A stretch of 64,000 nt of DNA from an uncultured Spirochaetaceae bacterium (lineage in GTDB: Bacteria > Spirochaetota > Spirochaetia > Sphaerochaetales > Sphaerochaetaceae): NCBI GenBank assembly GCA_944389975.1, contig CALXOH010000046.1, forward strand, positions 1 to 64,000, read 5' to 3'. Within the stretch, counting starts at the first letter, position 1. Each line of letters begins with the position of its first letter. Both the position numbers and the translations under genes were made by a program. This document shows, one piece after another, positions 1-64,000 of this stretch. Under the pieces are notes generated by a model, which did no database searches, was not told the DNA's origin, and worked only from the letters and a program-made list of their open reading frames with translations.

Positions 1-213
1 TCCAGAAAGGGCAACTGCCTGGACAACGGCAAGATGGAGACGTTCTTCTCGACACTGAAGAAGGAGATGTATTTCGGACATGAAAAGGAGTTCAAGACAA
101 GGGAACATCTGAAATCTGCAATTGAGGGATACATTGAGTACTACAACAATGAAAGGATACAGATGAAACTAGGCTACCTTCCTCCATTGATTTTCAGAGA
201 GAAGATAGCCTAA
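1..213 (+). CDS. IS3-family transposase OrfB, C-terminal 70 residues (5' end off window)
   Basis: This is the last 70 codons of a DDE integrase-type transposase, which cuts and joins DNA during IS movement. The frame is open from base 1. It begins SRKGNCLDN and continues METFFSTLKKE, where the Glu is the last residue of the catalytic DDE triad in OrfB proteins. The tail YYNNERIQMKLGYLPP is the usual IS3 ending, in which most families have a Pro-containing motif after LG. Nothing in the visible part is damaged, so the copy may be intact. Confidence 0.88.
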   Translation, partial: SRKGNCLDNGKMETFFSTLKKEMYFGHEKEFKTREHLKSAIEGYIEYYNNERIQMKLGYLPPLIFREKIA

Positions 214-248
214 GCTTATTTCAGGTCCAGCTTTGAGGGTTCACCTCA
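1..248 (+). mobile_element. Right end of an IS3-family insertion sequence
   Basis: The window opens inside a transposase and the element appears to end at about 248. After the transposase stop (211-213) the sequence carries a right-end motif, GTCCAGCTTTGAGGG followed by TTCACCTCA. This resembles the terminal inverted repeats of IS150/IS3-type elements, which end in CA. The left end lies outside the window, so the repeat pairing and target duplication cannot be checked. The next gene's stop codon (on the other strand) is only about 36 bases further on. Confidence 0.7.
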
Positions 249-283
249 ATCATCCCCGGCTTCTTTTCTTCAGTGGCGATCCA

Positions 284-3200
284 TTACATTACCACTACTG
301 AAAATTCGTATTCGTATAAAGGAACGCCCATTTCGGAAATAGTCATCTTTACAGGTATCCTCCCTCCCCGGGGCGCATCATCAGAGATCCTGATCTCAGC
401 TCCATAGCCGGCCTTCAAGTTGGCTGAAGCTTTCTTCAAATCCGAATATCCGTTGGTTGTGCCTTCGGGGTATCCGATGCTCTTGAAACACCCTGATGCT
501 ATCACTCCGAGCTTTATCTCCGGCGTGTTGATCGTCAGATACCCGCTCTCTGTCGAGAACACAGCGCTCACATCCTCGCCAGCCACAGGCCCGAGGTTCT
601 GAACTACGGCATCAATGTAGACGTACCCCCCTTTCCTCACCTTGCTTGAGCCATCCGGCGCGATTCCCGATATGTTACTTCTTGCAACTATAGGATCAAA
701 GCGTTCGACGCCGACTGTGAAACTCTTCTCAAACGAACGCTCAATCCCGTTGTTGTCGGTAATTGTGGCTTTGATCGCAATCACTTCCCCGACCGGAGCC
801 GACGAAGAGATTCTGAATGGATTGTCACTCCTGTTCCTGAGCTCCTTGCTCCTCCCTCTCGAGATATCTCCATAGTTCCATGAAGGTTCCTTGATAGATA
901 CGTACTTGCTATCTGAAGAGAATACGCACTTGACTCCGGAGAGGTTCCCGCTTGAAGTGTTCTCCAACGCTACTTTGAGCATCAGATCCTCCCCCGGATA
1001 GACGTACTCAAATGAAGGCTTGTCGTAATAACTTATCGTCGCATTGACTCCGAGGAGCGCCTTCTCCTGCAAGAACTTCAACTCGCGTTCCCATTTGTTT
1101 CCGTACGCATCCTCAAGCGTCAGCCTGAAAACAGAATACCCACCCTCCTTCGCATCGTTTGGAAGGCGGATCTGGAATGCATTCGCGCTTATGTTCCCAC
1201 GCTGGGAAAGCCTTGCAGAGTCCCTTTCCGTGTATGAATTGTTTCCGCTTCTTATACTCTTGTACCTCTTGCTTGAAAGGTCTCCGAACGTGTACGTGCC
1301 TTTCGTGACGATCGCATCGCCCTCGACTTTCTCAAGCGTAGCGGATATGGCTTTGACTTTCGAAGAACCTGAATTGAATATACGCACATCCAAGTATCCG
1401 CTTTCGCCGATGTTTATCACCCCGTCGCCGTTGCCGTTGTCGATGAACTGATACCCTGAGAGGCTCAGGTTACCGTCAGCTTTGCTTACGGGAAGTGCAA
1501 AGTATCCGGACCACCCCTCTATGTTTCCATCCCCGTATGCCATCCAGTTGAAGACAAGGGGCTTCGAATAGTCGTAATCCTTTGAAAGCTTCACCCTTAG
1601 GGAGTCATTGATATCCGGATACGTTTTGTTCCCGTCGTTGTAGTAGCGTGAGTTGACGTATCTGCCGCTCTCGATCTCCTTCCACGTATTTGAAGCTTCC
1701 CTACCGTCCTTTCCGATCTCCCATATGTCTCCGGGGGTTGAGAGCGTCACGTTCTCGTCTTCAGGGGAAAGCGAGATGAACAGGTTCTTCAATGTCGAAG
1801 AGCCCGTGTTTTGGAAATTCACGTCGAGTGCGAACGTCTCTCCCGGGTTGATCCTTCCATCCCCATCCCCATCGATCTCCTTCAGTCCGTATTTTCCAAA
1901 GGCGATATCCGCATCGGTTTCGTTCACTGTAAGTTCGAATGTGTTTTTCTTGACAACCCCCGTGTTGTCAGTCGTGGTGATGGTGAAAGGAATGACTGTG
2001 CCGCCCTGGCATGACGGGCTTATTTCAAACTTGAACATATTCTCTCCACGTCCCGGGTTCAGTCCCCTCTCGGCCCTCTCGTACGAAGAGTAGTTGCAAT
2101 ACGTTCCGGTTGCAAATTCGCCGGGGCGAAGGTAGTCGTCCCTGATCATGCTTGAAATAAACTCCACTTCATCGCTTTCAGTAGACAGGATCGAGCGCAA
2201 ACCACGTCCCGTATCCCTCACTCCCTTTCCCTCAAGAAGGATATCGAGGTATATCGTCTCACCTGGATTGATCACACCATCCCCGTTTCCACTCTCCTCA
2301 ATGAACTTGTACTTTCTGAGAACCGGATTGAAATCACTTTCCTCCACGGTCACTTTGTATTCGACGTCAAAGACATATCCGTCGAGGTTCACAAGACGCA
2401 TCGGAACGCTTATCACAGTCCCCGGGGGCGTAGCTTTGTCGATCTCGAGTTCGACATACGCATCCGAGTGGTTCTCATTCAAATCAAAGCTTCCTTCCCC
2501 GTAAGAGTCGTCAGTGTAACTGGAAACAGCTATCCTCATCCCCGGATAAAGCGGGAAGTCGTCGGTATATGAATTCGGATTGTACCGGGCGAACGTGCCG
2601 ACAACTTCTGCACTTGCATACTGCGCGCTCTCTTTGTCAAGCTCCCTAAGTTCGATGGAGAATATCTCCGATCTCGTTCCGGTGTTTTCGATCACTGGAA
2701 TGATCTTCACCTTCTCCCCGGGATTAACGTTCCCTGCATTCGTATATCCGCCGTCGAAGATAACGGGATCGCATGACTCAAGGCGGGAGTATATTGCATA
2801 GATGTCGGGGCTCTCCAAGTCAGCCGTGTCGACATGGCTTTCGGTGATTATCGCCCCATCGCTCATTGAAATCTGTGAAATGTAATAGTCGCCCGAGACG
2901 TAATCGCCACGCTCTGTCGCCCAGAATGCGAAATACGAATCGTCTTCATTCTCCAAAACGGGTAGCTCGACCTCATCCCCGTATTCGACCCTCACCACTT
3001 CATCGCCCTTCCCCTGATACCCTTGGTAATGGAAGACAACGGGCATGACAGCGGAGATTTCGACCTCCTCTCCGAACGGATCGGTTATCGGGTAGGAAGA
3101 GATGTCGGCATCGCTTTTTTCAAAGCCGTTGAACTCAAGGCCGTCCTCCCCGAGACGCCTCTCAACGCGCGAAAGGTCAACCACCTCGTCCTCCCCCGAA

Positions 3201-3628
3201 TACCTCATCTCGTAATATGTACGGCCATCAAGGATTACAGCTAGTTCCGGGCCACCCCAGTAGGTGTGGTTCTGGATCCACACGGAGGCCTCCCTCTTCT
3301 CCTCGAGGGAACCCAAAGCCTCTCCCTTTGCCATGAATTCAGGATATAGATCCCCGCCGTTTGAAAGCACCCTCTGGATATCCTTGAAAAGGGCAAGATC
3401 ATCCTCTGACATTCCCTTTTCATGCTCTTTCTGCCCAAGCTTCTCATATTCTTTATTTAGCTTTGTCTGGAAATCCTCATAAGCTTTCTTCGCTTCTGAA
3501 AAAGAACCGCTGCCGCTTACGACATCGTACATCTTGTCGAATTCCTTGTCCGGATCGAGCTTGAAACAACCCGTAAAGGTGGAAACGATTAAAATGAGGC
3601 ACAAGCAACCGGCTATCTTCCTGATCAT
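284..3628 (-). CDS. Very large secreted lipoprotein with six CARDB-like repeats
   Basis: This 1114-residue protein is of unknown function. The N-terminus is a signal peptide ending in a lipobox (STFTGC, Cys21), so it should be lipid-anchored outside the cytoplasmic membrane. Residues 25-290 contain an alpha-helical, charged stretch and a region reading YGDEVELP followed by AFW, similar to an InlB B-repeat type fold. From residue about 300 there are six repeats spaced roughly 120-150 residues, near 301, 452, 591, 738, 877 and 997. Each starts with a PGE-like turn and a strand ending in NTG or similar. Three of them also have GNGDGVIN-type Asp/Gly loops that could bind calcium. This is typical of CARDB/DUF11-like adhesive surface proteins. 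It is related in architecture to the protein at 21591-22766. The gene runs on its own. Confidence 0.75.
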   Translation of the reverse strand: MIRKIAGCLCLILIVSTFTGCFKLDPDKEFDKMYDVVSGSGSFSEAKKAYEDFQTKLNKEYEKLGQKEHEKGMSEDDLALFKDIQRVLSNGGDLYPEFMAKGEALGSLEEKREASVWIQNHTYWGGPELAVILDGRTYYEMRYSGEDEVVDLSRVERRLGEDGLEFNGFEKSDADISSYPITDPFGEEVEISAVMPVVFHYQGYQGKGDEVVRVEYGDEVELPVLENEDDSYFAFWATERGDYVSGDYYISQISMSDGAIITESHVDTADLESPDIYAIYSRLESCDPVIFDGGYTNAGNVNPGEKVKIIPVIENTGTRSEIFSIELRELDKESAQYASAEVVGTFARYNPNSYTDDFPLYPGMRIAVSSYTDDSYGEGSFDLNENHSDAYVELEIDKATPPGTVISVPMRLVNLDGYVFDVEYKVTVEESDFNPVLRKYKFIEESGNGDGVINPGETIYLDILLEGKGVRDTGRGLRSILSTESDEVEFISSMIRDDYLRPGEFATGTYCNYSSYERAERGLNPGRGENMFKFEISPSCQGGTVIPFTITTTDNTGVVKKNTFELTVNETDADIAFGKYGLKEIDGDGDGRINPGETFALDVNFQNTGSSTLKNLFISLSPEDENVTLSTPGDIWEIGKDGREASNTWKEIESGRYVNSRYYNDGNKTYPDINDSLRVKLSKDYDYSKPLVFNWMAYGDGNIEGWSGYFALPVSKADGNLSLSGYQFIDNGNGDGVINIGESGYLDVRIFNSGSSKVKAISATLEKVEGDAIVTKGTYTFGDLSSKRYKSIRSGNNSYTERDSARLSQRGNISANAFQIRLPNDAKEGGYSVFRLTLEDAYGNKWERELKFLQEKALLGVNATISYYDKPSFEYVYPGEDLMLKVALENTSSGNLSGVKCVFSSDSKYVSIKEPSWNYGDISRGRSKELRNRSDNPFRISSSAPVGEVIAIKATITDNNGIERSFEKSFTVGVERFDPIVARSNISGIAPDGSSKVRKGGYVYIDAVVQNLGPVAGEDVSAVFSTESGYLTINTPEIKLGVIASGCFKSIGYPEGTTNGYSDLKKASANLKAGYGAEIRISDDAPRGGRIPVKMTISEMGVPLYEYEFSVVVM

Positions 3629-3789
3629 ACGCCATCCCCTTCATTCAATGATATTCTTTTGAATTTTCTCATGCACTTCATCCACAAAGCAATATCGGAA
3701 ACGCCCGCTTCCCTCGTTTTTTCCCCGTCAAACGCACTATCGATTTTGTTTTCTTGCCTTCTCAGAACAATGAACATACAATTTCCTTG

Positions 3790-4380
3790 ATGGTCAGGAA
3801 AGGGATATACATAGTCACATCTTTTGAAGAATCGGATGAAAACATCCCGTTCGGGGATGTCTGTGGGATCTCATCCCGTTTGAAGAAGGTAATACTCACG
3901 GAAGCTCCCATCACTGAAAGCCTTTTGAAGAAGAGGGTTGCAAACAGCTATGGGATCATGCGGATCGGCTCGATCGTCGATGCCCTGCTTGATGAAGGAA
4001 TCGCCCTTTTGTCAGGCGATGAAGAGATCACGGCAGTCGATGAATGCGGCGAGAGAACGTTTCACAAGAAGGGTGAGGAGGATGTATTCCGCCCCACCCC
4101 CGACGAACCGGAAAAGACAAGGTATTCCTATCAGATTCCGCCCTCGGAAGGCGCGCTCGTACTCGAGTACATCGCACTGGATGGAAAGAGCTGGACGAAA
4201 AAAGCGCTTTCAGAGAGTTTCAAGGTGGAGCTTGGATACAAGAAGAAGGGAAGCCAGGTTGAGAAACTTTTCCTGAAAAGCTTGCAATTGGCAATGGAAT
4301 CGGGAAAACTGACCAGACTTGGAAACGGAAGGATCAAAACAAATCAGACAGAGGAGGATATTAATGCTGATCAACCTTGA
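3790..4380 (+). CDS. DUF3320-like protein, possibly a remnant of a larger helicase
   Basis: This small protein (196 residues from the ATG at 3790; a TTG at 3754 would add 12) has no firm function. Residues about 30-75 (TEAPITESLLKKRVANSYG, then IGSIVDALL) resemble DUF3320, a short domain normally found at the C-terminus of large DUF4011 helicase-like proteins. The second half is helical and basic. No Shine-Dalgarno sequence is evident for either start, so this may be the detached tail of a larger gene. Its last 17 bases overlap the start of the next gene, whose ribosome binding site lies inside it. The DUF3320 assignment is from memory of the motif. Confidence 0.5.
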   Translation: MVRKGIYIVTSFEESDENIPFGDVCGISSRLKKVILTEAPITESLLKKRVANSYGIMRIGSIVDALLDEGIALLSGDEEITAVDECGERTFHKKGEEDVFRPTPDEPEKTRYSYQIPPSEGALVLEYIALDGKSWTKKALSESFKVELGYKKKGSQVEKLFLKSLQLAMESGKLTRLGNGRIKTNQTEEDINADQP

Positions 4381-5830
4381 GAAGAAAGACGACATCATCT
4401 TGAAGAATGCGAAGAGATGCAAGGAGAAGAACATCGTACTTCCCACGTTCAGGGAAATGAAGGATCCGAATCTAATCAAACCATGGGTCAGGGAAAGATT
4501 GAAGAACGTAGGGCTTTGGGATGTCGATCCCATAAACCTGTACAGGATAAACTGGCACAACGAGGCAAAGGAGAAAGGCGGGCTCTACAAGGGCGTGAAC
4601 TTCATCGAAATACCGCGCTCCATCACGGGCGTCAAGGCAAGGATCATCGCGCTTGCCGGCAAGTGGTTCCCATGCGGAGTGCACAAAGTCGGTGCAACGT
4701 ATGCATGCCTCGCCCCTGCCCTTGTCACAGGCAACTTCGATGCAGTGAGGCAGGAAGCTGTCTGGCCGAGTACAGGCAACTACTGCCGCGGAGGTGCGTA
4801 CAACTCCGCACTCCTCGGATGCAAGAGCATCGCAATCCTTCCAGAGGACATGAGTCAGGAACGCTTCAACTGGCTGAAGACGGTCGCAGGCGAGATAATC
4901 GCAACCCCGGGATGCGAATCGAACGTCAAGGAGATATTCGACAAATGTCACGAACTGAACGCGGAGCGGGGCAACAGCATCGTGATCTTCAACCAGTTCG
5001 AGCAGTTTGAGAACTACCTCTGGCACTACGACGTCACGGGTAGCGCGATCATCGAAGTGTTGAAAGAGCTCGGAGTGAAGGACGAGAACGTGAAAGGATA
5101 CGTTTCGAGCACGGGCTCAGGCGGCACCCTTGCCGCAGGAGACCACCTCAAGGATGTCTATCCGACGATCAAGATCGGCGCGGGTGAGGCCCTGCAGTGC
5201 CCCACTCTCCTCAGAAACGGATTCGGAGGACACAGGATCGAGGGAATCGGAGACAAGCACGTCCCATGGATCCACAACGTGAAGAACACGGACATGGTGC
5301 TCTCGATCGACGATCAGGATTGCATGGACATCTACAGGCTGTTCAATGAAGAGGATGGCAAGGACTACCTTCTGTCAAAGGGCGTAGGCGAAAAAGACAT
5401 TGCAAACCTCGAATTATTCGGAATCTCCGGAATCGGAAACCTTCTTGCGTCGATAAAGATGGCACGCTACTACGAGCTTGAGGAGGACGACGTTGTGTTC
5501 ACGATCCTCACGGACAGCAGCTCGATGTACACCTCCAGGCTTCAGGAACTTACCCGGGAGCAAGGGGCGTTCGACAAGATGGAGGCTGCAAGGGTACACT
5601 CATCCGCACTTCTCCACCAAAGGATCGACAACGCACTCGAACTCGGATACTACGACAGGCTGCGCATCCACAACCTCAAGTACTACACATGGGTCGAGCA
5701 GCAGGGGAAGACCTACGAGGAACTCAACAGGCAGTGGTATGACAGGAACTACTGGAAAGAGCTGCCGAAGATGGTCGACCAGATCGATTCGCTCATCGAT
5801 GACTTCAACAGCCTCGTTGAAAAGCAGTGA
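4364..5830 (+). CDS. PLP-dependent fold-type II enzyme, cysteine synthase-like
   Basis: A 488-residue pyridoxal-phosphate enzyme related to cysteine synthase and other beta-family lyases; the substrate is unknown. The candidate Schiff-base Lys lies in the segment CGVHKVGATY. SSTGSGGTL is the glycine-rich phosphate-binding loop and WPSTGNYCRGG resembles the substrate-binding STGN loop. The protein is longer than ordinary cysteine synthases (about 310 residues), with an extra N-terminal 60 residues and a C-terminal helical extension from about residue 400. The start is set by AGGAGG seven bases before the ATG at 4364. A second PLP enzyme, threonine synthase-like, follows after a 45-base gap containing a terminator-like hairpin, which suggests related amino-acid chemistry. 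Confidence 0.75.
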   Translation: MLINLEKKDDIILKNAKRCKEKNIVLPTFREMKDPNLIKPWVRERLKNVGLWDVDPINLYRINWHNEAKEKGGLYKGVNFIEIPRSITGVKARIIALAGKWFPCGVHKVGATYACLAPALVTGNFDAVRQEAVWPSTGNYCRGGAYNSALLGCKSIAILPEDMSQERFNWLKTVAGEIIATPGCESNVKEIFDKCHELNAERGNSIVIFNQFEQFENYLWHYDVTGSAIIEVLKELGVKDENVKGYVSSTGSGGTLAAGDHLKDVYPTIKIGAGEALQCPTLLRNGFGGHRIEGIGDKHVPWIHNVKNTDMVLSIDDQDCMDIYRLFNEEDGKDYLLSKGVGEKDIANLELFGISGIGNLLASIKMARYYELEEDDVVFTILTDSSSMYTSRLQELTREQGAFDKMEAARVHSSALLHQRIDNALELGYYDRLRIHNLKYYTWVEQQGKTYEELNRQWYDRNYWKELPKMVDQIDSLIDDFNSLVEKQ

Positions 5831-5834
5831 CTGG

Positions 5835-5860
5835 AAAGGGGAAGGAGACTTCCCCTTTTT
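5835..5860 (+). terminator. Intercistronic intrinsic terminator
   Basis: AAAGGGGAA pairs with TTCCCCTTT around a six-base loop (GGAGAC), followed by more T residues. It sits between the two PLP enzyme genes, so it should reduce or separate transcription of the downstream gene, which has its own ribosome binding site (AAAGGA) at about 5864-5869. Confidence 0.65.
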
Positions 5861-5875
5861 CCAAAGGAAAAGAAG

Positions 5876-7084
5876 ATGTTCAAATATGTTTGTTCCGACT
5901 GCCACAGGGAATATCTCACCGAAAGTTTGATGTACACCTGCCCCAAGTGCTCAAAGGAAAATGACGGCAAGTCGTTTTTGAAGGGAATACTCTCTGTGGA
6001 GCTTGACGATGAAACGCTTTCGAAAGCAAAAGCGAAAGAGCACGTAACAAAGGAAGATTTCTACCCGTTCGAGACGAAGTATTCATCATACTTTCCCGTC
6101 GGGCCCACGCCGCTGATGAGAAGTGAAAAACTCTCACAAGGGCTTGAAAACGTTTATTTCAAACTCGACAACCTCCTACCCTCGGGATCGTTCAAAGACA
6201 GGGCAAGCTACCTGGTTGGCGAACTTGCCCTGAAGCTCGGAGAGAGGAAGGTCGTCCTTGCAAGTACAGGGAATGCCGGCGCTGCAATGAGCGCTGTCGG
6301 GGCTGCGCTGGGGCTGGACGTACTGCTTTTCGTACCCGAAAGCGCTCCCGTCAACAAACTGATGCAGTCGATACTCTACAAAGCGCATGTCATTCCAGTT
6401 GCCGGCACGTACGATGACGCGTTCGCTCTTTCGATCGAGTACACGAAAAGGCACGGGGGGATCAACAGGAACACTGCGTACAACCCGTTCACGATAGAGG
6501 GTAAAAAGAGCGTATCAATCGAACTATTCGAAGACCTCGGACGGGATAAGCCGGACGTTGTATACGTTCCTGTTGGCGACGGGTGCATAATCTCCGGGGT
6601 GATAAAGGGCTTCATGGATCTCAAGAGGGCGGGCCTGATTGAAACTCTTCCCGAGGTCGTCGGAGTGCAAAGCACAGGCTCGGATGCTATCAAGCGCGCG
6701 TTCGATTTCGCCGACTACTCATCAATTGTTGCGGATACGATCGCAGACAGCATCAGCGTCGACCTGCCTGCTGCAGGGCGCATGGCGGTCAGTTACGTCA
6801 AAAAGACCGGAGGAAGGATGATTTCGGTTACCGATGACGAGATCATCAGCGCAGAGCTTGAACTTGCAGGAAGCGGGATATTCTCAGAGCCTGCCTCGAG
6901 CGCAGCATACTCAGGATTTGTAAAAGACAGGGAAAGGATCGAAAAGAAATACGGACCGGGCGTGAAGGCCGTCGTACTCGTCACAGGCACTGCATTCAAG
7001 GACATGAAGGCATTCGACGGAAAAGTCAGAATGCCAGATGCGATGGAAAACGACGTTTCAGCCTTGGACAAGATCAGATTCTGA
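5876..7084 (+). CDS. thrC: Threonine synthase-like PLP enzyme with N-terminal zinc ribbon
   Basis: 402 residues. Threonine synthase converts O-phosphohomoserine to threonine. The N-terminus has two CxxC pairs (CSDC and CPKC), the zinc-ribbon form typical of short bacterial/archaeal ThrC proteins. The PLP lysine is in SGSFKDRAS (about residue 105), the loop STGNAGAA binds the substrate phosphate, and PVGDG contacts the cofactor phosphate. The enzyme could instead be a threonine synthase homologue acting on another phosphorylated or acylated amino acid. AAAGGA lies seven bases before the ATG. Its end overlaps the converging HAD gene by 11 bases. Confidence 0.7.
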   Translation: MFKYVCSDCHREYLTESLMYTCPKCSKENDGKSFLKGILSVELDDETLSKAKAKEHVTKEDFYPFETKYSSYFPVGPTPLMRSEKLSQGLENVYFKLDNLLPSGSFKDRASYLVGELALKLGERKVVLASTGNAGAAMSAVGAALGLDVLLFVPESAPVNKLMQSILYKAHVIPVAGTYDDAFALSIEYTKRHGGINRNTAYNPFTIEGKKSVSIELFEDLGRDKPDVVYVPVGDGCIISGVIKGFMDLKRAGLIETLPEVVGVQSTGSDAIKRAFDFADYSSIVADTIADSISVDLPAAGRMAVSYVKKTGGRMISVTDDEIISAELELAGSGIFSEPASSAAYSGFVKDRERIEKKYGPGVKAVVLVTGTAFKDMKAFDGKVRMPDAMENDVSALDKIRF

Positions 7085-7649
7085 GGAACTTCGCCAGATT
7101 CTCGTCATCCCCGTGGTATTCATACGAGTGGATGCCCAGGGATGATGATGAGTTGATGTTGTCGCTTCTGTCGTCGATGAAATACGAGTCTTCAGCCCTA
7201 AACCCCTCTTTTCCGAGGATGTAGCTGAAGAATACCTTGTCGGGCTTCACCCGGTGTATCTCATGTGAGGCATAGAGTGCGTCAAAGGAAAGCGGTATCT
7301 CCTTGTAACGCGAAAACACGATCTCCCAGTGCGGAGAAAACGTATTCGATCCAACGACCACCCGGTCTCCCCTCTCCCTCAAGGTACGTACGAATCCCAT
7401 TACTCGTTCGTTCAGTTTCGGCGTGAAGTACACTTGAAACGGATCCGAGTCGAACGAGAGATCGAATTTCGTCTCAAGGTGTTCCAGGTACGAACGTGGA
7501 TGAAGATATCCTTCCATCAATGGTTTGTCGTACAAGGCGTAATCAACCCTGAATTCCTTGTAATCAAGGCCGTATGCCGATGCAATATCCCTCAGGGTAT
7601 TGACGCCGAGAAGCAACACCTCCCCCATGTCGAATATATAAAGGCTCAC
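7074..7649 (-). CDS. HAD-family (class IA) hydrolase
   Basis: 191 residues. HAD hydrolases remove phosphate or halide from small molecules; the substrate here is unknown. The N-terminus LYIFDMGEV gives motif I, although the second Asp of the usual DxD is replaced (D-M-G), so a classical phosphatase role is less certain. Motif II is VVGSNTFS, motif III is the Lys in HRVKPDKVFF, and FIDDRSDN is the metal-binding acidic motif. The start is the GTG at 7649, with GGAGA upstream; it overlaps the stop of the MntR-like gene (TAGTG), so the two are translationally coupled. Confidence 0.7.
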   Translation of the reverse strand: MSLYIFDMGEVLLLGVNTLRDIASAYGLDYKEFRVDYALYDKPLMEGYLHPRSYLEHLETKFDLSFDSDPFQVYFTPKLNERVMGFVRTLRERGDRVVVGSNTFSPHWEIVFSRYKEIPLSFDALYASHEIHRVKPDKVFFSYILGKEGFRAEDSYFIDDRSDNINSSSSLGIHSYEYHGDDENLAKFLRI

Positions 7650-8029
7650 TAGAATTTCTCCTTCTCGCTTGCGATGAACGAGGAGAGCTTCTCCATCGTC
7701 TCGCTCGATACGACATGTTCGATCTTGCATGCATCCGCGTCTGCCTGCTCCGGGTCCACCCCCAGGATTTCCTCGAGGAACGTCCGTATCACCTTGTGCC
7801 TTCCCAAGACCTGCCCGGCTTTAAGCCGACCCTTCTCGGTAAGGTATATGTCCCCGTATGACTCCTGGGTCACGAAGCCTTCGCTTGCAAGGTTCTTTAT
7901 CGATCTGATCACGCTTGGTTTCGTCACTCCGAGTTTTTTTGCGATATCCGTAATCCGTACTCCGCTCTCATCCTGCTCGCGCTCTATCATGAGAATCGTT
8001 TCCAAGTAGTCTTCACCTGCCCTGAGCAT
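7649..8029 (-). CDS. MntR/DtxR-type metal-dependent transcriptional repressor
   Basis: 126 residues. Proteins of this family bind Mn(II) or Fe(II) and repress metal uptake genes. The winged helix is visible as ITDIAKKLGVTKPSVIRSIKNL, followed by the wing YLTEKG. The dimer/metal domain has GRHKVIRTF and DACKIEH, matching the His and Glu-His ligands of MntR. There is no C-terminal SH3 domain, so it is the short MntR type. The ATG at 8029 is chosen because AGGAGG lies eight bases upstream; another ATG six bases earlier is too close. The Znu-type transporter at 18144-20558 is a plausible but untested target. Confidence 0.82.
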   Translation of the reverse strand: MLRAGEDYLETILMIEREQDESGVRITDIAKKLGVTKPSVIRSIKNLASEGFVTQESYGDIYLTEKGRLKAGQVLGRHKVIRTFLEEILGVDPEQADADACKIEHVVSSETMEKLSSFIASEKEKF

Positions 8030-8936
8030 CCGCATCCCCTCCTTTCTCGTTTTCTTCCTTCGCCATCTGGTACGACTGGTATACCTTCTTCTCCATGAAT
8101 GAAGTGAGATCCCTGTAATTTCCACGGGAGAACGCGATAAACGAACTTAACCTCAGATCCTCCCTGTCATCCGGAGATAACACCGGAGGAAGGATTCCAC
8201 CCCTTATCAACTCCCCGGAGAGAAGGAAATAGGAAATTACCGAGGAGTAGCACTTGAAGGGCTCTATCCTCTCAAGTTCCCCGTAGAACATCACTCCACG
8301 CAGGAACGGGTGTAGATTCTTCCACGCTTCGTACTGCGTCAGAAGAGTCTCCATCTGCACGTCCACCCTCACCTTGTCCTTTCCCCTGACTGCGTTCTTG
8401 GAAAACCCGACGCGATAACCTTTCTCATCATCATCGATCGTCCGCATGAAAATCCGGTACTCCTCCCTTATTTCCTTGTCATTCCAGTCCTCCTTCCTGT
8501 CAAAAAGGCTCTTCATGCTGGAGAAGAATGAAAGCACGAAAAGGTGCATCTCCAACGAAATGGACGACACGATGGATCCGGAGATTATCGTTTCAACATC
8601 ATCTTCAGTCACGCTCTTCCCGTAATACGACAAGAAGTATAACAGCGATGACTTGATCAGGGTCTTCAGGTATCCTTTCCCCGGTTGAAGTTCTATCGGA
8701 AATTCATCAGAAAGGGATGAAAGCCTCTCCACGTCCACGAACCCCGGGCGTATATCGAGGTTTCGAAAGTGCCTCAAAACCCTTCCGTCCCTGGGCTTCG
8801 GCGTATCATCGGGGATCGTCCATGACCAGCCGAGCTTTATTGCCCCGTCGATCCTCCCCTCGTTGCAAAGTATCCTGATCCGCCTGTCGGAAATACCCCA
8901 TCTCTGACTGGCTTCCCTGACATCAATATATTTCAT
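8013..8936 (-). CDS. Helix-turn-helix protein with a degenerate Fic-like C-terminal domain
   Basis: 307 residues. The N-terminus (VREASQRWGISDRRI to WTIP, residues 5-45) is an excisionase/MerR-like DNA-binding helix-turn-helix of the kind found in small regulators. The C-terminal part, from about residue 215, matches the shape of a Fic AMPylase: a helix, then LERIEPFKCYSS, a hydrophobic helix and GGILPPVLSPDDRE. Active Fic proteins have HPFxxGNGR at this place; here His is replaced by Glu and the GNGR is absent, so catalysis by the standard mechanism is unlikely. Its 3' end overlaps the MntR-like start, and these with the HAD gene form an operon. The Fic relation is from pattern alone. Confidence 0.55.
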   Translation of the reverse strand: MKYIDVREASQRWGISDRRIRILCNEGRIDGAIKLGWSWTIPDDTPKPRDGRVLRHFRNLDIRPGFVDVERLSSLSDEFPIELQPGKGYLKTLIKSSLLYFLSYYGKSVTEDDVETIISGSIVSSISLEMHLFVLSFFSSMKSLFDRKEDWNDKEIREEYRIFMRTIDDDEKGYRVGFSKNAVRGKDKVRVDVQMETLLTQYEAWKNLHPFLRGVMFYGELERIEPFKCYSSVISYFLLSGELIRGGILPPVLSPDDREDLRLSSFIAFSRGNYRDLTSFMEKKVYQSYQMAKEENEKGGDADAQGR

Positions 8937-9130
8937 ATAAATTATTATAATCCGATTTCGGATTTATACAATCGCAAATATTTTTAATCAAATTTGCCTG
9001 TAATTATTGCTTTCGATTTAGTGTAGCACGATTCGTCATGGCTTGGAAAATACCATCCGAGGAATCTTTTCCAAGTGTATTCAAACAAAACGCCAAAACC
9101 TTTATCATAAGGTGTAAGGATTTCTAACTA

Positions 9131-10414
9131 ATGGATAACTATGACGTCATAATTGTCGGTACAGGCCCTGCCGGAATGGGAGCGGCGTTCTCCCTTATAG
9201 AAAAGAAGAAAGGTGCAAAGATTCTCATGCTGGATAAGAAACCATTCAGCACGGGCGGGATGCGAAACGATTGCAAGATGAACTTCACGTTCCCGATCGG
9301 TTTCCCGCTCGAGTACTGGGAAGAGAACATCGCAAACAAGTACCTTGACGAAGTCACAAGGTTTCTCAAGCCGGTGTTTCTACCGAAGAAGAACATCGAC
9401 ATGTATAAGAACAGGGCCACGAGGCTCGGATGTTCGCTTCTGGACATCAAGCAGACCCACCTCGGGACAGACGGGGGATTGGAGCTGATAAAAAAGCTTC
9501 AGAAGGAACTTGATGAGAAGGGTGTCACGCTCTCGCTCGGGGAGGAGATGCTCGAGATAGACAACCGGAAGAAGGTGATAAAGACCGACAAGAGGGAGAT
9601 AGGATACAAAACCATCCTTATCGCTCCCGGCCGCCAAGGCTTCCATTTTTTGCAGAACGTGATGAGGATGCTCGGCATCTCGTACATCGACAACATCGTG
9701 GATATCGGGATCAGGGTTGAGACGAGACTTGAGCACTACCCGATCGTCAAGGACTACTACGATCCGAAGTTCTACTTCAAGGAGAAAGTCAGGACGTTCT
9801 GTACGAACAGCGGGAATGCACACGTAGTCAAGGAAAAGTACGCAACTGCGCGAGGCGACATCTGGTACTCGGTGAACGGGCATGCGTTCAAGCAGGATGA
9901 GAGCAGGAACAACGGACTTGTGAACTTCGCGATTCTAAAGACCGTAAGGTTCACGGAACCCCTGGCATCCGGACAGGAATTTGCAGAGCACCTCGGACTC
10001 CTGGCGACCTTGATGGGAGGCGGGAAGCCTTTGATGCAGCGCGTAGGCGACTTCAGGCTTGGAAGCAGAAGCAAGACAAGCACTTTCAACAACGACCTCT
10101 ATGACTTCAAACCCAGCCTTGCAGATTGCTGCCCTTCCGACATCTCACTTGCAATGCCAAGCAAGATCCTCAGGTACATCTGGTCTGCAATGAAGAACCT
10201 CGACACGATCGTTCCGGGGATTCTCCATCCATCCACCATCATGTACTACCCGGAGATCAAGCTATATGCGAACAAACCCGATTACAAAGACAAGAACTTC
10301 CAGGTTGCAGAAGGAGTGTTCTTCGCGGGCGACGGCGCGGGTACAAGCCGTGGAATCACGGGGGCGTGGGCATCTGGAATCAGGGCAAGCGAAGGAATGG
10401 AAAAGTACCTATGA
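9131..10414 (+). CDS. FAD-dependent oxidoreductase
   Basis: 427 residues. The N-terminus VIIVGTGPAGMGAAFS is an ADP-binding Rossmann motif (GxGxxG), and VFFAGDGAGTSRGITGAWASG near the C-terminus (quoted in part: FFAGDGAG) is the second flavin contact. The fold is that of the glutathione-reductase/BaiN-like flavoproteins with an unknown substrate. The central region lacks the paired active-site cysteines of disulfide reductases. It overlaps the downstream phosphodiesterase start by four bases (ATGA), so the two are cotranslated. About 190 bases of promoter region separate it from the divergent helix-turn-helix gene. Confidence 0.75.
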   Translation: MDNYDVIIVGTGPAGMGAAFSLIEKKKGAKILMLDKKPFSTGGMRNDCKMNFTFPIGFPLEYWEENIANKYLDEVTRFLKPVFLPKKNIDMYKNRATRLGCSLLDIKQTHLGTDGGLELIKKLQKELDEKGVTLSLGEEMLEIDNRKKVIKTDKREIGYKTILIAPGRQGFHFLQNVMRMLGISYIDNIVDIGIRVETRLEHYPIVKDYYDPKFYFKEKVRTFCTNSGNAHVVKEKYATARGDIWYSVNGHAFKQDESRNNGLVNFAILKTVRFTEPLASGQEFAEHLGLLATLMGGGKPLMQRVGDFRLGSRSKTSTFNNDLYDFKPSLADCCPSDISLAMPSKILRYIWSAMKNLDTIVPGILHPSTIMYYPEIKLYANKPDYKDKNFQVAEGVFFAGDGAGTSRGITGAWASGIRASEGMEKYL

Positions 10415-10938
10415 GGGCATTGGTATTCTCAGACATACATGGAAAGAGGGATTCGTCCCTCTTTATTCTTGAAAGGATAAAATCCTTCAAACCGGATCTG
10501 GTGATGCTCCTCGGGGATTTGCTATATCACGGCCCGAGGAATGACGTTCCATCCGGCTATGATCCGAAGGGAGTGATCAAGGACCTTTCATCGATCGACA
10601 TTCCGTTGATCGCCGTAAAGGGAAACTGCGAAGCGGAAGTTGACCAGATGGTGCTTCCATTTCCAGTGCTGTCCGAAACAGCGCTCGTATTCGATCACCC
10701 CTACACGATATTGCTCTCGCATGGACACAAGGAAGTTCCCACGAAAGGTTACACACACTACTTCTCGGGGCATACCCACATCGCACTCCTGGAAAAGAAA
10801 GATGGATGCGTGCACCTCAACCCGGGATCCTTGTCCCTTCCGAAGGACGGGACGGGCGGAAGCTATGCAACATGGGAGAATGGGAATATCAAGCTGGTGA
10901 AACTCGACGGATCCGTCATAGCGGAAAGCGGAGTGTGA
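10411..10938 (+). CDS. YfcE/MJ0936-type metallophosphodiesterase
   Basis: 175 residues of the calcineurin-like phosphoesterase fold. Metal ligands are visible as FSDIHGKRD, LGDLLYHGPR, GNCEAEVD, LSHGHKE and GHTH, the order expected of YfcE. These enzymes hydrolyse phosphodiester bonds of uncertain natural substrate. The ATG at 10411 overlaps the previous stop by four bases. Its end overlaps the converging histidine kinase by 23 bases. Confidence 0.8.
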   Translation: MRALVFSDIHGKRDSSLFILERIKSFKPDLVMLLGDLLYHGPRNDVPSGYDPKGVIKDLSSIDIPLIAVKGNCEAEVDQMVLPFPVLSETALVFDHPYTILLSHGHKEVPTKGYTHYFSGHTHIALLEKKDGCVHLNPGSLSLPKDGTGGSYATWENGNIKLVKLDGSVIAESGV

Positions 10939-12445
10939 CGGTAACTGCGCTTCCGTTTTCGTCGATTGCAACCGATCCACCGTGGAGTTCCATTATCTGA
11001 TGGCATATCGGAAGGCCCAGCCCGGATCCCCCCTCGTGCCTTGAGCCGTCGCCACGCGCCCAAGGTTCGAAGAACTGGGGAAGAGGATTCGGAAGGTGTC
11101 CGTCATTGGATATCCTCATCACCGTAGAGCCATTCTCTTTTGTGACAACCCAACGTACGGGGCCTCCGCTTTTGTACTCCTCCGCGTTGTCGAGCACTTC
11201 CTTCAATGCCCTCGATGCAAGGGCCCAATCCGCATTGAATTCAACCGAAGGGCTTGCGTCAAAGAGGACATCCTTTCTTCCAAGAAGAATCGAATCTGCG
11301 AAGTTGAACAGATCTATATTCGCTTTCTCCATACTCTTTTTCCTGTCTTGGAGCGTCGAGTAAAACGAAATCGAGGAAATACGCGCCATCAGCGAGTCGT
11401 TCTCTTCCTTCAGTTTCTCGATCAGGGCCCGATCAAGCGGGAAGACCCCGTCAAGCGCCCCGGAGAGAAGCAGGTTGATCCCGGTCACCGGGGTATTGAG
11501 GTCGTGGGAGATGTTTTTGAACCATTCGCGCCTCGATCTGCTATGCCTCATCAGATCCTCGTCGAGGCTTTCGATCGACTTCGCTATCTCCCTCATCTCA
11601 TCGACGTTGATACGCGACATCTCTATCTTCCTTCCATACTCACCGCGCTCAAGACGTGAAAGGGATGCTTTTATGTCGCTCAACATCTTCGTGTTGTTCT
11701 TGGAAATGAAATACCCTGCTATGAACGAGAACAAAAGGGCGACGGGAAGAAAGAGCAAGAACATGTTCGTGATCTGCCTGATGAGCATGTACGTAGGGCC
11801 ATAGAATCCGACATCGAATACTATGATGTCCAGATACCCGATCTCCCGATCGTTCTCCACGAACGCTATCGTACCGGCGATGTCAGAGCTCTCAACACCT
11901 TCAGGCATCTCGACAAACATCTTTCCCTTGTCCCCGGATGCATATATCCTGAGATCATTGATCACAACATCCCGACCGACGACCGATGTATCTGCCTCGA
12001 AGATGACTTTGGGCCTGTTTATCCTGATCCTCTCGACATTCCTCGTAGACTCGACCGATATGGAAAACTCGGGAGGAAACGAGACGTTCTCGATCCTGAA
12101 TTCATTTGGAATGACCGCACCGCGCTTCAACTGGGGTATGTACTCGCCCCTTCCCGTTCTTCCCACCGATAGCATGGGCCGCCCCTCGGAGTCCCGCAAA
12201 AGCACACCGCTCACCCTGTCTGGAGCGCTATCCATCAACTCGGAAAAGAGTGTGAAAGCAGTCGCCGGATAGCTTCTTTCGCCCACTTTCTCATGAAAGG
12301 ATGTCATGTACTGGGTAAAGACCTGCGCCTTCCACCTTCTGTCGATTATCACTGTCGAAGCCACGAAATACATGATTTCCGCCAATAGAACTACGATCGT
12401 GATGGAAATGATTGACAGAAAAAGGCGAAGATAGGTCTTGTTCAT
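10916..12445 (-). CDS. Sensor histidine kinase, HAMP type
   Basis: 509 residues. A transmembrane helix at 8-30 is followed by an extracytoplasmic sensor domain of about 200 residues, a second membrane helix near 240-265 and a HAMP linker. The HisKA box contains the phospho-acceptor in HDLNTPVTG. The ATP-binding domain has the N box (LKEVLDNAEEY) and the G box GGSGLGLPICHQ. The start at 12445 is the ATG overlapping the response-regulator stop (TGATG), with AGGAGG just upstream. The signal is not known. Confidence 0.85.
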   Translation of the reverse strand: MNKTYLRLFLSIISITIVVLLAEIMYFVASTVIIDRRWKAQVFTQYMTSFHEKVGERSYPATAFTLFSELMDSAPDRVSGVLLRDSEGRPMLSVGRTGRGEYIPQLKRGAVIPNEFRIENVSFPPEFSISVESTRNVERIRINRPKVIFEADTSVVGRDVVINDLRIYASGDKGKMFVEMPEGVESSDIAGTIAFVENDREIGYLDIIVFDVGFYGPTYMLIRQITNMFLLFLPVALLFSFIAGYFISKNNTKMLSDIKASLSRLERGEYGRKIEMSRINVDEMREIAKSIESLDEDLMRHSRSRREWFKNISHDLNTPVTGINLLLSGALDGVFPLDRALIEKLKEENDSLMARISSISFYSTLQDRKKSMEKANIDLFNFADSILLGRKDVLFDASPSVEFNADWALASRALKEVLDNAEEYKSGGPVRWVVTKENGSTVMRISNDGHLPNPLPQFFEPWARGDGSRHEGGSGLGLPICHQIMELHGGSVAIDENGSAVTVTLRFPL

Positions 12446-13149
12446 CAACCCTCCTTTCTCTTTCCTGCAAATCGGTAGCCATAGCCGCGGACAGTCTCGA
12501 TCCAAGCTTCCTTCCTGAGTTTCGCCCTGATGTTCTTGATGTGGGTATCGACGACCCTCTCGTAGCTTTCAAAGCTGTAATCGAAGCACTCTTCGAGTAT
12601 CTGGGCCCGCGAAATGAGGTTTGGAGCGTTCGACGTAAGGTATGTCATTATCCTCCACTCTGCAGCGGTGAGGGGCAGCTCCTCCCCGTCGAGGAATATC
12701 TTGTGCTCGCTCTCGTCTATCTCCAACTCGCTCTCACCAAGCAGGAATACATTCCCTTTCTTTTGAGCCATGCCTCCTTCGTCGACCCTTCTGAAGAGAG
12801 CCTGTACCCGGAGCACCAGTTCCTTGGGGCTGAACGGCTTTGTGACGTAGTCATCGCACCCGAGCTCGAAACCCATTATCTTGTCCGACTCATCGATGCG
12901 CGCAGTCATGAAGATTATCGGGAGGCGTGGATTTTCACCCCTTACATCCTTCACAAAGGAAAAGCCGTCTCCGTCAGGGAGCATCACATCCTGGATAAGC
13001 ATGTCGGGAATCTCTTCCTGAAACGCCCTTCTCGTCTCTTCAAGGGTACCGAAACCTTTGACTCTGTACCCTGAAAGTTCAAGATACTGTACGACTCCCG
13101 TTCTGATCACGTCGTGGTCTTCCACCACGTAAATAAGCTTTTCACTCAT
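12445..13149 (-). CDS. OmpR/PhoB-family response regulator
   Basis: 234 residues. The receiver domain has acidic residues E10-D11, phospho-acceptor D54 (IQDVMLPD), and Lys in the VTKPFSP loop. The C-terminal winged helix shows the usual family pattern (LTAAEWRIMTYLTSN, then DTHIKNIRAKLRK and VRGYGYRF). It pairs with the histidine kinase immediately downstream. The ATG at 13149 is chosen because the frame upstream is not receiver-like; no clear Shine-Dalgarno sequence precedes it. It is divergent from the NusG-II gene. Confidence 0.87.
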   Translation of the reverse strand: MSEKLIYVVEDHDVIRTGVVQYLELSGYRVKGFGTLEETRRAFQEEIPDMLIQDVMLPDGDGFSFVKDVRGENPRLPIIFMTARIDESDKIMGFELGCDDYVTKPFSPKELVLRVQALFRRVDEGGMAQKKGNVFLLGESELEIDESEHKIFLDGEELPLTAAEWRIMTYLTSNAPNLISRAQILEECFDYSFESYERVVDTHIKNIRAKLRKEAWIETVRGYGYRFAGKRKEG

Positions 13150-13232
13150 GCGTAAAATGATAGCAACCGCATCCTGCATGGTAAATCGGGAAAGATGGAT
13201 AAACACATAAACTCCAACATCATCCCTATTTG

Positions 13233-13238
13233 GGCTAT
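13233..13238 (+). promoter_or_regulatory. Possible -10 box for the NusG-II/Gx operon
   Basis: A perfect TATAAT lies 13 bases before the ATG at 13252. This implies a very short leader and agrees with the lack of a Shine-Dalgarno sequence there. I see no good -35 box at the right distance. Confidence 0.35.
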
Positions 13239-13251
13239 AATCAACAACAAA

Positions 13252-13596
13252 ATGACGAAACCAACGATTCTGGACGTATTGACCTTTATGATTCTACTGA
13301 TCATCCCGATCATCATCTTCCCTGTAAAAAGTCCGGATGAGGAAGTCGTCATCACCTCATCCGGGAAAGAGTACATTTACCCCGCATCGGAAGATAGGAT
13401 CATACCGGTGGAAGGCCCGCTCGGGGAAACGCTGGTGGAGATAAGAAATGGAGATGTGAGGATCATCTCATCCCCGTGCCCGGAGAAAACGTGCCTTGAG
13501 ATGAAAATCGGAAACGCAATATGCTGTCTTCCGAACAGAGTGCTTGTCGAGAAAAGAAGCTTTGAAGGAGAGGATGTCGATGAAATTTCGTTCTGA
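13252..13596 (+). CDS. NusG domain II-containing membrane-anchored protein
   Basis: 114 residues. One N-terminal membrane helix (residues about 7-25) is followed by a small extracytoplasmic beta domain with the NusG-II pattern. It has a Cys-rich stretch (SSPCPEKTCLEM, then AICCLPN). This family usually travels with Gx transporter (heptaprenyl diphosphate synthase component I-like) and FMN-transfer genes in anaerobes; here only the Gx transporter follows, overlapping by 17 bases. Function is unknown, but the context is redox or membrane flavin-related. A longer reading frame starts at 13195, but the possible -10 box at 13233 lies between the two. Confidence 0.65.
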   Translation: MTKPTILDVLTFMILLIIPIIIFPVKSPDEEVVITSSGKEYIYPASEDRIIPVEGPLGETLVEIRNGDVRIISSPCPEKTCLEMKIGNAICCLPNRVLVEKRSFEGEDVDEISF

Positions 13597-14656
13597 CCTC
13601 GTGTCGCACCTTGCCGCAATGTCATTGCTGTTTTCCCTTCTCGACATGCTCCTGCCGCGTCCATTGCCGTTTTTCAAGGTGGGTTTCTCAAATATAGTGC
13701 TTCTGATCTCTCTCGGAACGCTATCATGGAGGGAATACTTTGCACTTTCAATTCTAAAGGGGATACTCTCTTCTTATATCGCGGGAACGATACTCTCCCC
13801 GTTTCTTCTCCTTTCCATCTCCTCATCCATTTCAAGCGCTGTAATCATGTACGTACTTTTCAAAGGATTGAAAGATCGCATGTCGCGCTACGGCATATCG
13901 ATGTGGGGCGCATTCTCAAGCACCTTGGCACAAACTGCGCTTGCATCATTATACATAGGGAAAGGCATATTCCAAATCCTCTCCCCCTTCATCATCTTCT
14001 CCACGCTCTCATCCCTTGTCGTCGCATACTGTTCGTACAAATTCGAAATTCCCGTATGCATACCCCAATGTGAAAATGAAAAAGGGAGGAAGGCAAACTT
14101 CCCTGACCTTTTGTTCCCTCTTCCCGCCCTTTTCTCGATAACACTTGCAAAAGAGAACTTCGTGCTTTTACTCTTTCTCTTTACATCCCTTCTTTTTCTC
14201 AAGCTCGAAAGGAGGAAGATACTTCCGGGGGCATACATCACCCTTTTCCTGGCATCGCTGTTCTCGGCATTGGTAATCCCCCGGGGGGAGGTTCTATTCC
14301 ACATCATAGGTTTTCCGATCACTCGCATTTCGCTTTCCATAGGACTGGAAAACGCGCTTATGCTCTCTTCCACCGTCGCACTCTCCCTTGCACTTTCGCA
14401 CTTCATGCCAATGCCATCGCTTTTCGGGAAGACCCTCTCAAGGTTCTTCGCGATGGAAGATGAACTCAACGAAAGCGAAGGAAACGTATTGGAAAGGTTT
14501 TCAAAAGCAACCAAAGGAAGCGGTGTTCAAATAAAATTCGAAGTGAAAACGCTATCGACAAAGGAAAAGGCTCTCCTTTCCCTCTACCCCATCCTCCTCC
14601 TGATCTCTTTTCTTGCAAAGAACTTTCCCACAGCCTTGAATTCGATGATACACTGA
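13580..14656 (+). CDS. Gx transporter / heptaprenyl diphosphate synthase component I-like membrane protein
   Basis: 358 residues, with several membrane helices over the first 170 residues and again around 190-290. The N-terminal half matches the Hpre_diP_synt_I family (LPFFKVGFSNIVLL). That family acts with a catalytic prenyl synthase subunit or as an uncharacterised transporter. The C-terminal 130 residues are more variable. The ATG at 13580 has AAGGAG nine bases upstream; an ATG at 13574 is too close. It is cotranscribed with the NusG-II gene. Confidence 0.7.
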   Translation: MKFRSDLVSHLAAMSLLFSLLDMLLPRPLPFFKVGFSNIVLLISLGTLSWREYFALSILKGILSSYIAGTILSPFLLLSISSSISSAVIMYVLFKGLKDRMSRYGISMWGAFSSTLAQTALASLYIGKGIFQILSPFIIFSTLSSLVVAYCSYKFEIPVCIPQCENEKGRKANFPDLLFPLPALFSITLAKENFVLLLFLFTSLLFLKLERRKILPGAYITLFLASLFSALVIPRGEVLFHIIGFPITRISLSIGLENALMLSSTVALSLALSHFMPMPSLFGKTLSRFFAMEDELNESEGNVLERFSKATKGSGVQIKFEVKTLSTKEKALLSLYPILLLISFLAKNFPTALNSMIH

Positions 14657-14672
14657 AAATGGCGTGTGCGTA

Positions 14673-14701
14673 TTGACACTCAGCGCTAGTTTAAGATAAA
14701 A
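14673..14701 (+). promoter_or_regulatory. Candidate adhE promoter
   Basis: A perfect TTGACA at 14673-14678 is followed after 16 bases by GATAAA, a weak -10 box. Transcription would start near 14707-14711, just ahead of the ribosome binding site (AAGGAG) of adhE at about 14718. Confidence 0.4.
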
Positions 14702-14730
14702 AATTATCGATTTATAAGGAGAAAACCCCA

Positions 14731-17394
14731 ATGGCAGAAGAACAGGCAGAATTGTTCCCTGGACAGAAAGAGCTCCAGGAAAAGATCGAAAGGGTCAAAA
14801 GGGCTCAGAGGATCTACGCCAACTATCCTCAGGAAAAGGTTGATGCAATCTTCCGTGCAGCGGCTATTGCAGCAAACAACGCCAGGATTTCGCTTGCGCA
14901 GGACGCGGTGAGCGAGACCGGAATGGGCATCATCGAGGACAAGGTAATCAAGAACCACTTTGCAGCTGAGTACATCTTCCACAAGTACAAGGATGAGAAG
15001 ACGTGCGGGATCATCGAGGACGACCCGGGATTCGGAATCAAAAAGATCGCGGAACCGAAGGGAGTCATCTGCGGAATCATCCCGACGACAAACCCGACGA
15101 GTACGGCAATCTTCAAATCCCTCATCGCGCTCAAAACCCGCAACGGCATCATCTTCAGCCCGCATCCGAGGGCAAAGAAGTGCACATGCGATGCAGCGCG
15201 CATCGTGCTTGAGGCTGCAGTAAAGGCAGGCGCACCGGAGAACATCATCGATTTCATCGAAGAGCCGAGCATGGACAAGACGAACTATCTGATGCATCAT
15301 CCGATGGTCAACCTCATCCTTGCCACAGGCGGCCCGGGAATGGTCAAGAGCGCATACTCCTCAGGCAAGCCTGCAATCGGAGTCGGAGCCGGTAACACAC
15401 CTGCTCTCTTCGACAAGAGCTGCAACATCAAGATGGCAGTCGCATCCGTATTGATGTCAAAGACGTTCGACAACGGCGTCGTATGTGCATCCGAACAGGC
15501 GATCATCGTCCATAAGGACATCTACAGCGAAGTAAAGAAGGAATTCAAGGAACAGGGCGCACACTTCCTTTCAAAGGATGAGATCACAAAGCTCAGCCCG
15601 ATCATCCTCGATCCGCAGCGCGGTACCGTAAACCCGAAGATCGTCGGACAGCCGGCATACAAAATCGCAGAGATCGCAGGATTCTCAGTCCCGAAGGATA
15701 CGAAGGTCCTCATCGGGGAAGTGAAGGACGTAAAGCCTGAAGAGCCGTTTGCACACGAGAAGCTCTCTCCGGTATTGGGCATGTATTCATGCGGAAACTA
15801 CGGAGAAGGATGCATGATGGCGGCAAACCTCATCGCACTCGGTGGATTCGGTCATACATCAGTCCTCTACATCGATGAGAAGGAGCAGGACAAGATCGAC
15901 AACTACGGAAAGACAGTCAAGACAAGCCGCGTTTTGATCAACATGCCTGCAAGCCAGGGCGCAATCGGCGACATCTACAACTTCCGCCTCGAGCCGTCGC
16001 TCACACTCGGATGTGGATCATGGGGAAACAACTCGATAAGCGAGAACGTTGGTCCGAAACATCTTTTGAACGTCAAGACAGTTGCAGAGAGGAGGGAAAA
16101 CATGCTTTGGTTCAAACTGCCACCGAAGATCTATTTCAAGTACGGTTGCCTTCCTGTCGCGCTTCAGGAGCTTGAAGGCAAGAAGAGGGCGTTCATCGTC
16201 ACAGACAGCTTCCTCTTCAACTCAGGCATGATCGACAAGATCACAGACGAACTCGACAAGATCGGAGTTGAGACCGAGGTATTCCACCAGGTAAAGCCCG
16301 ATCCGACGCTTGGCACGATCAACACTGCAATGCAGTTGGTGAATGCATACAACCCCGACGTGATCATTGCAGTAGGCGGCGGTTCCCCGATGGATGCTGC
16401 AAAGATCATCTGGCTGCTTTATGAGCATCCGGAAGTAAACTTCGAAGGGCTCGCGCTCAGGTTCATGGATATCCGCAAGAGGATCTACGCATTCCCGAAC
16501 ATGGGAAAGAAGGCTCAGCTTGTTTGTATCCCTACGACCAGCGGCACCGGATCGGAAGTCACCCCGTTTGCAATCATCACCGACGAGAACACCGGCATGA
16601 AGTGGGCAATCGCGGATTACGCGCTCACCCCGAGCATGGCCATCGTCGACAGCGAACTTGCAATGGGACAGCCGAAGGGTCTTACAGCGGCATGTGGAGT
16701 CGACGTACTTACACACGCACTCGAGGCTCTTGTCTCTTCGATGAGCACCGACTACACGAACGCACTTGCACTTGAGGCTGCAAGGATCGTATTCAAATAC
16801 CTGCCACGCGCTTACAAGGACGGCACGGACAAGAGGGCGAGGGAGAAGATGCACGATGCCTCCACAATGGCTGGAATGGCATTCAGCAACGCATTCCTCG
16901 GTGTCTGCCACTCGATGGCACACAAGCTCGGTGCAAGGTTCCACGTTCCACACGGAATGGCGAACGCACTCCTTCTGACAAACGTCATCCGCTTCAACGC
17001 AAACGACAAGCCGACGAAACAGGCTGCATTCCCGCAGTACGAATATCCGTCGGTAGTCTCAAGGTATGCCCGCGTAGCCGACTACGTTTCTATGGAAGTG
17101 AACAACCAGAAGAACTACGATGGCATCAACAGCCTCGGAGCAAAGACGCTGGAAGAGAAAGTCGAGCTTCTCATTGACGCAATCGAGCAGCTCAAGAAAG
17201 AGCTTCAGATCCCGTCATCCATCAAGGAATGGGGAGTTGACGAGGCTGAGTTCCTCGCAGCAGTAGACGAGCTCTCAGTAAAGGCATTCGATGACCAGTG
17301 CACGGGAAGCAACCCACGCTACCCGCTCATCAGCCAGATCAAGCAGCTCTACCTCGATTCCTACTACGGCAGGAAGTGGAAGGAGGAAGTGTAA
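14731..17394 (+). CDS. adhE: Bifunctional acetaldehyde-CoA/alcohol dehydrogenase
   Basis: 887 residues, the normal AdhE length. The N-terminal aldehyde dehydrogenase half (to about residue 440) reduces acetyl-CoA to acetaldehyde; its catalytic Cys is in GVVCASEQA. The C-terminal iron alcohol dehydrogenase half (from about 450, starting IYFKYGCLP) makes ethanol, using NAD(H). It shows the glycine-rich [10 protein letters not shown] motif and the metal-binding His residues in [11 protein letters not shown]. It should form the large helical spirosomes known for AdhE. It is preceded by AAGGAG and followed by a good terminator, so it is probably monocistronic. Confidence 0.95.
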
Positions 17395-17418
17395 GCGTAA
17401 GCTGAAACTAAAGAGATC

Positions 17419-17454
17419 AAAGGCAGGGGCTCCGGCCCTTGCCTTTTCTTTTTC
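17419..17454 (+). terminator. Intrinsic terminator after adhE
   Basis: AAAGGCAGGGGC pairs with GGCCCTTGCCTTT around a short loop, followed by TTCTTTTT. It is a strong Rho-independent terminator. Confidence 0.88.
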
Positions 17455-17473
17455 CTTGTAGGATCATCAGCAC

Positions 17474-17953
17474 ATGGAAACAAGGAAAGCCGAGGAATCG
17501 GACATCGAAGAGATCATAAGGATCCGCGACCATGCGATCCAGACGATGAGGAACGACGGAAACTACAAGCAATGGACCGGTGGATACCCCGGGAAAAAGC
17601 TTCTCCTTTCAGATATAAGCCAAGGAAAACTCTACGTAATGGAAAAGGAGGGGAAAGTGCATGCGTTCTTCTTCCTCTCAGTCGGCACAGAGCCTTCGTA
17701 CTCGAACTTCCCCGCTCCCTATGAATACGCAGTCATACATAGGATTGCAAGCGACGGTGTAATCAGGAACGTACTTGGAAAGGCTGTAAAGTTCGCATCG
17801 GGTTTTTCAGACCACATCAGAATCGACACCCATGAAGACAACAAAAGGATGCAACATCTGATCGGGAAGTGCGGTTTTTCATACCTCGGTATAATATACC
17901 TCGTGGAAGATGGCACGCCGAGGCTCTGCTACGAGAAAAGAGCGGAAAAATAA
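17474..17953 (+). CDS. GNAT-family N-acetyltransferase
   Basis: 159 residues with the GNAT pattern: an N-terminal strand-helix (TRKAEESDIEEIIRIRD), a central beta sheet (KLYVMEKEGKVHAFFF) and a C-terminal IGKCGFSYLG motif typical of the end of the fold. It transfers an acetyl group from acetyl-CoA to an amine of an unknown substrate. It is transcribed alone. Confidence 0.75.
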   Translation: METRKAEESDIEEIIRIRDHAIQTMRNDGNYKQWTGGYPGKKLLLSDISQGKLYVMEKEGKVHAFFFLSVGTEPSYSNFPAPYEYAVIHRIASDGVIRNVLGKAVKFASGFSDHIRIDTHEDNKRMQHLIGKCGFSYLGIIYLVEDGTPRLCYEKRAEK

Positions 17954-17977
17954 TCGGGGACACGTCTGCATCCCCGA
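17954..17977. terminator. Hairpin between converging genes
   Basis: TCGGGGA and TCCCCGA form a seven-base-pair stem around a ten-base loop, between the converging GNAT gene and rubredoxin gene. The stem has no strong T-run on either side, so it is a plausible but weak bidirectional terminator. Confidence 0.4.
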
Positions 17978-17984
17978 AACACAA

Positions 17985-18101
17985 TTACTCTTCCACTTTG
18001 GTAAACTCGTCTGCACCTACTCCGCAAAGAGGGCATACGAAGTCCTCAGGAAGCTCGTCGCCTTCGTAAACGTATCCGCAAACATTGCAAACCCATTTCA
18101 T
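17985..18101 (-). CDS. Minimal rubredoxin (38 residues)
   Basis: A very short protein with CNVCGYVY near the N-terminus and [11 protein letters not shown] near the C-terminus, the two CxxC-type iron ligand pairs of rubredoxin. A normal free rubredoxin has about 52 residues, with 28-30 residues between the pairs; here the linker is shorter, like the rubredoxin domain of rubrerythrins. GGAGG lies five to seven bases before the ATG, and no longer reading frame is evident. It should carry one electron at a time in anaerobic redox or oxygen-defence reactions. The gene stands alone. Confidence 0.88.
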
Positions 18102-18143
18102 AGCACATCCTCCCTATAATCAGATGCTTTATTCTAGCATGAA

Positions 18144-18959
18144 TCAATGTACTTTAGAAAGCCTAAGAAACTTGGCCATCAAATGAAAGATGATGAAAAG
18201 CCCCAGGTCGAAAAGCACTACAGTCGCCCCTACGGGAGTGCCGAAGTAGAACGACAAGCATAACCCGGATGTAAAAGAGACAAGGGATAGAACTCCACTT
18301 GTAATAGTCATCCGGAGAAAACTTTTTGCAACCTGTATTGCGGTCAAAGCGGGGAATACCAGCACTGCGCTGATCAAAAGCGAACCCATCATCCTCATTC
18401 CAAGAACTATCGTTACGGATGTGAGAAGGGCAAGGATCGTCATGTAGACACTGTAGTCAAGCCCCACCGATTTCGAGAACTCGGGATCGAAAGTGATCGA
18501 GAATATCCGGGGAAAGAGAAGTACGAACGACATAAGGACCAATATGGATAATACGATCGCAAGGTATGCATCGCTTTTCCCAATCGCAAGCACCGATCCG
18601 AACAGGAAGTTGCTTATGTCGCTGTTCGTACCGCGCACGAAACTTACGATGAATGTGCCGAAGGCAAGGGATGAGGAGGAGATTATCGCAGTCATCCCGT
18701 CTGAAAAGGAACCCCTGTCCTCCATCCTGAGAAGGAGAACGGAGAAAAGAGCTACAACAGGAATGGTGAAATACATCGGGGAAAGGGATAGTACGGATGC
18801 AACCGAAAGCGCGCCGAATCCCACGTGTGACAGCCCGTCCCCTATCATCGAATGCCTTCTCAGGACCAAGGGAACGCCCAACAAAGCCGACGAGAGGGAT
18901 ACCAGGAGGCCTACGATGCATGCGCGGATTATAAACGGATAGGAGAAGATTTCAAGCAT
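18144..18959 (-). CDS. Zinc/manganese ABC transporter permease
   Basis: 271 residues, with about eight hydrophobic helices. It matches the ZnuB/MntB-type permease family: the segment HSMIGDGLSHVGFGAL is the typical conserved region, and LISAVLVFPALTA is the helix near the exit. It forms the membrane channel for the ATPase and lipoprotein upstream. ATG at 18959 is chosen because AGGTGG lies five bases upstream; a GTG at 18968 would overlap the ATPase end slightly more. It is the last gene of the operon, read on the minus strand. Confidence 0.88.
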   Translation of the reverse strand: MLEIFSYPFIIRACIVGLLVSLSSALLGVPLVLRRHSMIGDGLSHVGFGALSVASVLSLSPMYFTIPVVALFSVLLLRMEDRGSFSDGMTAIISSSSLAFGTFIVSFVRGTNSDISNFLFGSVLAIGKSDAYLAIVLSILVLMSFVLLFPRIFSITFDPEFSKSVGLDYSVYMTILALLTSVTIVLGMRMMGSLLISAVLVFPALTAIQVAKSFLRMTITSGVLSLVSFTSGLCLSFYFGTPVGATVVLFDLGLFIIFHLMAKFLRLSKVH

Positions 18960-19650
18960 CGTGCCCACCTTCCTTCAGAAGTTCAAGCCCCTCTTTCGTC
19001 TTGAAGAATTCACTTTTATCCATGAAGATCGATTTCTTTGCAACGTAGAGTATGTTGTTCGCGCTGTTTATCGCGGGGTGTATGTCGTGAGTGACCATGA
19101 TCACGGTCAGCCCTCCCCTGTTCAGTTCATCCAAAAGGGAATAGAGGAATGCACGGGTCTTCACGTCAAGTGAGTTCTGGGGCTCGTCGAGAACCAACAC
19201 GTCGCTTCCCGCAAGAAGCGCCCTCGAAAGAAGCACTCGTTGCTTTTCTCCCCCTGAAAGGGATGTGAAAGGGTCTTGCGCCTTCTTCTCCATCGAAAAG
19301 CGTTCAAGCATCGCCAAGGCCCGATCCTTCTCCTTCTTCGAGTAGAAAAAGCGCTTTGAAAGAGAGCGTATGCACCCGGAGAGTGCAACTTCCAGTACGG
19401 ATGCCGGAAATGAATCGTCGACGATGCTCTTTTGCATCAGATAACCGATTGCCGTACCGCTTTTATCCAAATATCCTCCGAGAGGCTCCCTGATCCCCAG
19501 AAGCGCTCTGAGCAAAGTGCTCTTCCCCGCTCCGTTGTCGCCGAGGATCACGAGGTAATCCCCTTTGTCGACATGAAACGAAAGATCCTTCAACACTACT
19601 TCATCCCCGTAGCCCAGGACCAGATTCCTCGCCTCTATCTGATGAATCAA
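18952..19650 (-). CDS. Zinc/manganese ABC transporter ATPase
   Basis: 232 residues. Walker A is GDNGAGKST, the signature motif is LSGGEKQR, Walker B is VLVLDEPQNSLD and the H-loop is MVTHD. These define a ZnuC/MntA-type ATPase. The start is a TTG at 19650, preceded by AGGAGG seven bases upstream; the preceding gene ends inside that region (TAT TGA), so the genes are coupled. It supplies energy for the metal uptake complex. Confidence 0.9.
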   Translation of the reverse strand: MIHQIEARNLVLGYGDEVVLKDLSFHVDKGDYLVILGDNGAGKSTLLRALLGIREPLGGYLDKSGTAIGYLMQKSIVDDSFPASVLEVALSGCIRSLSKRFFYSKKEKDRALAMLERFSMEKKAQDPFTSLSGGEKQRVLLSRALLAGSDVLVLDEPQNSLDVKTRAFLYSLLDELNRGGLTVIMVTHDIHPAINSANNILYVAKKSIFMDKSEFFKTKEGLELLKEGGHDA

Positions 19651-20558
19651 TAAAGTGCCTCCTTGAGGGCATCGAGGTTTTTCTCCATCAGGTCGATGAA
19701 CGTAACGCCACTTTCAAAATCGAACTTGGAGATCCCATGCCCCGAGTAAAGGGTCGAAACGCGCGCGCCGGTTTCATCCGCGATCGCTTTGGCGTACATG
19801 TCAGATGATAAATCGACTTTGAAAACAATTGGAATACCCTCTTTTCTGACTGTGTCGACAAGGTATGCAACCTTCTTCATCGACGGTTCGCTCTCCTCTA
19901 CGCACGACGGGAACAATGAAACGTAATCAATGGAAAACTCAGTTGCAAAGTACAAGAGCGGGAAACGGTCGGCAATCACGATCTTTCTCCTCATCGGAGA
20001 TGAGAGAAGTTGCCGGAACCTCTCCTCAAGATCCGCAAGGCGATTTCCCCTTTCATTTGCGTTTCCAATGTAATACCCGGCATTCGCTTCATCAATCTTT
20101 CCAAGAGCAGCTGCAAGTCTTGTACCCAACACCTGCTGGTTTTCAAAACTTGTCCATACGTGTTCGTCTACTCCACCCTCGTGATGGTGGTGCGGAAAGA
20201 TGTCATCCGTCACTTCATCAAGTTTCACCACACTTTCATCCAAGAGGGAAAAGGAGGTGATCCCCTCCTCCCCGACTATCCTTTTGATCCATTCGTCGCT
20301 CTCCCCTCCCGTGTATACGAAAAGATCGGCATCTGTAAGCTTCACAAGCTCATCCGGCGAAAGATCGTAGCCATGCGCATCGAGCCCCGGGTATAGCAGC
20401 ATCGACAACTTCCCTTTTCCCCCTAGAACTGAACGCGCAATGTCATAGGACGGGAAATCAAGTGCGACAACCGAAGGGAATGCATCATCATCCCCGCTAC
20501 GAATGCAAGAGAAAAGAAGGGGAATCAGCAAAATGATGAAAAGAAACCTTCTCTTCAT
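19647..20558 (-). CDS. Metal-binding lipoprotein of the Znu/Mnt ABC transporter
   Basis: 303 residues with a lipobox (LLFSC, Cys about 18), so it is membrane-anchored. The family's metal ligands are visible: His in DAHGYDL, a His-rich loop (PHHHHEGG) typical of zinc-specific members, His in DEHVWTS, and the YSGHGIS segment. The His-rich loop favours zinc. The ATG overlaps the previous stop by four bases. It delivers metal to the permease and is the first of the three transporter genes, but the operon may begin with the SBF transporter. Confidence 0.88.
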   Translation of the reverse strand: MKRRFLFIILLIPLLFSCIRSGDDDAFPSVVALDFPSYDIARSVLGGKGKLSMLLYPGLDAHGYDLSPDELVKLTDADLFVYTGGESDEWIKRIVGEEGITSFSLLDESVVKLDEVTDDIFPHHHHEGGVDEHVWTSFENQQVLGTRLAAALGKIDEANAGYYIGNANERGNRLADLEERFRQLLSSPMRRKIVIADRFPLLYFATEFSIDYVSLFPSCVEESEPSMKKVAYLVDTVRKEGIPIVFKVDLSSDMYAKAIADETGARVSTLYSGHGISKFDFESGVTFIDLMEKNLDALKEALY

Positions 20559-21514
20559 TTTGAACTCTTGCCGAATAGGATTCGCGCAGCGACAGCACTC
20601 GTCATCTGCTGGATCACGATACCGAAAATGACCGGGATGGACACCTCCATCGGAAAGTACGAGATTGCGAGTATCAAAGCAGCGCTGATGTTCCTCATGC
20701 TGGATGCGAACGTAACGGATACGGCATCGCTTTTCCCAATGTGGAATACTTTCCTTGAGACTATATAGGATGTGAAGAAGCTGAGGAACGTAAAGCACAT
20801 TGCATTCACCCCGACCTTGAGGTACTCGAGGCTTGCATGGGCAAGGAAATCGCCACTGATCTGGCTTACGTTGAGCATGACTATAAAAAGCAGGATGCTC
20901 TTTGCAAACGGCCTTGTATACGGCACTACGACCTCGGGAAACCTGTTCTTGGTCAACTTTCCTATCAGGATTGCAAGAAAAGATGGTACGAGGACGATCA
21001 AAAAGAGCGAACGGACTATTCCCGAGGTATCGAACTCGACGTTCGAGGATGAGAACAGATGGATTGTAAGGGGCGTTGAGATAGGTGCAAGAAACGTTCC
21101 GATTATCAAAAGCGTGAGACTCAGTGCCCTGTTTCCACCGTTTATCGAACTCCAGATTACGGAAACGACTGCAGTCGGAATCGAATAAAGAAGTACGAAG
21201 CCAAGGGTTATCGGGGATGAGAATGAGTACAAAAGCCCTGCAATCAAATGAAAGGCCAAAGGCAGGATAACATACGTAGATGCAAGGAATACGAAAATCG
21301 GCCTGGGCCTTCTGATGACGTTCTTAAAGTCATCGATCGTAATTCCGAGAGTGTTTGAAAACGTCATGAACGCAAAGAATGGATTGACAAGGAACGAAAG
21401 GAATGAAATCCTGTCGCCAAGCAATATACCCAAAGCAACACCCGTTACCGTCAGGTATGGCATGAAGGCTGCACAGAATTTATCCATTTTGGTACAAATC
21501 TTTAAAAAACTCAT
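20555..21514 (-). CDS. Bile acid:sodium symporter (SBF) family transporter
   Basis: 319 residues with nine to ten hydrophobic segments. The sequence NTLGITIDDFKNVI and the second repeat MRNISAALILAISYF are typical of the BASS/SBF fold, including the Arg-Asn motif near the crossing helices. The substrate could be an organic anion. Its stop overlaps the znuA start (ATGA), so it may be cotranscribed with the metal operon, although the function is not obviously linked. The region upstream contains a hairpin that includes the gene's Shine-Dalgarno sequence (see the separate entry). Confidence 0.8.
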   Translation of the reverse strand: MSFLKICTKMDKFCAAFMPYLTVTGVALGILLGDRISFLSFLVNPFFAFMTFSNTLGITIDDFKNVIRRPRPIFVFLASTYVILPLAFHLIAGLLYSFSSPITLGFVLLYSIPTAVVSVIWSSINGGNRALSLTLLIIGTFLAPISTPLTIHLFSSSNVEFDTSGIVRSLFLIVLVPSFLAILIGKLTKNRFPEVVVPYTRPFAKSILLFIVMLNVSQISGDFLAHASLEYLKVGVNAMCFTFLSFFTSYIVSRKVFHIGKSDAVSVTFASSMRNISAALILAISYFPMEVSIPVIFGIVIQQMTSAVAARILFGKSSK

Positions 21515-21522
21515 AAAAAACG

Positions 21523-21554
21523 CCCCTCTTTCAGACTATACACCGAAAGAGGGG
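21523..21554 (-). terminator. Terminator hairpin overlapping the SBF gene's ribosome binding site
   Basis: Read on the minus strand, CCCCTCTTTC pairs with GAAAGAGGGG around a twelve-base loop and is followed by GC and six T residues. That is a good terminator for the upstream lipoprotein gene. The six T residues directly precede the ATG at 21514, and the SBF gene's GAGGGG ribosome binding site is the hairpin's 3' arm. Translation could thus be masked in read-through transcripts. Confidence 0.75.
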
Positions 21555-21590
21555 GAAAATGAATAAACTACCCAATAGGAAAAGAAAAAC

Positions 21591-22766
21591 CTATCTGATC
21601 TCGAATGAGAACGAACCTGTCCAAGAGGATCCGGCGGAGTCGGTTACCACCACGTCGAACGGGATTTCAGTACCGCTCTCGAATTCCCCGTCGACCACGA
21701 ACCTGAATGATGAGATGTGGCACGTTCTTCCCGCGGGAATATCCCTGACATACGCAGTGTCGGTTATGAACTTCACACTCTCGTTTTCACTTGAAACCGT
21801 TACCTTGATATTCGAAACATCCTCGTTTCCAACAGACACGAGATCGAATGAAAGCTCATGCTGGCTTTGGGTCAGGAGGGTTTTGTAAGGCCCGGCCGAT
21901 GGATTCTGGATCTCCAAAGCCTTGTAGATTGCAACGAATGAAGCGCCGTTTCCCCGGACCGTATACTCCTCCACCTCGGGCCCCAGGTACTCTCCCGTGG
22001 AGTCATCATACCAGCCTGCGAAGTAATATCCCTCCGGTGCGTCGATTACAGAAGGAACGGAGATGACATCACCGTTTGAAGTATCCATTACAACATCATC
22101 TATCCCGGTCTTCTCATCAAAGAAACTCACTTCGCTTGAGAATACTGCATATAACGTCTGATCGACCAGCGGCATCTTGATCACATCCCCCGGCATGTAA
22201 TCGATCTCACCCGGGACGATTCCCCATCCTGAAAGCTTTCCAAGGATGTTGTTGTTCACCCTGAGATCGCTTCCGTCGGGAAGTTCCACTTCATCTCCAG
22301 GGCAGGTTGAAATGCCGCGCGAATACCGGAAGCTATACCCGTCGGATGATGTTGAATAGCTGAATGTAAGGCGAGGGGAATAGAACGCGCTATTCTGGTA
22401 AAGCCAGCACGCATCATCCAGTTGACTCTCTTCGTCTTCGTTTACTATCAAAGAAAGAAGCTTGCCGCTTTGCTCTTTGTTTATCTCGTACTCATCAAGC
22501 GTCCTGAGCGTGGAAAGCGCACTATGATACAAATCCCTGTTGCCTTTCCGGAACGCTTTCTCCAGCGAGCGTTCCCCGCTCTCCCGTTCCTTGACGATAC
22601 GCTCGGAAAGATCGTCGTAATACTTCCTTGCCCCGTCGATATCCCCTTCATCGACTGCAGTCGAGAACGAGGAATAAAGATCTGCCGCGCTTGATGCAAA
22701 CACCATACCGGCAGAGAGCATCAACACCAAAAAGAAAATAACAAAACCAAATTTATGCTTTTGCAT
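21591..22766 (-). CDS. Secreted repeat protein related to the large lipoprotein at 284-3628
   Basis: 391 residues with an N-terminal signal peptide (hydrophobic 7-25, no lipobox Cys). It then has a helical charged domain (residues 28-110), and a pair of beta domains with the InlB B-repeat style motif GYYFAGWYDD followed by TGEYLGP. The C-terminal 90 residues form a CARDB-like repeat of the same kind as in the larger protein (SVGNEDVSNIKVTVSSENE). It is probably a shorter member of the same surface-protein family. The ATG at 22766 is preceded by GGAGA; a longer frame upstream has no ribosome binding site. Function is unknown. Confidence 0.65.
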   Translation of the reverse strand: MQKHKFGFVIFFLVLMLSAGMVFASSAADLYSSFSTAVDEGDIDGARKYYDDLSERIVKERESGERSLEKAFRKGNRDLYHSALSTLRTLDEYEINKEQSGKLLSLIVNEDEESQLDDACWLYQNSAFYSPRLTFSYSTSSDGYSFRYSRGISTCPGDEVELPDGSDLRVNNNILGKLSGWGIVPGEIDYMPGDVIKMPLVDQTLYAVFSSEVSFFDEKTGIDDVVMDTSNGDVISVPSVIDAPEGYYFAGWYDDSTGEYLGPEVEEYTVRGNGASFVAIYKALEIQNPSAGPYKTLLTQSQHELSFDLVSVGNEDVSNIKVTVSSENESVKFITDTAYVRDIPAGRTCHISSFRFVVDGEFESGTEIPFDVVVTDSAGSSWTGSFSFEIR

Positions 22767-22887
22767 ACCGTCTCCTTTTCGATAACCACAACAAAATGAT
22801 CGCAACAGATGTTGTAGATTCTGTGAAAAGAAATTGTCCGGATAGTGGTTTTGAAATGTTTTCACCCCTTTGGGCAAGGTTTTATGA

Positions 22888-23250
22888 TCACTTTCCCGCG
22901 ATGTCGGGCCTCAGCCGAACAGCTCGCCCGAGATACACCATGTAGGCGTCTTCCCTCTCTTTCTTAAGCGAAACGAGGACCCTTATGACCCTCTCCAGCT
23001 GTCCGTGGACTTCAGCTTCCTGAACGCAGAACAGGGGCACGTCGGCACCACGTCCCGTCTTTCTGAATGCGGTTGCCGCATTCCTGCTTTTGATGTCCAC
23101 TGTCTGGGAGAAAAGAAGGAACGCAACATCCTCGTCCGTAATCCCGTTTTCGCTGTAAACGGCATCCATCATCTCTTTAACTGCCCTGTCCACGTCAAGT
23201 GGGGTATCGTAGTCGACGCCGACAGCTCCGCGTAATGCCTTGTAACCCAT
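22888..23250 (-). CDS. aroH: Chorismate mutase, AroH type
   Basis: 120 residues. Chorismate mutase converts chorismate to prephenate, leading to phenylalanine and tyrosine. The AroH-type trimeric barrel is recognised by RGAVGVDYD at the N-terminus, LFSQTVDIKSRNAATAFR in the middle and FCVQEAEVHGQLERVIRVL near the C-terminus, with Arg and Glu residues of the active site. AGGAGG lies eight bases before the ATG. The start overlaps the previous stop (TAATG). Confidence 0.85.
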   Translation of the reverse strand: MGYKALRGAVGVDYDTPLDVDRAVKEMMDAVYSENGITDEDVAFLLFSQTVDIKSRNAATAFRKTGRGADVPLFCVQEAEVHGQLERVIRVLVSLKKEREDAYMVYLGRAVRLRPDIAGK

Positions 23251-23582
23251 TACAAGCCCTCCTTTAGGAAAGTATTCAGAAAATCGATTGCAAAAGAAAA
23301 TATGAATGCGACTGCAATGCGAAGAAGAGTCAGTGCAATCGGCTTGATCACCAGCACGCGCGACAAGAGTGAAAGATGTAATGATGCGATGATTATGAAC
23401 GCACCCTCAAGGAATATAAGCCACGAGAGAAGGGAGGAGAAGAAAAGCACGAACGAAATGAATTGAGAACCCACGGGAAAGACCAACGTAAGGGAGAAAA
23501 GTATCATATCGAATATGTATAGCGATATCAGATAGGTATGCACCCTCGATGAGAACTCAACAAGCCTTCTGTAATTCAGCAT
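23250..23582 (-). CDS. Small membrane protein, unknown function
   Basis: 110 residues with three to four predicted membrane helices (for example LISLYIFDMILFSLTLVF and LSLLSRVLVIKPIALTLLRIA, shown here in part only). No family recognised. It is coupled at both ends: its start overlaps the end of the thiamine pyrophosphokinase gene by seven bases, and its stop overlaps the chorismate mutase start. Confidence 0.6.
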   Translation of the reverse strand: MLNYRRLVEFSSRVHTYLISLYIFDMILFSLTLVFPVGSQFISFVLFFSSLLSWLIFLEGAFIIIASLHLSLLSRVLVIKPIALTLLRIAVAFIFSFAIDFLNTFLKEGL

Positions 23583-24244
23583 AGCGAAAGTATCTCCAAT
23601 CTCCCGTGGTCATTTATATCCATCCTGAGAAACAAAGTGTCATCCCCCTCGATTTCAACGACTTCTTCATCAGTCCTGTTCGAGAGCGAAACGGCCTTGT
23701 ACGAAAGGGGGAAGTTGTCGAGCTCCCACTTCAACCCCTTGCTCTTTGCGTTCACTACCTTTTCATCGATCGCCATTACGGTAACGAGCGTATCCACCGG
23801 AAGCGAGAACCTGATGTGTTTGAAAGAGACCAAAAAGTCGTGTTTCGTAAACCAGAACCGCGGCGGAGAGAACCTCAGGAAGACGGACCAGATCATGACG
23901 AAGTGGTCCATCCTTCCACCACCACCACCAATGAGGTCGTAGCATGCGGTATCAACTTTCATCAAAGCAAGCTCGAAATCACTCTCGTCCTTGTCCGTTT
24001 TCGCTTTCTCTTTACATAATCCCAGAAACCCGTTTTTCTCTGAAATCGAATCGAGGTCCCCCACCAACACGTCCGGGGAGACGCCAAACTTCTCCAACAA
24101 ATCGGCACCGCTGTCGGCAGCAACTACAAACGGGTACGGCCCGGGCAGGTTTATATTCTCATCAGGCCCCTCCCCTCCTATCGCGACAAGGGATGTGGGC
24201 ACGTTCAACATATCCATAGGGAGAATGATACTTTTCTTTTCCAT
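23576..24244 (-). CDS. thiN: Thiamine pyrophosphokinase
   Basis: 222 residues. The enzyme makes thiamine diphosphate from thiamine and ATP. Recognised by AADSGADLL, VGDLDSIS with its metal-binding Asp residues, KDESDFELAL, and IGGGGGRMDH, all in the expected order. The first ATG (24256) adds only four residues; 24244 is preferred as it is closest to a weak AAGAG. First gene of a small operon with the membrane protein and chorismate mutase. Confidence 0.85.
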   Translation of the reverse strand: MEKKSIILPMDMLNVPTSLVAIGGEGPDENINLPGPYPFVVAADSGADLLEKFGVSPDVLVGDLDSISEKNGFLGLCKEKAKTDKDESDFELALMKVDTACYDLIGGGGGRMDHFVMIWSVFLRFSPPRFWFTKHDFLVSFKHIRFSLPVDTLVTVMAIDEKVVNAKSKGLKWELDNFPLSYKAVSLSNRTDEEVVEIEGDDTLFLRMDINDHGRLEILSLC

Positions 24245-24307
24245 CTCTTGCCACACGGGGAAAGGAAATTTTCACTAACCTGGCGCAAATGCCGCTATAA
24301 TGAAGGA

Positions 24308-25603
24308 ATGAGAGAAAACAGATACGCAAGATTTGGAATAAGCAAGGCGGACATCCTTCTTCCGAAGGAAGGTATAGACCTCGAGAAATGGGCGGTCGTA
24401 GCGTGCGACCAGTACACGTCTGAGAAAGAGTACTGGAAAAAAGTTGAGGAATTTGTCGCCGACGAGCCTTCGACCCTCCATTTGATACTCCCCGAGTGCT
24501 ACCTTGAGGAAAGCGACAAGGAACGAAGGATCGAGAACATAAACAGCATGATGGAGTACTACCTCCATAGCGGAATATTCCACGAGTGGAAAGACTCGTT
24601 CATCCTGGTGAAGCGCACAATGGACGGGAAAGTACGCTATGGCCTCATGGCGGCTTTGGACCTGGAGTGCTACGACTACGGCAAGGATTCAAAGTCGCTT
24701 GTAAGGGCGACCGAGGGAACGATACTCTCGCGTATCCCTCCTCGAATGGAGATCAGGCGGAACGCAACACTCGAACTGCCTCACATCGTCGTATTGATCT
24801 CGGATGAGAAGAGAAGCGTGATCGAACCGCTTTCGCAACTCAAGAACAAGAAGATCTACGAGACAGAGCTGATGATGGACGGCGGACACCTCGAAGGATA
24901 TTTGGTGAACGACGAGGGTGAGGACATCATATACTCGGCTTTGGAAAAACTATACGAAAACCTCGACCAGAAGAACCCCTTGCTGTATGCGATGGGGGAT
25001 GGAAACCATTCCCTTGCAACTGCAAAAGCGCTATGGGAGGAGACAAAGAGGGGTCTCAGCGCAAAAGAAAAGGAAGGGAACCCGATGCGCTATGCCTTGG
25101 TTGAGATCGAGAACATATACGATGACGGAATAACATTCGAACCGATCCACAGGGTGTTCTTCAACGAATCGAAAGAACACTTTGCCGGGATGCTGGGTAG
25201 AAAGTTCAAAAGCACATGGATTGAGAAGGTTGATTCCAGGGAAGAGTTGCAAAGAAGGATCAACGAAGGTGGGAACGTGCGTATGGGACTTGCGGATGGA
25301 AACGGAATGTACGTACTGGAACTCACCGGCGGGGACAAGACAGACAGCGCGAAGATCGTGCAGGATTTCATCGACAGCGAGAAACCGGAGGTGGACTACA
25401 TCCACGGGCTTGACGCGACGCTGAAGCTTTCAAAGGAAGGTAAAAACCTCGGCATCATCATGCCCGATGTATCGAAAGATACGTTCTTCAGCACGATCAT
25501 AAGGGATGGCTCGTTCCCGAGAAAGACGTTCAGCATAGGAGAGAGCAACGAGAAGCGCTACTACATGGAAGCACGCTTGATAGTGAACGCGCTATACAAG
25601 TGA
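24308..25603 (+). CDS. DUF1015 family protein
   Basis: 431 residues. Conserved, with unknown biochemical role. The N-terminus VVACDQYTSEKEYW and the internal MGDGNHSLATAKA match the DUF1015 family, which is common in anaerobes and spirochaetes. The frame is open further upstream (24248), but the ATG at 24308 begins the conserved part. It overlaps the converging tsaC-like gene by 12 bases. Confidence 0.75.
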   Translation: MRENRYARFGISKADILLPKEGIDLEKWAVVACDQYTSEKEYWKKVEEFVADEPSTLHLILPECYLEESDKERRIENINSMMEYYLHSGIFHEWKDSFILVKRTMDGKVRYGLMAALDLECYDYGKDSKSLVRATEGTILSRIPPRMEIRRNATLELPHIVVLISDEKRSVIEPLSQLKNKKIYETELMMDGGHLEGYLVNDEGEDIIYSALEKLYENLDQKNPLLYAMGDGNHSLATAKALWEETKRGLSAKEKEGNPMRYALVEIENIYDDGITFEPIHRVFFNESKEHFAGMLGRKFKSTWIEKVDSREELQRRINEGGNVRMGLADGNGMYVLELTGGDKTDSAKIVQDFIDSEKPEVDYIHGLDATLKLSKEGKNLGIIMPDVSKDTFFSTIIRDGSFPRKTFSIGESNEKRYYMEARLIVNALYK

Positions 25604-26158
25604 CCCAAACAGCGCTGGATCGAATGCACCGACCCTAAGCACTTTGAAAGGCCTTTTTGTCATATCCACCAAGGTTGACGGAAGGCCTTTTCCTTCTGTC
25701 TTTTTGGAAGTGACCATGAAATCGACAACAGAAGAAAATCGCTTTTCGATATCACTCTCGTGCGTCAAACTCTCCTCTCCCGAGATATTCACACTCGTTG
25801 AGAACAAAGGGCCTGTCTTATCGATGAGAGAGAGAATGAAATCATCATCAGGAACACGCACTGCGTGAGTATTTCCATCCGAACCATTCAGAATCGCAGT
25901 CAATGGTGCAGGCCAAAGGGAGTACAACACATCGGGGATCTCCATACCGCTCTTTTCAAGTAGTTCGATGTTCCATAGTTCGATGAAGCTCTTGCTCTTC
26001 GGCCTCATCTTAACTTGGTATAAGCGTTCCCGTACCTCTTCATCGACAACCCCGGAAAGCCCATAGATCGTATCACAAGGGACGACCCCTATCTTCTTAT
26101 TCATAAGCATCGATGCTATCTGATCGATGTATTCACTCTTTCTTTCAATGATAAGCAT
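25592..26158 (-). CDS. TsaC/YrdC-type threonylcarbamoyl-AMP synthase
   Basis: 188 residues. The family makes the threonylcarbamoyl-AMP used to modify tRNA adenosine 37 (ANN-decoding tRNAs). Recognised by KKIGVVPCDTIYGLSG, KMRPKSKSF and LFSTSVNISGE, the conserved YrdC patches that bind threonine, bicarbonate and ATP. It is short for the family but all the patches are there. AGGAGG lies seven bases before the ATG; the start overlaps the upstream gene's end by 14 bases. Confidence 0.8.
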   Translation of the reverse strand: MLIIERKSEYIDQIASMLMNKKIGVVPCDTIYGLSGVVDEEVRERLYQVKMRPKSKSFIELWNIELLEKSGMEIPDVLYSLWPAPLTAILNGSDGNTHAVRVPDDDFILSLIDKTGPLFSTSVNISGEESLTHESDIEKRFSSVVDFMVTSKKTEGKGLPSTLVDMTKRPFKVLRVGAFDPALFGSLV

Positions 26159-26558
26159 CAGAAACCCTCCTTGAGACTTGCACTACCCTGCTCTTTTTCC
26201 TTACGTAAAGGGATGACAGGACAAGATAAAGAGTAGGAACGACAAAACCCAGGAGAAAAGACGCCCAGAGTGGAAAGCCTTTGAAATATTCTTTGTCCAA
26301 ATCATCCACTATGCCCATGCCGTCCCTCCAGTCCGCACCCTTGAAATCATCAGCTATCCCGCTTTCACTCAAATACGAGATGTGTGCTGATAAAATCTCC
26401 AGTTCCCGTTCCCTTTTTTCTATCTCAAGCTGTTTCTCGGCCAGCGCAACCTCATATGCATTGTTGACTACTATACCCTTCTCTCCGAATATGGCAACGA
26501 TAAGAGAGAATGAGATCACGTAAAGACCGAGATATGTCAGAAGACGGTATTTCCACAT
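26145..26558 (-). CDS. Small membrane protein with coiled coil, unknown function
   Basis: 137 residues with a membrane helix at each end (8-25 and about 95-117), and between them a charged, coiled-coil-like stretch (EVALAEKQLEIEKRERELEIL). The outline is like FtsB/DivIC-type proteins but with a second C-terminal helix, so I do not assign it. It is coupled to the tsaC-like gene. Confidence 0.55.
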   Translation of the reverse strand: MWKYRLLTYLGLYVISFSLIVAIFGEKGIVVNNAYEVALAEKQLEIEKRERELEILSAHISYLSESGIADDFKGADWRDGMGIVDDLDKEYFKGFPLWASFLLGFVVPTLYLVLSSLYVRKKSRVVQVSRRVSDAYH

Positions 26559-26716
26559 ACTCAGAATGTTATCCCTATTGGAAAACTAATTGAAGACCCT
26601 TTAGTTGACATCAAATGAAGGGAAAACTACCCTTTCCCCATGAACATATTGGTCGTAAACGGAAGCCCGAAGAAACGAAAATAATATTAAAAGGAATGCT
26701 CGCGCCATGCAAATTT

Positions 26717-26735
26717 GCTCTCTCGTAGGAGCGAC
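26717..26735 (-). repeat. Degenerate end copy of the CRISPR repeat
   Basis: GCTCTCTCGTAGGAGCGAC keeps the 3' part of the repeat (plus-strand view) with one base missing and one mismatch. The first dozen bases are lost. It lies 34 bases from the first perfect repeat, the normal spacer length, and is therefore the decayed leader-distal end of the array. Confidence 0.85.
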
Positions 26736-26769
26736 GCACCTTCTTCCCGATATGCCCTATTGCTCTCTT

Positions 26770-27458
26770 ATTTCTATCCACGCTCTCGCGTAGAGAGCGA
26801 CAAACTCTGAGCCTGAAAATTTGCACCATCAACAATTTCTATCCACGCTCTCGCGTAGAGAGCGACATATCTTCTCTCATCAGCTTGAGAGGCCATGTTA
26901 TTTCTATCCACGCTCTCGCGTAGAGAGCGACGGCCAAAGCTGTATCAACTCCTGACAACATCTCCATTTCTATCCACGCTCTCGCGTAGAGAGCGACTGT
27001 TTAAAAATGCACATCTCCAGCTGGGTAACTGGATTTCTATCCACGCTCTCGCGTAGAGAGCGACGCAAGATTGAGATGAATGGTATCAATGTTGATTGAT
27101 TTCTATCCACGCTCTCGCGTAGAGAGCGACGAACAGTGATTATGCTGTTGCCTCAAAGCTGTTATTTCTATCCACGCTCTCGCGTAGAGAGCGACAGGTT
27201 CGATAATCATCAATGAAGATTGTGTATTATTTCTATCCACGCTCTCGCGTAGAGAGCGACGGTTTAGAAAATTTAGTTCTGATTCTCAAAAAGATTTCTA
27301 TCCACGCTCTCGCGTAGAGAGCGACATCAGGATTACAGCGGTAAATATTGCCCGCATAATTTCTATCCACGCTCTCGCGTAGAGAGCGACAAGATTGGAA
27401 CAGACGTATTACCCGGGACAGTACAAATTTCTATCCACGCTCTCGCGTAGAGAGCGAC
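26770..27458 (-). CRISPR. Type I-C CRISPR array, 11 perfect repeats
   Basis: Eleven identical 32-base repeats start at 26770, 26835, 26900, 26966, 27033, 27099, 27164, 27229, 27294, 27359 and 27427. On the minus strand each repeat begins GTCGCTCTCTACG and ends GCGTGGATAGAAAT, the type I-C pattern, with a six-to-seven base-pair hairpin in the middle. The spacers between perfect repeats are 33-36 bases long, and a further 34-base spacer separates the first perfect repeat from the degenerate copy. Transcription runs on the minus strand away from cas2, with the leader at about 27459-27610. No spacer matches anything obvious in this window. Confidence 0.98.
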
Positions 27459-27610
27459 AGCTTTTATTATACAAAAACTCTTTAATTTGTCTAATTACCC
27501 CTACTCTAACTATTCCCAAAAAGCATTTGCATACTGACAGCGCAAATAAATCTTACGTTTTTCCAGTGCGAACCTAACGCATTTTAAAGATCATTCCATG
27601 TTCGCACTGC
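27459..27610 (-). promoter_or_regulatory. CRISPR leader with an inverted repeat next to cas2
   Basis: This AT-rich stretch lies between the last repeat and the cas2 stop. On the minus strand, CAGTGCGAAC (27609-27600) is followed 26 bases later by GTTCGCACTG (27573-27564), forming a perfect inverted repeat. A GTTCGCACTG-type inverted repeat near the cas2 end is a recurring feature of type I-C loci as I remember them. It could be a terminator, an RNA structure or an integration-host site. Confidence 0.65.
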
Positions 27611-27904
27611 TCAAATGATCAATGTATCTTTCTCTAAATTCACGCTGTCATCTTTACCATATCTATCGATACGGTTTTCATAATTATTGCCGAGATTATA
27701 AAAAATCAACTTATCATTTTTCCTATCTATGAGATTGAACAATCTTTCTTGAAAAATTCGTTTTTGCATAGAATCAATAAAACACTCAAACACGGAATTC
27801 TGAACCCGATGGCCGTACTTCATACATTCTTTTGCTACTTTTCTAAGGCGACTTTTGCCTGCAACATCTTCAGTTTTGACGTCATAAACTACAATTATCA
27901 ACAT
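27611..27904 (-). CDS. cas2: CRISPR-associated endonuclease Cas2
   Basis: 97 residues. Cas2 forms the integrase core with Cas1 during spacer capture. The ferredoxin-like fold shows IIVVYDVKTED (with the Asp) at the N-terminus and SVFECFIDS in the middle. It follows cas1 by a 3-base gap and lies nearest the array, as usual. Confidence 0.93.
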   Translation of the reverse strand: MLIIVVYDVKTEDVAGKSRLRKVAKECMKYGHRVQNSVFECFIDSMQKRIFQERLFNLIDRKNDKLIFYNLGNNYENRIDRYGKDDSVNLEKDTLII

Positions 27905-27907
27905 ACA

Positions 27908-28939
27908 TTATTTCCATAAAAACGGTGGATATTCATCCAGATCGCCCCTTATGAATCGTGCAAGAAGTAAAGACTGAACATACGGAACCAGTCCCCATTG
28001 GATCTTTTCACTCAAGAACGGATGAATCAACTGCTCCTGCATCCTTTCCTGCCAATGCTTGAGAAATATACTTCGACCGTCATCATTCAAAAACACTGCC
28101 CCATCTTTCATAAAAAGAAAATGTGTCTTGTTTATAACTTTGTTATTTATCAATGTCAGTACAAATCGATCAGCCAAGGAAGCTCTCAATTCCTCAACCA
28201 AATCAAGTGCAAGGGAATATCGTCCAGGTCTGTCGCGATGCATGAAGCCCACATACGAGTCAAGCCCGACACTTTCCAATGCTGATGAACATTTTGCAGC
28301 AAGAATCGTATAAGCAAATGACAACAAGGCATTGACGGGATCCATAGGTGGCCGCCGTGTCCGAACTTCATATTTGAAATTATCCTTATTGGTCAAAATC
28401 AACTCATCAAAGACGGAGAAATACAAAGAGGAATTAATACCTTCCACTCCTCGCAATTTCTCTTCATCCAATATATTTCTTAAATCAGGTAAAGCACTTT
28501 TAAGCTTATCTGAGACTTCTTTTACCCGATCTTTATCGATCTTATCTGCATGGTCCCTTAGTCCCCGTTCCAATACCCATCTGGCATTATAGATCTTTCC
28601 GAAGATGAAGTTTCTAGCAATTCCACATCGCTCTTCCTTATTATCTGCAATGCGATATTGCTCCCTACGCAAAAGTACATTGCCATTATTTTCCCCTACT
28701 ATTCGGGCCAGGAACTTTCCATTTGGCTTACAGAACGTCAAGCCTATTTGTCTTTTTGCACACTCCCCCATCAATGACGGAGAAGCTCCATAATAAGAAA
28801 ACACAATTATGTCTGAAATACCATGCAAGGGGAAACGCCCGATCTCTTCATTGTTTCTATTTGCTACAATATTTTCCCCATCCAATGAAAGATATGCATC
28901 CTTACTTGTGACATATAATGTGTTCAATAGATGCTTCAT
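27908..28939 (-). CDS. cas1: CRISPR-associated integrase Cas1 (type I-C)
   Basis: 343 residues. Cas1 inserts new spacers into the array. The catalytic residues are E166 in RGVEGINSSL, H234 in GFMHRDRPGR and D246 in SLALDLVEE. The ATG at 28939 overlaps the cas4 stop (ATGA), with GGGAG upstream. Confidence 0.96.
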   Translation of the reverse strand: MKHLLNTLYVTSKDAYLSLDGENIVANRNNEEIGRFPLHGISDIIVFSYYGASPSLMGECAKRQIGLTFCKPNGKFLARIVGENNGNVLLRREQYRIADNKEERCGIARNFIFGKIYNARWVLERGLRDHADKIDKDRVKEVSDKLKSALPDLRNILDEEKLRGVEGINSSLYFSVFDELILTNKDNFKYEVRTRRPPMDPVNALLSFAYTILAAKCSSALESVGLDSYVGFMHRDRPGRYSLALDLVEELRASLADRFVLTLINNKVINKTHFLFMKDGAVFLNDDGRSIFLKHWQERMQEQLIHPFLSEKIQWGLVPYVQSLLLARFIRGDLDEYPPFLWK

Positions 28940-29595
28940 TCAAATTCTCCCGTCCTGGAGTCCATATAGGATTTCACATCACCATGAGATAAAGTCGGCA
29001 AACACGAATCATAAAAAGAACAACTATGACAACCCTTTCGCAGATCGGGTTTCGGAGTGGTACCTGACAAATAGATCTCATGCATTTTTACAAAAACCCG
29101 TCTTACTTCGATTTTTAGTTCTTTGGAGAATGTAATTACATTTCGCCGTCGTATCGCATTATTGTAAATTGCACCAGATGGTATATTAGTTTTGAACATC
29201 TCCTCAAGACACATGGCTTCAGCACAAAGTTGCAACATGGATGCGGAATTCAAATCACCTTTACCTCTTTTATATTCGATCGGGAAAACCGACCAATATC
29301 CAGCTTGACCCGGGAGAGTAATTCCTTTTTCCACTCTATGAAACTCTACAACATCACATTCACCAGAACATCCAAGGTCGCGGGAAGCAACTCGCAACCC
29401 GCGGACAATAATCAAATCGTCAGATATTTCGACATTGTTTTCATTATGAGCACGCTTATGAATCAATTGACCATCAATAGTAAGAAAATTATCAACCCAT
29501 TGATTTTCAATGTGTATCAATGCCCACTGCCTTGGACAGAACTGAAAATGCTGAATGCCCGAGAGCTTCAGGTATTCATCTTCCTCATAGGCCAT
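28936..29595 (-). CDS. cas4: CRISPR-associated Cas4 exonuclease
   Basis: 219 residues. Cas4 trims pre-spacers and helps choose PAM-matched ones. It has the RecB-like core (ECDVVEF, FPIEYKRG) and the four-cysteine cluster: one Cys near the N-terminus (HFQFCPRQWAL) and three near the C-terminus (GCHSCSFYDSC). The start is the ATG at 29595 (GGAGA seven bases upstream); TTG codons just before it are not needed. It overlaps the cas7 end slightly. Confidence 0.94.
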   Translation of the reverse strand: MAYEEDEYLKLSGIQHFQFCPRQWALIHIENQWVDNFLTIDGQLIHKRAHNENNVEISDDLIIVRGLRVASRDLGCSGECDVVEFHRVEKGITLPGQAGYWSVFPIEYKRGKGDLNSASMLQLCAEAMCLEEMFKTNIPSGAIYNNAIRRRNVITFSKELKIEVRRVFVKMHEIYLSGTTPKPDLRKGCHSCSFYDSCLPTLSHGDVKSYMDSRTGEFE

Positions 29596-30472
29596 CAACA
29601 ATCTCCAGCTTCAATCCGGGCAATTCATCGAGATGGATATCGTAATCATCAACACTGGAAGGAACCTCCACCCCTTCTTTCAGTGAGATCGAGACAGATC
29701 GGTGAACTTTTGCTGAAGAATATTGTCCCAACGGACAATTATGTTCCCACCAGAAAAGTTTGATTACCTCCATGGATCCCTCGGGCCGTGCGGAAGAAGC
29801 ATCATTGACAAACAGCGTCTGCAAACACTTCTTCAAGATCATCGCATCATCATGAGTAAATCCGGTTTTGGATGCAAGTTGGGAATTTATCGAACCCTTT
29901 ACCACATACAGGCCAAAACCTATCATATGCTTTTTTCCCATGGTATCAGAACCCTTCTTATCTTCTGAATCACTGCCATTTACACTTCTTACGATCTGTA
30001 TGGTTTTTACATCGACGGGGGAAACGCTGTTGACATATTGTATGGTTACCGGACCACGGATTCCGATGGAATCCCCTTTCGCATTATCAGTCTCCTTATC
30101 TCCCTCTTTTTTGGACTTATACGCAAAAACCTGTCCGAACGCCCTAACATCCAACCACTCTGAACATGCTTTTTTCGCAATCTCATCCTGACTAAGCTTA
30201 CTCTTGCCTTTGCCTTCCATGAATAATGCATTGTATCTTTTAGCCAAGCTTGAAGCTCCGTCATCAGATCTATCTGAGGATTGGACAAAGATCTTGTATC
30301 CAAGATCCTGCATTCGATTCCTTATCTTCCTCTTTATGCATACATCCGATATTTCCCCGATGTCATTATAATCCGTACGAGGGCGGTTGGCATTCAATGG
30401 ATCACCATTCGGATTAGCGTTCCTAACGGAAACAAGCACTTCAAAATCAATCTTGTTCAAAACTTCACTCAT
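29585..30472 (-). CDS. cas7: CRISPR Cascade backbone protein Cas7 (Csd2)
   Basis: 295 residues. Six or seven copies form the crRNA-binding backbone of the Cascade complex. The N-terminus FEVLVSVRNANPNGDP is the signature of Csd2/Cas7c, and the typical Csd2 patterns (RAFGQVFA, KHRSVSI-like) follow. Overlaps the cas8c end by eight bases. Confidence 0.95.
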   Translation of the reverse strand: MSEVLNKIDFEVLVSVRNANPNGDPLNANRPRTDYNDIGEISDVCIKRKIRNRMQDLGYKIFVQSSDRSDDGASSLAKRYNALFMEGKGKSKLSQDEIAKKACSEWLDVRAFGQVFAYKSKKEGDKETDNAKGDSIGIRGPVTIQYVNSVSPVDVKTIQIVRSVNGSDSEDKKGSDTMGKKHMIGFGLYVVKGSINSQLASKTGFTHDDAMILKKCLQTLFVNDASSARPEGSMEVIKLFWWEHNCPLGQYSSAKVHRSVSISLKEGVEVPSSVDDYDIHLDELPGLKLEIVDGL

Positions 30473-30860
30473 CTTCTTTGCACTCCTTAACTTCTTTCTT
30501 ATCCGGGTTATATCTCAAGTCATTGAGCTGCTGGTAATATCCAAGCAAATACTCAGGCTTGAGTGGTTTATTCAGTTCGTTTCCATCATTTGATGGCAGA
30601 AGGGAAACAACCTCACCTATGAGATTTTTGAAAAATACCTTTCTTGCATACGGCATGGAAGCAAAATACGGATGTAACTGTCCTTCCAAAATCATCCAAG
30701 CTTTCATCGGACTACGCGTAAAGTACTCGAAGAGCCTTAATGCGTTGGTCTCCTTATGCTCATCTTTTGACTGAAACGTAGAACGTTCAGCCCAATCCGC
30801 TATTGCCAGTAACCTGCCAAATAGATAACTGGTATTCCGGTTTGTCCTATCAAGATTCAC
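30465..30860 (-). CDS. cas11c: Cas11c small subunit from an internal start within cas8c
   Basis: Inside cas8c, on the minus strand, AAGGAGG (30875-30869) is followed eight bases later by an in-frame GTG (30860). Translation from it would give a 131-residue protein beginning MNLDRTNRNT and continuing SYLFGRLLAIAD. This matches the known practice in type I-C systems, where the small subunit Cas11c is made by independent internal initiation in cas8c and starts in just this region. The ribosome binding site is stronger than that of cas7 or cas8c itself. Evidence is entirely from sequence. Confidence 0.75.
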   Translation of the reverse strand: MNLDRTNRNTSYLFGRLLAIADWAERSTFQSKDEHKETNALRLFEYFTRSPMKAWMILEGQLHPYFASMPYARKVFFKNLIGEVVSLLPSNDGNELNKPLKPEYLLGYYQQLNDLRYNPDKKEVKECKEDE

Positions 30861-32285
30861 TCCATAAACCTCCTTTTCATGTTTATCATTAATGAATTTT
30901 CGTATTACTGAGGTGGCAACAAAAAGCAGTTGTTTGCGATTGAATTCTGAAAACGCATACAAGCTTTTTGCCTTTTCCCAGATTGCCGATACTATTTCCA
31001 ACGGCATCGAACGACCTTCCACGACACACTGTACAAGGGACTGCATCATGTTCCTTTTAAGTTTTTCTTCATCCACTACGAATTTTTCATCTCGTTCGGT
31101 ACCAAAAGCAAATTTAATCATCGTTTGCAACGTTGGAGAACGAACAGCACTCTTTCCTCTCGAAAAGTATGGCATGCAGAGTGACATGTACCACTTACTT
31201 ATGTTTTCCAAAAATTGCGATCCCGTAATTTCCGTGAAATAAGTAATGGACAGCCTGCCTTTTACCGGAGCTTCCAATGAAGCAATCACTACATTATCCT
31301 CTTCATTCAAGTAATTCTCTTTGCCATATAGGGATTTATATAGCTTCTCTTCATATTGCCTGTAATTACAGGATGAAGAGTCTTGATCGCTACCAGATAA
31401 ATCAGTCAGTTCATTATCTATCCCCTTATCATCGAAGAATCTTGGAACGGGTTTGTTATTGGTTGCCCAACATGCAAAGGCCCTACCGGATACAATGACT
31501 TTGAAATTATTGAAACAATATCGCAAAGCCGCATGTATCTTCTGTGATGTATCGTACCCAATAGCAAGGCATTCATCCTTGTCTATGAATCGTCCACGGT
31601 ATGTGAAATTCTCATTGTCGTTTGCCGAAATCAACTTTGCATTTGCGGAGAAATTAACTACATTCTTCCTCTGTGCCAAACACTTTGGTTCCAACTTTCC
31701 GGAGATGTTGCTGACAATGCATGGATACGTTTTCTCAAGAACAGATCGGTAATACTTGATCCACGAATCAAATAACGTCGTATCACGCCAACACTCATCC
31801 GGGCTTTTATCTTTTGTATGAACAATCCAACGTATGAACGCTTTGTCAGTTACCACATTGCCCAAATCTGCCTTTTCCAAATCGCTACGCAATGTTTCTT
31901 TCTTCAAATATTCATATACGGCCCTTATCTTCGGATGAGAAAACTCAGAATCTACCCATTTTCCCAAGTTCGCCATATATTCTTTGTATTTTTCTTTTCC
32001 GCAAGGATCCAAGTATTCCAATTTATCACAGAGTGCATGGGGTACTCCCTTACTTGTCCGATTTGCAGAATCGACTGTATCTGGAGCTATCGTCAAACGA
32101 TTTTCTTCATCATCTTTCAAATCCCTGCATCCTCGAAATTCGCCACGAGACGAGAGAGTCACTTCAATGTCAGCATTATACCCCCAGTGGTAGATCGGAA
32201 ACAAAGGCTCAATCCCTTCCTCGAATACGCCTACCCGATCCATCAAATTCTCATATGTCTCATATGCCGCATCAAACAAACTCAT
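30465..32285 (-). CDS. cas8c: CRISPR large subunit Cas8c (Csd1)
   Basis: 606 residues. Cas8c recognises the PAM and nucleates the R-loop in type I-C Cascade. It is recognised by length, position between cas5 and cas7, and family patterns such as GRAFACWATNNKPVPRFF and YFTEITGSQF (quoted in part). The C-terminal 131 residues can be made as a separate protein (see Cas11c). AGGAG lies seven bases before the ATG and the start overlaps the cas5 end by 14 bases. Confidence 0.92.
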   Translation of the reverse strand: MSLFDAAYETYENLMDRVGVFEEGIEPLFPIYHWGYNADIEVTLSSRGEFRGCRDLKDDEENRLTIAPDTVDSANRTSKGVPHALCDKLEYLDPCGKEKYKEYMANLGKWVDSEFSHPKIRAVYEYLKKETLRSDLEKADLGNVVTDKAFIRWIVHTKDKSPDECWRDTTLFDSWIKYYRSVLEKTYPCIVSNISGKLEPKCLAQRKNVVNFSANAKLISANDNENFTYRGRFIDKDECLAIGYDTSQKIHAALRYCFNNFKVIVSGRAFACWATNNKPVPRFFDDKGIDNELTDLSGSDQDSSSCNYRQYEEKLYKSLYGKENYLNEEDNVVIASLEAPVKGRLSITYFTEITGSQFLENISKWYMSLCMPYFSRGKSAVRSPTLQTMIKFAFGTERDEKFVVDEEKLKRNMMQSLVQCVVEGRSMPLEIVSAIWEKAKSLYAFSEFNRKQLLFVATSVIRKFINDKHEKEVYGVNLDRTNRNTSYLFGRLLAIADWAERSTFQSKDEHKETNALRLFEYFTRSPMKAWMILEGQLHPYFASMPYARKVFFKNLIGEVVSLLPSNDGNELNKPLKPEYLLGYYQQLNDLRYNPDKKEVKECKEDE

Positions 32286-33003
32286 TCGAGAACTCCTTCT
32301 CTACTTCCATAACGGAAGTATTCAGCCCGAAGGCCTTCATCGATTCCTTTCTGATTGCCCTCGTGTCTGAACAATATTCCGGGCGAGGAAAATCCAATAT
32401 TCCGTTTCTCAATATTGGATGAAAATACCTTATAGACATCGTATTTGCTGTTTCTTTCGAATAAGCCTCATCAGGATAGGTTATTCCGTGATACATATAG
32501 CCGTAATCAAGTTGCGATATGTTATCGTAAAACCCTTCGCCTTCCCCGAATATGCAAGGCTCGACATAGGCCTGACACTCCCTGGTTCCGAGAAAGACAT
32601 CCCGTCTTCCTCCCTTTTCCAAAGATCGCTTGGCCATCGACCAATGCTTGTTCTCATTCCTGTCATTCTCAAGTTCCGGCCTATTATAATTCCATTCGAA
32701 ATGAGCACGTACCTGATAACGGCAATCTTTGAGATACGTATAGAATGAAAGGTCGTTCCCTTTTTCTGCGTATTTCAGAGGACGAATGCCCTTGACCTCC
32801 GTTTGAATGGGATTCATTATCCTGACCTGGTCTACTATCCAAATGATCGTAGGCTTCCAATATATTGAAGAAACAATCCCTTTCAACGCCTCATATGTAG
32901 GAATGTGATATGTACATTTCTCCCCTCCAACCCTGGTCAAGGGATCGGTAAACATGGCATATCTACCGTATACTTCGAATTCTATGATGTTTGCATGTTC
33001 CAT
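32272..33003 (-). CDS. cas5: CRISPR Cas5c, crRNA-processing subunit
   Basis: 243 residues. In type I-C Cas5c both cleaves the pre-crRNA and caps the 5' handle. Recognised by the opening IIEFEVYGRYAMFTDP, YEALKGIVSSIYWKP and the RECQAYVEP segment. GGAGG lies eight bases before the ATG. Confidence 0.94.
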   Translation of the reverse strand: MEHANIIEFEVYGRYAMFTDPLTRVGGEKCTYHIPTYEALKGIVSSIYWKPTIIWIVDQVRIMNPIQTEVKGIRPLKYAEKGNDLSFYTYLKDCRYQVRAHFEWNYNRPELENDRNENKHWSMAKRSLEKGGRRDVFLGTRECQAYVEPCIFGEGEGFYDNISQLDYGYMYHGITYPDEAYSKETANTMSIRYFHPILRNGILDFPRPEYCSDTRAIRKESMKAFGLNTSVMEVEKEFSNEFV

Positions 33004-33006
33004 TTC

Positions 33007-35403
33007 TCACACCTCCAGGAACCCAAGCGGTTTTTCCGAAACATCCAATCCTATTTTATCCGAGTAATATTCACGCGCAATGGAAAATACCGACATCGAT
33101 TTAATTTCAGAAAGTTTACCATCGGTACATAACTCATTAGCTAAAGGCTTGAATACCGATACAGAATATGCTTGCGCTTTTCTTAGAAGCCGTTCCTTCT
33201 CATCAAACGCCCACTCAGACAAGGAGCATAGCTTCTCAATCAAATTTGCCCCCTCTCCATATGGAACAAGAATCTCGACCGTATCGTCTTCGAATACCTT
33301 GAATTCACTACATGCTGACTTGAAAGCTTGCGAAAGAAAATATTCATCTGAATTATTCTTTAGAGCACTCCATAGTTGATTAGATGCAAGCAATCCATAA
33401 AGATTCGTTTTGTATTTCGGAGATGGATATTTCGTTGCATTGGCATTCAACCCTGAATACAACTTGTAGAAATAAGTTTCTATGGCATCCAAAGAATCCA
33501 GGCTCTTGTCTTCGTATTCATCAGCTACTGCCATAAATGCTTTCTGTGCCCGGGCTATATCGTTCAATCCTTTTAGGTTTTCATTCTTCAAGTTGACGAC
33601 AATAACCTTTCCCCTGTCTTCACTCTCTCCATTTCTATTACACCTACCTGCTGTCTGAATAACGTTATCCAATCCCGCAGTAATTCTAATTACCGTTCCA
33701 AATGAAATATCGACGCCAGCTTCGATAAGCTGAGTAGAAACGCAAACCACAGGTTCTTCAGCATTCAATGAATTTCTGATGTCTTCCAATACCTTCCGCC
33801 TATGGGCCATGCACATATCGGTCGATAGATGGAACAGCGTTCCGTTCCAAAATGACGATATTTCCTTGTAAAATCCTTTTGCCTCCTTTCTTGTATTACA
33901 TACCAAGAGAACGCTTTTACTCGATTCAGCCTCTTGAATGGCCATTAAAGAGATTTCCTCCATAGTCCACCCATATGGATTATTCTTGTTGATTATTTCT
34001 GTACGTTTGAACACATTCCATAAGTTCTCGTCATACCTGATGATATCCGGCGCGGGAGCATACTTTATTCCCTGCGCAGCACCTTCCACATATTCCAATG
34101 CGGGTAGCGTCGCCGAACTCAGTATTACAGTGCAGTTACAGCTGTATGCAAGAAAATTCAAGACCATGTTGAACAATGACAACATCTTCACCGGAACGGT
34201 TTGTACTTCATCAAACACAAGTACTGAATCGGAAAGGGCTGCAAAACGTCTGATTTCAGACGTGCGGAACCCAAATGATGCCTGAAGGAATTGGAACAGC
34301 GTCGTAATGACTATTGGTGCTGTCCATGATTCCCCGAATAGATGTTTTTCATCAAATTCCTCGTCAGTCTCGACGTCGATATCATCTTTCTCTTTCTTAT
34401 CATCCTGAACCAGATTGGAATGGTGTTCCAATACAATGGAAGAATCACGGACGTGACTTTTTATCACAGCAGCGTTCTGTTCCAATATGCTCAAAAGTGG
34501 AATTACAAAGAAAATCCTACGTTTGCCTTGACTTGCCAGCTTCAGAGCCAAGCGCAATGAAGAAAGCGTCTTTCCCCCTCCCGTCGGAATGTTCAATCTA
34601 TATATGCCATTGCTGCCATTGAATGCAGCAACCATATCGGAAAACGCATGGCGTTTTTCATCTATTTCATTCCTACATGGAAGCTTTCTGATCTTATCCT
34701 CGAGAAAAGTCAGTTCCTTGTTCCAATCCACTTCATTGGAATGAGACTTAGAACTATTTCCATCTTTCTTCATGAAATCCGAAGTGTCTTTCCTATCCCC
34801 GTCTATTACGGCAGACAGTACCATTCTGGCAATCAAACCTACGACAAACGCCATGTTTTCTTTCTTGGTCTCATTAACTCTAACATCTCGCAGGAAATCC
34901 TTGATCTCCGTTGCAGCCTCCATAAAGATCTTTTCAACTACATCCTCAGGGAGTACACACTTGAAGAAATTGTCTTTGCCCTCGTTATATTTTTCTTCAT
35001 TGAAGTTCAACCGATGAAGAAAGCCATCCATTCCAGATTGATCGAAAACATCAAAAAGCCCATGATGTGCACCAATTGCATAAGCAATCAACTCGCTGGT
35101 TAACTTCGTATCATTATCAGAAGAAGCGTGCCATTTGAATAAAACATACTTTACGCCGGTAAATGAATGTATGACTTTCTTTCTATTTCCAGTCTCATTT
35201 TCAGACGATCGTATATACTCACAGAACTCTTCAGTGCATTTCCCCATATCGTGGAGCAATCCAGCCAAATATGCAGTCCTGCTCAAATTCTTCAGAATCG
35301 ATTCTGATGCATATTTTGCACACCCCTCGGAATGTTCTTTCACCGTCTGATTAATTACTTCGCCTGTTTCTGTCACTCTCAAATGTGCAATGAATTCATC
35401 CAT
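33007..35403 (-). CDS. cas3: CRISPR-associated nuclease-helicase Cas3 (HD plus helicase)
   Basis: 798 residues. Cas3 is recruited to the R-loop and degrades target DNA. The N-terminal HD nuclease shows LLHDMGK (His51-Asp52) and AHHG; the helicase has Walker A PTGGGKT, DEVQ as motif II, SSATLP as motif III and QTAGRCNRNG as motif VI. The ATG at 35403 has AAAGGA six bases upstream; a TTG at 35418 would overlap that site. It is the first gene of the cas operon. Confidence 0.95.
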   Translation of the reverse strand: MDEFIAHLRVTETGEVINQTVKEHSEGCAKYASESILKNLSRTAYLAGLLHDMGKCTEEFCEYIRSSENETGNRKKVIHSFTGVKYVLFKWHASSDNDTKLTSELIAYAIGAHHGLFDVFDQSGMDGFLHRLNFNEEKYNEGKDNFFKCVLPEDVVEKIFMEAATEIKDFLRDVRVNETKKENMAFVVGLIARMVLSAVIDGDRKDTSDFMKKDGNSSKSHSNEVDWNKELTFLEDKIRKLPCRNEIDEKRHAFSDMVAAFNGSNGIYRLNIPTGGGKTLSSLRLALKLASQGKRRIFFVIPLLSILEQNAAVIKSHVRDSSIVLEHHSNLVQDDKKEKDDIDVETDEEFDEKHLFGESWTAPIVITTLFQFLQASFGFRTSEIRRFAALSDSVLVFDEVQTVPVKMLSLFNMVLNFLAYSCNCTVILSSATLPALEYVEGAAQGIKYAPAPDIIRYDENLWNVFKRTEIINKNNPYGWTMEEISLMAIQEAESSKSVLLVCNTRKEAKGFYKEISSFWNGTLFHLSTDMCMAHRRKVLEDIRNSLNAEEPVVCVSTQLIEAGVDISFGTVIRITAGLDNVIQTAGRCNRNGESEDRGKVIVVNLKNENLKGLNDIARAQKAFMAVADEYEDKSLDSLDAIETYFYKLYSGLNANATKYPSPKYKTNLYGLLASNQLWSALKNNSDEYFLSQAFKSACSEFKVFEDDTVEILVPYGEGANLIEKLCSLSEWAFDEKERLLRKAQAYSVSVFKPLANELCTDGKLSEIKSMSVFSIAREYYSDKIGLDVSEKPLGFLEV

Positions 35404-35422
35404 ATCCAATCCTTTCAATTAG

Positions 35423-35455
35423 ATTATACGACATTTGTATGACGTATAGTGTCAT
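35423..35455 (-). promoter_or_regulatory. Candidate cas-operon promoter with inverted repeat
   Basis: TATAAT lies on the minus strand at 35428-35423, 20 bases ahead of the cas3 start. Just upstream, ATGAC and GTCAT (35439-35455) form an inverted repeat with seven bases between, which could be an operator. No good -35 box is visible. Confidence 0.35.
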
Positions 35456-35628
35456 AGTTGTTTTTATTAAAACAAAATTCGAGCTATTTTTGACGTTACT
35501 GTCTAAATCCATAAAATTACATCTCTTTAATTTCTAATCACAGAGAGGATTTATTCATAACATGATGAAAAGATCCATGAATGGTATGATGACTGGAAAA
35601 AGGCATTTCAGTAGGAGAAAAACTGTAT

Positions 35629-38364
35629 ATGAGCGATGTAGAAAGCCTTTTCATAGATGATATGCATCTGAAGGGGGATGATGAAGCCCCGAAGAAAGAC
35701 AGGGAAGAACTGATTCGGGAATTAGATGCTGTGGAAAGTAACATTACTCAAATTCTTGAAGAACTCAGAGTGCTTGAAGCCAAGAAGAAAGAACTGCAAA
35801 ACGCAATAAAAGATATGGAAAGCATTAGCTCAATCACCCCTTTGAAGCATACTTCTCCGATAATATCCAAGAGTTCCACGACGATTGAGAAAGCAACATT
35901 CCTACTCGATCTCTTTTCTCCACGCATCGATGTGTTTGCAACCAGGGGAAAAGGCAAAGACGGGAAAACTGTCTATTACCCGAAATGCAAGAATTTCTGG
36001 AGTGAAGGATGTTTCAGACGAGATAGCGGAAACAAGACAAAATGCAGTGAATGCAAAATCAACGAAAGAGCGGAACTTTCGTATGTGGAGATAATCAAAA
36101 ACCAATTCAGAAATACAAATCCGGAAGGAAATGGTGCGATAGGAATCTACCCGCTCAAAAGTGGCAACGTTACAAGGTTTCTCGCCATAGACCTGGATGA
36201 AGCGGACTGGAGGGAAAGTGCACGGACAATACTTGGAAGGGCACGCGAAATCGGGATTGCAATGGCTGCAGAAAGAAGTTTCAGCGGAAACGGTGCACAT
36301 CTTTGGATTTTCTTCGCGGAAGATATACAAGCAAAAGAAGCAAGGCGGCTTGGATTATTGTTAATCGATAGAGCCAGGGAGGCAAATCCGAATGTAAGCA
36401 TGTCTTCATATGACAGGATGTTCCCATCCCAAGACACCCTCTCAGGGAAAGGTTTCGGCAACTTGATACTCATGCCCTTCGTGGGATCAGCCTCGGAGAG
36501 AGGATGTACGATCTTCCTTGACGATGGTCTGGAACCTTACCCACTTGAAGATCAAATGGAATACATATCATCGATTCAACGCCACGATAAAACCGAAATA
36601 AATCACTTCATCAGGCTTCTTTCAGATGATGACTTCAAACTTCAATCACCATCAAAAGATGAGATGAACCCGTCATGGCGGACAATCCTTCCGAAAATAG
36701 GGCCAAACGACATCAGAGCACCTTTGATAATTTACCACTCCTCCGGATTGAGCATCGACAAGCACTCTCTATCGGAAAAGGCACAAGAAGCTTTACGTAG
36801 GCTTTCCACTATCTCAAACCCCATATATTACAAAGAGCTGGCAAAAAGAGACGGCAAGGTATCGGATATCAGCTCCCGAATACCCCTTTTTGAAGAAAAC
36901 GACCGGGTAATAAAACTTCCTCGGGGAATGCAGGGTTCACTTGAAGCATATCTGACTGAAATGCACATTCCATACAAGGAAGAGGATCACAGGGTATGCA
37001 ATACAGGCTTGGATGTAAAACTTCTCAAGGCGCTCAGACCATACCAGAAGATCGCAGTGGAATGCACGGATAAAGCTGACTACGGAGTCATCTCTTCTGC
37101 TACAGGATCGGGCAAGACGATGATCGCAATGGGTATCATCGAAAGGAAAAAGGAACGAACGCTTATCATCGTCCATACCCTTGGTTTGGTTGATCAATGG
37201 AAGAGGGAACTTGAAGAATCTTTTGAGATCCACCCGGAAATAGAGATAAGAAAAAAGAGAAGGAATAAAGATCTTTCCAAGATAGGAACGCTCGGAGGAA
37301 GCAAAGGCGAGAGACTAGGCAAAGTGATCGATATAGCTACCATGCAATCACTTTTACCAATGCTTGAGAGAGGAAAGAATGATATAGCCTCCAGCTATGG
37401 TCTTGTAATCATCGACGAATGCCATCACATTGCGGCAGAGAACGCGCGAAGAATACTAAGTTATATGAATGCCAGGTTCGTATATGGCCTATCTGCCACA
37501 CCGAAAAGGAGCGATGGGCTTGAGAGGATCCTGTACTCAGAGCTAGGTAATATCATATTCAAGTATGACCACGCTGAAATGATAAGAGAAACCGGAATCT
37601 CTCAGAAATTCATCGTGCGTTTCATACAGACATCCTGTTCTTTGGATATGGAAAGATTGAATTTCCAAGAAACACTCCATACGCTCTCAACGGACAAGAA
37701 ACGGAATGAAATCATAGCTGATGATATAAAGAAGGAATTCAGAAACGGGCGTAGCATACTTGTACTTACCAGGCGGATAGAAGAGAACAAACAGATTGCA
37801 ACATGCCTTGAAGAGCGGGCAATCCAATGTATAGCGCTAGATGGAAATCTCAAAGCAAGTGAAATAAACGAAAAGATAAAGTCAATCGCCAGTTCAAATG
37901 TTCGTGCAGTATTGGTAGCAACCGACAAACTACTGGGGGAAGGTGTGAATATTCCCCATCTTGATACCCTTTTCCTCGCATCCCCTTTCATGCAGGAACA
38001 ATCAATACAACAGTTTGCAGGCCGCATCTCGCGTAGTTTCGAAGGAAAGAAAGATACTCTGATCTACGACTATGTCGACTATCTCGTCCCGAGATTGAAT
38101 TTCATGTATCTGAAAAGGTTGTCGACATATAAGAAACTTGGATATACTCCGTTGTCCAATACGCGTACGCCGTACCAAGAGGTTGTCTACGACGACATCT
38201 CATTCGAGACCCAATTCCTCGCAGATTTGAAAAGAGCACGGAAAGAGATTTTTATTTCATCCACGTATATCACGACATCAAAACTCACCCGGGTCATCAT
38301 CGAAACGCTCAGGGAAAAGAGCAGGCAAGGATTGTCCATTATTCTAAGACAAGGGAAAATATGA
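35629..38364 (+). CDS. TOTE-type primase-helicase, truncated at the C-terminus
   Basis: 911 residues. A predicted coiled coil (20-65) is followed by a four-Cys cluster (C120, C128, C139, C142), an archaeo-eukaryotic primase domain of the TOTE type with FLAIDLDEADW and SGNGAHLWIFF, then a superfamily 2 helicase: Walker A ATGSGKT (about 491), DECHH (597-601), LSATPKRSDG and QFAGRISRS. The C-terminus enters a phospholipase-D-like fold (from about 850) but stops at SIILRQGKI. TOTE proteins are conflict-system modules proposed to act on invading DNA. The rest of the PLD-like domain is in the next frame (38361-38600). AGGAG lies upstream of the ATG; the gene is divergent from cas3. Confidence 0.85.
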   Translation: MSDVESLFIDDMHLKGDDEAPKKDREELIRELDAVESNITQILEELRVLEAKKKELQNAIKDMESISSITPLKHTSPIISKSSTTIEKATFLLDLFSPRIDVFATRGKGKDGKTVYYPKCKNFWSEGCFRRDSGNKTKCSECKINERAELSYVEIIKNQFRNTNPEGNGAIGIYPLKSGNVTRFLAIDLDEADWRESARTILGRAREIGIAMAAERSFSGNGAHLWIFFAEDIQAKEARRLGLLLIDRAREANPNVSMSSYDRMFPSQDTLSGKGFGNLILMPFVGSASERGCTIFLDDGLEPYPLEDQMEYISSIQRHDKTEINHFIRLLSDDDFKLQSPSKDEMNPSWRTILPKIGPNDIRAPLIIYHSSGLSIDKHSLSEKAQEALRRLSTISNPIYYKELAKRDGKVSDISSRIPLFEENDRVIKLPRGMQGSLEAYLTEMHIPYKEEDHRVCNTGLDVKLLKALRPYQKIAVECTDKADYGVISSATGSGKTMIAMGIIERKKERTLIIVHTLGLVDQWKRELEESFEIHPEIEIRKKRRNKDLSKIGTLGGSKGERLGKVIDIATMQSLLPMLERGKNDIASSYGLVIIDECHHIAAENARRILSYMNARFVYGLSATPKRSDGLERILYSELGNIIFKYDHAEMIRETGISQKFIVRFIQTSCSLDMERLNFQETLHTLSTDKKRNEIIADDIKKEFRNGRSILVLTRRIEENKQIATCLEERAIQCIALDGNLKASEINEKIKSIASSNVRAVLVATDKLLGEGVNIPHLDTLFLASPFMQEQSIQQFAGRISRSFEGKKDTLIYDYVDYLVPRLNFMYLKRLSTYKKLGYTPLSNTRTPYQEVVYDDISFETQFLADLKRARKEIFISSTYITTSKLTRVIIETLREKSRQGLSIILRQGKI

Positions 38365-38600
38365 TTCAAAATAAAGCATACAAAGCATTCAGAGAGCTGA
38401 CATTTGATATAAATATGGGATACGAGACATATGGAAATGCAAAGAATTATGCACTCATTGATGGAGAAATCACGTGGTATGGAGATTTCAGCATCCTTGC
38501 ATCTAGTCAGAAAACGAGGGAAAGTGAAGAAAGGCACAGCATCATCAGACTGGAGAACGAACGGATTACGAAGAATTTCAAGGACGACATTTCGCTATAG
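38361..38600 (+). pseudogene. Detached C-terminal part of the TOTE protein (frameshift)
   Basis: Seventy-nine codons in the frame one base behind the primase-helicase frame. The frame is open upstream into the overlap, so a one-base slip (for example in the AAAA at about 38356-38359) would join the two. The content YALIDGEITWYGDFSIL is the second half of a phospholipase-D-like repeat. The catalytic His and Lys of the HKD motif appear as Ala/Asn, so the domain was probably not an active PLD nuclease. The putative ATG (38361) overlaps the upstream stop (ATGA) but has no ribosome binding site. Confidence 0.7.
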
Positions 38601-38641
38601 CACGCTACAATGAATAAAACCAATGTGGTAAGATTCTAATC

Positions 38642-40237
38642 ATGAAGAAGATAGCAACCGGGAACCCGTCATTTCCATCCTTGATAAAGAATGACTTTGT
38701 TTACGTAGACAAGACAAAGTATATCTACGACCTGTTGGAAAAAGGTGACAAGTTCTTCTTTATCTCCCGTCCAAGGAGATTCGGCAAAAGCCTCTTCTGC
38801 TCCACTCTGGAAGCGCTATTCAAGGGAGAAAGGGATCTCTTCGAGGGATTGTATATCGACTCAACCGATTACGCTTTCACGCCCTACCCCGTACTACATT
38901 TCGATTTCAGCAACTTTGAAACGAGAACAAATGATGATTTTCTTGCTGCACTTGAAAATGAGATCAAAAAAGCAGCTGCGGTATATGACGTTAAGACCAA
39001 AGGCCAAATGCCAAGTCTGATGCTCGATAATCTCATCAATGACATATATTCCCAAGAAGGGAAAGAGGTCGTAATGATTATCGATGAATTCGATTCCCCC
39101 GTCATAGATTCATTGGATAAGCCTACCCTCTCATTCATCAAGGAAGTTTTCCAGAATTTCTATGCAACAGTAAAGAAAAATACAGAAAAGATCAGGTTTT
39201 TCTTCATGACCGGGATTACCAAGCTTTCGAACATGTCGATCTTCTCGAAGATGAACAACCTCGTTGATCTGAGCATGGATGATGATTTTGCCTCCCTTTT
39301 CGGATACACGGATGACGAATTGGATGAATACTTCAGCTTCTACCTTGAAGAATGCTTTGAAAGAAACAAGGAAACATATCCTACGTATCCGTCAATGCTC
39401 GATGCAATACGAACATATTATGATGGGTATCGTTTCTCAGATTACTCGAACGTTTCAGTCTACAATCCAGTCTCCATCGGATATTTCATCACCAACAAAT
39501 TCAGATTTCAGAACTACTGGGAACTTACTGGACTTTCTACTCTTGCCGTAAAACTTGCAAAGAGATACAAACTATCCGAGCTGGTGATGGAAGAGCAGCT
39601 GGTATCAAAAAGCATATTCACATCATTCGATGTATCTCTTCTTGCCGATGCAGAGCTTTCAAAAAAGAGTGTTCTCGCCCTGTTGTACTACACCGGGTAC
39701 CTGACGATCAGGAAAGCACTCGACGGAGGGGTTGCCCTGGGCTTTCCGAACATGGAGATCTCTTCTTCCTTCACAGAATCCCTGTCCCTCCTCTACTCCG
39801 ATGATTCATCAGAGACCGGAGACATGATCATCGAAGGAAAGGAAGCTATGGACAAGGGAGAAACGGGAAAACTTGTTGAAGTCCTCTCTGAATTCTATGC
39901 AAACTGCTCATCCCAGATAATACGGGAGAGGCTTGAGAACCCGTACCATCTGATATTCCACATGTTCTTCGTCGCACTGGGAGCGCGCATATCATCCGAG
40001 GAAGGCACGCTCAAGGGACGGATAGACACTGTAGTTGAGAAGAAGAACACGATATACATAGCAGAGCTGAAGGTTGACGAGAGTGCAGAAAAGGCACTTG
40101 CCCAGATCAAGGAAAAGGGATACGGAGAGAAATACAAGAAGAAAGCTGAAAGGCTTGGAAAGAGACTTCACTTACTTGGAATCAACTTCTCATCAAAAGA
40201 GAGAATGATCTCAGACTGGATGGAAGAAATACTCTGA
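38642..40237 (+). CDS. AAA-ATPase-like/PD-(D/E)XK nuclease-like protein
   Basis: 531 residues with two known parts. The N-terminus matches the AAA-ATPase-like family with a modified P-loop RPRRFGKSLF and a Walker B of VVMIIDEFDSP. The C-terminal third matches a PD-(D/E)XK fold: GRIDTVVEK and IYIAELKVD supply the Asp and Glu-x-Lys. Such fused proteins occur in many copies in anaerobic gut bacteria and may be defence or mobile-element proteins. Function is unproven. It follows the TOTE pieces on the same strand, so the island continues here. Confidence 0.75.
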   Translation: MKKIATGNPSFPSLIKNDFVYVDKTKYIYDLLEKGDKFFFISRPRRFGKSLFCSTLEALFKGERDLFEGLYIDSTDYAFTPYPVLHFDFSNFETRTNDDFLAALENEIKKAAAVYDVKTKGQMPSLMLDNLINDIYSQEGKEVVMIIDEFDSPVIDSLDKPTLSFIKEVFQNFYATVKKNTEKIRFFFMTGITKLSNMSIFSKMNNLVDLSMDDDFASLFGYTDDELDEYFSFYLEECFERNKETYPTYPSMLDAIRTYYDGYRFSDYSNVSVYNPVSIGYFITNKFRFQNYWELTGLSTLAVKLAKRYKLSELVMEEQLVSKSIFTSFDVSLLADAELSKKSVLALLYYTGYLTIRKALDGGVALGFPNMEISSSFTESLSLLYSDDSSETGDMIIEGKEAMDKGETGKLVEVLSEFYANCSSQIIRERLENPYHLIFHMFFVALGARISSEEGTLKGRIDTVVEKKNTIYIAELKVDESAEKALAQIKEKGYGEKYKKKAERLGKRLHLLGINFSSKERMISDWMEEIL

Positions 40238-40252
40238 ATCACGTACAAAATT

Positions 40253-40372
40253 GAATCCTTAGAATTAAAATCTTTAGGATTAGACAGAAGTGAAATTTGA
40301 CAATTATATCAAATCTTAGGGATTAGTAGACTTGAATCTCTAGGATTAGCGCATTCAAATCTTTGGGATTAG
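40253..40372. repeat. Five spaced imperfect palindromes between converging genes
   Basis: Five copies of a 15-16-base motif close to AATCTTTAGGATTAG start at about 40253, 40268, 40311, 40334 and 40357. The last three are spaced 23 bases apart, giving a 23-bp direct-repeat array. Each copy is an imperfect palindrome (AATC ... GATT). They lie between the AAA-ATPase gene (plus) and the TRAP DctM gene (minus). Both genes end here, so no promoter is expected. Function unknown. Confidence 0.7.
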
Positions 40373-40426
40373 AGTTGACAAATGATAGAATACCCGAGGC
40401 ACCCCGAAGAGTACCCCGGATAAATC

Positions 40427-41710
40427 TTACATACCAAGTACATTCGGAAGAAAGAGGGCTATCTCCGGTACGTATGTCAAAACCAAAGTAGCGAGCGCAC
40501 CCGCAATCACAAAAGGCATCACCTTCTTGCATATACCCGTGATTTGCAGCCCTGCCACCTTGCAAGCTACATATAGGTTTGCTCCTACAGGAGGAGTGAT
40601 GAATCCGACGGCAAAACTGGTGACCATGAATACACCGAACGCATAATAGTCGTATCCGATCTCGTTCATCACGGGAAGCAATATCGGAAGGAAGATGCAG
40701 AATGCTGAATTTGCCTCTATGAAGCATCCGGCAATCAGGAAGAGAATGTTGATCAGGAAGAGTATCACATACTTGTTGTCACTGATCGACATCACGAGTT
40801 CCGAAAGGTCCGAAGCCACTCCGGATGTAGTGAGTATCCATCCGAATATGCCGGCACTTGCCAGGATGAACATGACAACTGCAGATACTTCAGCTGAATC
40901 GACGAACATCTTCCAAAGTGTCTTCAATTTGATTTCCTTGTAGATGAATACCCCTACTATAAGCGAATAAACTACTGCAACGCCTGCAGCCTCCGTCGGT
41001 GTGAATATACCGCCGTAGATTCCTCCCAGGATTATCACAGGAGTCAAAAGTCCCCAGATTGCATCTTTGAATGCAACGGCCCTCTCCTTCCACGATGCTT
41101 TTTCGACATTCTTGATCTTGTCTTTGTCTTTTCTGATCGACCAGAAAGATGCAAGAATATAACAAAAGCCGAGGAAAATACCTGGAACTACGCCAGCCAT
41201 AAAGAGTTTTCCTACAGAAATCCCAGCAAGCATTGCAAAGATAACGAATGCGATGCTCGGTGGAATGATTACCCCTATTCCTCCAGCTGCTGCGACAAGC
41301 GCACCTGCCATATTCTCGTCATACCCGTTCTTCTTCATTGCAGGGATTAGTATCCCCCCTAGTGCAGCTACGGTCGCAGGACCAGAACCGGAGATGGCTG
41401 CGAAGAAACAAGCGACAACAACGACAACGATTGCCAAGCCACCGCGGATGTGCCCGACGCATACCTCCGCAAGACGTATAAGACGCTTCGAAATTCCTGC
41501 ATAATCCATCAACACTCCGGTAAGAACGAAGTACGGGATGGCCAACAACACGTTCTTGCTAATCGATGCATACATGATGTTCGGCACTGAAGTGAGAGGC
41601 ATTCCCTCTGACGCGATTGCAGCAACGGAAGCAAGGCCCATGGATGCTGCGATTGGAATATTCATCAATACGAGGATGAGAAACCCTCCGAAAAGAAAGA
41701 AAGTCGTCAT
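40427..41710 (-). CDS. dctM: TRAP transporter large permease (DctM)
   Basis: 427 residues with about 12 membrane helices. The ion-coupled channel of a tripartite ATP-independent transporter. Typical patterns are seen: AAISGSGPATVAALG, IIPPSIAFVIFAML, FTPTEAAGVAVVYSL, and VGFITPPVGANLYVA (quoted in part). It overlaps the DctQ stop by four bases and is the last gene of the operon. Confidence 0.93.
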   Translation of the reverse strand: MTTFFLFGGFLILVLMNIPIAASMGLASVAAIASEGMPLTSVPNIMYASISKNVLLAIPYFVLTGVLMDYAGISKRLIRLAEVCVGHIRGGLAIVVVVVACFFAAISGSGPATVAALGGILIPAMKKNGYDENMAGALVAAAGGIGVIIPPSIAFVIFAMLAGISVGKLFMAGVVPGIFLGFCYILASFWSIRKDKDKIKNVEKASWKERAVAFKDAIWGLLTPVIILGGIYGGIFTPTEAAGVAVVYSLIVGVFIYKEIKLKTLWKMFVDSAEVSAVVMFILASAGIFGWILTTSGVASDLSELVMSISDNKYVILFLINILFLIAGCFIEANSAFCIFLPILLPVMNEIGYDYYAFGVFMVTSFAVGFITPPVGANLYVACKVAGLQITGICKKVMPFVIAGALATLVLTYVPEIALFLPNVLGM

Positions 41711-42204
41711 AACTCCACCTCCTTCTTAAAGAGTTTCCTTGCATTGGTTATGCATGCTTCGATCGCTCTTATGATCGTCAGCAAGGCACCCAGTGGAAGT
41801 GCAACCCCGCCCCACGCAGCCGATATCCCGATGCCCGGGAATATGTTTCCGTATTCGATCTGATTTGATACCATGCGGCACGAAGTGGAGAATACGATCC
41901 CCATGAATGCAACTGAACAAAGAGTACCTATGACCAAAACCACCAAAGCCGCTATTTTGGGAAGACGGTCCGTGATCAAAGTCAACCCTGTGTGGGAACC
42001 TCTTTTATAGCCATACGCGATACCGAACACCGTAATCCAGACGAATATCAAAGTATTGAGCTCTTCAGTGTATGAAAACGGAGTTTGCGGCATCAGATAG
42101 CGGCATATTACGTTTACGAAATTCAGGACAACCATTATCCCAAGGCCGATTACCATCACGCCTTCTTCAAGATAGTCCAGCAAATGCAATATGAATTTCA
42201 TCAA
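41707..42204 (-). CDS. dctQ: TRAP transporter small permease (DctQ)
   Basis: 165 residues with four membrane helices, recognised by YGYKRGSHTG in the middle and position between DctP and DctM. TGGAGG precedes the ATG. Confidence 0.88.
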   Translation of the reverse strand: MMKFILHLLDYLEEGVMVIGLGIMVVLNFVNVICRYLMPQTPFSYTEELNTLIFVWITVFGIAYGYKRGSHTGLTLITDRLPKIAALVVLVIGTLCSVAFMGIVFSTSCRMVSNQIEYGNIFPGIGISAAWGGVALPLGALLTIIRAIEACITNARKLFKKEVEL

Positions 42205-42272
42205 AACCTCCAGTCAGATATCCCAAGGCAGCGGGAGGATATACCCCCCAACTGCATCAAGTCAAATTCAAA

Positions 42273-43304
42273 TCAAAGCCCGAATGCGCTGTAAAGCTCC
42301 TCGCCCATCGTCTCCCTGTAACTTTCATAGATAGGCATCGCAGCCTCCTTGAACGCTTCAAGTTCATCATCTGTCAGATACGTAGGTTCGATATTGAATT
42401 CATTAATAAGCTGATCCATGTATCCTGCATCGCGCTCCTCTGCAGCCTTTGCCTGGGCTTGGCAAGCGACCTTTGCAGCCTCTTCGAAAATCACCTTGTC
42501 TTCATCAGATAGCGATGACCAGAGCTTCTGGCTTACCGAAAGGATTATCGGTTCGCACGAATAATTCCATACAGTCATGTACTTCACTACTTCACAAAAC
42601 TTCTGCGTTATAGTCATATCCGCAGGGTTCTCCTGTCCGTCTACTGCACCTTGCGCAAGTGCCGTATAAAGTTCTGATGCATTCATCGTCACCGGGTCGG
42701 CACCTAGCAGCTTGAACAAATCGACGTAGATCGGATTTCCCGGCACGCGGATCTTGATTCCGTACAAATCATCGGGATGTACAACGGGTCTGACGTTGTT
42801 GAATAGCTGTCTAAAGCCTGAGATACCGAATGCAAGCGCATGGGCACCAGTTTCTTCGACGATATCTTTTATCATCTCGCCGCCTTCACCGTTCATCTTG
42901 GTCACAGCATCTTCCCATCCGGAAAAAAGCCATGGCATCGAAGGCATTCCGATACGTACATCCCCGCTAGCCCAGGTAAGAACGCCATGCAGAGTTACAT
43001 CGATGTCTCCAGCCTGAAGCATCTCCAATGCCTTGCTCTGGCTTCCTCCGGCAAGCTGTGAGTCAGGATATATCCTTACTTCATAGCGTCCGCCTGTCTT
43101 CTCATATATCTCTTTTGCAAAGGTCTCTGCTCCTACTCCCCAGGATGAGGAGAGAGGCACGGGCATGTCGAGGTTGATACGTGTCGTTTCAACCTTGGCT
43201 GTAGAACTGGATGAAGAAGCAGATTCTTCTTTCTTAGAGCATCCAAACATAGTTAAAGCGATCAAAACTGCAATTAATACGACTAAAATATTCCTTCTTT
43301 TCAT
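42273..43304 (-). CDS. dctP: TRAP transporter solute-binding lipoprotein (DctP)
   Basis: 343 residues, lipobox TMFGC. DctP-type domain shown by SQSKALEMLQAGDIDV, GIKIRVPGNPIY (with the substrate-carboxylate Arg) and GAVDGQENP. Many DctP proteins bind organic or sugar acids; this one's ligand is unknown. The start at 43304 has AAGGAG about nine bases upstream; an upstream ATG at 43325 overlaps the crotonase stop but has no such site. Confidence 0.9.
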   Translation of the reverse strand: MKRRNILVVLIAVLIALTMFGCSKKEESASSSSSTAKVETTRINLDMPVPLSSSWGVGAETFAKEIYEKTGGRYEVRIYPDSQLAGGSQSKALEMLQAGDIDVTLHGVLTWASGDVRIGMPSMPWLFSGWEDAVTKMNGEGGEMIKDIVEETGAHALAFGISGFRQLFNNVRPVVHPDDLYGIKIRVPGNPIYVDLFKLLGADPVTMNASELYTALAQGAVDGQENPADMTITQKFCEVVKYMTVWNYSCEPIILSVSQKLWSSLSDEDKVIFEEAAKVACQAQAKAAEERDAGYMDQLINEFNIEPTYLTDDELEAFKEAAMPIYESYRETMGEELYSAFGL

Positions 43305-43321
43305 TTTCCTTCTCCTTTTCT

Positions 43322-44092
43322 TCATTTACCAATCCATTTTGCTTCCCGCTTTTCTACTTTCGCTCTTCCCGATTCCTTCACGTCCTCCATAGCGCAAAGT
43401 GCCAATAGCGCACTCTTTGCATACGTCATCGCCTCCGAAAGGTTCATGTCGACCATGTCGTAATAAGTCTCCCTTCCGATTCTCATTGCCACGGGTGAAC
43501 GCTTTGCGATCTCTTTTGCATATGAAAGCGCTTTCTCAAGCACACATCCCGGTTCTACAAGTTCGTTGACTATGTTCCACGACAACGCTGTCTTTGCATC
43601 AACAGGTTTCACCAGATAGATCATTTCAAAGAGCCTCTTTTTAGGAATTACTTTTCCGTTCACTGCCAATGCAATCATCGGGAAGTTTCCATGTCCGAGC
43701 TCAGTGAGCCCGAACTTCGATTGAGTTGACGCAATCGCCAAATCGCATGCTTCGACGATCGTGAGGCCTCCTGCAAAAGCGTTTCCTTCAACTGCTGCTA
43801 TCACAGGCTTGGGGAATGAATATATGGCTTTCTGAAGGTCCACGGTAGCATCAGCATATATTTTCTGATCCATCGCATACCCGTCGGGAAACCCATCGAT
43901 TGCACCGCCCGCGCAGAAATATTCGCCCGTTCCAGTCAAAATCAAGGACTTCACTGATGGATCGCTTCCAAACTTATCCATCACATCCATGATTTCCCTT
44001 GCTTCCAAGAGTCCTATCCTGTTGTCTTTTTCAGGGCGGTTGAACCTGATTACCCCAGAACTTCCTATTTTCTCAACTACACAAAATCCCAT
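43322..44092 (-). CDS. Enoyl-CoA hydratase/isomerase (crotonase) family protein
   Basis: 256 residues. The crotonase fold is visible in the oxyanion-hole segments CAGGAIDGFP and FAGGLTIVEACD and the catalytic-region Glu in FGLTELGHGNFP. The substrate is a CoA thioester of unknown kind. It lies between the alcohol dehydrogenase and DctP, so it may act on the imported acid after activation. No CoA ligase is visible in the operon. Confidence 0.8.
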   Translation of the reverse strand: MGFCVVEKIGSSGVIRFNRPEKDNRIGLLEAREIMDVMDKFGSDPSVKSLILTGTGEYFCAGGAIDGFPDGYAMDQKIYADATVDLQKAIYSFPKPVIAAVEGNAFAGGLTIVEACDLAIASTQSKFGLTELGHGNFPMIALAVNGKVIPKKRLFEMIYLVKPVDAKTALSWNIVNELVEPGCVLEKALSYAKEIAKRSPVAMRIGRETYYDMVDMNLSEAMTYAKSALLALCAMEDVKESGRAKVEKREAKWIGK

Positions 44093-44095
44093 ATC

Positions 44096-45154
44096 TCACC
44101 CTACAAGGAAAACGACCTTGCCTGCATTTCCGCTCTCAGCCAGTTCAAAGCCCTTGTCAAACTCTGTGAATAGATCAAGTTTATGAGTAATCAATGACTT
44201 GACCTCGATAACCCCTGATCCAAGAAGACCTTTCGTAATCTCCCAGCTCTTGTAAACCTCACGTCCGTGGATTCCATAGATCTTTGCAGCCTTCCAAACG
44301 ATATCTGAACCGGCATCAAGGATAAGAGGTTCCGATGGAAGACCTGTCATGATCATCGTTCCGCACTTTCTGAGGCACTCGAAAGCCTGTTTTGTCGCTT
44401 TCACGTTCCCTGAGATCTCAAATACAGTTCCAAGTCCAAGGCCGTCTGTCCTCTCCTTCACTTCCTTTACGATGTCGCACTTGGTCGGATTGAAAACGTA
44501 CTTTGCACCGCACTTCTTTGCAAGTTCCAACCTGTACTCGCTTATATCCGATACGAAGATTTCAGATGCACCCATCGCTTTTGCAAGCTTTATCGTAAAA
44601 AGGCCTATCGGACCTGCCCCGATGACGCCTACGGTATCACCGACGACTGATGTATTCGATACTCCATGTACAGCAACGCTGAAAGGCTCCATCACAGATG
44701 CTTCCTCATAACTCAGCGAATCTGGAAATCTTATTGCGCTCATCTCTGGAATGAGTGCATACTCTGCATAAACCCCGTTCTTGAACCTTTTGACGTGTTG
44801 GCAATTGAAGCCTTCTCCTATGTTGCATATGTAGCAATCACCACAAGGAATGTGGGTTTCCGCAACAACCCTGTCTCCGGGCTTGACTCTTGTCACCTCG
44901 GATCCGACTTTCACTACATCCCCGCTGAACTCATGCCCCATGATCCTCGGCAATCCGCTATAGGAACGCTCAACATTTTGTGAAGCCCATGCATTCCACT
45001 GATACATGTGTATGTCAGTTCCACATATGGCCGCAGCCCTGACTTTCACTAACACTTCCTTAGGTCCGACTTCAGGAACCGGAAGGGTCTCAAGAACCGC
45101 TCCCCTTTCCTTCCTGACCTTCACAACAGCCTTCATCATCTTTGGAATTTCCAT
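44096..45154 (-). CDS. Zinc-dependent alcohol dehydrogenase (threonine dehydrogenase-like, MDR)
   Basis: 352 residues. Medium-chain dehydrogenase with zinc ligands visible: AICGTDIHMYQW, GHEFSGDV and PCGDCYICNIGEGFNC (structural Cys cluster). The NAD-binding GAGPIGLFTIK follows. Most like L-threonine 3-dehydrogenase and other sugar-alcohol or hydroxy acid dehydrogenases. The start is uncertain: AAGGAG is two bases before an ATG at 45163 and eleven before one at 45154; I use 45154. It is the first gene of the TRAP operon on the minus strand. Confidence 0.78.
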   Translation of the reverse strand: MEIPKMMKAVVKVRKERGAVLETLPVPEVGPKEVLVKVRAAAICGTDIHMYQWNAWASQNVERSYSGLPRIMGHEFSGDVVKVGSEVTRVKPGDRVVAETHIPCGDCYICNIGEGFNCQHVKRFKNGVYAEYALIPEMSAIRFPDSLSYEEASVMEPFSVAVHGVSNTSVVGDTVGVIGAGPIGLFTIKLAKAMGASEIFVSDISEYRLELAKKCGAKYVFNPTKCDIVKEVKERTDGLGLGTVFEISGNVKATKQAFECLRKCGTMIMTGLPSEPLILDAGSDIVWKAAKIYGIHGREVYKSWEITKGLLGSGVIEVKSLITHKLDLFTEFDKGFELAESGNAGKVVFLVG

Positions 45155-45264
45155 AAAAGCCATTTCTCCTTTTTGTTTTGTTAGTCTCACTATATGGCCC
45201 ACTTGGAGAGCTGTAAAAAGAAAAATATGATTTGGCAAAACATATTAAAAAGCGATGATGATTT

Positions 45265-45280
45265 ATGAAAATATTTTCAT
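45265..45280. promoter_or_regulatory. Perfect 16-bp palindrome, candidate RpiR operator
   Basis: ATGAAAATATTTTCAT reads the same on both strands and lies between the divergent MDR and RpiR genes. TGAAA-N4-TTTCA is the type of site bound by RpiR/MurR-family regulators. A second ten-base palindrome, TATGATCATA, is four bases further on (45284-45293). Confidence 0.55.
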
Positions 45281-45417
45281 TTTTATGATCATATTTACAA
45301 TTCTGAGGCTTTATTGAGCTAAAATTACCAGTGAATCGACCATTCTATTGAAAAGTTATGAAAATTAATTGTTGCTTTTTCCAATTTCTTACCAAAAGAT
45401 ATTGATCAGGAGATGAT

Positions 45418-46290
45418 ATGGAAGATCAGATTGAAAGCACACTCTCTAGCGCCGATTACCTATTCCGGATAGATCAGGAATTCAGCAACCTCACCAAAAC
45501 CCAAAGGAAGATTGCTGAGTATTTGAAAGCGCACGAGAAGGATATACTCAACCACTCGATCACGACGCTGGCAAAGAAGATCGGAACCACTCCGGCAGCT
45601 CTTTCCCGATTTGCCCAGGCAATACATTACAAGGGCTTTTCAGATCTCAGGTTTTGCCTGGAGAAGAAATTCATATCATCGTTTTTAGAGCCTGAGCCGG
45701 TGAAGAAAGACGACGAAATCGGGGAGATAAAGAGGAAATACCTTGCGATGTACACGGCATCGCTTACGGAAACGCTCATGAACCTCGAAGAGAAAACGAT
45801 AAGAGCGGCTGCTGAGAAAATAATCGAAGCAAGACACACTTACATCTATGCAAGCGGAAGTTCGGGAGCAAGCGCAACCTTATATTTCCAACTGCTCTTG
45901 CAAGTCGGGATATCGTGCAACTATTTCACCGACAAACAACTTGCCTTGATATCTGCAGGCCAACTTGAAGAAGGGGATGTCGCTCTAGGAATAAACTACA
46001 GCGGGAATTCCCAGACGATCACGGAAGCGCTGAAGACAGCAAAGGCAAACGGAGCGGAGATAATAGCAATCACAGCAAACGCACAGTCAAACATCGCGAA
46101 GCTTGCTGATACTTTGTTGACCTACAGTTCAAAGATCCCGGACGACATCAGGCACATGCACATAGCAAGGATATGCGAACTTTCGATCCTGGGACTTCTA
46201 CAAAGCGTTCTTACTTCAGACTTTGAAGGACGCTTGAGACACAACTTGTTGATATCAAAGCAAGCGATAATCGACTCAAGGAGGAAATAG
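45418..46290 (+). CDS. RpiR/MurR-family transcriptional regulator
   Basis: 290 residues. N-terminal helix-turn-helix (LTKTQRKIAEYL and ITTLAKKIGTTPAALSRFAQ) and a C-terminal SIS sugar-phosphate isomerase-like domain (YIYASGSSGASAT, NYSGNSQTITEAL). It probably senses a phosphosugar and controls the divergent TRAP operon and its own operon through the palindrome between them. The stop codon is directly followed by the start of the next gene. Confidence 0.9.
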   Translation: MEDQIESTLSSADYLFRIDQEFSNLTKTQRKIAEYLKAHEKDILNHSITTLAKKIGTTPAALSRFAQAIHYKGFSDLRFCLEKKFISSFLEPEPVKKDDEIGEIKRKYLAMYTASLTETLMNLEEKTIRAAAEKIIEARHTYIYASGSSGASATLYFQLLLQVGISCNYFTDKQLALISAGQLEEGDVALGINYSGNSQTITEALKTAKANGAEIIAITANAQSNIAKLADTLLTYSSKIPDDIRHMHIARICELSILGLLQSVLTSDFEGRLRHNLLISKQAIIDSRRK

Positions 46291-47103
46291 ATGGCACGTA
46301 CAACACTTGGAATAGGTTCTTACTCAATGCCGATACACGTGAGACACGGGAAAATGAATGCTTTTGACATAGTTGATATAGCTAGGGAAAAAGAGCTGAA
46401 AGTCGTACAGATTGCAGACAACATATCCCTATCAAAGCTATCCATGGAAGAATTGGAAACCCTAAGGGGTAAAGCAAAGCTCTATGGAATCACGTTGGAG
46501 ACAGGGTTGAGGGGGATAATGCCAGAAAACCTCGAAAGACACATCGAACTAACACACGCTCTTGATTCACATCTACTAAGGGCAGTAATCGATGCAAAAG
46601 ACTTCCAGCCAACGAAAGATGAAATCCACAGCATCTTAAAAAAAATACAACCAAAACTTGAGGAATATGATATCACACTGGGTATTGAGAACCACGACAG
46701 GTTCTACTCCGACGAATTCAAGGAAATAATACGTAAGCTCAAATCCAAGCACTTCGGAATAGTGCTCGATACAGCAAACTCGCTTTCGAAGGAAGAACCC
46801 ATTTCATCCGTCTTGGATAACCTTGCCCCCTACTCCGTATGTTTCCATATCAAGGATTACAAGATAATAAGAAACCCATACGGCATGGGCCTATTGATCA
46901 CGGGAACCCCCGCGGGGAAAGGCAGACTGGATATCCCCGGGATAATCAAGCGTCTGGAAGGGGAAGCCCAATCTGATTTCAGTTCGATCATCGAGTTCTG
47001 GATCGATGAAGAGAAGACACTGGATGACAGCCTGGAGAAAGAAGATCGATGGCTGGATGAGAGCATCAGATACATGAAGGGAAATTGCAATCTCCCTTTT
47101 TAA
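46291..47103 (+). CDS. Sugar phosphate isomerase/epimerase-like TIM barrel protein
   Basis: 270 residues of the xylose isomerase-like/AP endonuclease 2 fold. Metal-binding acidic and His residues are suggested by GIENHDRFY, VLDTANSL, CFHIKDYK and IIEFWIDEE. The substrate is unknown, but the family handles keto sugars, inosose and hydroxypyruvate-like compounds. It is the second gene of the RpiR operon with no gap. Confidence 0.75.
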   Translation: MARTTLGIGSYSMPIHVRHGKMNAFDIVDIAREKELKVVQIADNISLSKLSMEELETLRGKAKLYGITLETGLRGIMPENLERHIELTHALDSHLLRAVIDAKDFQPTKDEIHSILKKIQPKLEEYDITLGIENHDRFYSDEFKEIIRKLKSKHFGIVLDTANSLSKEEPISSVLDNLAPYSVCFHIKDYKIIRNPYGMGLLITGTPAGKGRLDIPGIIKRLEGEAQSDFSSIIEFWIDEEKTLDDSLEKEDRWLDESIRYMKGNCNLPF

Positions 47104-47129
47104 ATTCCAACGAGATTCAAAAGAAACAT

Positions 47130-47156
47130 CTCCCAGGTCTGAATCCGACCTGGGAG
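47130..47156 (-). terminator. Hairpin terminator between converging operons
   Basis: CTCCCAGGTC pairs with GACCTGGGAG around a seven-base loop. On the minus strand it is followed by TTTCTTTT after four bases, so it should terminate the rpiB operon, and may stop the plus-strand operon as well. Confidence 0.8.
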
Positions 47157-47163
47157 AGAAAGC

Positions 47164-47622
47164 CTATTGCAATGAAATCCTGGAATCCATTTCATCCAGC
47201 AAGGCCAATACATGCTCTGCTCGTTCATCAATATCTCCTTTTGCATTGATGAAAGCCTTTAATAAATCAGCAGCCAGCCACGGTCCGACGATCTTGCCGC
47301 CGATGCACATCACGTTCACGTGATCGTGTTCCACCGCCTGATGTGCACAATGGTAATCGTGTATCATTGCCGCCCTGATCCCAGGAATCTTGTTGCAGGC
47401 AATGGAGGCCCCGACTCCGGTTCCGCAGAACATCACTGCCCGCTCCCCTTTTCCATCAAGTAGTCCGCGGCACACCTTCTGACAGATGTCAGGGAAATAT
47501 ACAAGCTCTTCAGAGCTGTTATTCCCCATATCGGTCACAAAGCATCCCATCTTTTCCAAAACTGGAATCATCGCCTTCTTCAACTCATATCCGGCATGAT
47601 CGCTTCCAACCAATATATTCAT
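47164..47622 (-). CDS. RpiB/LacAB-family sugar-phosphate isomerase
   Basis: 152 residues. Matches RpiB family: GSDHAGYELKK, FCGTGVGASIACNK, HDHVNVMCIGG. These enzymes interconvert aldose and ketose 5- or 6-phosphates. The ATG at 47622 is set by AGGAGG about six bases upstream. It is the last gene of a TRAP operon with an ADP-ribosylglycohydrolase, so it may use a ribose 5-phosphate-like product. Confidence 0.85.
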   Translation of the reverse strand: MNILVGSDHAGYELKKAMIPVLEKMGCFVTDMGNNSSEELVYFPDICQKVCRGLLDGKGERAVMFCGTGVGASIACNKIPGIRAAMIHDYHCAHQAVEHDHVNVMCIGGKIVGPWLAADLLKAFINAKGDIDERAEHVLALLDEMDSRISLQ

Positions 47623-47632
47623 CCACACCCTC

Positions 47633-48919
47633 CTAACCGGCATAACCTGCAATGCGCGGAAGCCATAACAAGACGTCAGGCAACAAGGCAAACACCAAAG
47701 TTCCACCAAAAAGCGCAATCGTAAAAGGCAATGCATTTTTCGCTACATCCTCCACAGAAGTCCTTGCAAGCCCGGCGGCAACGAAAAGGCAAGTTCCCAC
47801 CGGAGGTGTAAGAACGCCGAAAGAGAGTGACATGCATAGGACAAGTCCGAAATGAAGCGGATCTATTCCAAGCATGTTTGATGCAGGCAGCAATACCGGC
47901 CCGAGTATGATCAGGGCGGAAAGGGTATCTATGAACGTTCCAACAACCAGCATCAGCAAGACGACACCAATCATGAACTTCGTGGGCGTATCCAGTACGG
48001 CAAGCACTACGGATGCAACCTTTGCAGGAATATTCTCAAAAGCCATGATCCACCCGAAAAGTGAGGCTATGGCCATGACAAGCATCACGAATCCTGTCGT
48101 ACGTGCAGTCTCCAAAAGTACGTCAGGCAATGTCTTGAGTGTAAGTTCCCTGTAGCAGAATGAAACTACGAGGGCATACATACATCCAACGGCACCAGCT
48201 TCAGTCGGAGTCATTATTCCCAACAGGACTCCTCCCATGATTATGAAAGGCGTCAGAAGTGAAGGTACGGCATCGATGAAAGACTTCAGCGTCTCCTTTC
48301 TAGAAACCTTCTCCCCGACAGGAATATCCAGTCGCCTTGCCTGTAGATAAAGAAGGACAAAAAGCATTCCGGCAAAGATGAATCCCGGAACATATCCGCC
48401 GATGAACAAAGAACCGATCGATATGCTTGTCAGGCCCCCATAGACGACAAACGGTATGCTCGGGGGTATGACCGCTCCAAGCGAGGAACTGGACGCTTCG
48501 ATCGCACCGGCAAGCCCAGCAGGATACCTGTTCTTCTTCATCAAAGGGATCGTAATGGATCCCGTCGCCGCCACATTGGCAACAGATGAACCAGAGAGGC
48601 TTGCGAAAATCACGCTGGAAAACAGTGCGATCATTCCGATCCCCCCACGCTTATGTCCGATTATGTTCCTGACAAAAGTAACAAGGCGCTTTGATATCCC
48701 CCCTGCTTCCATGATTGCTCCCACAAGAATGAAGAAAGGTATTGCCGTCAGGGAAAATGAATTCATTCCTCCATATACCTGCTGTGCAATCGTCGCCCAA
48801 GGTATGTCATTCATGAAAAACAGAATGTAAATCAGCGAGGACAGGCCCAGTGAAAATGCAATCGGAACCCCTATCAAGAGGAATATGCCGAAAGCGGCCA
48901 GCAATATTACGGTAGCCAT
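47633..48919 (-). CDS. dctM: TRAP transporter large permease (DctM), second system
   Basis: 428 residues with about 12 membrane helices. Patterns: SGSSVANVAATGSITIPLM, VIPPSIPFVVYGGL, MTPTEAGAVGCMYAL and FGVLTPPVGTCLFVAAGL (quoted in part). Its ATG directly follows the DctQ stop, with AGGAGG upstream. Confidence 0.93.
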   Translation of the reverse strand: MATVILLAAFGIFLLIGVPIAFSLGLSSLIYILFFMNDIPWATIAQQVYGGMNSFSLTAIPFFILVGAIMEAGGISKRLVTFVRNIIGHKRGGIGMIALFSSVIFASLSGSSVANVAATGSITIPLMKKNRYPAGLAGAIEASSSSLGAVIPPSIPFVVYGGLTSISIGSLFIGGYVPGFIFAGMLFVLLYLQARRLDIPVGEKVSRKETLKSFIDAVPSLLTPFIIMGGVLLGIMTPTEAGAVGCMYALVVSFCYRELTLKTLPDVLLETARTTGFVMLVMAIASLFGWIMAFENIPAKVASVVLAVLDTPTKFMIGVVLLMLVVGTFIDTLSALIILGPVLLPASNMLGIDPLHFGLVLCMSLSFGVLTPPVGTCLFVAAGLARTSVEDVAKNALPFTIALFGGTLVFALLPDVLLWLPRIAGYAG

Positions 48920-49444
48920 TTATCGCACCTCCTTCTCATCAAGTCCTATTTCCTTGAGTTCTACAATCGCTTCCTTATGAAAGAGTGTCCTTACGACCTC
49001 AAAGAGCATCAGAACGGAAGAAGCCGGAATACACGCATAACTCCAGGCTGCCGATATCTTCAGCAAAGCCGTCCGCTGCCCAAGTTCAATGACGCCGAAT
49101 ACGAATTCAAAGCCTCCGACGCAAAGGACGATAAGGAAAAACAGGACCAGCAACAGGACTACGTATTTGTCGATTACGCGCAAGCGCCTCGGAAGGCGCT
49201 TGACTACAAATGTCAAAGCCAAGTGTGATTTCGTGACAAGTGCGTAATACGCACCTAGGAATACAACCCAGACGAAGAACAACATGCTTAGTTCTTCCGC
49301 CCACACCATGCTTGTCTTCAACAAATAGCGTGCAACGACATTGCATGAAACGGTTATTACCATTCCTGCGGTAAACAAGGTAATTATCTTGCTTATGATC
49401 TTCTGGAATATCAAGCTGATCTTCCCAGCTGTATCTGCACGCAT
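48920..49444 (-). CDS. dctQ: TRAP transporter small permease (DctQ), second system
   Basis: 174 residues with four membrane helices. Recognised by NVVARYLLKTSMVWAEELS and position. The ATG at 49444 has AAAGGAGG four to five bases upstream; a GTG at 49459 lies before this site. Confidence 0.88.
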   Translation of the reverse strand: MRADTAGKISLIFQKIISKIITLFTAGMVITVSCNVVARYLLKTSMVWAEELSMLFFVWVVFLGAYYALVTKSHLALTFVVKRLPRRLRVIDKYVVLLLVLFFLIVLCVGGFEFVFGVIELGQRTALLKISAAWSYACIPASSVLMLFEVVRTLFHKEAIVELKEIGLDEKEVR

Positions 49445-49455
49445 ACTGCCTCCTT

Positions 49456-50454
49456 TCACTCGGCAAGGATTTCCAGGGTCTTTTCGTAAAGAGCTGGATC
49501 TATATCGGTTCCGACGAACTGATCATGAATGGACCTTGTCGCTTCCTTGAAAGCATCCATGTTTTCCGGATAATTGACCGCTACTCCTTCTTCAATCATC
49601 TTCTGGGTAAGTTCCAGTGTCAGGTCATCGACATATGATCGATGCCAGAGGCACGCTTCCTCTGCAGCCTGTTCAACCAGGGCCTGATCCTCCGGAGAAA
49701 GCGATGTATAAAAATCCTGGCTGACGACTATTACGACAAACGAGAGGATATGGTTCGTCATTGACATGTATTTTTGCACTTCATACAATTTCGACGGGTA
49801 AATGTTGATTACGGCATTTTCCTGTCCGTCAATGGTTTTCTGTTGCAATGCGGTATATACCTCTCCGTATGGCAATGCAGATGGTATTCCTCCGAGTGCT
49901 TCAGTTACTGCCAGATTGACAGGACTTTCAGGGCTTCGCATCTTCAGGCCGATAAAGTCGTCCGGTTCTTCCAATGGTCGTACATTGTTTGTATATACAC
50001 GGGCGCCGTTATTACTCCAGCCAAGGATGTGAAGCTTTTTTTCCATAAGCTGTCTTTCAAGTTCTTCCCCCACACTTGAATCCAAAACCTTGAAGGCATC
50101 CTCATGACTGTCAAAAAGGAACGGAAGGCTCAGTAATGCCGTGGACGGGACAAACTGCGCAAGCGGATCGTGTCCGATGATCGTGAATTCGATAACTCCG
50201 TTCTGGACGCTTTGTATTACCTGGGATTCCTTTCCAAGCTGTTCCGCAGGATATACCGTTCCCACCAGCCTTCCATCACTAAGATCGCCTAAAGTCTCGA
50301 CGAATTTCTCTGCGATAAGGTCAAAGTGCGAGCCATCTGCCGCAGTATGTGCCAGTCTGTATTCCTTATTCGGGCTGTCGGAACTTCCTCCTGCGAATAG
50401 GAAAGATCCTATGGCCACTGCCAATACGACTATCAACAAACCTCGTTTTTTCAT
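49456..50454 (-). CDS. dctP: TRAP transporter solute-binding protein (DctP), second system
   Basis: 332 residues with a cleavable signal peptide (no lipobox). DctP-type core: SQVIQSVQNGVIEF, IGLKMRSPESP (Arg that contacts the ligand carboxylate) and TIDGQENAV. The imported ligand is unknown. AAGGGG precedes the ATG. Confidence 0.92.
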   Translation of the reverse strand: MKKRGLLIVVLAVAIGSFLFAGGSSDSPNKEYRLAHTAADGSHFDLIAEKFVETLGDLSDGRLVGTVYPAEQLGKESQVIQSVQNGVIEFTIIGHDPLAQFVPSTALLSLPFLFDSHEDAFKVLDSSVGEELERQLMEKKLHILGWSNNGARVYTNNVRPLEEPDDFIGLKMRSPESPVNLAVTEALGGIPSALPYGEVYTALQQKTIDGQENAVINIYPSKLYEVQKYMSMTNHILSFVVIVVSQDFYTSLSPEDQALVEQAAEEACLWHRSYVDDLTLELTQKMIEEGVAVNYPENMDAFKEATRSIHDQFVGTDIDPALYEKTLEILAE

Positions 50455-50471
50455 TTTACACCCCTTAATTT

Positions 50472-51605
50472 TTATTTATTGATCATTGAATCAAGTTTCC
50501 CTGCCAGACACTGCATGCCTTCCTTATGGCAAACTACAGCATCATAAAGTTTCAAAGATAGTTCCTTCATCGGAATCTTCTGCATTGTGTATGGATTATT
50601 CCTGATTGCCTTGTCACATTGTTCAACCCAGTCTGAAGGAATACCATCAATACCCTTGAAGGCTCCGCAGATAGGCCCGAGCATTCCTCCTATGCAATCC
50701 GTATCACGCCCCAGGTTCGTAGCTCCTATCATACCCTCCCTTACATCTCCTTTAGTAATCAGGAAAAGGGCCAAGGCTTCGGCTGCAGTCTCAACTCCGT
50801 CCGCATAAGGATAAGTGGGCATGAAATGTTTTCTTATTGGTTCCCTTATTGCCTTTATGTCCGGATACTTCCTTGCAATATCCAAAGTCTCATCGATTAT
50901 CTCCCTCGTGGTCTGGGAGACATTGTTCCTTGCCGCATCAAGGATGCTCTCGACTGTCGCATCCGGATTGAAAGCCTCTGCCGTTGCTGCTGCAATTGCC
51001 TTGGATGACTCAGTACCTCCGCTCTCAGGCGGCTGGATCAGAAGAGACACTTCCTGGGCATCATATGCAGCCTGTTCGGGATCACATGCATTTATTATCC
51101 CGATCGGTCCTATCATGTGGGGAGCATCGACAAGACCCGGCCAATAAGTCATGGATCCGATGAAGCGTGGCGGGATCCGCGACAGGTAATCACCACACAT
51201 CAGCCTGTCGTAGTGCATCCGGATATGTGGGTTCACAAGTCGACCGATGTCTTCCCTCCTTATTTCCCTCTTCCAAACTTCAGCAAGGTCATCAACCGTG
51301 ATCCTCCCTTTCTTTTCGATGATCGCCAAAGCCAATAGGTATCGGATCTCAGCCCCATCTTCAGTCATTCCCGGCTCCATATTCACTTCATAATAGTGAA
51401 GACGTGGACTGTTGTTCCAATACCTTACATCCCTGTCTTTCTGCACCCACGGCAGGAAACCCTCAACCCAGCCGAGCTTGTCCTCGACAGCCTTCCAACC
51501 TCCTCCTGGAACACTGACCCATTCAACCGCTGCCCCCATTGCCGAGCCGATGTTGGCGGCGGCAACACTGCCATAAATCTTCTTGAACAAGAGATTTTCC
51601 GTCAT
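50472..51605 (-). CDS. ADP-ribosylglycohydrolase family protein
   Basis: 377 residues. The family cleaves ADP-ribosyl or other N-glycosidic bonds using two Mg ions. The Mg-binding patterns are MTEDGAEIRY and the C-terminal NLGRDTDCIGGMLGPICGAF (quoted in part). AANIGSAMGAAVEW matches the family's opening. The ATG at 51605 has AAGGAGG seven bases upstream. It precedes DctP and, being unfused to a secretion signal, acts in the cytoplasm on an imported compound or on host-derived ADP-ribosyl groups. Function inferred from family and context. Confidence 0.82.
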   Translation of the reverse strand: MTENLLFKKIYGSVAAANIGSAMGAAVEWVSVPGGGWKAVEDKLGWVEGFLPWVQKDRDVRYWNNSPRLHYYEVNMEPGMTEDGAEIRYLLALAIIEKKGRITVDDLAEVWKREIRREDIGRLVNPHIRMHYDRLMCGDYLSRIPPRFIGSMTYWPGLVDAPHMIGPIGIINACDPEQAAYDAQEVSLLIQPPESGGTESSKAIAAATAEAFNPDATVESILDAARNNVSQTTREIIDETLDIARKYPDIKAIREPIRKHFMPTYPYADGVETAAEALALFLITKGDVREGMIGATNLGRDTDCIGGMLGPICGAFKGIDGIPSDWVEQCDKAIRNNPYTMQKIPMKELSLKLYDAVVCHKEGMQCLAGKLDSMINK

Positions 51606-51634
51606 ATATCCTCCTTTTGGAGCCTGGAAAGCTC

Positions 51635-52249
51635 CTATTGAAACCAATTCCTTGATTCGACATGCTTGAAGGCTGCAGCAGACGCACCTTCCGGATTCCT
51701 GAGCTTGATCTGATCGATGATTTCCCTCAATTCTCTTTTCATGTCCTCGACGCTCTCCCTGACATATCCTTCCATGGAGAACATGCAGATGCTTTTGACA
51801 TAAAGGACATTCAGAGTCTTTTCCAATTCCGCATTGTGGGCACACTTTGCAATGGCCCTATGAACCTTTTCATCAAACTGGGTCTTGTTTTCTTCATTGA
51901 AATCAGGATCAGAGAGGATGTTCTCAAGACTCATGATTTCTGATTCCGACGCGCGTTTTGCAGCAAGCCTGGCAGCAAATGCATCCAGGTCACTTCTCAG
52001 TTCGAATATGTTCCGGACATCTTCAGTACTCATTATCGTCACGAAAATTCCCTTTCGGGACATGCTTTGCAAAAGCCCCTCGCTTGTCAGCCTTTGTAAC
52101 GCTTCCCTAAGTGGCGTACGCCCCATCCGGAACTTCTCGACCATATCCTGCTCCTGCAGCAACTGCCCTGGTTTCAGTTCGTGGTTCAAGATCGCATCCT
52201 TGATCAGCTTGTATGCCCTATCTCGCTGTAATTCTTTACACTCACTCAT
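51635..52249 (-). CDS. GntR-family transcriptional regulator (FCD type)
   Basis: 204 residues. N-terminal winged helix: LKPGQLLQEQDMVEKFRMGRTPLREALQRL (quoted in part). The C-terminal helical FCD domain (RSDLDAFAARLAA and a His/Asp metal-like pattern) is shorter than usual. Likely regulator of the downstream operon (ADP-ribosylglycohydrolase-TRAP-RpiB) and of itself. Confidence 0.85.
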   Translation of the reverse strand: MSECKELQRDRAYKLIKDAILNHELKPGQLLQEQDMVEKFRMGRTPLREALQRLTSEGLLQSMSRKGIFVTIMSTEDVRNIFELRSDLDAFAARLAAKRASESEIMSLENILSDPDFNEENKTQFDEKVHRAIAKCAHNAELEKTLNVLYVKSICMFSMEGYVRESVEDMKRELREIIDQIKLRNPEGASAAAFKHVESRNWFQ

Positions 52250-52738
52250 ATTTCCACCTGATATATTCTAAATATATTTAAGATATATTTCTAATTTCAT
52301 CCTATCACAGACCTGCATCTTGTCAAGAAACTTGTATTGTACGCAAACAATTTTCTCTCATCAGCTATTTTTATTCTTTCTACGACTATGCGTATTCCAC
52401 TTTCTTCATACATCAAGCATTGAAGATACGGCTTGCTTTGGCAAAGATTGCCCGTCTGAATCAGTGATGGTGGATATTCGCATGCCGGAACACCTGGCCG
52501 AAATCATGTTGAGCACCACTTGGTACAAGGGCGTCTTTTTGGAATAGTACTGTCTTATGTTGAAGAGATGAGGAAGAAGTGCAACCTACAAGCGGAATAA
52601 CTTTTATTACGGTTTCATCAATCCGGGTATTATCGTTTCATCTCATGAAATAAATAGAGATGCAAAAATGGCCATATTGAAATGCCGCAAAAAGGCAAGT
52701 CAATACGGCCGTCTTATCATAGATGACGGGTTCTTGCG
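52250..52738. other. Non-coding or decayed stretch between two operons
   Basis: About 490 bases with no supported gene. The first part holds the GntR promoter region. From about 52576 the plus strand has an open frame of about 65 codons without a start, containing FYYGFINPG and GRLIIDDGFLRYT, which looks protein-like but belongs to no family I recognise. It may be a leftover of a deleted gene. Confidence 0.4.
52260..52290. promoter_or_regulatory. AT-rich triple repeat upstream of the GntR gene, possible operator
   Basis: ATATAT-like units occur three times in 31 bases: GATATATT, AATATATTT and AGATATATTT. The stretch lies 11 bases before the GntR start and could hold the promoter and operator. 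The ribosome binding site AGGTGG follows it. Confidence 0.35.
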
Positions 52739-53449
52739 TTATACGACAACTGCAGGCAAAGGAACAGCCTGATTATTGAGGATAGCAAACCAGCCTTTCG
52801 CACAAGCCATGGAAGCTTTTATCAAGGCTTCCTCCGAGCTTCCGGCACAATTAGGAGTCATGATGACATTCTCAAAGGAAAACAAGGGATTGTCCGTTCC
52901 GGCAGGCTCATCAACAGTTACATCAAGCCCTGCTCCTGCAATCCGCTTTTCCTCAAGTGCCTGAATCAGCGCATTCTCGTCGACTATGCCGCCTCGTGCG
53001 GTATTGATGAAACATGCACTTCCCTTCATGCAGGAAAATTCTTCCTTGCCGACAAGATTCCTTGTCGTATCCGAGAGGGGTATATGGATGGAGATGAAAT
53101 CCGAATCCGAAAACAGCTTCTTCTTGTCGTCCACTATCTCGATCCAGTCATCGACCTTCGATCTATCGACAAAAGGATCATAAGCAAGCACGTTCATATT
53201 GAACCCGAACCTGCAGATCCTGGCAACGATCGAACCGATATGGCCCAAACCTACCAAGCCCAGGGTCTTACCTTCCAATTCAACCGATTTCTCACTCTTT
53301 CTGACTTTGCTGAATTCATTATTCCTGTACAAATCCTCACGTACCTTGAGTTTCTTCGCCAGGGCAAGAATCAAGGACACGGCATGTTCTGCAACTGCAT
53401 TGCTGTTGGTACCGACATTGCGAAGGACCGTTATCCCATGAGCCTTGCA
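52739..53449 (-). pseudogene. D-isomer-specific 2-hydroxyacid dehydrogenase, N-terminal part deleted
   Basis: About 237 codons remain. They give the NAD-binding domain of a D-2-hydroxyacid dehydrogenase: LGLVGLGHIGSIVAR (nucleotide fold), the Arg in INTARGGIVDENAL, the Glu in VTVDEPAG and the His/Ser-region TPNCAGSS. Family members have about 320 residues; the first 100 are missing. The matching frame begins near CKAHGITV and is preceded directly by the AtuA-like gene's end, so a deletion fused the two genes. The only possible start codons are internal, so it is probably inactive. Confidence 0.75.
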
Positions 53450-54585
53450 GTAACAGTCAGAAGAACGCCTATCTCATTCGGTACGTATCCATCTGGAACA
53501 GGCCTCCCGGAAACCGCGTTATAACCATAAGGCTTGACGTCGATACTGTAGTTATCCCTGGCAATTCCCATGGTCTCCAGTTTCTCCATTCCTTGCCTCA
53601 CGACATCATCAATCCAAGCCATTGGATAAGCCATTATCGCCCTGTCCCTGATTCCGACGATGCTTATCGTCTGATACCCGACCGGACCTGATCCCTCCAG
53701 TTTCATCGTATAGGGCGTATACTCTATCCTTGTTCCCTCAACCCTGACTGAAGTCGAAGTCGTCTGGACGTATCTCGAATCCGATGTATCTATCCTCACC
53801 CCGGGCTCCGTAAGATGTATCGGATCAGCATTCTCATAGAGCATATGGGCGGAAACCGAGTATGGGGAAACCGTAGAACCAGGGGCGACGGCCCTTACCG
53901 TAAAACCTTTCTCGTCAAGTTCCACAAAGGCTCCCCCCTGAAGTCCCGCGGATGTACATACGCCACCACATTCAACGGTTTTCGCAGCATGCCAGCAAGA
54001 GGCGGGATCACACCCTTTCATCAAGGGATATGCGGCAATTACCGCCGTATCCGTTGCCCTTCCGCAGATTACTATATCCGCGCCTTCCCTCAGCGCCTTC
54101 TGGAAAGGCTCTACGCCGGAAAGAGCCACGATGTTGCTGCAGGAATCGAAGGTGCCTTCATCTATTTCAGGGGCTCCTTCCAGCGCATGTATCCTTCCTT
54201 CCATGAATCTCGCTTTCATTACGGACGTGTCCTGCTGGGAGTAGATCTTAACGATCCTGGCATGTAGTCCGTTCTCCTTCAATATCTCCTGACAAAGGCG
54301 CGCTGTCTCATCCACCCCGAAATCCGATCCACATGTCCCGGCACTTCCTATCGCCATCGGAATATCCAATTTCCGCGAGCCGAGGATCATCCTTCTCAAA
54401 TCCCTCTTGACTGCAGCAGTAGCATATTTTCCCTTGCCAGTTCCAAGGTAATACGGTCCGGAATCAGTCGATCCGGCATCACTTGAGATGATATCGGGAT
54501 TCATCTTCAATCCAGCCTCAAATGCCTCATCCGTGCATCCAAGTCCGACAGCGCCGTATGGAACGAATATCTTACAGGAAGCCAC
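53431..54585 (-). CDS. AtuA-family (acyclic terpene utilisation-like) protein, C-terminus lost
   Basis: 384 residues from the GTG at 54585, which has AGGAGG nine bases upstream. Family patterns are strong: SSDAGSTDSGPYYLGTG, GSAGTCGSDFG, ICGRATDTAV and TVECGGVCT. The protein ends EIGVLLTVTARLMG, which is the family's sequence up to TVTA and then foreign. Full members run about 60 residues further. The loss is explained by the deletion joining it to the dehydrogenase fragment. Function of the intact family is unclear but involves CoA or hydroxy-acid metabolism in some bacteria. It is divergent from the LysR gene. Confidence 0.78.
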   Translation of the reverse strand: MASCKIFVPYGAVGLGCTDEAFEAGLKMNPDIISSDAGSTDSGPYYLGTGKGKYATAAVKRDLRRMILGSRKLDIPMAIGSAGTCGSDFGVDETARLCQEILKENGLHARIVKIYSQQDTSVMKARFMEGRIHALEGAPEIDEGTFDSCSNIVALSGVEPFQKALREGADIVICGRATDTAVIAAYPLMKGCDPASCWHAAKTVECGGVCTSAGLQGGAFVELDEKGFTVRAVAPGSTVSPYSVSAHMLYENADPIHLTEPGVRIDTSDSRYVQTTSTSVRVEGTRIEYTPYTMKLEGSGPVGYQTISIVGIRDRAIMAYPMAWIDDVVRQGMEKLETMGIARDNYSIDVKPYGYNAVSGRPVPDGYVPNEIGVLLTVTARLMG

Positions 54586-54686
54586 CTTTCTCATCCTCCT
54601 CATGCTTATCGTAATCTCGTTGTATTCATAAATCAAATATGATATTTTTAATATAAATCATAATAATTTTCTTATAAGGAGACGCA

Positions 54687-55607
54687 ATGACATTCCGACA
54701 GATGGAATACATCCTTAAAATCCATGAGGAAGGCGGCATATCGAAAGCAGCTGGGAAACTGAATGTCTCACAGCCTGCACTGACCCAGTGCGTAAAGGCG
54801 ATCGAGGAGGAATTGGGGGCGGAAATCTTCTTGCGCAAACACTATCCCTTGTCACTGACATATGCCGGAGAGAGGCTTTTCAAGACGATACGCGAGATTC
54901 TCAGACTGGAGAAGAACCTGCATAACGAGATATCAGACATAACAAAGGAACAGGTGGGCAGGCTACGCGTAGGAATGTCGATGCTCAAGGGAGCTGCCTT
55001 CCTTCCCGACATACTGCCGGAATTCGAGAAGCTCCACCCCAAAATCGAGGTTTCCATCATCGAACAAGGCTCTGTCTCCCTGGCATCCCTGGTCCAGCAG
55101 GACGTGGTGGATATCGCCCTCCTTGCAAACGACGAAGTCAGTCAAAATCAAATTTTCATGGAACCGATCTGTGCGGATTCCGTATTCCTATGTGCCGGAC
55201 CCCAAAGCAACCTTTACGGCAAATTCAGGAACGGCACGGAAGTTTCCATCAGGGAGATTGAAAACAATCCGCTGATTGCCATCAAGGAGGGGCATGGCCT
55301 TCATGTCACGCAAAGCAACGCATTCAAGAGATTGAAGAAACTTCCAGTCATACGTTACGAAGTCGAAAGCGCCGTCCTTGGCATGAAGCTTGTCAGTTCC
55401 TCTGATGCTGTAATGCTTTGTCCGTATTCCGTATTTCCCGTCATACTCACGCCGGATATACACATATTCCCGATACAGGAAAAATCCATTTCGAACATGA
55501 TGAGCATCGGATACAGCCATGAGACATACGTGACGCGCTACATGAAGGACTTCATCGAGATCGCGAAGAAAGTGATCAGGGCGACAAAGAACAATCCGGC
55601 AACGTGA
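54687..55607 (+). CDS. LysR-family transcriptional regulator
   Basis: 306 residues. N-terminal helix-turn-helix (MEYILKIHEEGGISKAAGKL and VSQPALTQCVKAIEEELG in part) with a substrate-binding domain. AAGGAG lies upstream of the ATG. It is divergent from the AtuA-like operon with about 100 bases between the starts, which is the usual layout for a LysR target. Confidence 0.9.
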   Translation: MTFRQMEYILKIHEEGGISKAAGKLNVSQPALTQCVKAIEEELGAEIFLRKHYPLSLTYAGERLFKTIREILRLEKNLHNEISDITKEQVGRLRVGMSMLKGAAFLPDILPEFEKLHPKIEVSIIEQGSVSLASLVQQDVVDIALLANDEVSQNQIFMEPICADSVFLCAGPQSNLYGKFRNGTEVSIREIENNPLIAIKEGHGLHVTQSNAFKRLKKLPVIRYEVESAVLGMKLVSSSDAVMLCPYSVFPVILTPDIHIFPIQEKSISNMMSIGYSHETYVTRYMKDFIEIAKKVIRATKNNPAT

Positions 55608-55656
55608 TGATTCCCTCATCGTCCGTCACTTCATATTCAGCATGCAACCATCAGGA

Positions 55657-56679
55657 TCAACGCAGGACACGCCCGGATGCGTTGCCTGATGCAAGGCTTT
55701 CAACTTCGCTTACGGTCACAAGATTGAAGTCATGTTCGATCGAGTGCTTCAGGCAGGACGAGGCTACGGCAAAATCTATGGCCTTTTGCGGATCGTATCC
55801 ACTACAAAGTGAATATATCAAGCCTGCTGCGAAAGAATCGCCTCCCCCTACCCTGTCCACGATCTGCATGGTATATTCAGGGGCAAAATACGCACTCCCG
55901 TCATCATAAAGCATGCCGCTCCATTTGTTTACCGACGCGGAAATGCTGGAACGAAGTGTAACTGCGACTTTCTTACATCCGAAACGATCATAAATCTTTC
56001 CGGCGACATCGATATAGCCATCCCTATCCAGCTTTCCATTCACCAAATCAGTATTCCTTGGAACGATACCGAACACATCGGATGCATCCTCTTCATTTGC
56101 GATGCAAAGGTCAACGTAAGGCATCAGCCTTCCCATGACCTTGCCGGCATCCTCCCTGCTCCAGAGTTTTTTCCGATAATTCAAATCACAACTGATTGTA
56201 ATTCCCCTATTCCTTGCTTCCTTGCACGCCTCTTCACAAATCAAGGGCAGTTGATTGCCCAAAGCTGGAGTAATACCCGTGAAATGAAACCACGCAGCAC
56301 CATCGAATATCTGGTCCCAGTCGAAATCTGAGGCATCCGCTTCCGCAATTGATGAGTGCGCCCTGTCGTATATGACTTTCGAAGACCTTTGACTTGCTCC
56401 CTTCTCTACAAAGTAAATGCCAAGGCGATCTCCTCCGAATGCAATATCCTGAACATCAACTCCATATCGACGAAGTTCGTTTATGACGCAACGGCCCAAA
56501 TCATTCTCAGGTAGTTTGGTCACAAACGATACATCCAGTCCGAAGTTGGCGAGGGAGACTGCGACGTTAGCCTCACCCCCAGCAAACGAGATTTCAAATA
56601 TAGGTGTCTGCAAAAGCCTGAGGTATCCGGGGGGATTGAGCCTCATCATTATCTCGCCGAATGTAACGACACGACTCAT
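55657..56679 (-). CDS. kdgK: 2-Keto-3-deoxygluconate kinase (PfkB family)
   Basis: 340 residues. Phosphorylates KDG-type acids to KDPG. Recognised by VVTFGEIMMRLNPP, SFAGGEANVA, FTGITPAL and the anion-hole DRVGGGDSFAAGLIY with the catalytic Asp. Next gene in the same operon is KDPG aldolase, which supports KDG over other sugars. The ATG at 56679 has AAGGAGG seven bases upstream; it overlaps the aldolase stop by four bases. Confidence 0.85.
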   Translation of the reverse strand: MSRVVTFGEIMMRLNPPGYLRLLQTPIFEISFAGGEANVAVSLANFGLDVSFVTKLPENDLGRCVINELRRYGVDVQDIAFGGDRLGIYFVEKGASQRSSKVIYDRAHSSIAEADASDFDWDQIFDGAAWFHFTGITPALGNQLPLICEEACKEARNRGITISCDLNYRKKLWSREDAGKVMGRLMPYVDLCIANEEDASDVFGIVPRNTDLVNGKLDRDGYIDVAGKIYDRFGCKKVAVTLRSSISASVNKWSGMLYDDGSAYFAPEYTMQIVDRVGGGDSFAAGLIYSLCSGYDPQKAIDFAVASSCLKHSIEHDFNLVTVSEVESLASGNASGRVLR

Positions 56680-57344
56680 CTGGTCTCCTCCTTTACCTTC
56701 TTCCAGCACGCGGATGCCTTTTTTGCCCTCCTTCCGATTTCCTTGAAATCCTTTTCCCGAATCAAACCCTTCGGGGCAATCCAGGAACCACCGAGGGCAA
56801 CCACATTCGGCTCAGAAGCCCAGGATGCAAGATTATCCTCATTCAGCCCGCCCAAAGGGAAGAGCTTCATCCCAAGGTACGAATAAGGGCCCATCATCGA
56901 CTTCATGTACCTTATCCCACCCAACGGCTCGGCAGGAAACAACTTCAAAAGCCTGCATCCCATGGCATACGCCGCCTCAACTTCGCTTGCCGTGGATATC
57001 CCCGGAGCGAATGGCAATTTCAATTCGATCGCCTTTTCCACTACTCCCGGATTGAACCCCGGAGCGACAGCCATCGATGCGCCTGCGTCAATCACATCTT
57101 GAATCTGATCCGGAAATATCACAGTACCGGCAGTTATGAACATCTCAGGGAAAACCCTGTGGATTTCCCTGATTGCAGGAACAGCAGCATTTGTACGCAA
57201 TGCAAGTTCAATTGCGGAAACCCCATTATCAAGCAACGTTTCGGCAACTGGGACGGCATCTTCAAGGTCCTCTATTTCCAATACCCCGAATATGCCTTTT
57301 TCGGAAACCAGACCAATCATCTCATCGGATATGACAGTATTCAT
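56676..57344 (-). CDS. eda: KDPG/KHG aldolase
   Basis: 222 residues. Cleaves KDPG to pyruvate and glyceraldehyde 3-phosphate. Class I aldolase with Schiff-base Lys in RLLKLFPAEPLGG, the Glu in AIELALRTNAA and the GTVIFPDQ and APGFNPGVV patches. It is preceded by a hairpin terminator of the transporter operon, so it may be read from its own promoter or by read-through. Confidence 0.88.
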   Translation of the reverse strand: MNTVISDEMIGLVSEKGIFGVLEIEDLEDAVPVAETLLDNGVSAIELALRTNAAVPAIREIHRVFPEMFITAGTVIFPDQIQDVIDAGASMAVAPGFNPGVVEKAIELKLPFAPGISTASEVEAAYAMGCRLLKLFPAEPLGGIRYMKSMMGPYSYLGMKLFPLGGLNEDNLASWASEPNVVALGGSWIAPKGLIREKDFKEIGRRAKKASACWKKVKEETR

Positions 57345-57386
57345 ATATTGTCCTCTTCATCGGTATTCTTGAAAATACAAACGCAT

Positions 57387-57418
57387 TTCTTCCCGGAAAA
57401 ATGAAGACCCGGGAAGAA
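57387..57418 (-). terminator. Hairpin after tctA
   Basis: TTCTTCCCGG and CCGGGAAGAA form a ten-base-pair stem. On the minus strand it is followed by a weak T-rich stretch (TTTGTATTTTC). It lies between the tctA stop and the eda start. Confidence 0.6.
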
Positions 57419-57427
57419 GGAGTAAAC

Positions 57428-58943
57428 TCAGTCCTCGGATGCCAGGGCCCTGGACTTTGCAAGGCCAAGCCTCTTGTTGACCCTTACCATGAAGAAAAGA
57501 AGCAAGCCCACAAGAATCAGGAGCACTATGCAGATAGGACGCCTGAGAAGGAAGAATACCAGATTGGACTTCGCCGCCCCTGCAAGCACGATGCTTGTAC
57601 GTAGGTTTGTCTCTATGATCGGTCCCAGAACGACTCCCAGAACCATGGGAGCTATCGGGAAACTGTTCTTCTTCATCAGGACCGCAACAAAAGCCATGAT
57701 GACCGCACACGTCATGTCATAGACACTGTTTCTGTTCGCATATGCCCCCATGAGGGAAAATGCGATGGTAAGGGGGATGATGTACGAAAGATCGATCTTC
57801 ACGACATTCTTGAACAGATTCACCCCGAAAAGCCCTATCACGAGCATGACAACGACAGTCAGAAGCATCCCGTACATGAACGTGTATGCAACCGTGGCAT
57901 GTTTTGTGAAAAGCTCAGGCCCGGGGATTATCCCGTGCACCGTCAGTGCTCCAAGCATTATCGCGGCAGTTCCGGATCCGGGGATTCCCAAGGAAAGAAG
58001 AGGAATCAGACAGCTTCCGACAACCGCGTTGTTCGCGCACTCGTTTGCAATGATTCCCTCTCCCGATCCGTTTCCATACTCCTCGGGATGTTTGGAAAGC
58101 GTCTTGGCATTCCCATATGCCACGAAGCTTGCAGTCGTCGCACCTACTCCCGGGAGAGCTCCGATCAGCACCCCGATAAGCGTCGAGCGGATGGCCATCC
58201 CCTTGTTCTGGACGATTTCCTTGACCACGGCGATGCGGGAGATCTTCTTCTGCTTTATGTTCGTTATCTTTCCTTCCTTTATCGTTACATTCAAAAGCAT
58301 CTCGGAAATGGCGAACATACCCAGTACGACGGCAATGATGTCAAAACCCATCTTCAAGCTGGGAATTCCGAAGTTGAACCTGTTTCCAGCAGTCATGTTG
58401 TCGACACCTATTGCACTTACGACTATGCCGAAGGCCGCGGAAAAGAATGACTTGGGTAGATCCGAGCCACCGGCAAGTGCACCGATGACAGTCAGGCCGG
58501 CTATTCCAAGCAAGAACATCTCCGGAGGTCCGAACGCAACTGCGATCCTTGCTATCGACGGGGTGAAAAATATCAACGCAAGAACTCCGACTATGCCACC
58601 GAAACCTGAAGATAGCACGGCAAGGTACAAAGCCCTTTCCGACTCGCCCTTCTTGGTCATGGGAAACCAACCCTTCGACTGCGGTGAATGTCGCTTCAGG
58701 GGCACCCGGGATATGCAACAGGACACCGGTTATCGAGCCACCGAACATCGCTCCCATGTAGATTCCGCCCAAAAGCAGAAGCCCTGCATGAGGTGGCAGC
58801 GTAAATGAAATGGGTAGCAGCAGGCTGACGCCTATCGTTCCGGTGAGCCCCGGGATGGCGCCGAAAACGACGCCAATTATAGAACCCAGGACGATCATGC
58901 CGAGCATCAGGGGGCTGAAAAGCTGACTTAAGACTTCAAGCAT
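57428..58943 (-). pseudogene. tctA: Tripartite tricarboxylate transporter large permease TctA, broken by a 4-bp duplication
   Basis: Read on the minus strand the first frame (58943 to about 58672) gives the TctA start (GMIVLGSIIGVVFGAIPGLTG and SITGVLLHIPGAPEATF in part) and then goes out of frame. The remaining 410 or so codons continue in another frame from WFPMTKKGE to the stop at 57428. At the junction GGTT is repeated (minus strand GGGTTGGTT); removing one copy restores EGFPMTKKGE, which is the family's EGxPM pattern. The plus-strand duplication is AACCAACC at 58665-58672. If real, the gene is inactive; the rest of the sequence is intact (about 500 residues). AGGAG lies six bases before the ATG at 58943. 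Confidence 0.85.
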
Positions 58944-58959
58944 AAGCATCTCCTGCCCA

Positions 58960-59922
58960 TCAGACGAAAAGCGTCGGATACTGCACGACCATATCTGCAA
59001 TCAAGGCATCCATATCCGACAGATATTTCTGGAGTTCCTCCCCGGTCTTGTAGGAATACACGGTATTGAGGTTCTCGAACTTCTCTTTTATCTGAGGATC
59101 GGAACCTATCTTGTCCAAAGCCGCCATCAACGTCGCCCTCACCTCATCGGGGCATCCCGTTGGAAGTGCGACTATCGGGTTATGGGCCATGTCCACATCA
59201 AAGCCAAGTTCTGCCAAAGACGGGATATCCTCATAGCCGGGAACTTTCTCGGCTGAGAAATAAATGAGGGGAACACATCCGTTCGCCTCCAATGTCGGAA
59301 GATACGACGGCGTGAGGCACGCCAGGTCTATATGCCCGCCCAGAAGGGAACTTGATACATCCGCCGATCCGCTGAACTTGACGATCGTTGCATCAAAATC
59401 CCCGCATGTCATCGCAATCGCCGCTTCTGTAATCGGTCCGCCACCAGAGCATCCGATCGTCACCGATCCCGGATTTGCCTTTGCATATTCCACTAGCTCG
59501 TCCCAGTTTGAGAAGCTTCCCTTTCTTGCAACAAGCACGGGAAGGCTCAGGTTATATACGGCAAGATTGTCAAAGTCATCCAGACTATAATTGGTCTCTT
59601 TGATGTTCACCAGGTATGAGTGGTCGGGACCTCCTAGTATTCCAATCGTATATCCGTCAGGCTCTGCAGTGGCAATCTCCTCGAATCCGATCTCCCCGCC
59701 GGCTCCAGCCCTGTTTACGACGTTCACCTGCCTTCCGAGTTCCGTACTCAGGGCCTCGGCGATTATCCTTGCCGCGTTGTCGGTTCCCCCTCCTGCTCCG
59801 TAAGGAACGATCATCTCGATGTTTTTTGACGGGTATGACGCCCCGTCATCCTTGCCGCCTTGGCCGAATACCTGGCAAAGCGCGAAAATCATGATGATAC
59901 ATACTGTAAGAATCTTCCTCAT
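58960..59922 (-). CDS. tctC: Tripartite tricarboxylate transporter solute-binding protein TctC
   Basis: 320 residues with a cleavable signal peptide. Patterns EMIVPYGAGGGTDNAAR, RAGAGGEIGF and GGHIDLACL are typical of Bug/TctC proteins, which carry a carboxylate-containing ligand to TctA/TctB. Given the operon, the ligand is probably a sugar acid. AAGGAGG lies just before the ATG at 59922. Confidence 0.9.
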   Translation of the reverse strand: MRKILTVCIIMIFALCQVFGQGGKDDGASYPSKNIEMIVPYGAGGGTDNAARIIAEALSTELGRQVNVVNRAGAGGEIGFEEIATAEPDGYTIGILGGPDHSYLVNIKETNYSLDDFDNLAVYNLSLPVLVARKGSFSNWDELVEYAKANPGSVTIGCSGGGPITEAAIAMTCGDFDATIVKFSGSADVSSSLLGGHIDLACLTPSYLPTLEANGCVPLIYFSAEKVPGYEDIPSLAELGFDVDMAHNPIVALPTGCPDEVRATLMAALDKIGSDPQIKEKFENLNTVYSYKTGEELQKYLSDMDALIADMVVQYPTLFV

Positions 59923-59947
59923 TTTCTCCTCCTTTAGAATCCGAATC

Positions 59948-60403
59948 TCAAGCCAACAAGACATCCCCGGGGAAGTTTATATTCAACACCAGTCCGAATA
60001 TCAGGTATATGCAGACTATCCCGACTGCTGAAAAGACCAAGGTCTTACGGAACCTGAACCGTCTGTTCCTTTTGCTTACGAATGAATGCATCGCAATGAA
60101 CATCAGGAACAAGGTCGTATAGAAGCCGACATATGAGAACATCAAGAGGCTGAGAATGAAGAAAAGGATCACAAGAGCCCACTCTTTCATTGAAAGGGCG
60201 TTCTCATCAGCCTCCGCTTCCTTCTCCGGATCGATCTTCATGCTTTTTGCCAGGTAAAGCACTCCTGATGAAAGCATCACGGCGAGTGCCATGTATGACA
60301 TGTAGTACATGTCGTTGTCCGAAAACCCCGTTGCGGCTAAAAAGACCGCTGAGACAAGGATCATCACCACGCCGATTGAAATGTTCTTTTTCCTTTCAGT
60401 CAT
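59948..60403 (-). CDS. tctB: Tripartite tricarboxylate transporter small permease TctB
   Basis: 151 residues with four hydrophobic segments (residues 8-25, 33-52, about 75-95 and 115-140) separated by a polar loop. Matches the TctB family by pattern and position. Overlaps the dehydratase stop by four bases. Confidence 0.8.
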   Translation of the reverse strand: MTERKKNISIGVVMILVSAVFLAATGFSDNDMYYMSYMALAVMLSSGVLYLAKSMKIDPEKEAEADENALSMKEWALVILFFILSLLMFSYVGFYTTLFLMFIAMHSFVSKRNRRFRFRKTLVFSAVGIVCIYLIFGLVLNINFPGDVLLA

Positions 60404-61580
60404 GAGATATCTTCCTCCATGAATCATCGATGTACTTCTCCACACACTTCCAATTGATGTCTATGCCCAGGCCTTCCCTCTCGGGAAGTTCCATGTGGCT
60501 TCCATTGAACAAGATCTTGTTTTCCAAAATTTCATGTCTAAGCGGGTTCAAAAGCTGGTTGTACTCATATAAGGACGGGTTATCTACCGCGGCCATTACA
60601 TTAAGCGCGGCAATGATGCCCACTCCCGAACCAACTCCATGCGGGGAAAGAAGCACGTTCTTTTCTCCTGCATACCGGGCAATGCGTGACATCCCCGTCA
60701 CTCCCCCTGCTCTTCCGATGTTCGACATGATGACATCGATGGCATTCGAATCCACAAGACGCTTGAACTGGTTTGGCGTAAAGCTGTTTTCCCCTGCAGC
60801 TATCCGCAGGTCCGTGACATCCCTTATCCTTTTGTAGGATTCGATGTTTTCCGGCGAGAATGGTTCTTCTATCCAATAGATGTCGAATCCGGAAAGGTTC
60901 CTGATGAGCTTGATCGCCTCTCCCAGCCTTCCCTCATAACCGCAATTCATATCCAGAAGAAGGTTTATTCCTTCTCCGGCAACTTCCCTCACAGCCCCGA
61001 TGTTCTCCAGATCGGTCTTCGCATCGCGTCCGATCTTCAGCTTTATAGAGGTAAAGCCCATGTCCAACAGCTCTTTGGCCCGTGCCTTTGTCTTTCCGAC
61101 ATCGGAAAAGAGCATCACGGGAGTCCCGTAACATCCTATCTTGTCATTGATCCTTCCGCCAAGAAGTGAAAAAACGGGAAGATGATGCTCCTTGCCCTTG
61201 AGATCCCAGACTGCAGTATCTATACCGCTTAATGCCTCCATCATAGCACCTGCCGTATTTCCGATCCCGTCGGCCATGTGCATCATGATCCTCCAGATTT
61301 TCACAGGATCATCCGTGTCAAGACCGCGAAGAACCGGATCGAAGTACCTGGAGACATAAAGGGATGAATATAGTGCATCGGGCAGACCGAAACACTCACC
61401 GTACCCTTTCATGCCATCTTCCCCGACAACTTCAACAAGCGTCGTATGCTGCCCCAGACGCCTCGAATACTTGAAGTTCGAAGAGGGATGCATGAGGCTC
61501 TCCGGTACATTTTCCTCCCCTCCGAAGTATTTGACCCATGTCGCATTCAACGGATAAGCATTTATCTTACGTATCTTCAA
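60396..61580 (-). CDS. Enolase-superfamily sugar-acid dehydratase (mandelate racemase/MLE type)
   Basis: 394 residues. Removes a proton next to a carboxylate and dehydrates acid sugars. Catalytic residues are visible: KLKIG (KxK), LLDMNC and WIEEPF and AAGENS (Mg ligands), and LSPHGVGSG (His). The exact substrate (galactonate, gluconate, mannonate or other) cannot be read from sequence. Context with KDG kinase and KDPG aldolase favours a product 2-keto-3-deoxy acid. The start is a TTG with AGGAGG seven bases upstream, overlapping the LacI-type operator by one base. Confidence 0.8.
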   Translation of the reverse strand: MKIRKINAYPLNATWVKYFGGEENVPESLMHPSSNFKYSRRLGQHTTLVEVVGEDGMKGYGECFGLPDALYSSLYVSRYFDPVLRGLDTDDPVKIWRIMMHMADGIGNTAGAMMEALSGIDTAVWDLKGKEHHLPVFSLLGGRINDKIGCYGTPVMLFSDVGKTKARAKELLDMGFTSIKLKIGRDAKTDLENIGAVREVAGEGINLLLDMNCGYEGRLGEAIKLIRNLSGFDIYWIEEPFSPENIESYKRIRDVTDLRIAAGENSFTPNQFKRLVDSNAIDVIMSNIGRAGGVTGMSRIARYAGEKNVLLSPHGVGSGVGIIAALNVMAAVDNPSLYEYNQLLNPLRHEILENKILFNGSHMELPEREGLGIDINWKCVEKYIDDSWRKISHD

Positions 61581-61592
61581 ATCCAGCCTCCT

Positions 61593-61608
61593 ACTTAATC
61601 GCTTAAGT
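61593..61608. promoter_or_regulatory. LacI-type operator at the start of the dehydratase operon
   Basis: ACTTAATCGCTTAAGT has perfect ACTTAA/TTAAGT half-sites with a central CG, the usual LacI-family layout. It lies immediately before the AGGAGG of the dehydratase gene. A repressor here would block transcription or translation start. Confidence 0.6.
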
Positions 61609-61764
61609 TAATTTAACAATCACTTTCCGGAAGTTGTCAAGGAGAATTTGCACCATACATGACAGGATGTAATCAATTTATTTATTTTCTTGAAAGAAAT
61701 AAAAATCATTATTACACTGTCTTGATGGCATTTTGTTTAATTTATGTCCAAGTCAGCCTATTGA

Positions 61765-61794
61765 TTAACTTAACATTGTTAAGTAGATTATAAT
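61765..61794 (+). promoter_or_regulatory. lacI-type gene promoter with operator
   Basis: TTAACT (61765-61770) and TATAAT (61789-61794) are 18 bases apart. A 17-bp palindrome with ACTTAAC and GTTAAGT arms (61768-61784) fills the spacer, sharing the ACTTAA half-site with the other operator. This suggests autorepression. Confidence 0.65.
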
Positions 61795-61813
61795 CAATTA
61801 ATCAAGGACTTAT

Positions 61814-62848
61814 ATGGGCACGACAATATACGATATTGCAAGAAAGGCAGGTGTTTCATCTGCAGCTGTTTCAATGGCATTGAACAAAAAGAAGGGCGTC
61901 AGCGAAAAAACGCGTGCCCGCATCATGGATATAGCAGAGGAATTGAATTACAAACCAAACTATTCCGCCCTGTCGCTGAGCACTAAGAAATCACACAACG
62001 TCGTATTGTTCATTTCTGCCGTAAACTTCCAGTTCTTCGACAGCTCGTTCTACTTCAGCATCCTAAGTACCATCTCTCAAAGCATAAGCAATGACTTTTT
62101 CCTCATAACCCGCATTTCAACGATCGCCAAGGAAGCTGAGGATATTGCGCAGATTGCAAACTCGGAAAAGCCACTTGCCTTCGTATTCATTGGTACCAGG
62201 CTGTCAATCGACTTCGTTCGCCGCCTGATAGGCAATACGCCTGCGATATTCTTCAACAAGCCGAACCTCTCAGGAAGGAACGTCTACTCCGTCTCATTCG
62301 ACAACAGGGAGGCTATGGAGATGATAACCGGCCACATGCTCCACCTGGGCCACAGGAAAATTGCATATGCAGGCTACCTTCCGGGCGTAATAACCGCGGA
62401 AAAACGCCTCGAAGGATTCCACGCGGCACTGTCGCGATACGGCATGGATAAAAGCGACGGAATGCTGATCAAGTGCGAATACCTTCCGATATTCGGATAC
62501 GAGGCTGTAAAGCGCCTGATAACGGAGGACGAGGAACTTCCGTCTGCATTCGTCTGCGGAAACGACCTGATTGCGGTTGGGATAATGCAGGCCCTGAGGG
62601 AATACGGTTTCAAAGTACCGGAAGACATTTCAATCGCAGGAATAGATAATCTTCTTCTATCAGACAGCCTCTGGGTACCATTGACCACCGTTGATGTAAA
62701 GTGCCAGGAAATAGGAGCTCGGATAGCAGGCCTTATCAGAAAGATCGATCAGGGATGCACGGAAAACGACAACATAATAATCAGTGTATCGCTTGTAAAG
62801 AGGGAATCAACGGGAAGGTTCAATTCTGAGGGAAAGAGGAAAAGATAA
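61814..62848 (+). CDS. LacI-family transcriptional repressor
   Basis: 344 residues. N-terminal helix-turn-helix (TIYDIARKAGVSSAAVSMAL), hinge (LNYKPNYSALSLST), and a periplasmic-binding-protein-like sensor domain (FVCGNDLIAVGIMQ). Probably controls the divergent sugar-acid operon and itself via the two operators found between them. AAGGA lies six bases before the ATG. Confidence 0.9.
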   Translation: MGTTIYDIARKAGVSSAAVSMALNKKKGVSEKTRARIMDIAEELNYKPNYSALSLSTKKSHNVVLFISAVNFQFFDSSFYFSILSTISQSISNDFFLITRISTIAKEAEDIAQIANSEKPLAFVFIGTRLSIDFVRRLIGNTPAIFFNKPNLSGRNVYSVSFDNREAMEMITGHMLHLGHRKIAYAGYLPGVITAEKRLEGFHAALSRYGMDKSDGMLIKCEYLPIFGYEAVKRLITEDEELPSAFVCGNDLIAVGIMQALREYGFKVPEDISIAGIDNLLLSDSLWVPLTTVDVKCQEIGARIAGLIRKIDQGCTENDNIIISVSLVKRESTGRFNSEGKRKR

Positions 62849-63466
62849 CTAAATGCTATGCAATAGTAAAATGTCTGGAGTAAACCATTGCTGTTTACAA
62901 TATTATTTGAGACAGTTTATTTTCTTCTGACTCTGGCCCGGAACAAATCTTCACCACTCCTTGAATGAATTCTAATTTCTTCAATCATCTCACAAGTTAG
63001 TTTTGTTGCATATGTCTCTAAAGATGGATAAATAAAATCACTTGTAATGTCCATATATCACAATTTTGTTCTAATCCCACAGAAAAAGTGATTGAAACCT
63101 TTTTTCTGTAACATTTCTATCTTCTGAACGGATTAGGCGGAAGATTCCTGATGAATACATAAAGGTTCAGCAAACCTTGTTAGGAATCCTAATCGAACCC
63201 TCTATGGCTTCAACATTCCTACCTAATCACAGCAAGCAAAAAGTTCAGGCTACGCGGAAAATCTGGACTTCGAAGTGGCTGGCACATTCGGATTCAAAGA
63301 AGTGTCGAACTTCTCAAAAAGCGCCACTTAAAACTGCTTCTTGTTCTCGTATTTCCATGAACCTCCACGCTTCACGAACTTTACCATCCTCGGATAGAAG
63401 AGTTCGAATACTTCCTCCAATGTTTTTCCGATGAGTTCCCCCAATGTCTGTGGGAAAGTGATACAG
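62849..63466. other. Low-information intergenic stretch with gene remnants
   Basis: About 620 bases without a supported gene. On the minus strand there is a 45-residue open frame at 62917-63054 (MDITSDFIYP to RARVRRK) with no ribosome binding site. Another open segment, ending in VKRGGSWKYENKKQF at about 63331, begins just after the next gene's end. Both look coding in composition but match nothing I recognise. No repeats, tRNA or terminators seen. Confidence 0.35.
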
Positions 63467-64000
63467 TCAGAACTCAAAACGCTTCACAACCCAGTCCTCA
63501 CCGTTTTCTTCTCCCGTTTGATATTCACTTGCGTACCCTGGAACATAAAGGTAGCCATCGATGATGATTACATCATAAAACTCCCGGGAATACTCAAACA
63601 GATATGTCTCTACAGAATAATCACTCAAAGCAGGATACGAGAATTTCCAAGTGCTGTTGTTTGTTCCCGCATATAGATCATTGTCATACACAAAGAGGGA
63701 TGGATATGTCGAATCGTTTTCAGCATACATCGTTTCATCTGGAATCAAAGTTACAGGATCAAATCCCATTATCCAGCCATCAATTTCACTTCTACTGGAT
63801 AGAAGATCATATGATGTACCCTCGACAATCAACTTGCCATCATAACACACCATCGATGTAATACGGTCATCATCTCCATGTCCTGCATCAAAATACCAAC
63901 TACCCTTCTCAACTGGATCGCTGGAAGAAATATCAAATGTAATCAAGACAGCATCTTCCCCGCTGTCAGAATCCTCATGGTTCCCAACGTACCCACCAAC
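63467..64000 (-). CDS. Secreted or extracellular beta-propeller-like protein, 3' end (gene continues past the window)
   Basis: The frame is open from the window edge, giving 177 residues that end VKRFEF. Short repeated strand patterns (LITFDIS, SMVCYDGKLIVEG, LFVYDNDLYAGT and IIIDGYLYVPGYA) suggest blades of a beta-propeller such as LVIVD/Kelch-like. No catalytic motif seen. The start and the N-terminus are outside the window. Confidence 0.55.
   Translation of the reverse strand, partial: VGGYVGNHEDSDSGEDAVLITFDISSSDPVEKGSWYFDAGHGDDDRITSMVCYDGKLIVEGTSYDLLSSRSEIDGWIMGFDPVTLIPDETMYAENDSTYPSLFVYDNDLYAGTNNSTWKFSYPALSDYSVETYLFEYSREFYDVIIIDGYLYVPGYASEYQTGEENGEDWVVKRFEF

Follow-up and report, generated by a model that had tools for sequence, protein, structure and literature searches.

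Why does an otherwise complete primase-helicase gene in an uncultured Spirochaetaceae bacterium stop halfway through its C-terminal PLD-like domain, with the remainder of that domain encoded in the next frame? The gene lies on contig C46 of a draft genome (1.95 Mb in 51 contigs, 97.7% complete), within the 64,000-nt stretch of DNA analysed here, referred to below as the window. The original prediction offered three answers, namely a recent pseudogene, a programmed frameshift, or two subunits. The parts of the split gene are as follows.

35629..38364, + strand, primase-helicase ORF, from ATG at 35629 to TGA at 38362-38364, 911 aa
Residues before the primase domain, + strand, coiled-coil-like N-terminus of the 911-aa ORF
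35890..36606, + strand, AEP-TOTE primase domain PF22548, residues 88-326 (Pfam and alignment)
37030..38142, + strand, SF2 helicase, residues 468-~838 (Pfam and alignment)
38143..38360, + strand, first half of the PLD-like domain, residues 839-~908, up to the strand matching E61-67 of a structural model of the relative L081 and then the frame break
38361..38600, + strand, tail ORF with the second half of the PLD-like domain, from ATG at 38361 to TAA at 38600, 79 aa

The tail ORF is in the -1 frame relative to the primase-helicase ORF, and the two share the four bases ATGA. The 911-aa product matches PF22548 at 2.7e-64 (217 bits against a Pfam cut-off of 27), and the primase catalytic residues D188/D190, H224 and D262/R263 that mark this family are invariant across the alignment. 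The helicase region matches ResIII (9.4e-28) and Helicase_C (2.1e-11) and has a complete set of motifs (Walker A GSGKT, DECHH, SAT, and QFAGRISR). The tail ORF matches the last ~80 residues of unbroken relatives in G023 (7.6e-9), G058 (1.3e-5), and G016 (3.5e-5). ORFs, Pfam matches, and the homology of both halves thus bear out the initial description of a 911-aa primase-helicase with intact motifs whose PLD-like tail continues in the next frame over 79 codons. Judged from its sequence, the locus is one ordinary member of a family combining an AEP-TOTE PrimPol, an SF2 helicase, and a PLD-like domain, and hence a known kind of gene; in the tailed subclass of this family the PLD-like domain closes a single chain, whereas in the window it is spread over two frames.

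The PLD-like domain was not recognized by Pfam in either window ORF. PLDc_2 was found in three of the four relatives tested, at 4.8e-14 and 2.9e-13 in canonical ones and at 2.7e-10 in L081; the nearest relative, L030, gave a match of 0.021, under the Pfam cut-off. The L081 domain as modeled by AlphaFold (pLDDT 87.7) matches NucT, Nuc, and Zucchini, with a TM of up to 0.71 to NucT, and together with the PLDc_2 matches in relatives this upholds the PLD-like nature proposed for the tail. When the window sequence is aligned onto this model, the break falls just past central strand E61-67; each window ORF is accordingly predicted to hold about half of the domain, with the break in the middle of a single small globular fold. 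The modeled C-terminal domain of the relatives appears to have the same fold as the single-domain PLD-superfamily nucleases NucT, Nuc, and Zucchini/PLD6, but the clade of the window gene lacks the His and Lys of the HKD motif and the window domain is also in two pieces.

In the window tail, where the motif aligns as AKNYALID, the Asp is retained and the His and Lys are absent, as the original prediction had noted. The same two residues are absent from L030-L036, which are unbroken and belong to the same genus or family. Since unbroken relatives lack these residues too, their loss does not depend on the frame break; the suggestion that the loss forms part of the decay of the window copy was rejected, the trait being clade-wide. 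The pattern HxKxxxxD, expected of an active PLD-superfamily nuclease, is missing from the window and its clade and retained in 26 of 70 family sequences, mostly from other phyla. Because His and Lys are missing, no nuclease activity would be expected in the clade of the window gene. The family as a whole comprises tail-less forms (~785-860 aa), tailed forms with a canonical HxKxxxxD, and tailed forms that have lost the catalytic residues.

Whether the split is conserved was examined among 197 related genomes, 24 of which gave a strong match. The nearest relatives (G016, 48% identity; G023, 46%; G041, 44%; G058, 42%; G095, 42%) each have one ORF, of 979-1003 aa counted from the start codon, that reads through the junction, so that the full-length homologues of ~990 aa anticipated for the gene do exist and are unbroken. 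A scan of genome contigs recovered no relatives with a single-protein query and 80 with an alignment query. The wider set includes 68 complete copies with a full tail after the helicase, and none of them ends naturally at the window break; homologues ending at the same residue, the counter-evidence named at the outset, were thus looked for and not seen among these copies. At least 15 tail-less copies stop naturally where the helicase ends, near window residue 840 (a simple classifier missed several more), and such versions, of 785-860 aa, form a natural class. Contig edges aside, the sole other copy ending inside the PLD-like domain is that of G068, a single-contig genome, and its end is a frame break of its own.

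G068:C1 near 1311600, frame break within the PLD-like domain of the primase-helicase (L044)

There the tail goes on in another frame (3e-15), with no ATG in that frame near the break. The window and G068 breaks are independent, yet both lead to the -1 frame and lie within about 10 residues of each other. In-frame stops interrupt further copies in G009, G149, G191, G201, L104, and L115; breakage is common in this gene family, as is expected of mobile or defence-type genes. Searches of plasmid and viral sequences returned distant relatives alone, with at most 34% identity among the matches listed, and no strain-level copies of the window gene were found.

Two of the possible explanations give the junction a purpose. 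The frames share a 232-nt overlap in which the tail frame is free of stops, and the heptamer GGGAAAA stands immediately before the stop codon, as might be wanted for programmed -1 frameshifting that fuses the frames in a fraction of products. The heptamer is, however, out of phase for -1 slippage, and no in-phase X XXY YYZ heptamer occurs within the overlap; nor is there a homopolymer of five or more bases near the junction to allow transcriptional slippage, the longest in the overlap being five T far upstream. No unusual structure is seen in the RNA at the junction or downstream of it (fold z = +0.47). The hallmarks of a programmed -1 frameshift gene, an in-phase heptamer followed by a stimulator and kept in relatives, are therefore missing here, and the relatives, which are unbroken, need no frameshift. 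The phase of the slippery site, the length of the homopolymers, and the RNA fold led us to reject programmed frameshifting, which is exceedingly improbable; the slip in the AAAA at about 38356 that was proposed to join the frames found no confirmation as a mechanism, the run being four bases long with no -1 heptamer in phase. Alternatively, termination-reinitiation at the ATGA could yield the 79-aa tail as a second subunit that completes the PLD-like domain in trans. The overlap would physically allow this: a weak Shine-Dalgarno sequence, AAGG (a 4-base match), lies a few bases upstream of the tail ATG, the tail frame is intact and coding-like, and true operon junctions of this genome, such as dctQ/dctM and cas4/cas1, also have 4-nt overlaps. 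Single-base deletions simulated in 18 window genes nevertheless created an ATGA in 12.5% of cases, and an ATGA with such a Shine-Dalgarno sequence in 4.2%. The window junction favors reinitiation somewhat more than a random lesion would, and chance, if not a comfortable explanation of it, is an adequate one. Set against two subunits are also the lack of conservation, relatives being single ORFs, the missing nearby ATG in the broken G068 copy, and a cut that, on the model, bisects a single small globular domain; we regard this arrangement as improbable.

The remaining question is whether the break is in the organism or in its assembly. The tail ORF has coding-like codon usage in its own frame (0.278; real genes score 0.219 +/- 0.081, wrong frames about -0.38). 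To five relatives it is 23% identical, against 30% among those relatives, and the helicase lags to a similar degree (44.6 vs 49.8). A tail that still looks coding and is only slightly lowered in identity fits either a recent break or a consensus error. That the organism's gene is intact and makes one protein of about 990 aa, the break being a consensus or assembly error, is favored by the draft state of the genome, in 51 contigs, and by the fully coding appearance of both halves; but all 62 of 62 ABC_tran domains of the genome are whole, with no breaks or stops in about 27 kb of coding sequence, indicating that indel errors are not rampant, and the junction site is merely a four-base run, so that such an error is unlikely. 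A single recent, non-programmed frame change (a -1 relative shift), that is, a real lesion in the middle of the PLD-like domain of a known family gene, is the best-supported reading, with a probability of about 0.6. It is preferred because relatives from the same genus or family are unbroken, the locus has no recoding site or structure, the split is unconserved, and the tail is still coding-like, and also because broken copies are frequent in the family and a tail-less natural class exists. Counted against it are the 4.2% chance of such a junction and the occurrence of two breaks within about 10 residues. We infer a true mutation, not a consensus error, and a tail that is no designed subunit. 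Among the three answers first offered, then, the recent pseudogene or lesion stands best, a programmed frameshift is without site, structure, or conservation, and two subunits are not conserved, though ATGA coupling could physically make the tail peptide.

Among known systems, the CAPP_A type 3 'CAPP-Helicase' is a protein that combines a Prim-Pol with a helicase, and the helicase architecture is the most prevalent among non-CRISPR CAPP homologues, typically in mobile elements (PMC8211822). The window gene has the same Prim-Pol plus helicase architecture as the CAPP-Helicase type and these non-CRISPR homologues, and its protein matches the PADLOC PrimPol model PDLC01465 at 3.2e-58; the match to NCBIfam PrimPol_Msp is far under cut-off (62 of 200 bits). 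CAPP genes are described as operonic with cas1/cas2 (PMC8211822), whereas the window gene points away from cas3 of a type I-C operon; operonic association with cas1/cas2 is thus wanting in the window, and the nearest relatives have no cas1 within 10 kb. TOTE conflict systems take their definition from four kinds of gene, TPR, OB, TBP, and Effector (PMC12458937). The window primase domain is a clear member of PF22548 AEP-TOTE, and to that extent the 'TOTE' label first attached to the protein is apt as a domain name; the TPR-OB-TBP-effector set, however, is not present. TBP (PF00352) has no match anywhere in the window's genome, and no TPR-cold-shock/OB component was found among the adjacent genes scanned. 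With no TBP match in the genome, the locus is therefore not to be called a TOTE system despite its primase domain.

The window neighbours scanned comprise cas genes, an AAA-ATPase_like gene, and TRAP transporter/dehydrogenase genes, of which the following flank the primase-helicase.

26768..27470, - strand (inferred from the cas operon), CRISPR array of the I-C system, 11 repeats
27611..35418, - strand, complete type I-C cas operon, cas3-cas5-cas8c-cas7-cas4-cas1-cas2
38642..40237, + strand, downstream AAA-ATPase_like/PDDEXK_9 gene (Pfam)

The primase-helicase and the cas operon are arranged divergently, with 210 bp between the gene and cas3 and about 7 kb between it and cas1. None of the window cas proteins had a blastp match in the neighbourhoods of 20 relatives, and in the closest relatives cas genes are absent from the surrounding ~10 kb. 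Of 36 genomes that carry the family, only the window and G349 have Cas1 within 10 kb of the family gene; in G384 and G068 it is within about 17 kb. Regulation shared with cas3, which the divergent arrangement had been taken to hint at, found no backing: promoter-like sites are no commoner than in shuffles (6 vs 6.5), and the gene pair is unconserved. An Rfam search gave no match. A CRISPR partnership was rejected on the unconserved cas adjacency in relatives, and the I-C operon is probably an incidental neighbour, brought next to the gene through clustering in defence islands. G349 (L160, G349:C12:100000-119900) belongs to a different family of the class and has a full-length primase-helicase (1068-aa ORF) about 3 kb beyond a 10-repeat array; the array and its complete I-C operon lie on the other side of the gene, a layout that differs from that of the window. 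Two CRISPR arrays, of at least 28 and at least 32 repeats, flank the G068 gene, and cas1 genes lie 12-16 kb away.

On the other flank, a gene 49% identical to the downstream AAA-ATPase_like/PDDEXK_9 gene directly follows the primase-helicase in G016 only, and the family is multi-copy. A second AAA-ATPase_like (PF09820) copy in the window's own genome, at G000:C15:11194-11853, contains an in-frame TAA. Schlafen AlbA_2, type I R-M, RloB, and AbiEii-like ATPase genes are among the other neighbours. Directly before the primase-helicase, G016 and G009 both encode a SWIM zinc-finger protein (~539 aa) together with a small protein of DUF6429 (L030:10234-12136 and L037:6875-8755, with Pfam tested in L030); these are possible recurrent partners of it. 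A gene belonging to one sequence cluster, with Schlafen AlbA_2 and HATPase_c_4 in the two tested, recurs a few genes from the primase-helicase in L040, L041, L044, and L049.

Going by its domain families, the protein of intact relatives most likely acts on foreign or replicating DNA. Its helicase would translocate on or unwind DNA, its primase would make primers or fill in, and its PLD-like domain, catalytically dead in this clade, would bind nucleic acid or partners. The main product of the window copy should be the 911-aa primase-helicase with half a PLD-like domain; it could retain residual function, because family members without the whole domain are common. The adjacency of the gene to a CRISPR system gives no basis for reading a functional link between them. 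For the family, this locus and its relatives show that the degenerate PLD-like tail of these PrimPol-helicases is a trait of the lineage and a site at which breaks occur. It is conceivable, if decidedly improbable, that the split is functional, with ATGA reinitiation supplying the second half of a non-catalytic PLD-like domain in trans, so that one chain becomes a primase-helicase of two subunits, and the G068 break marking a tolerated point of splitting or shedding. In that event the locus would be a small example of a domain turning into a separate subunit.
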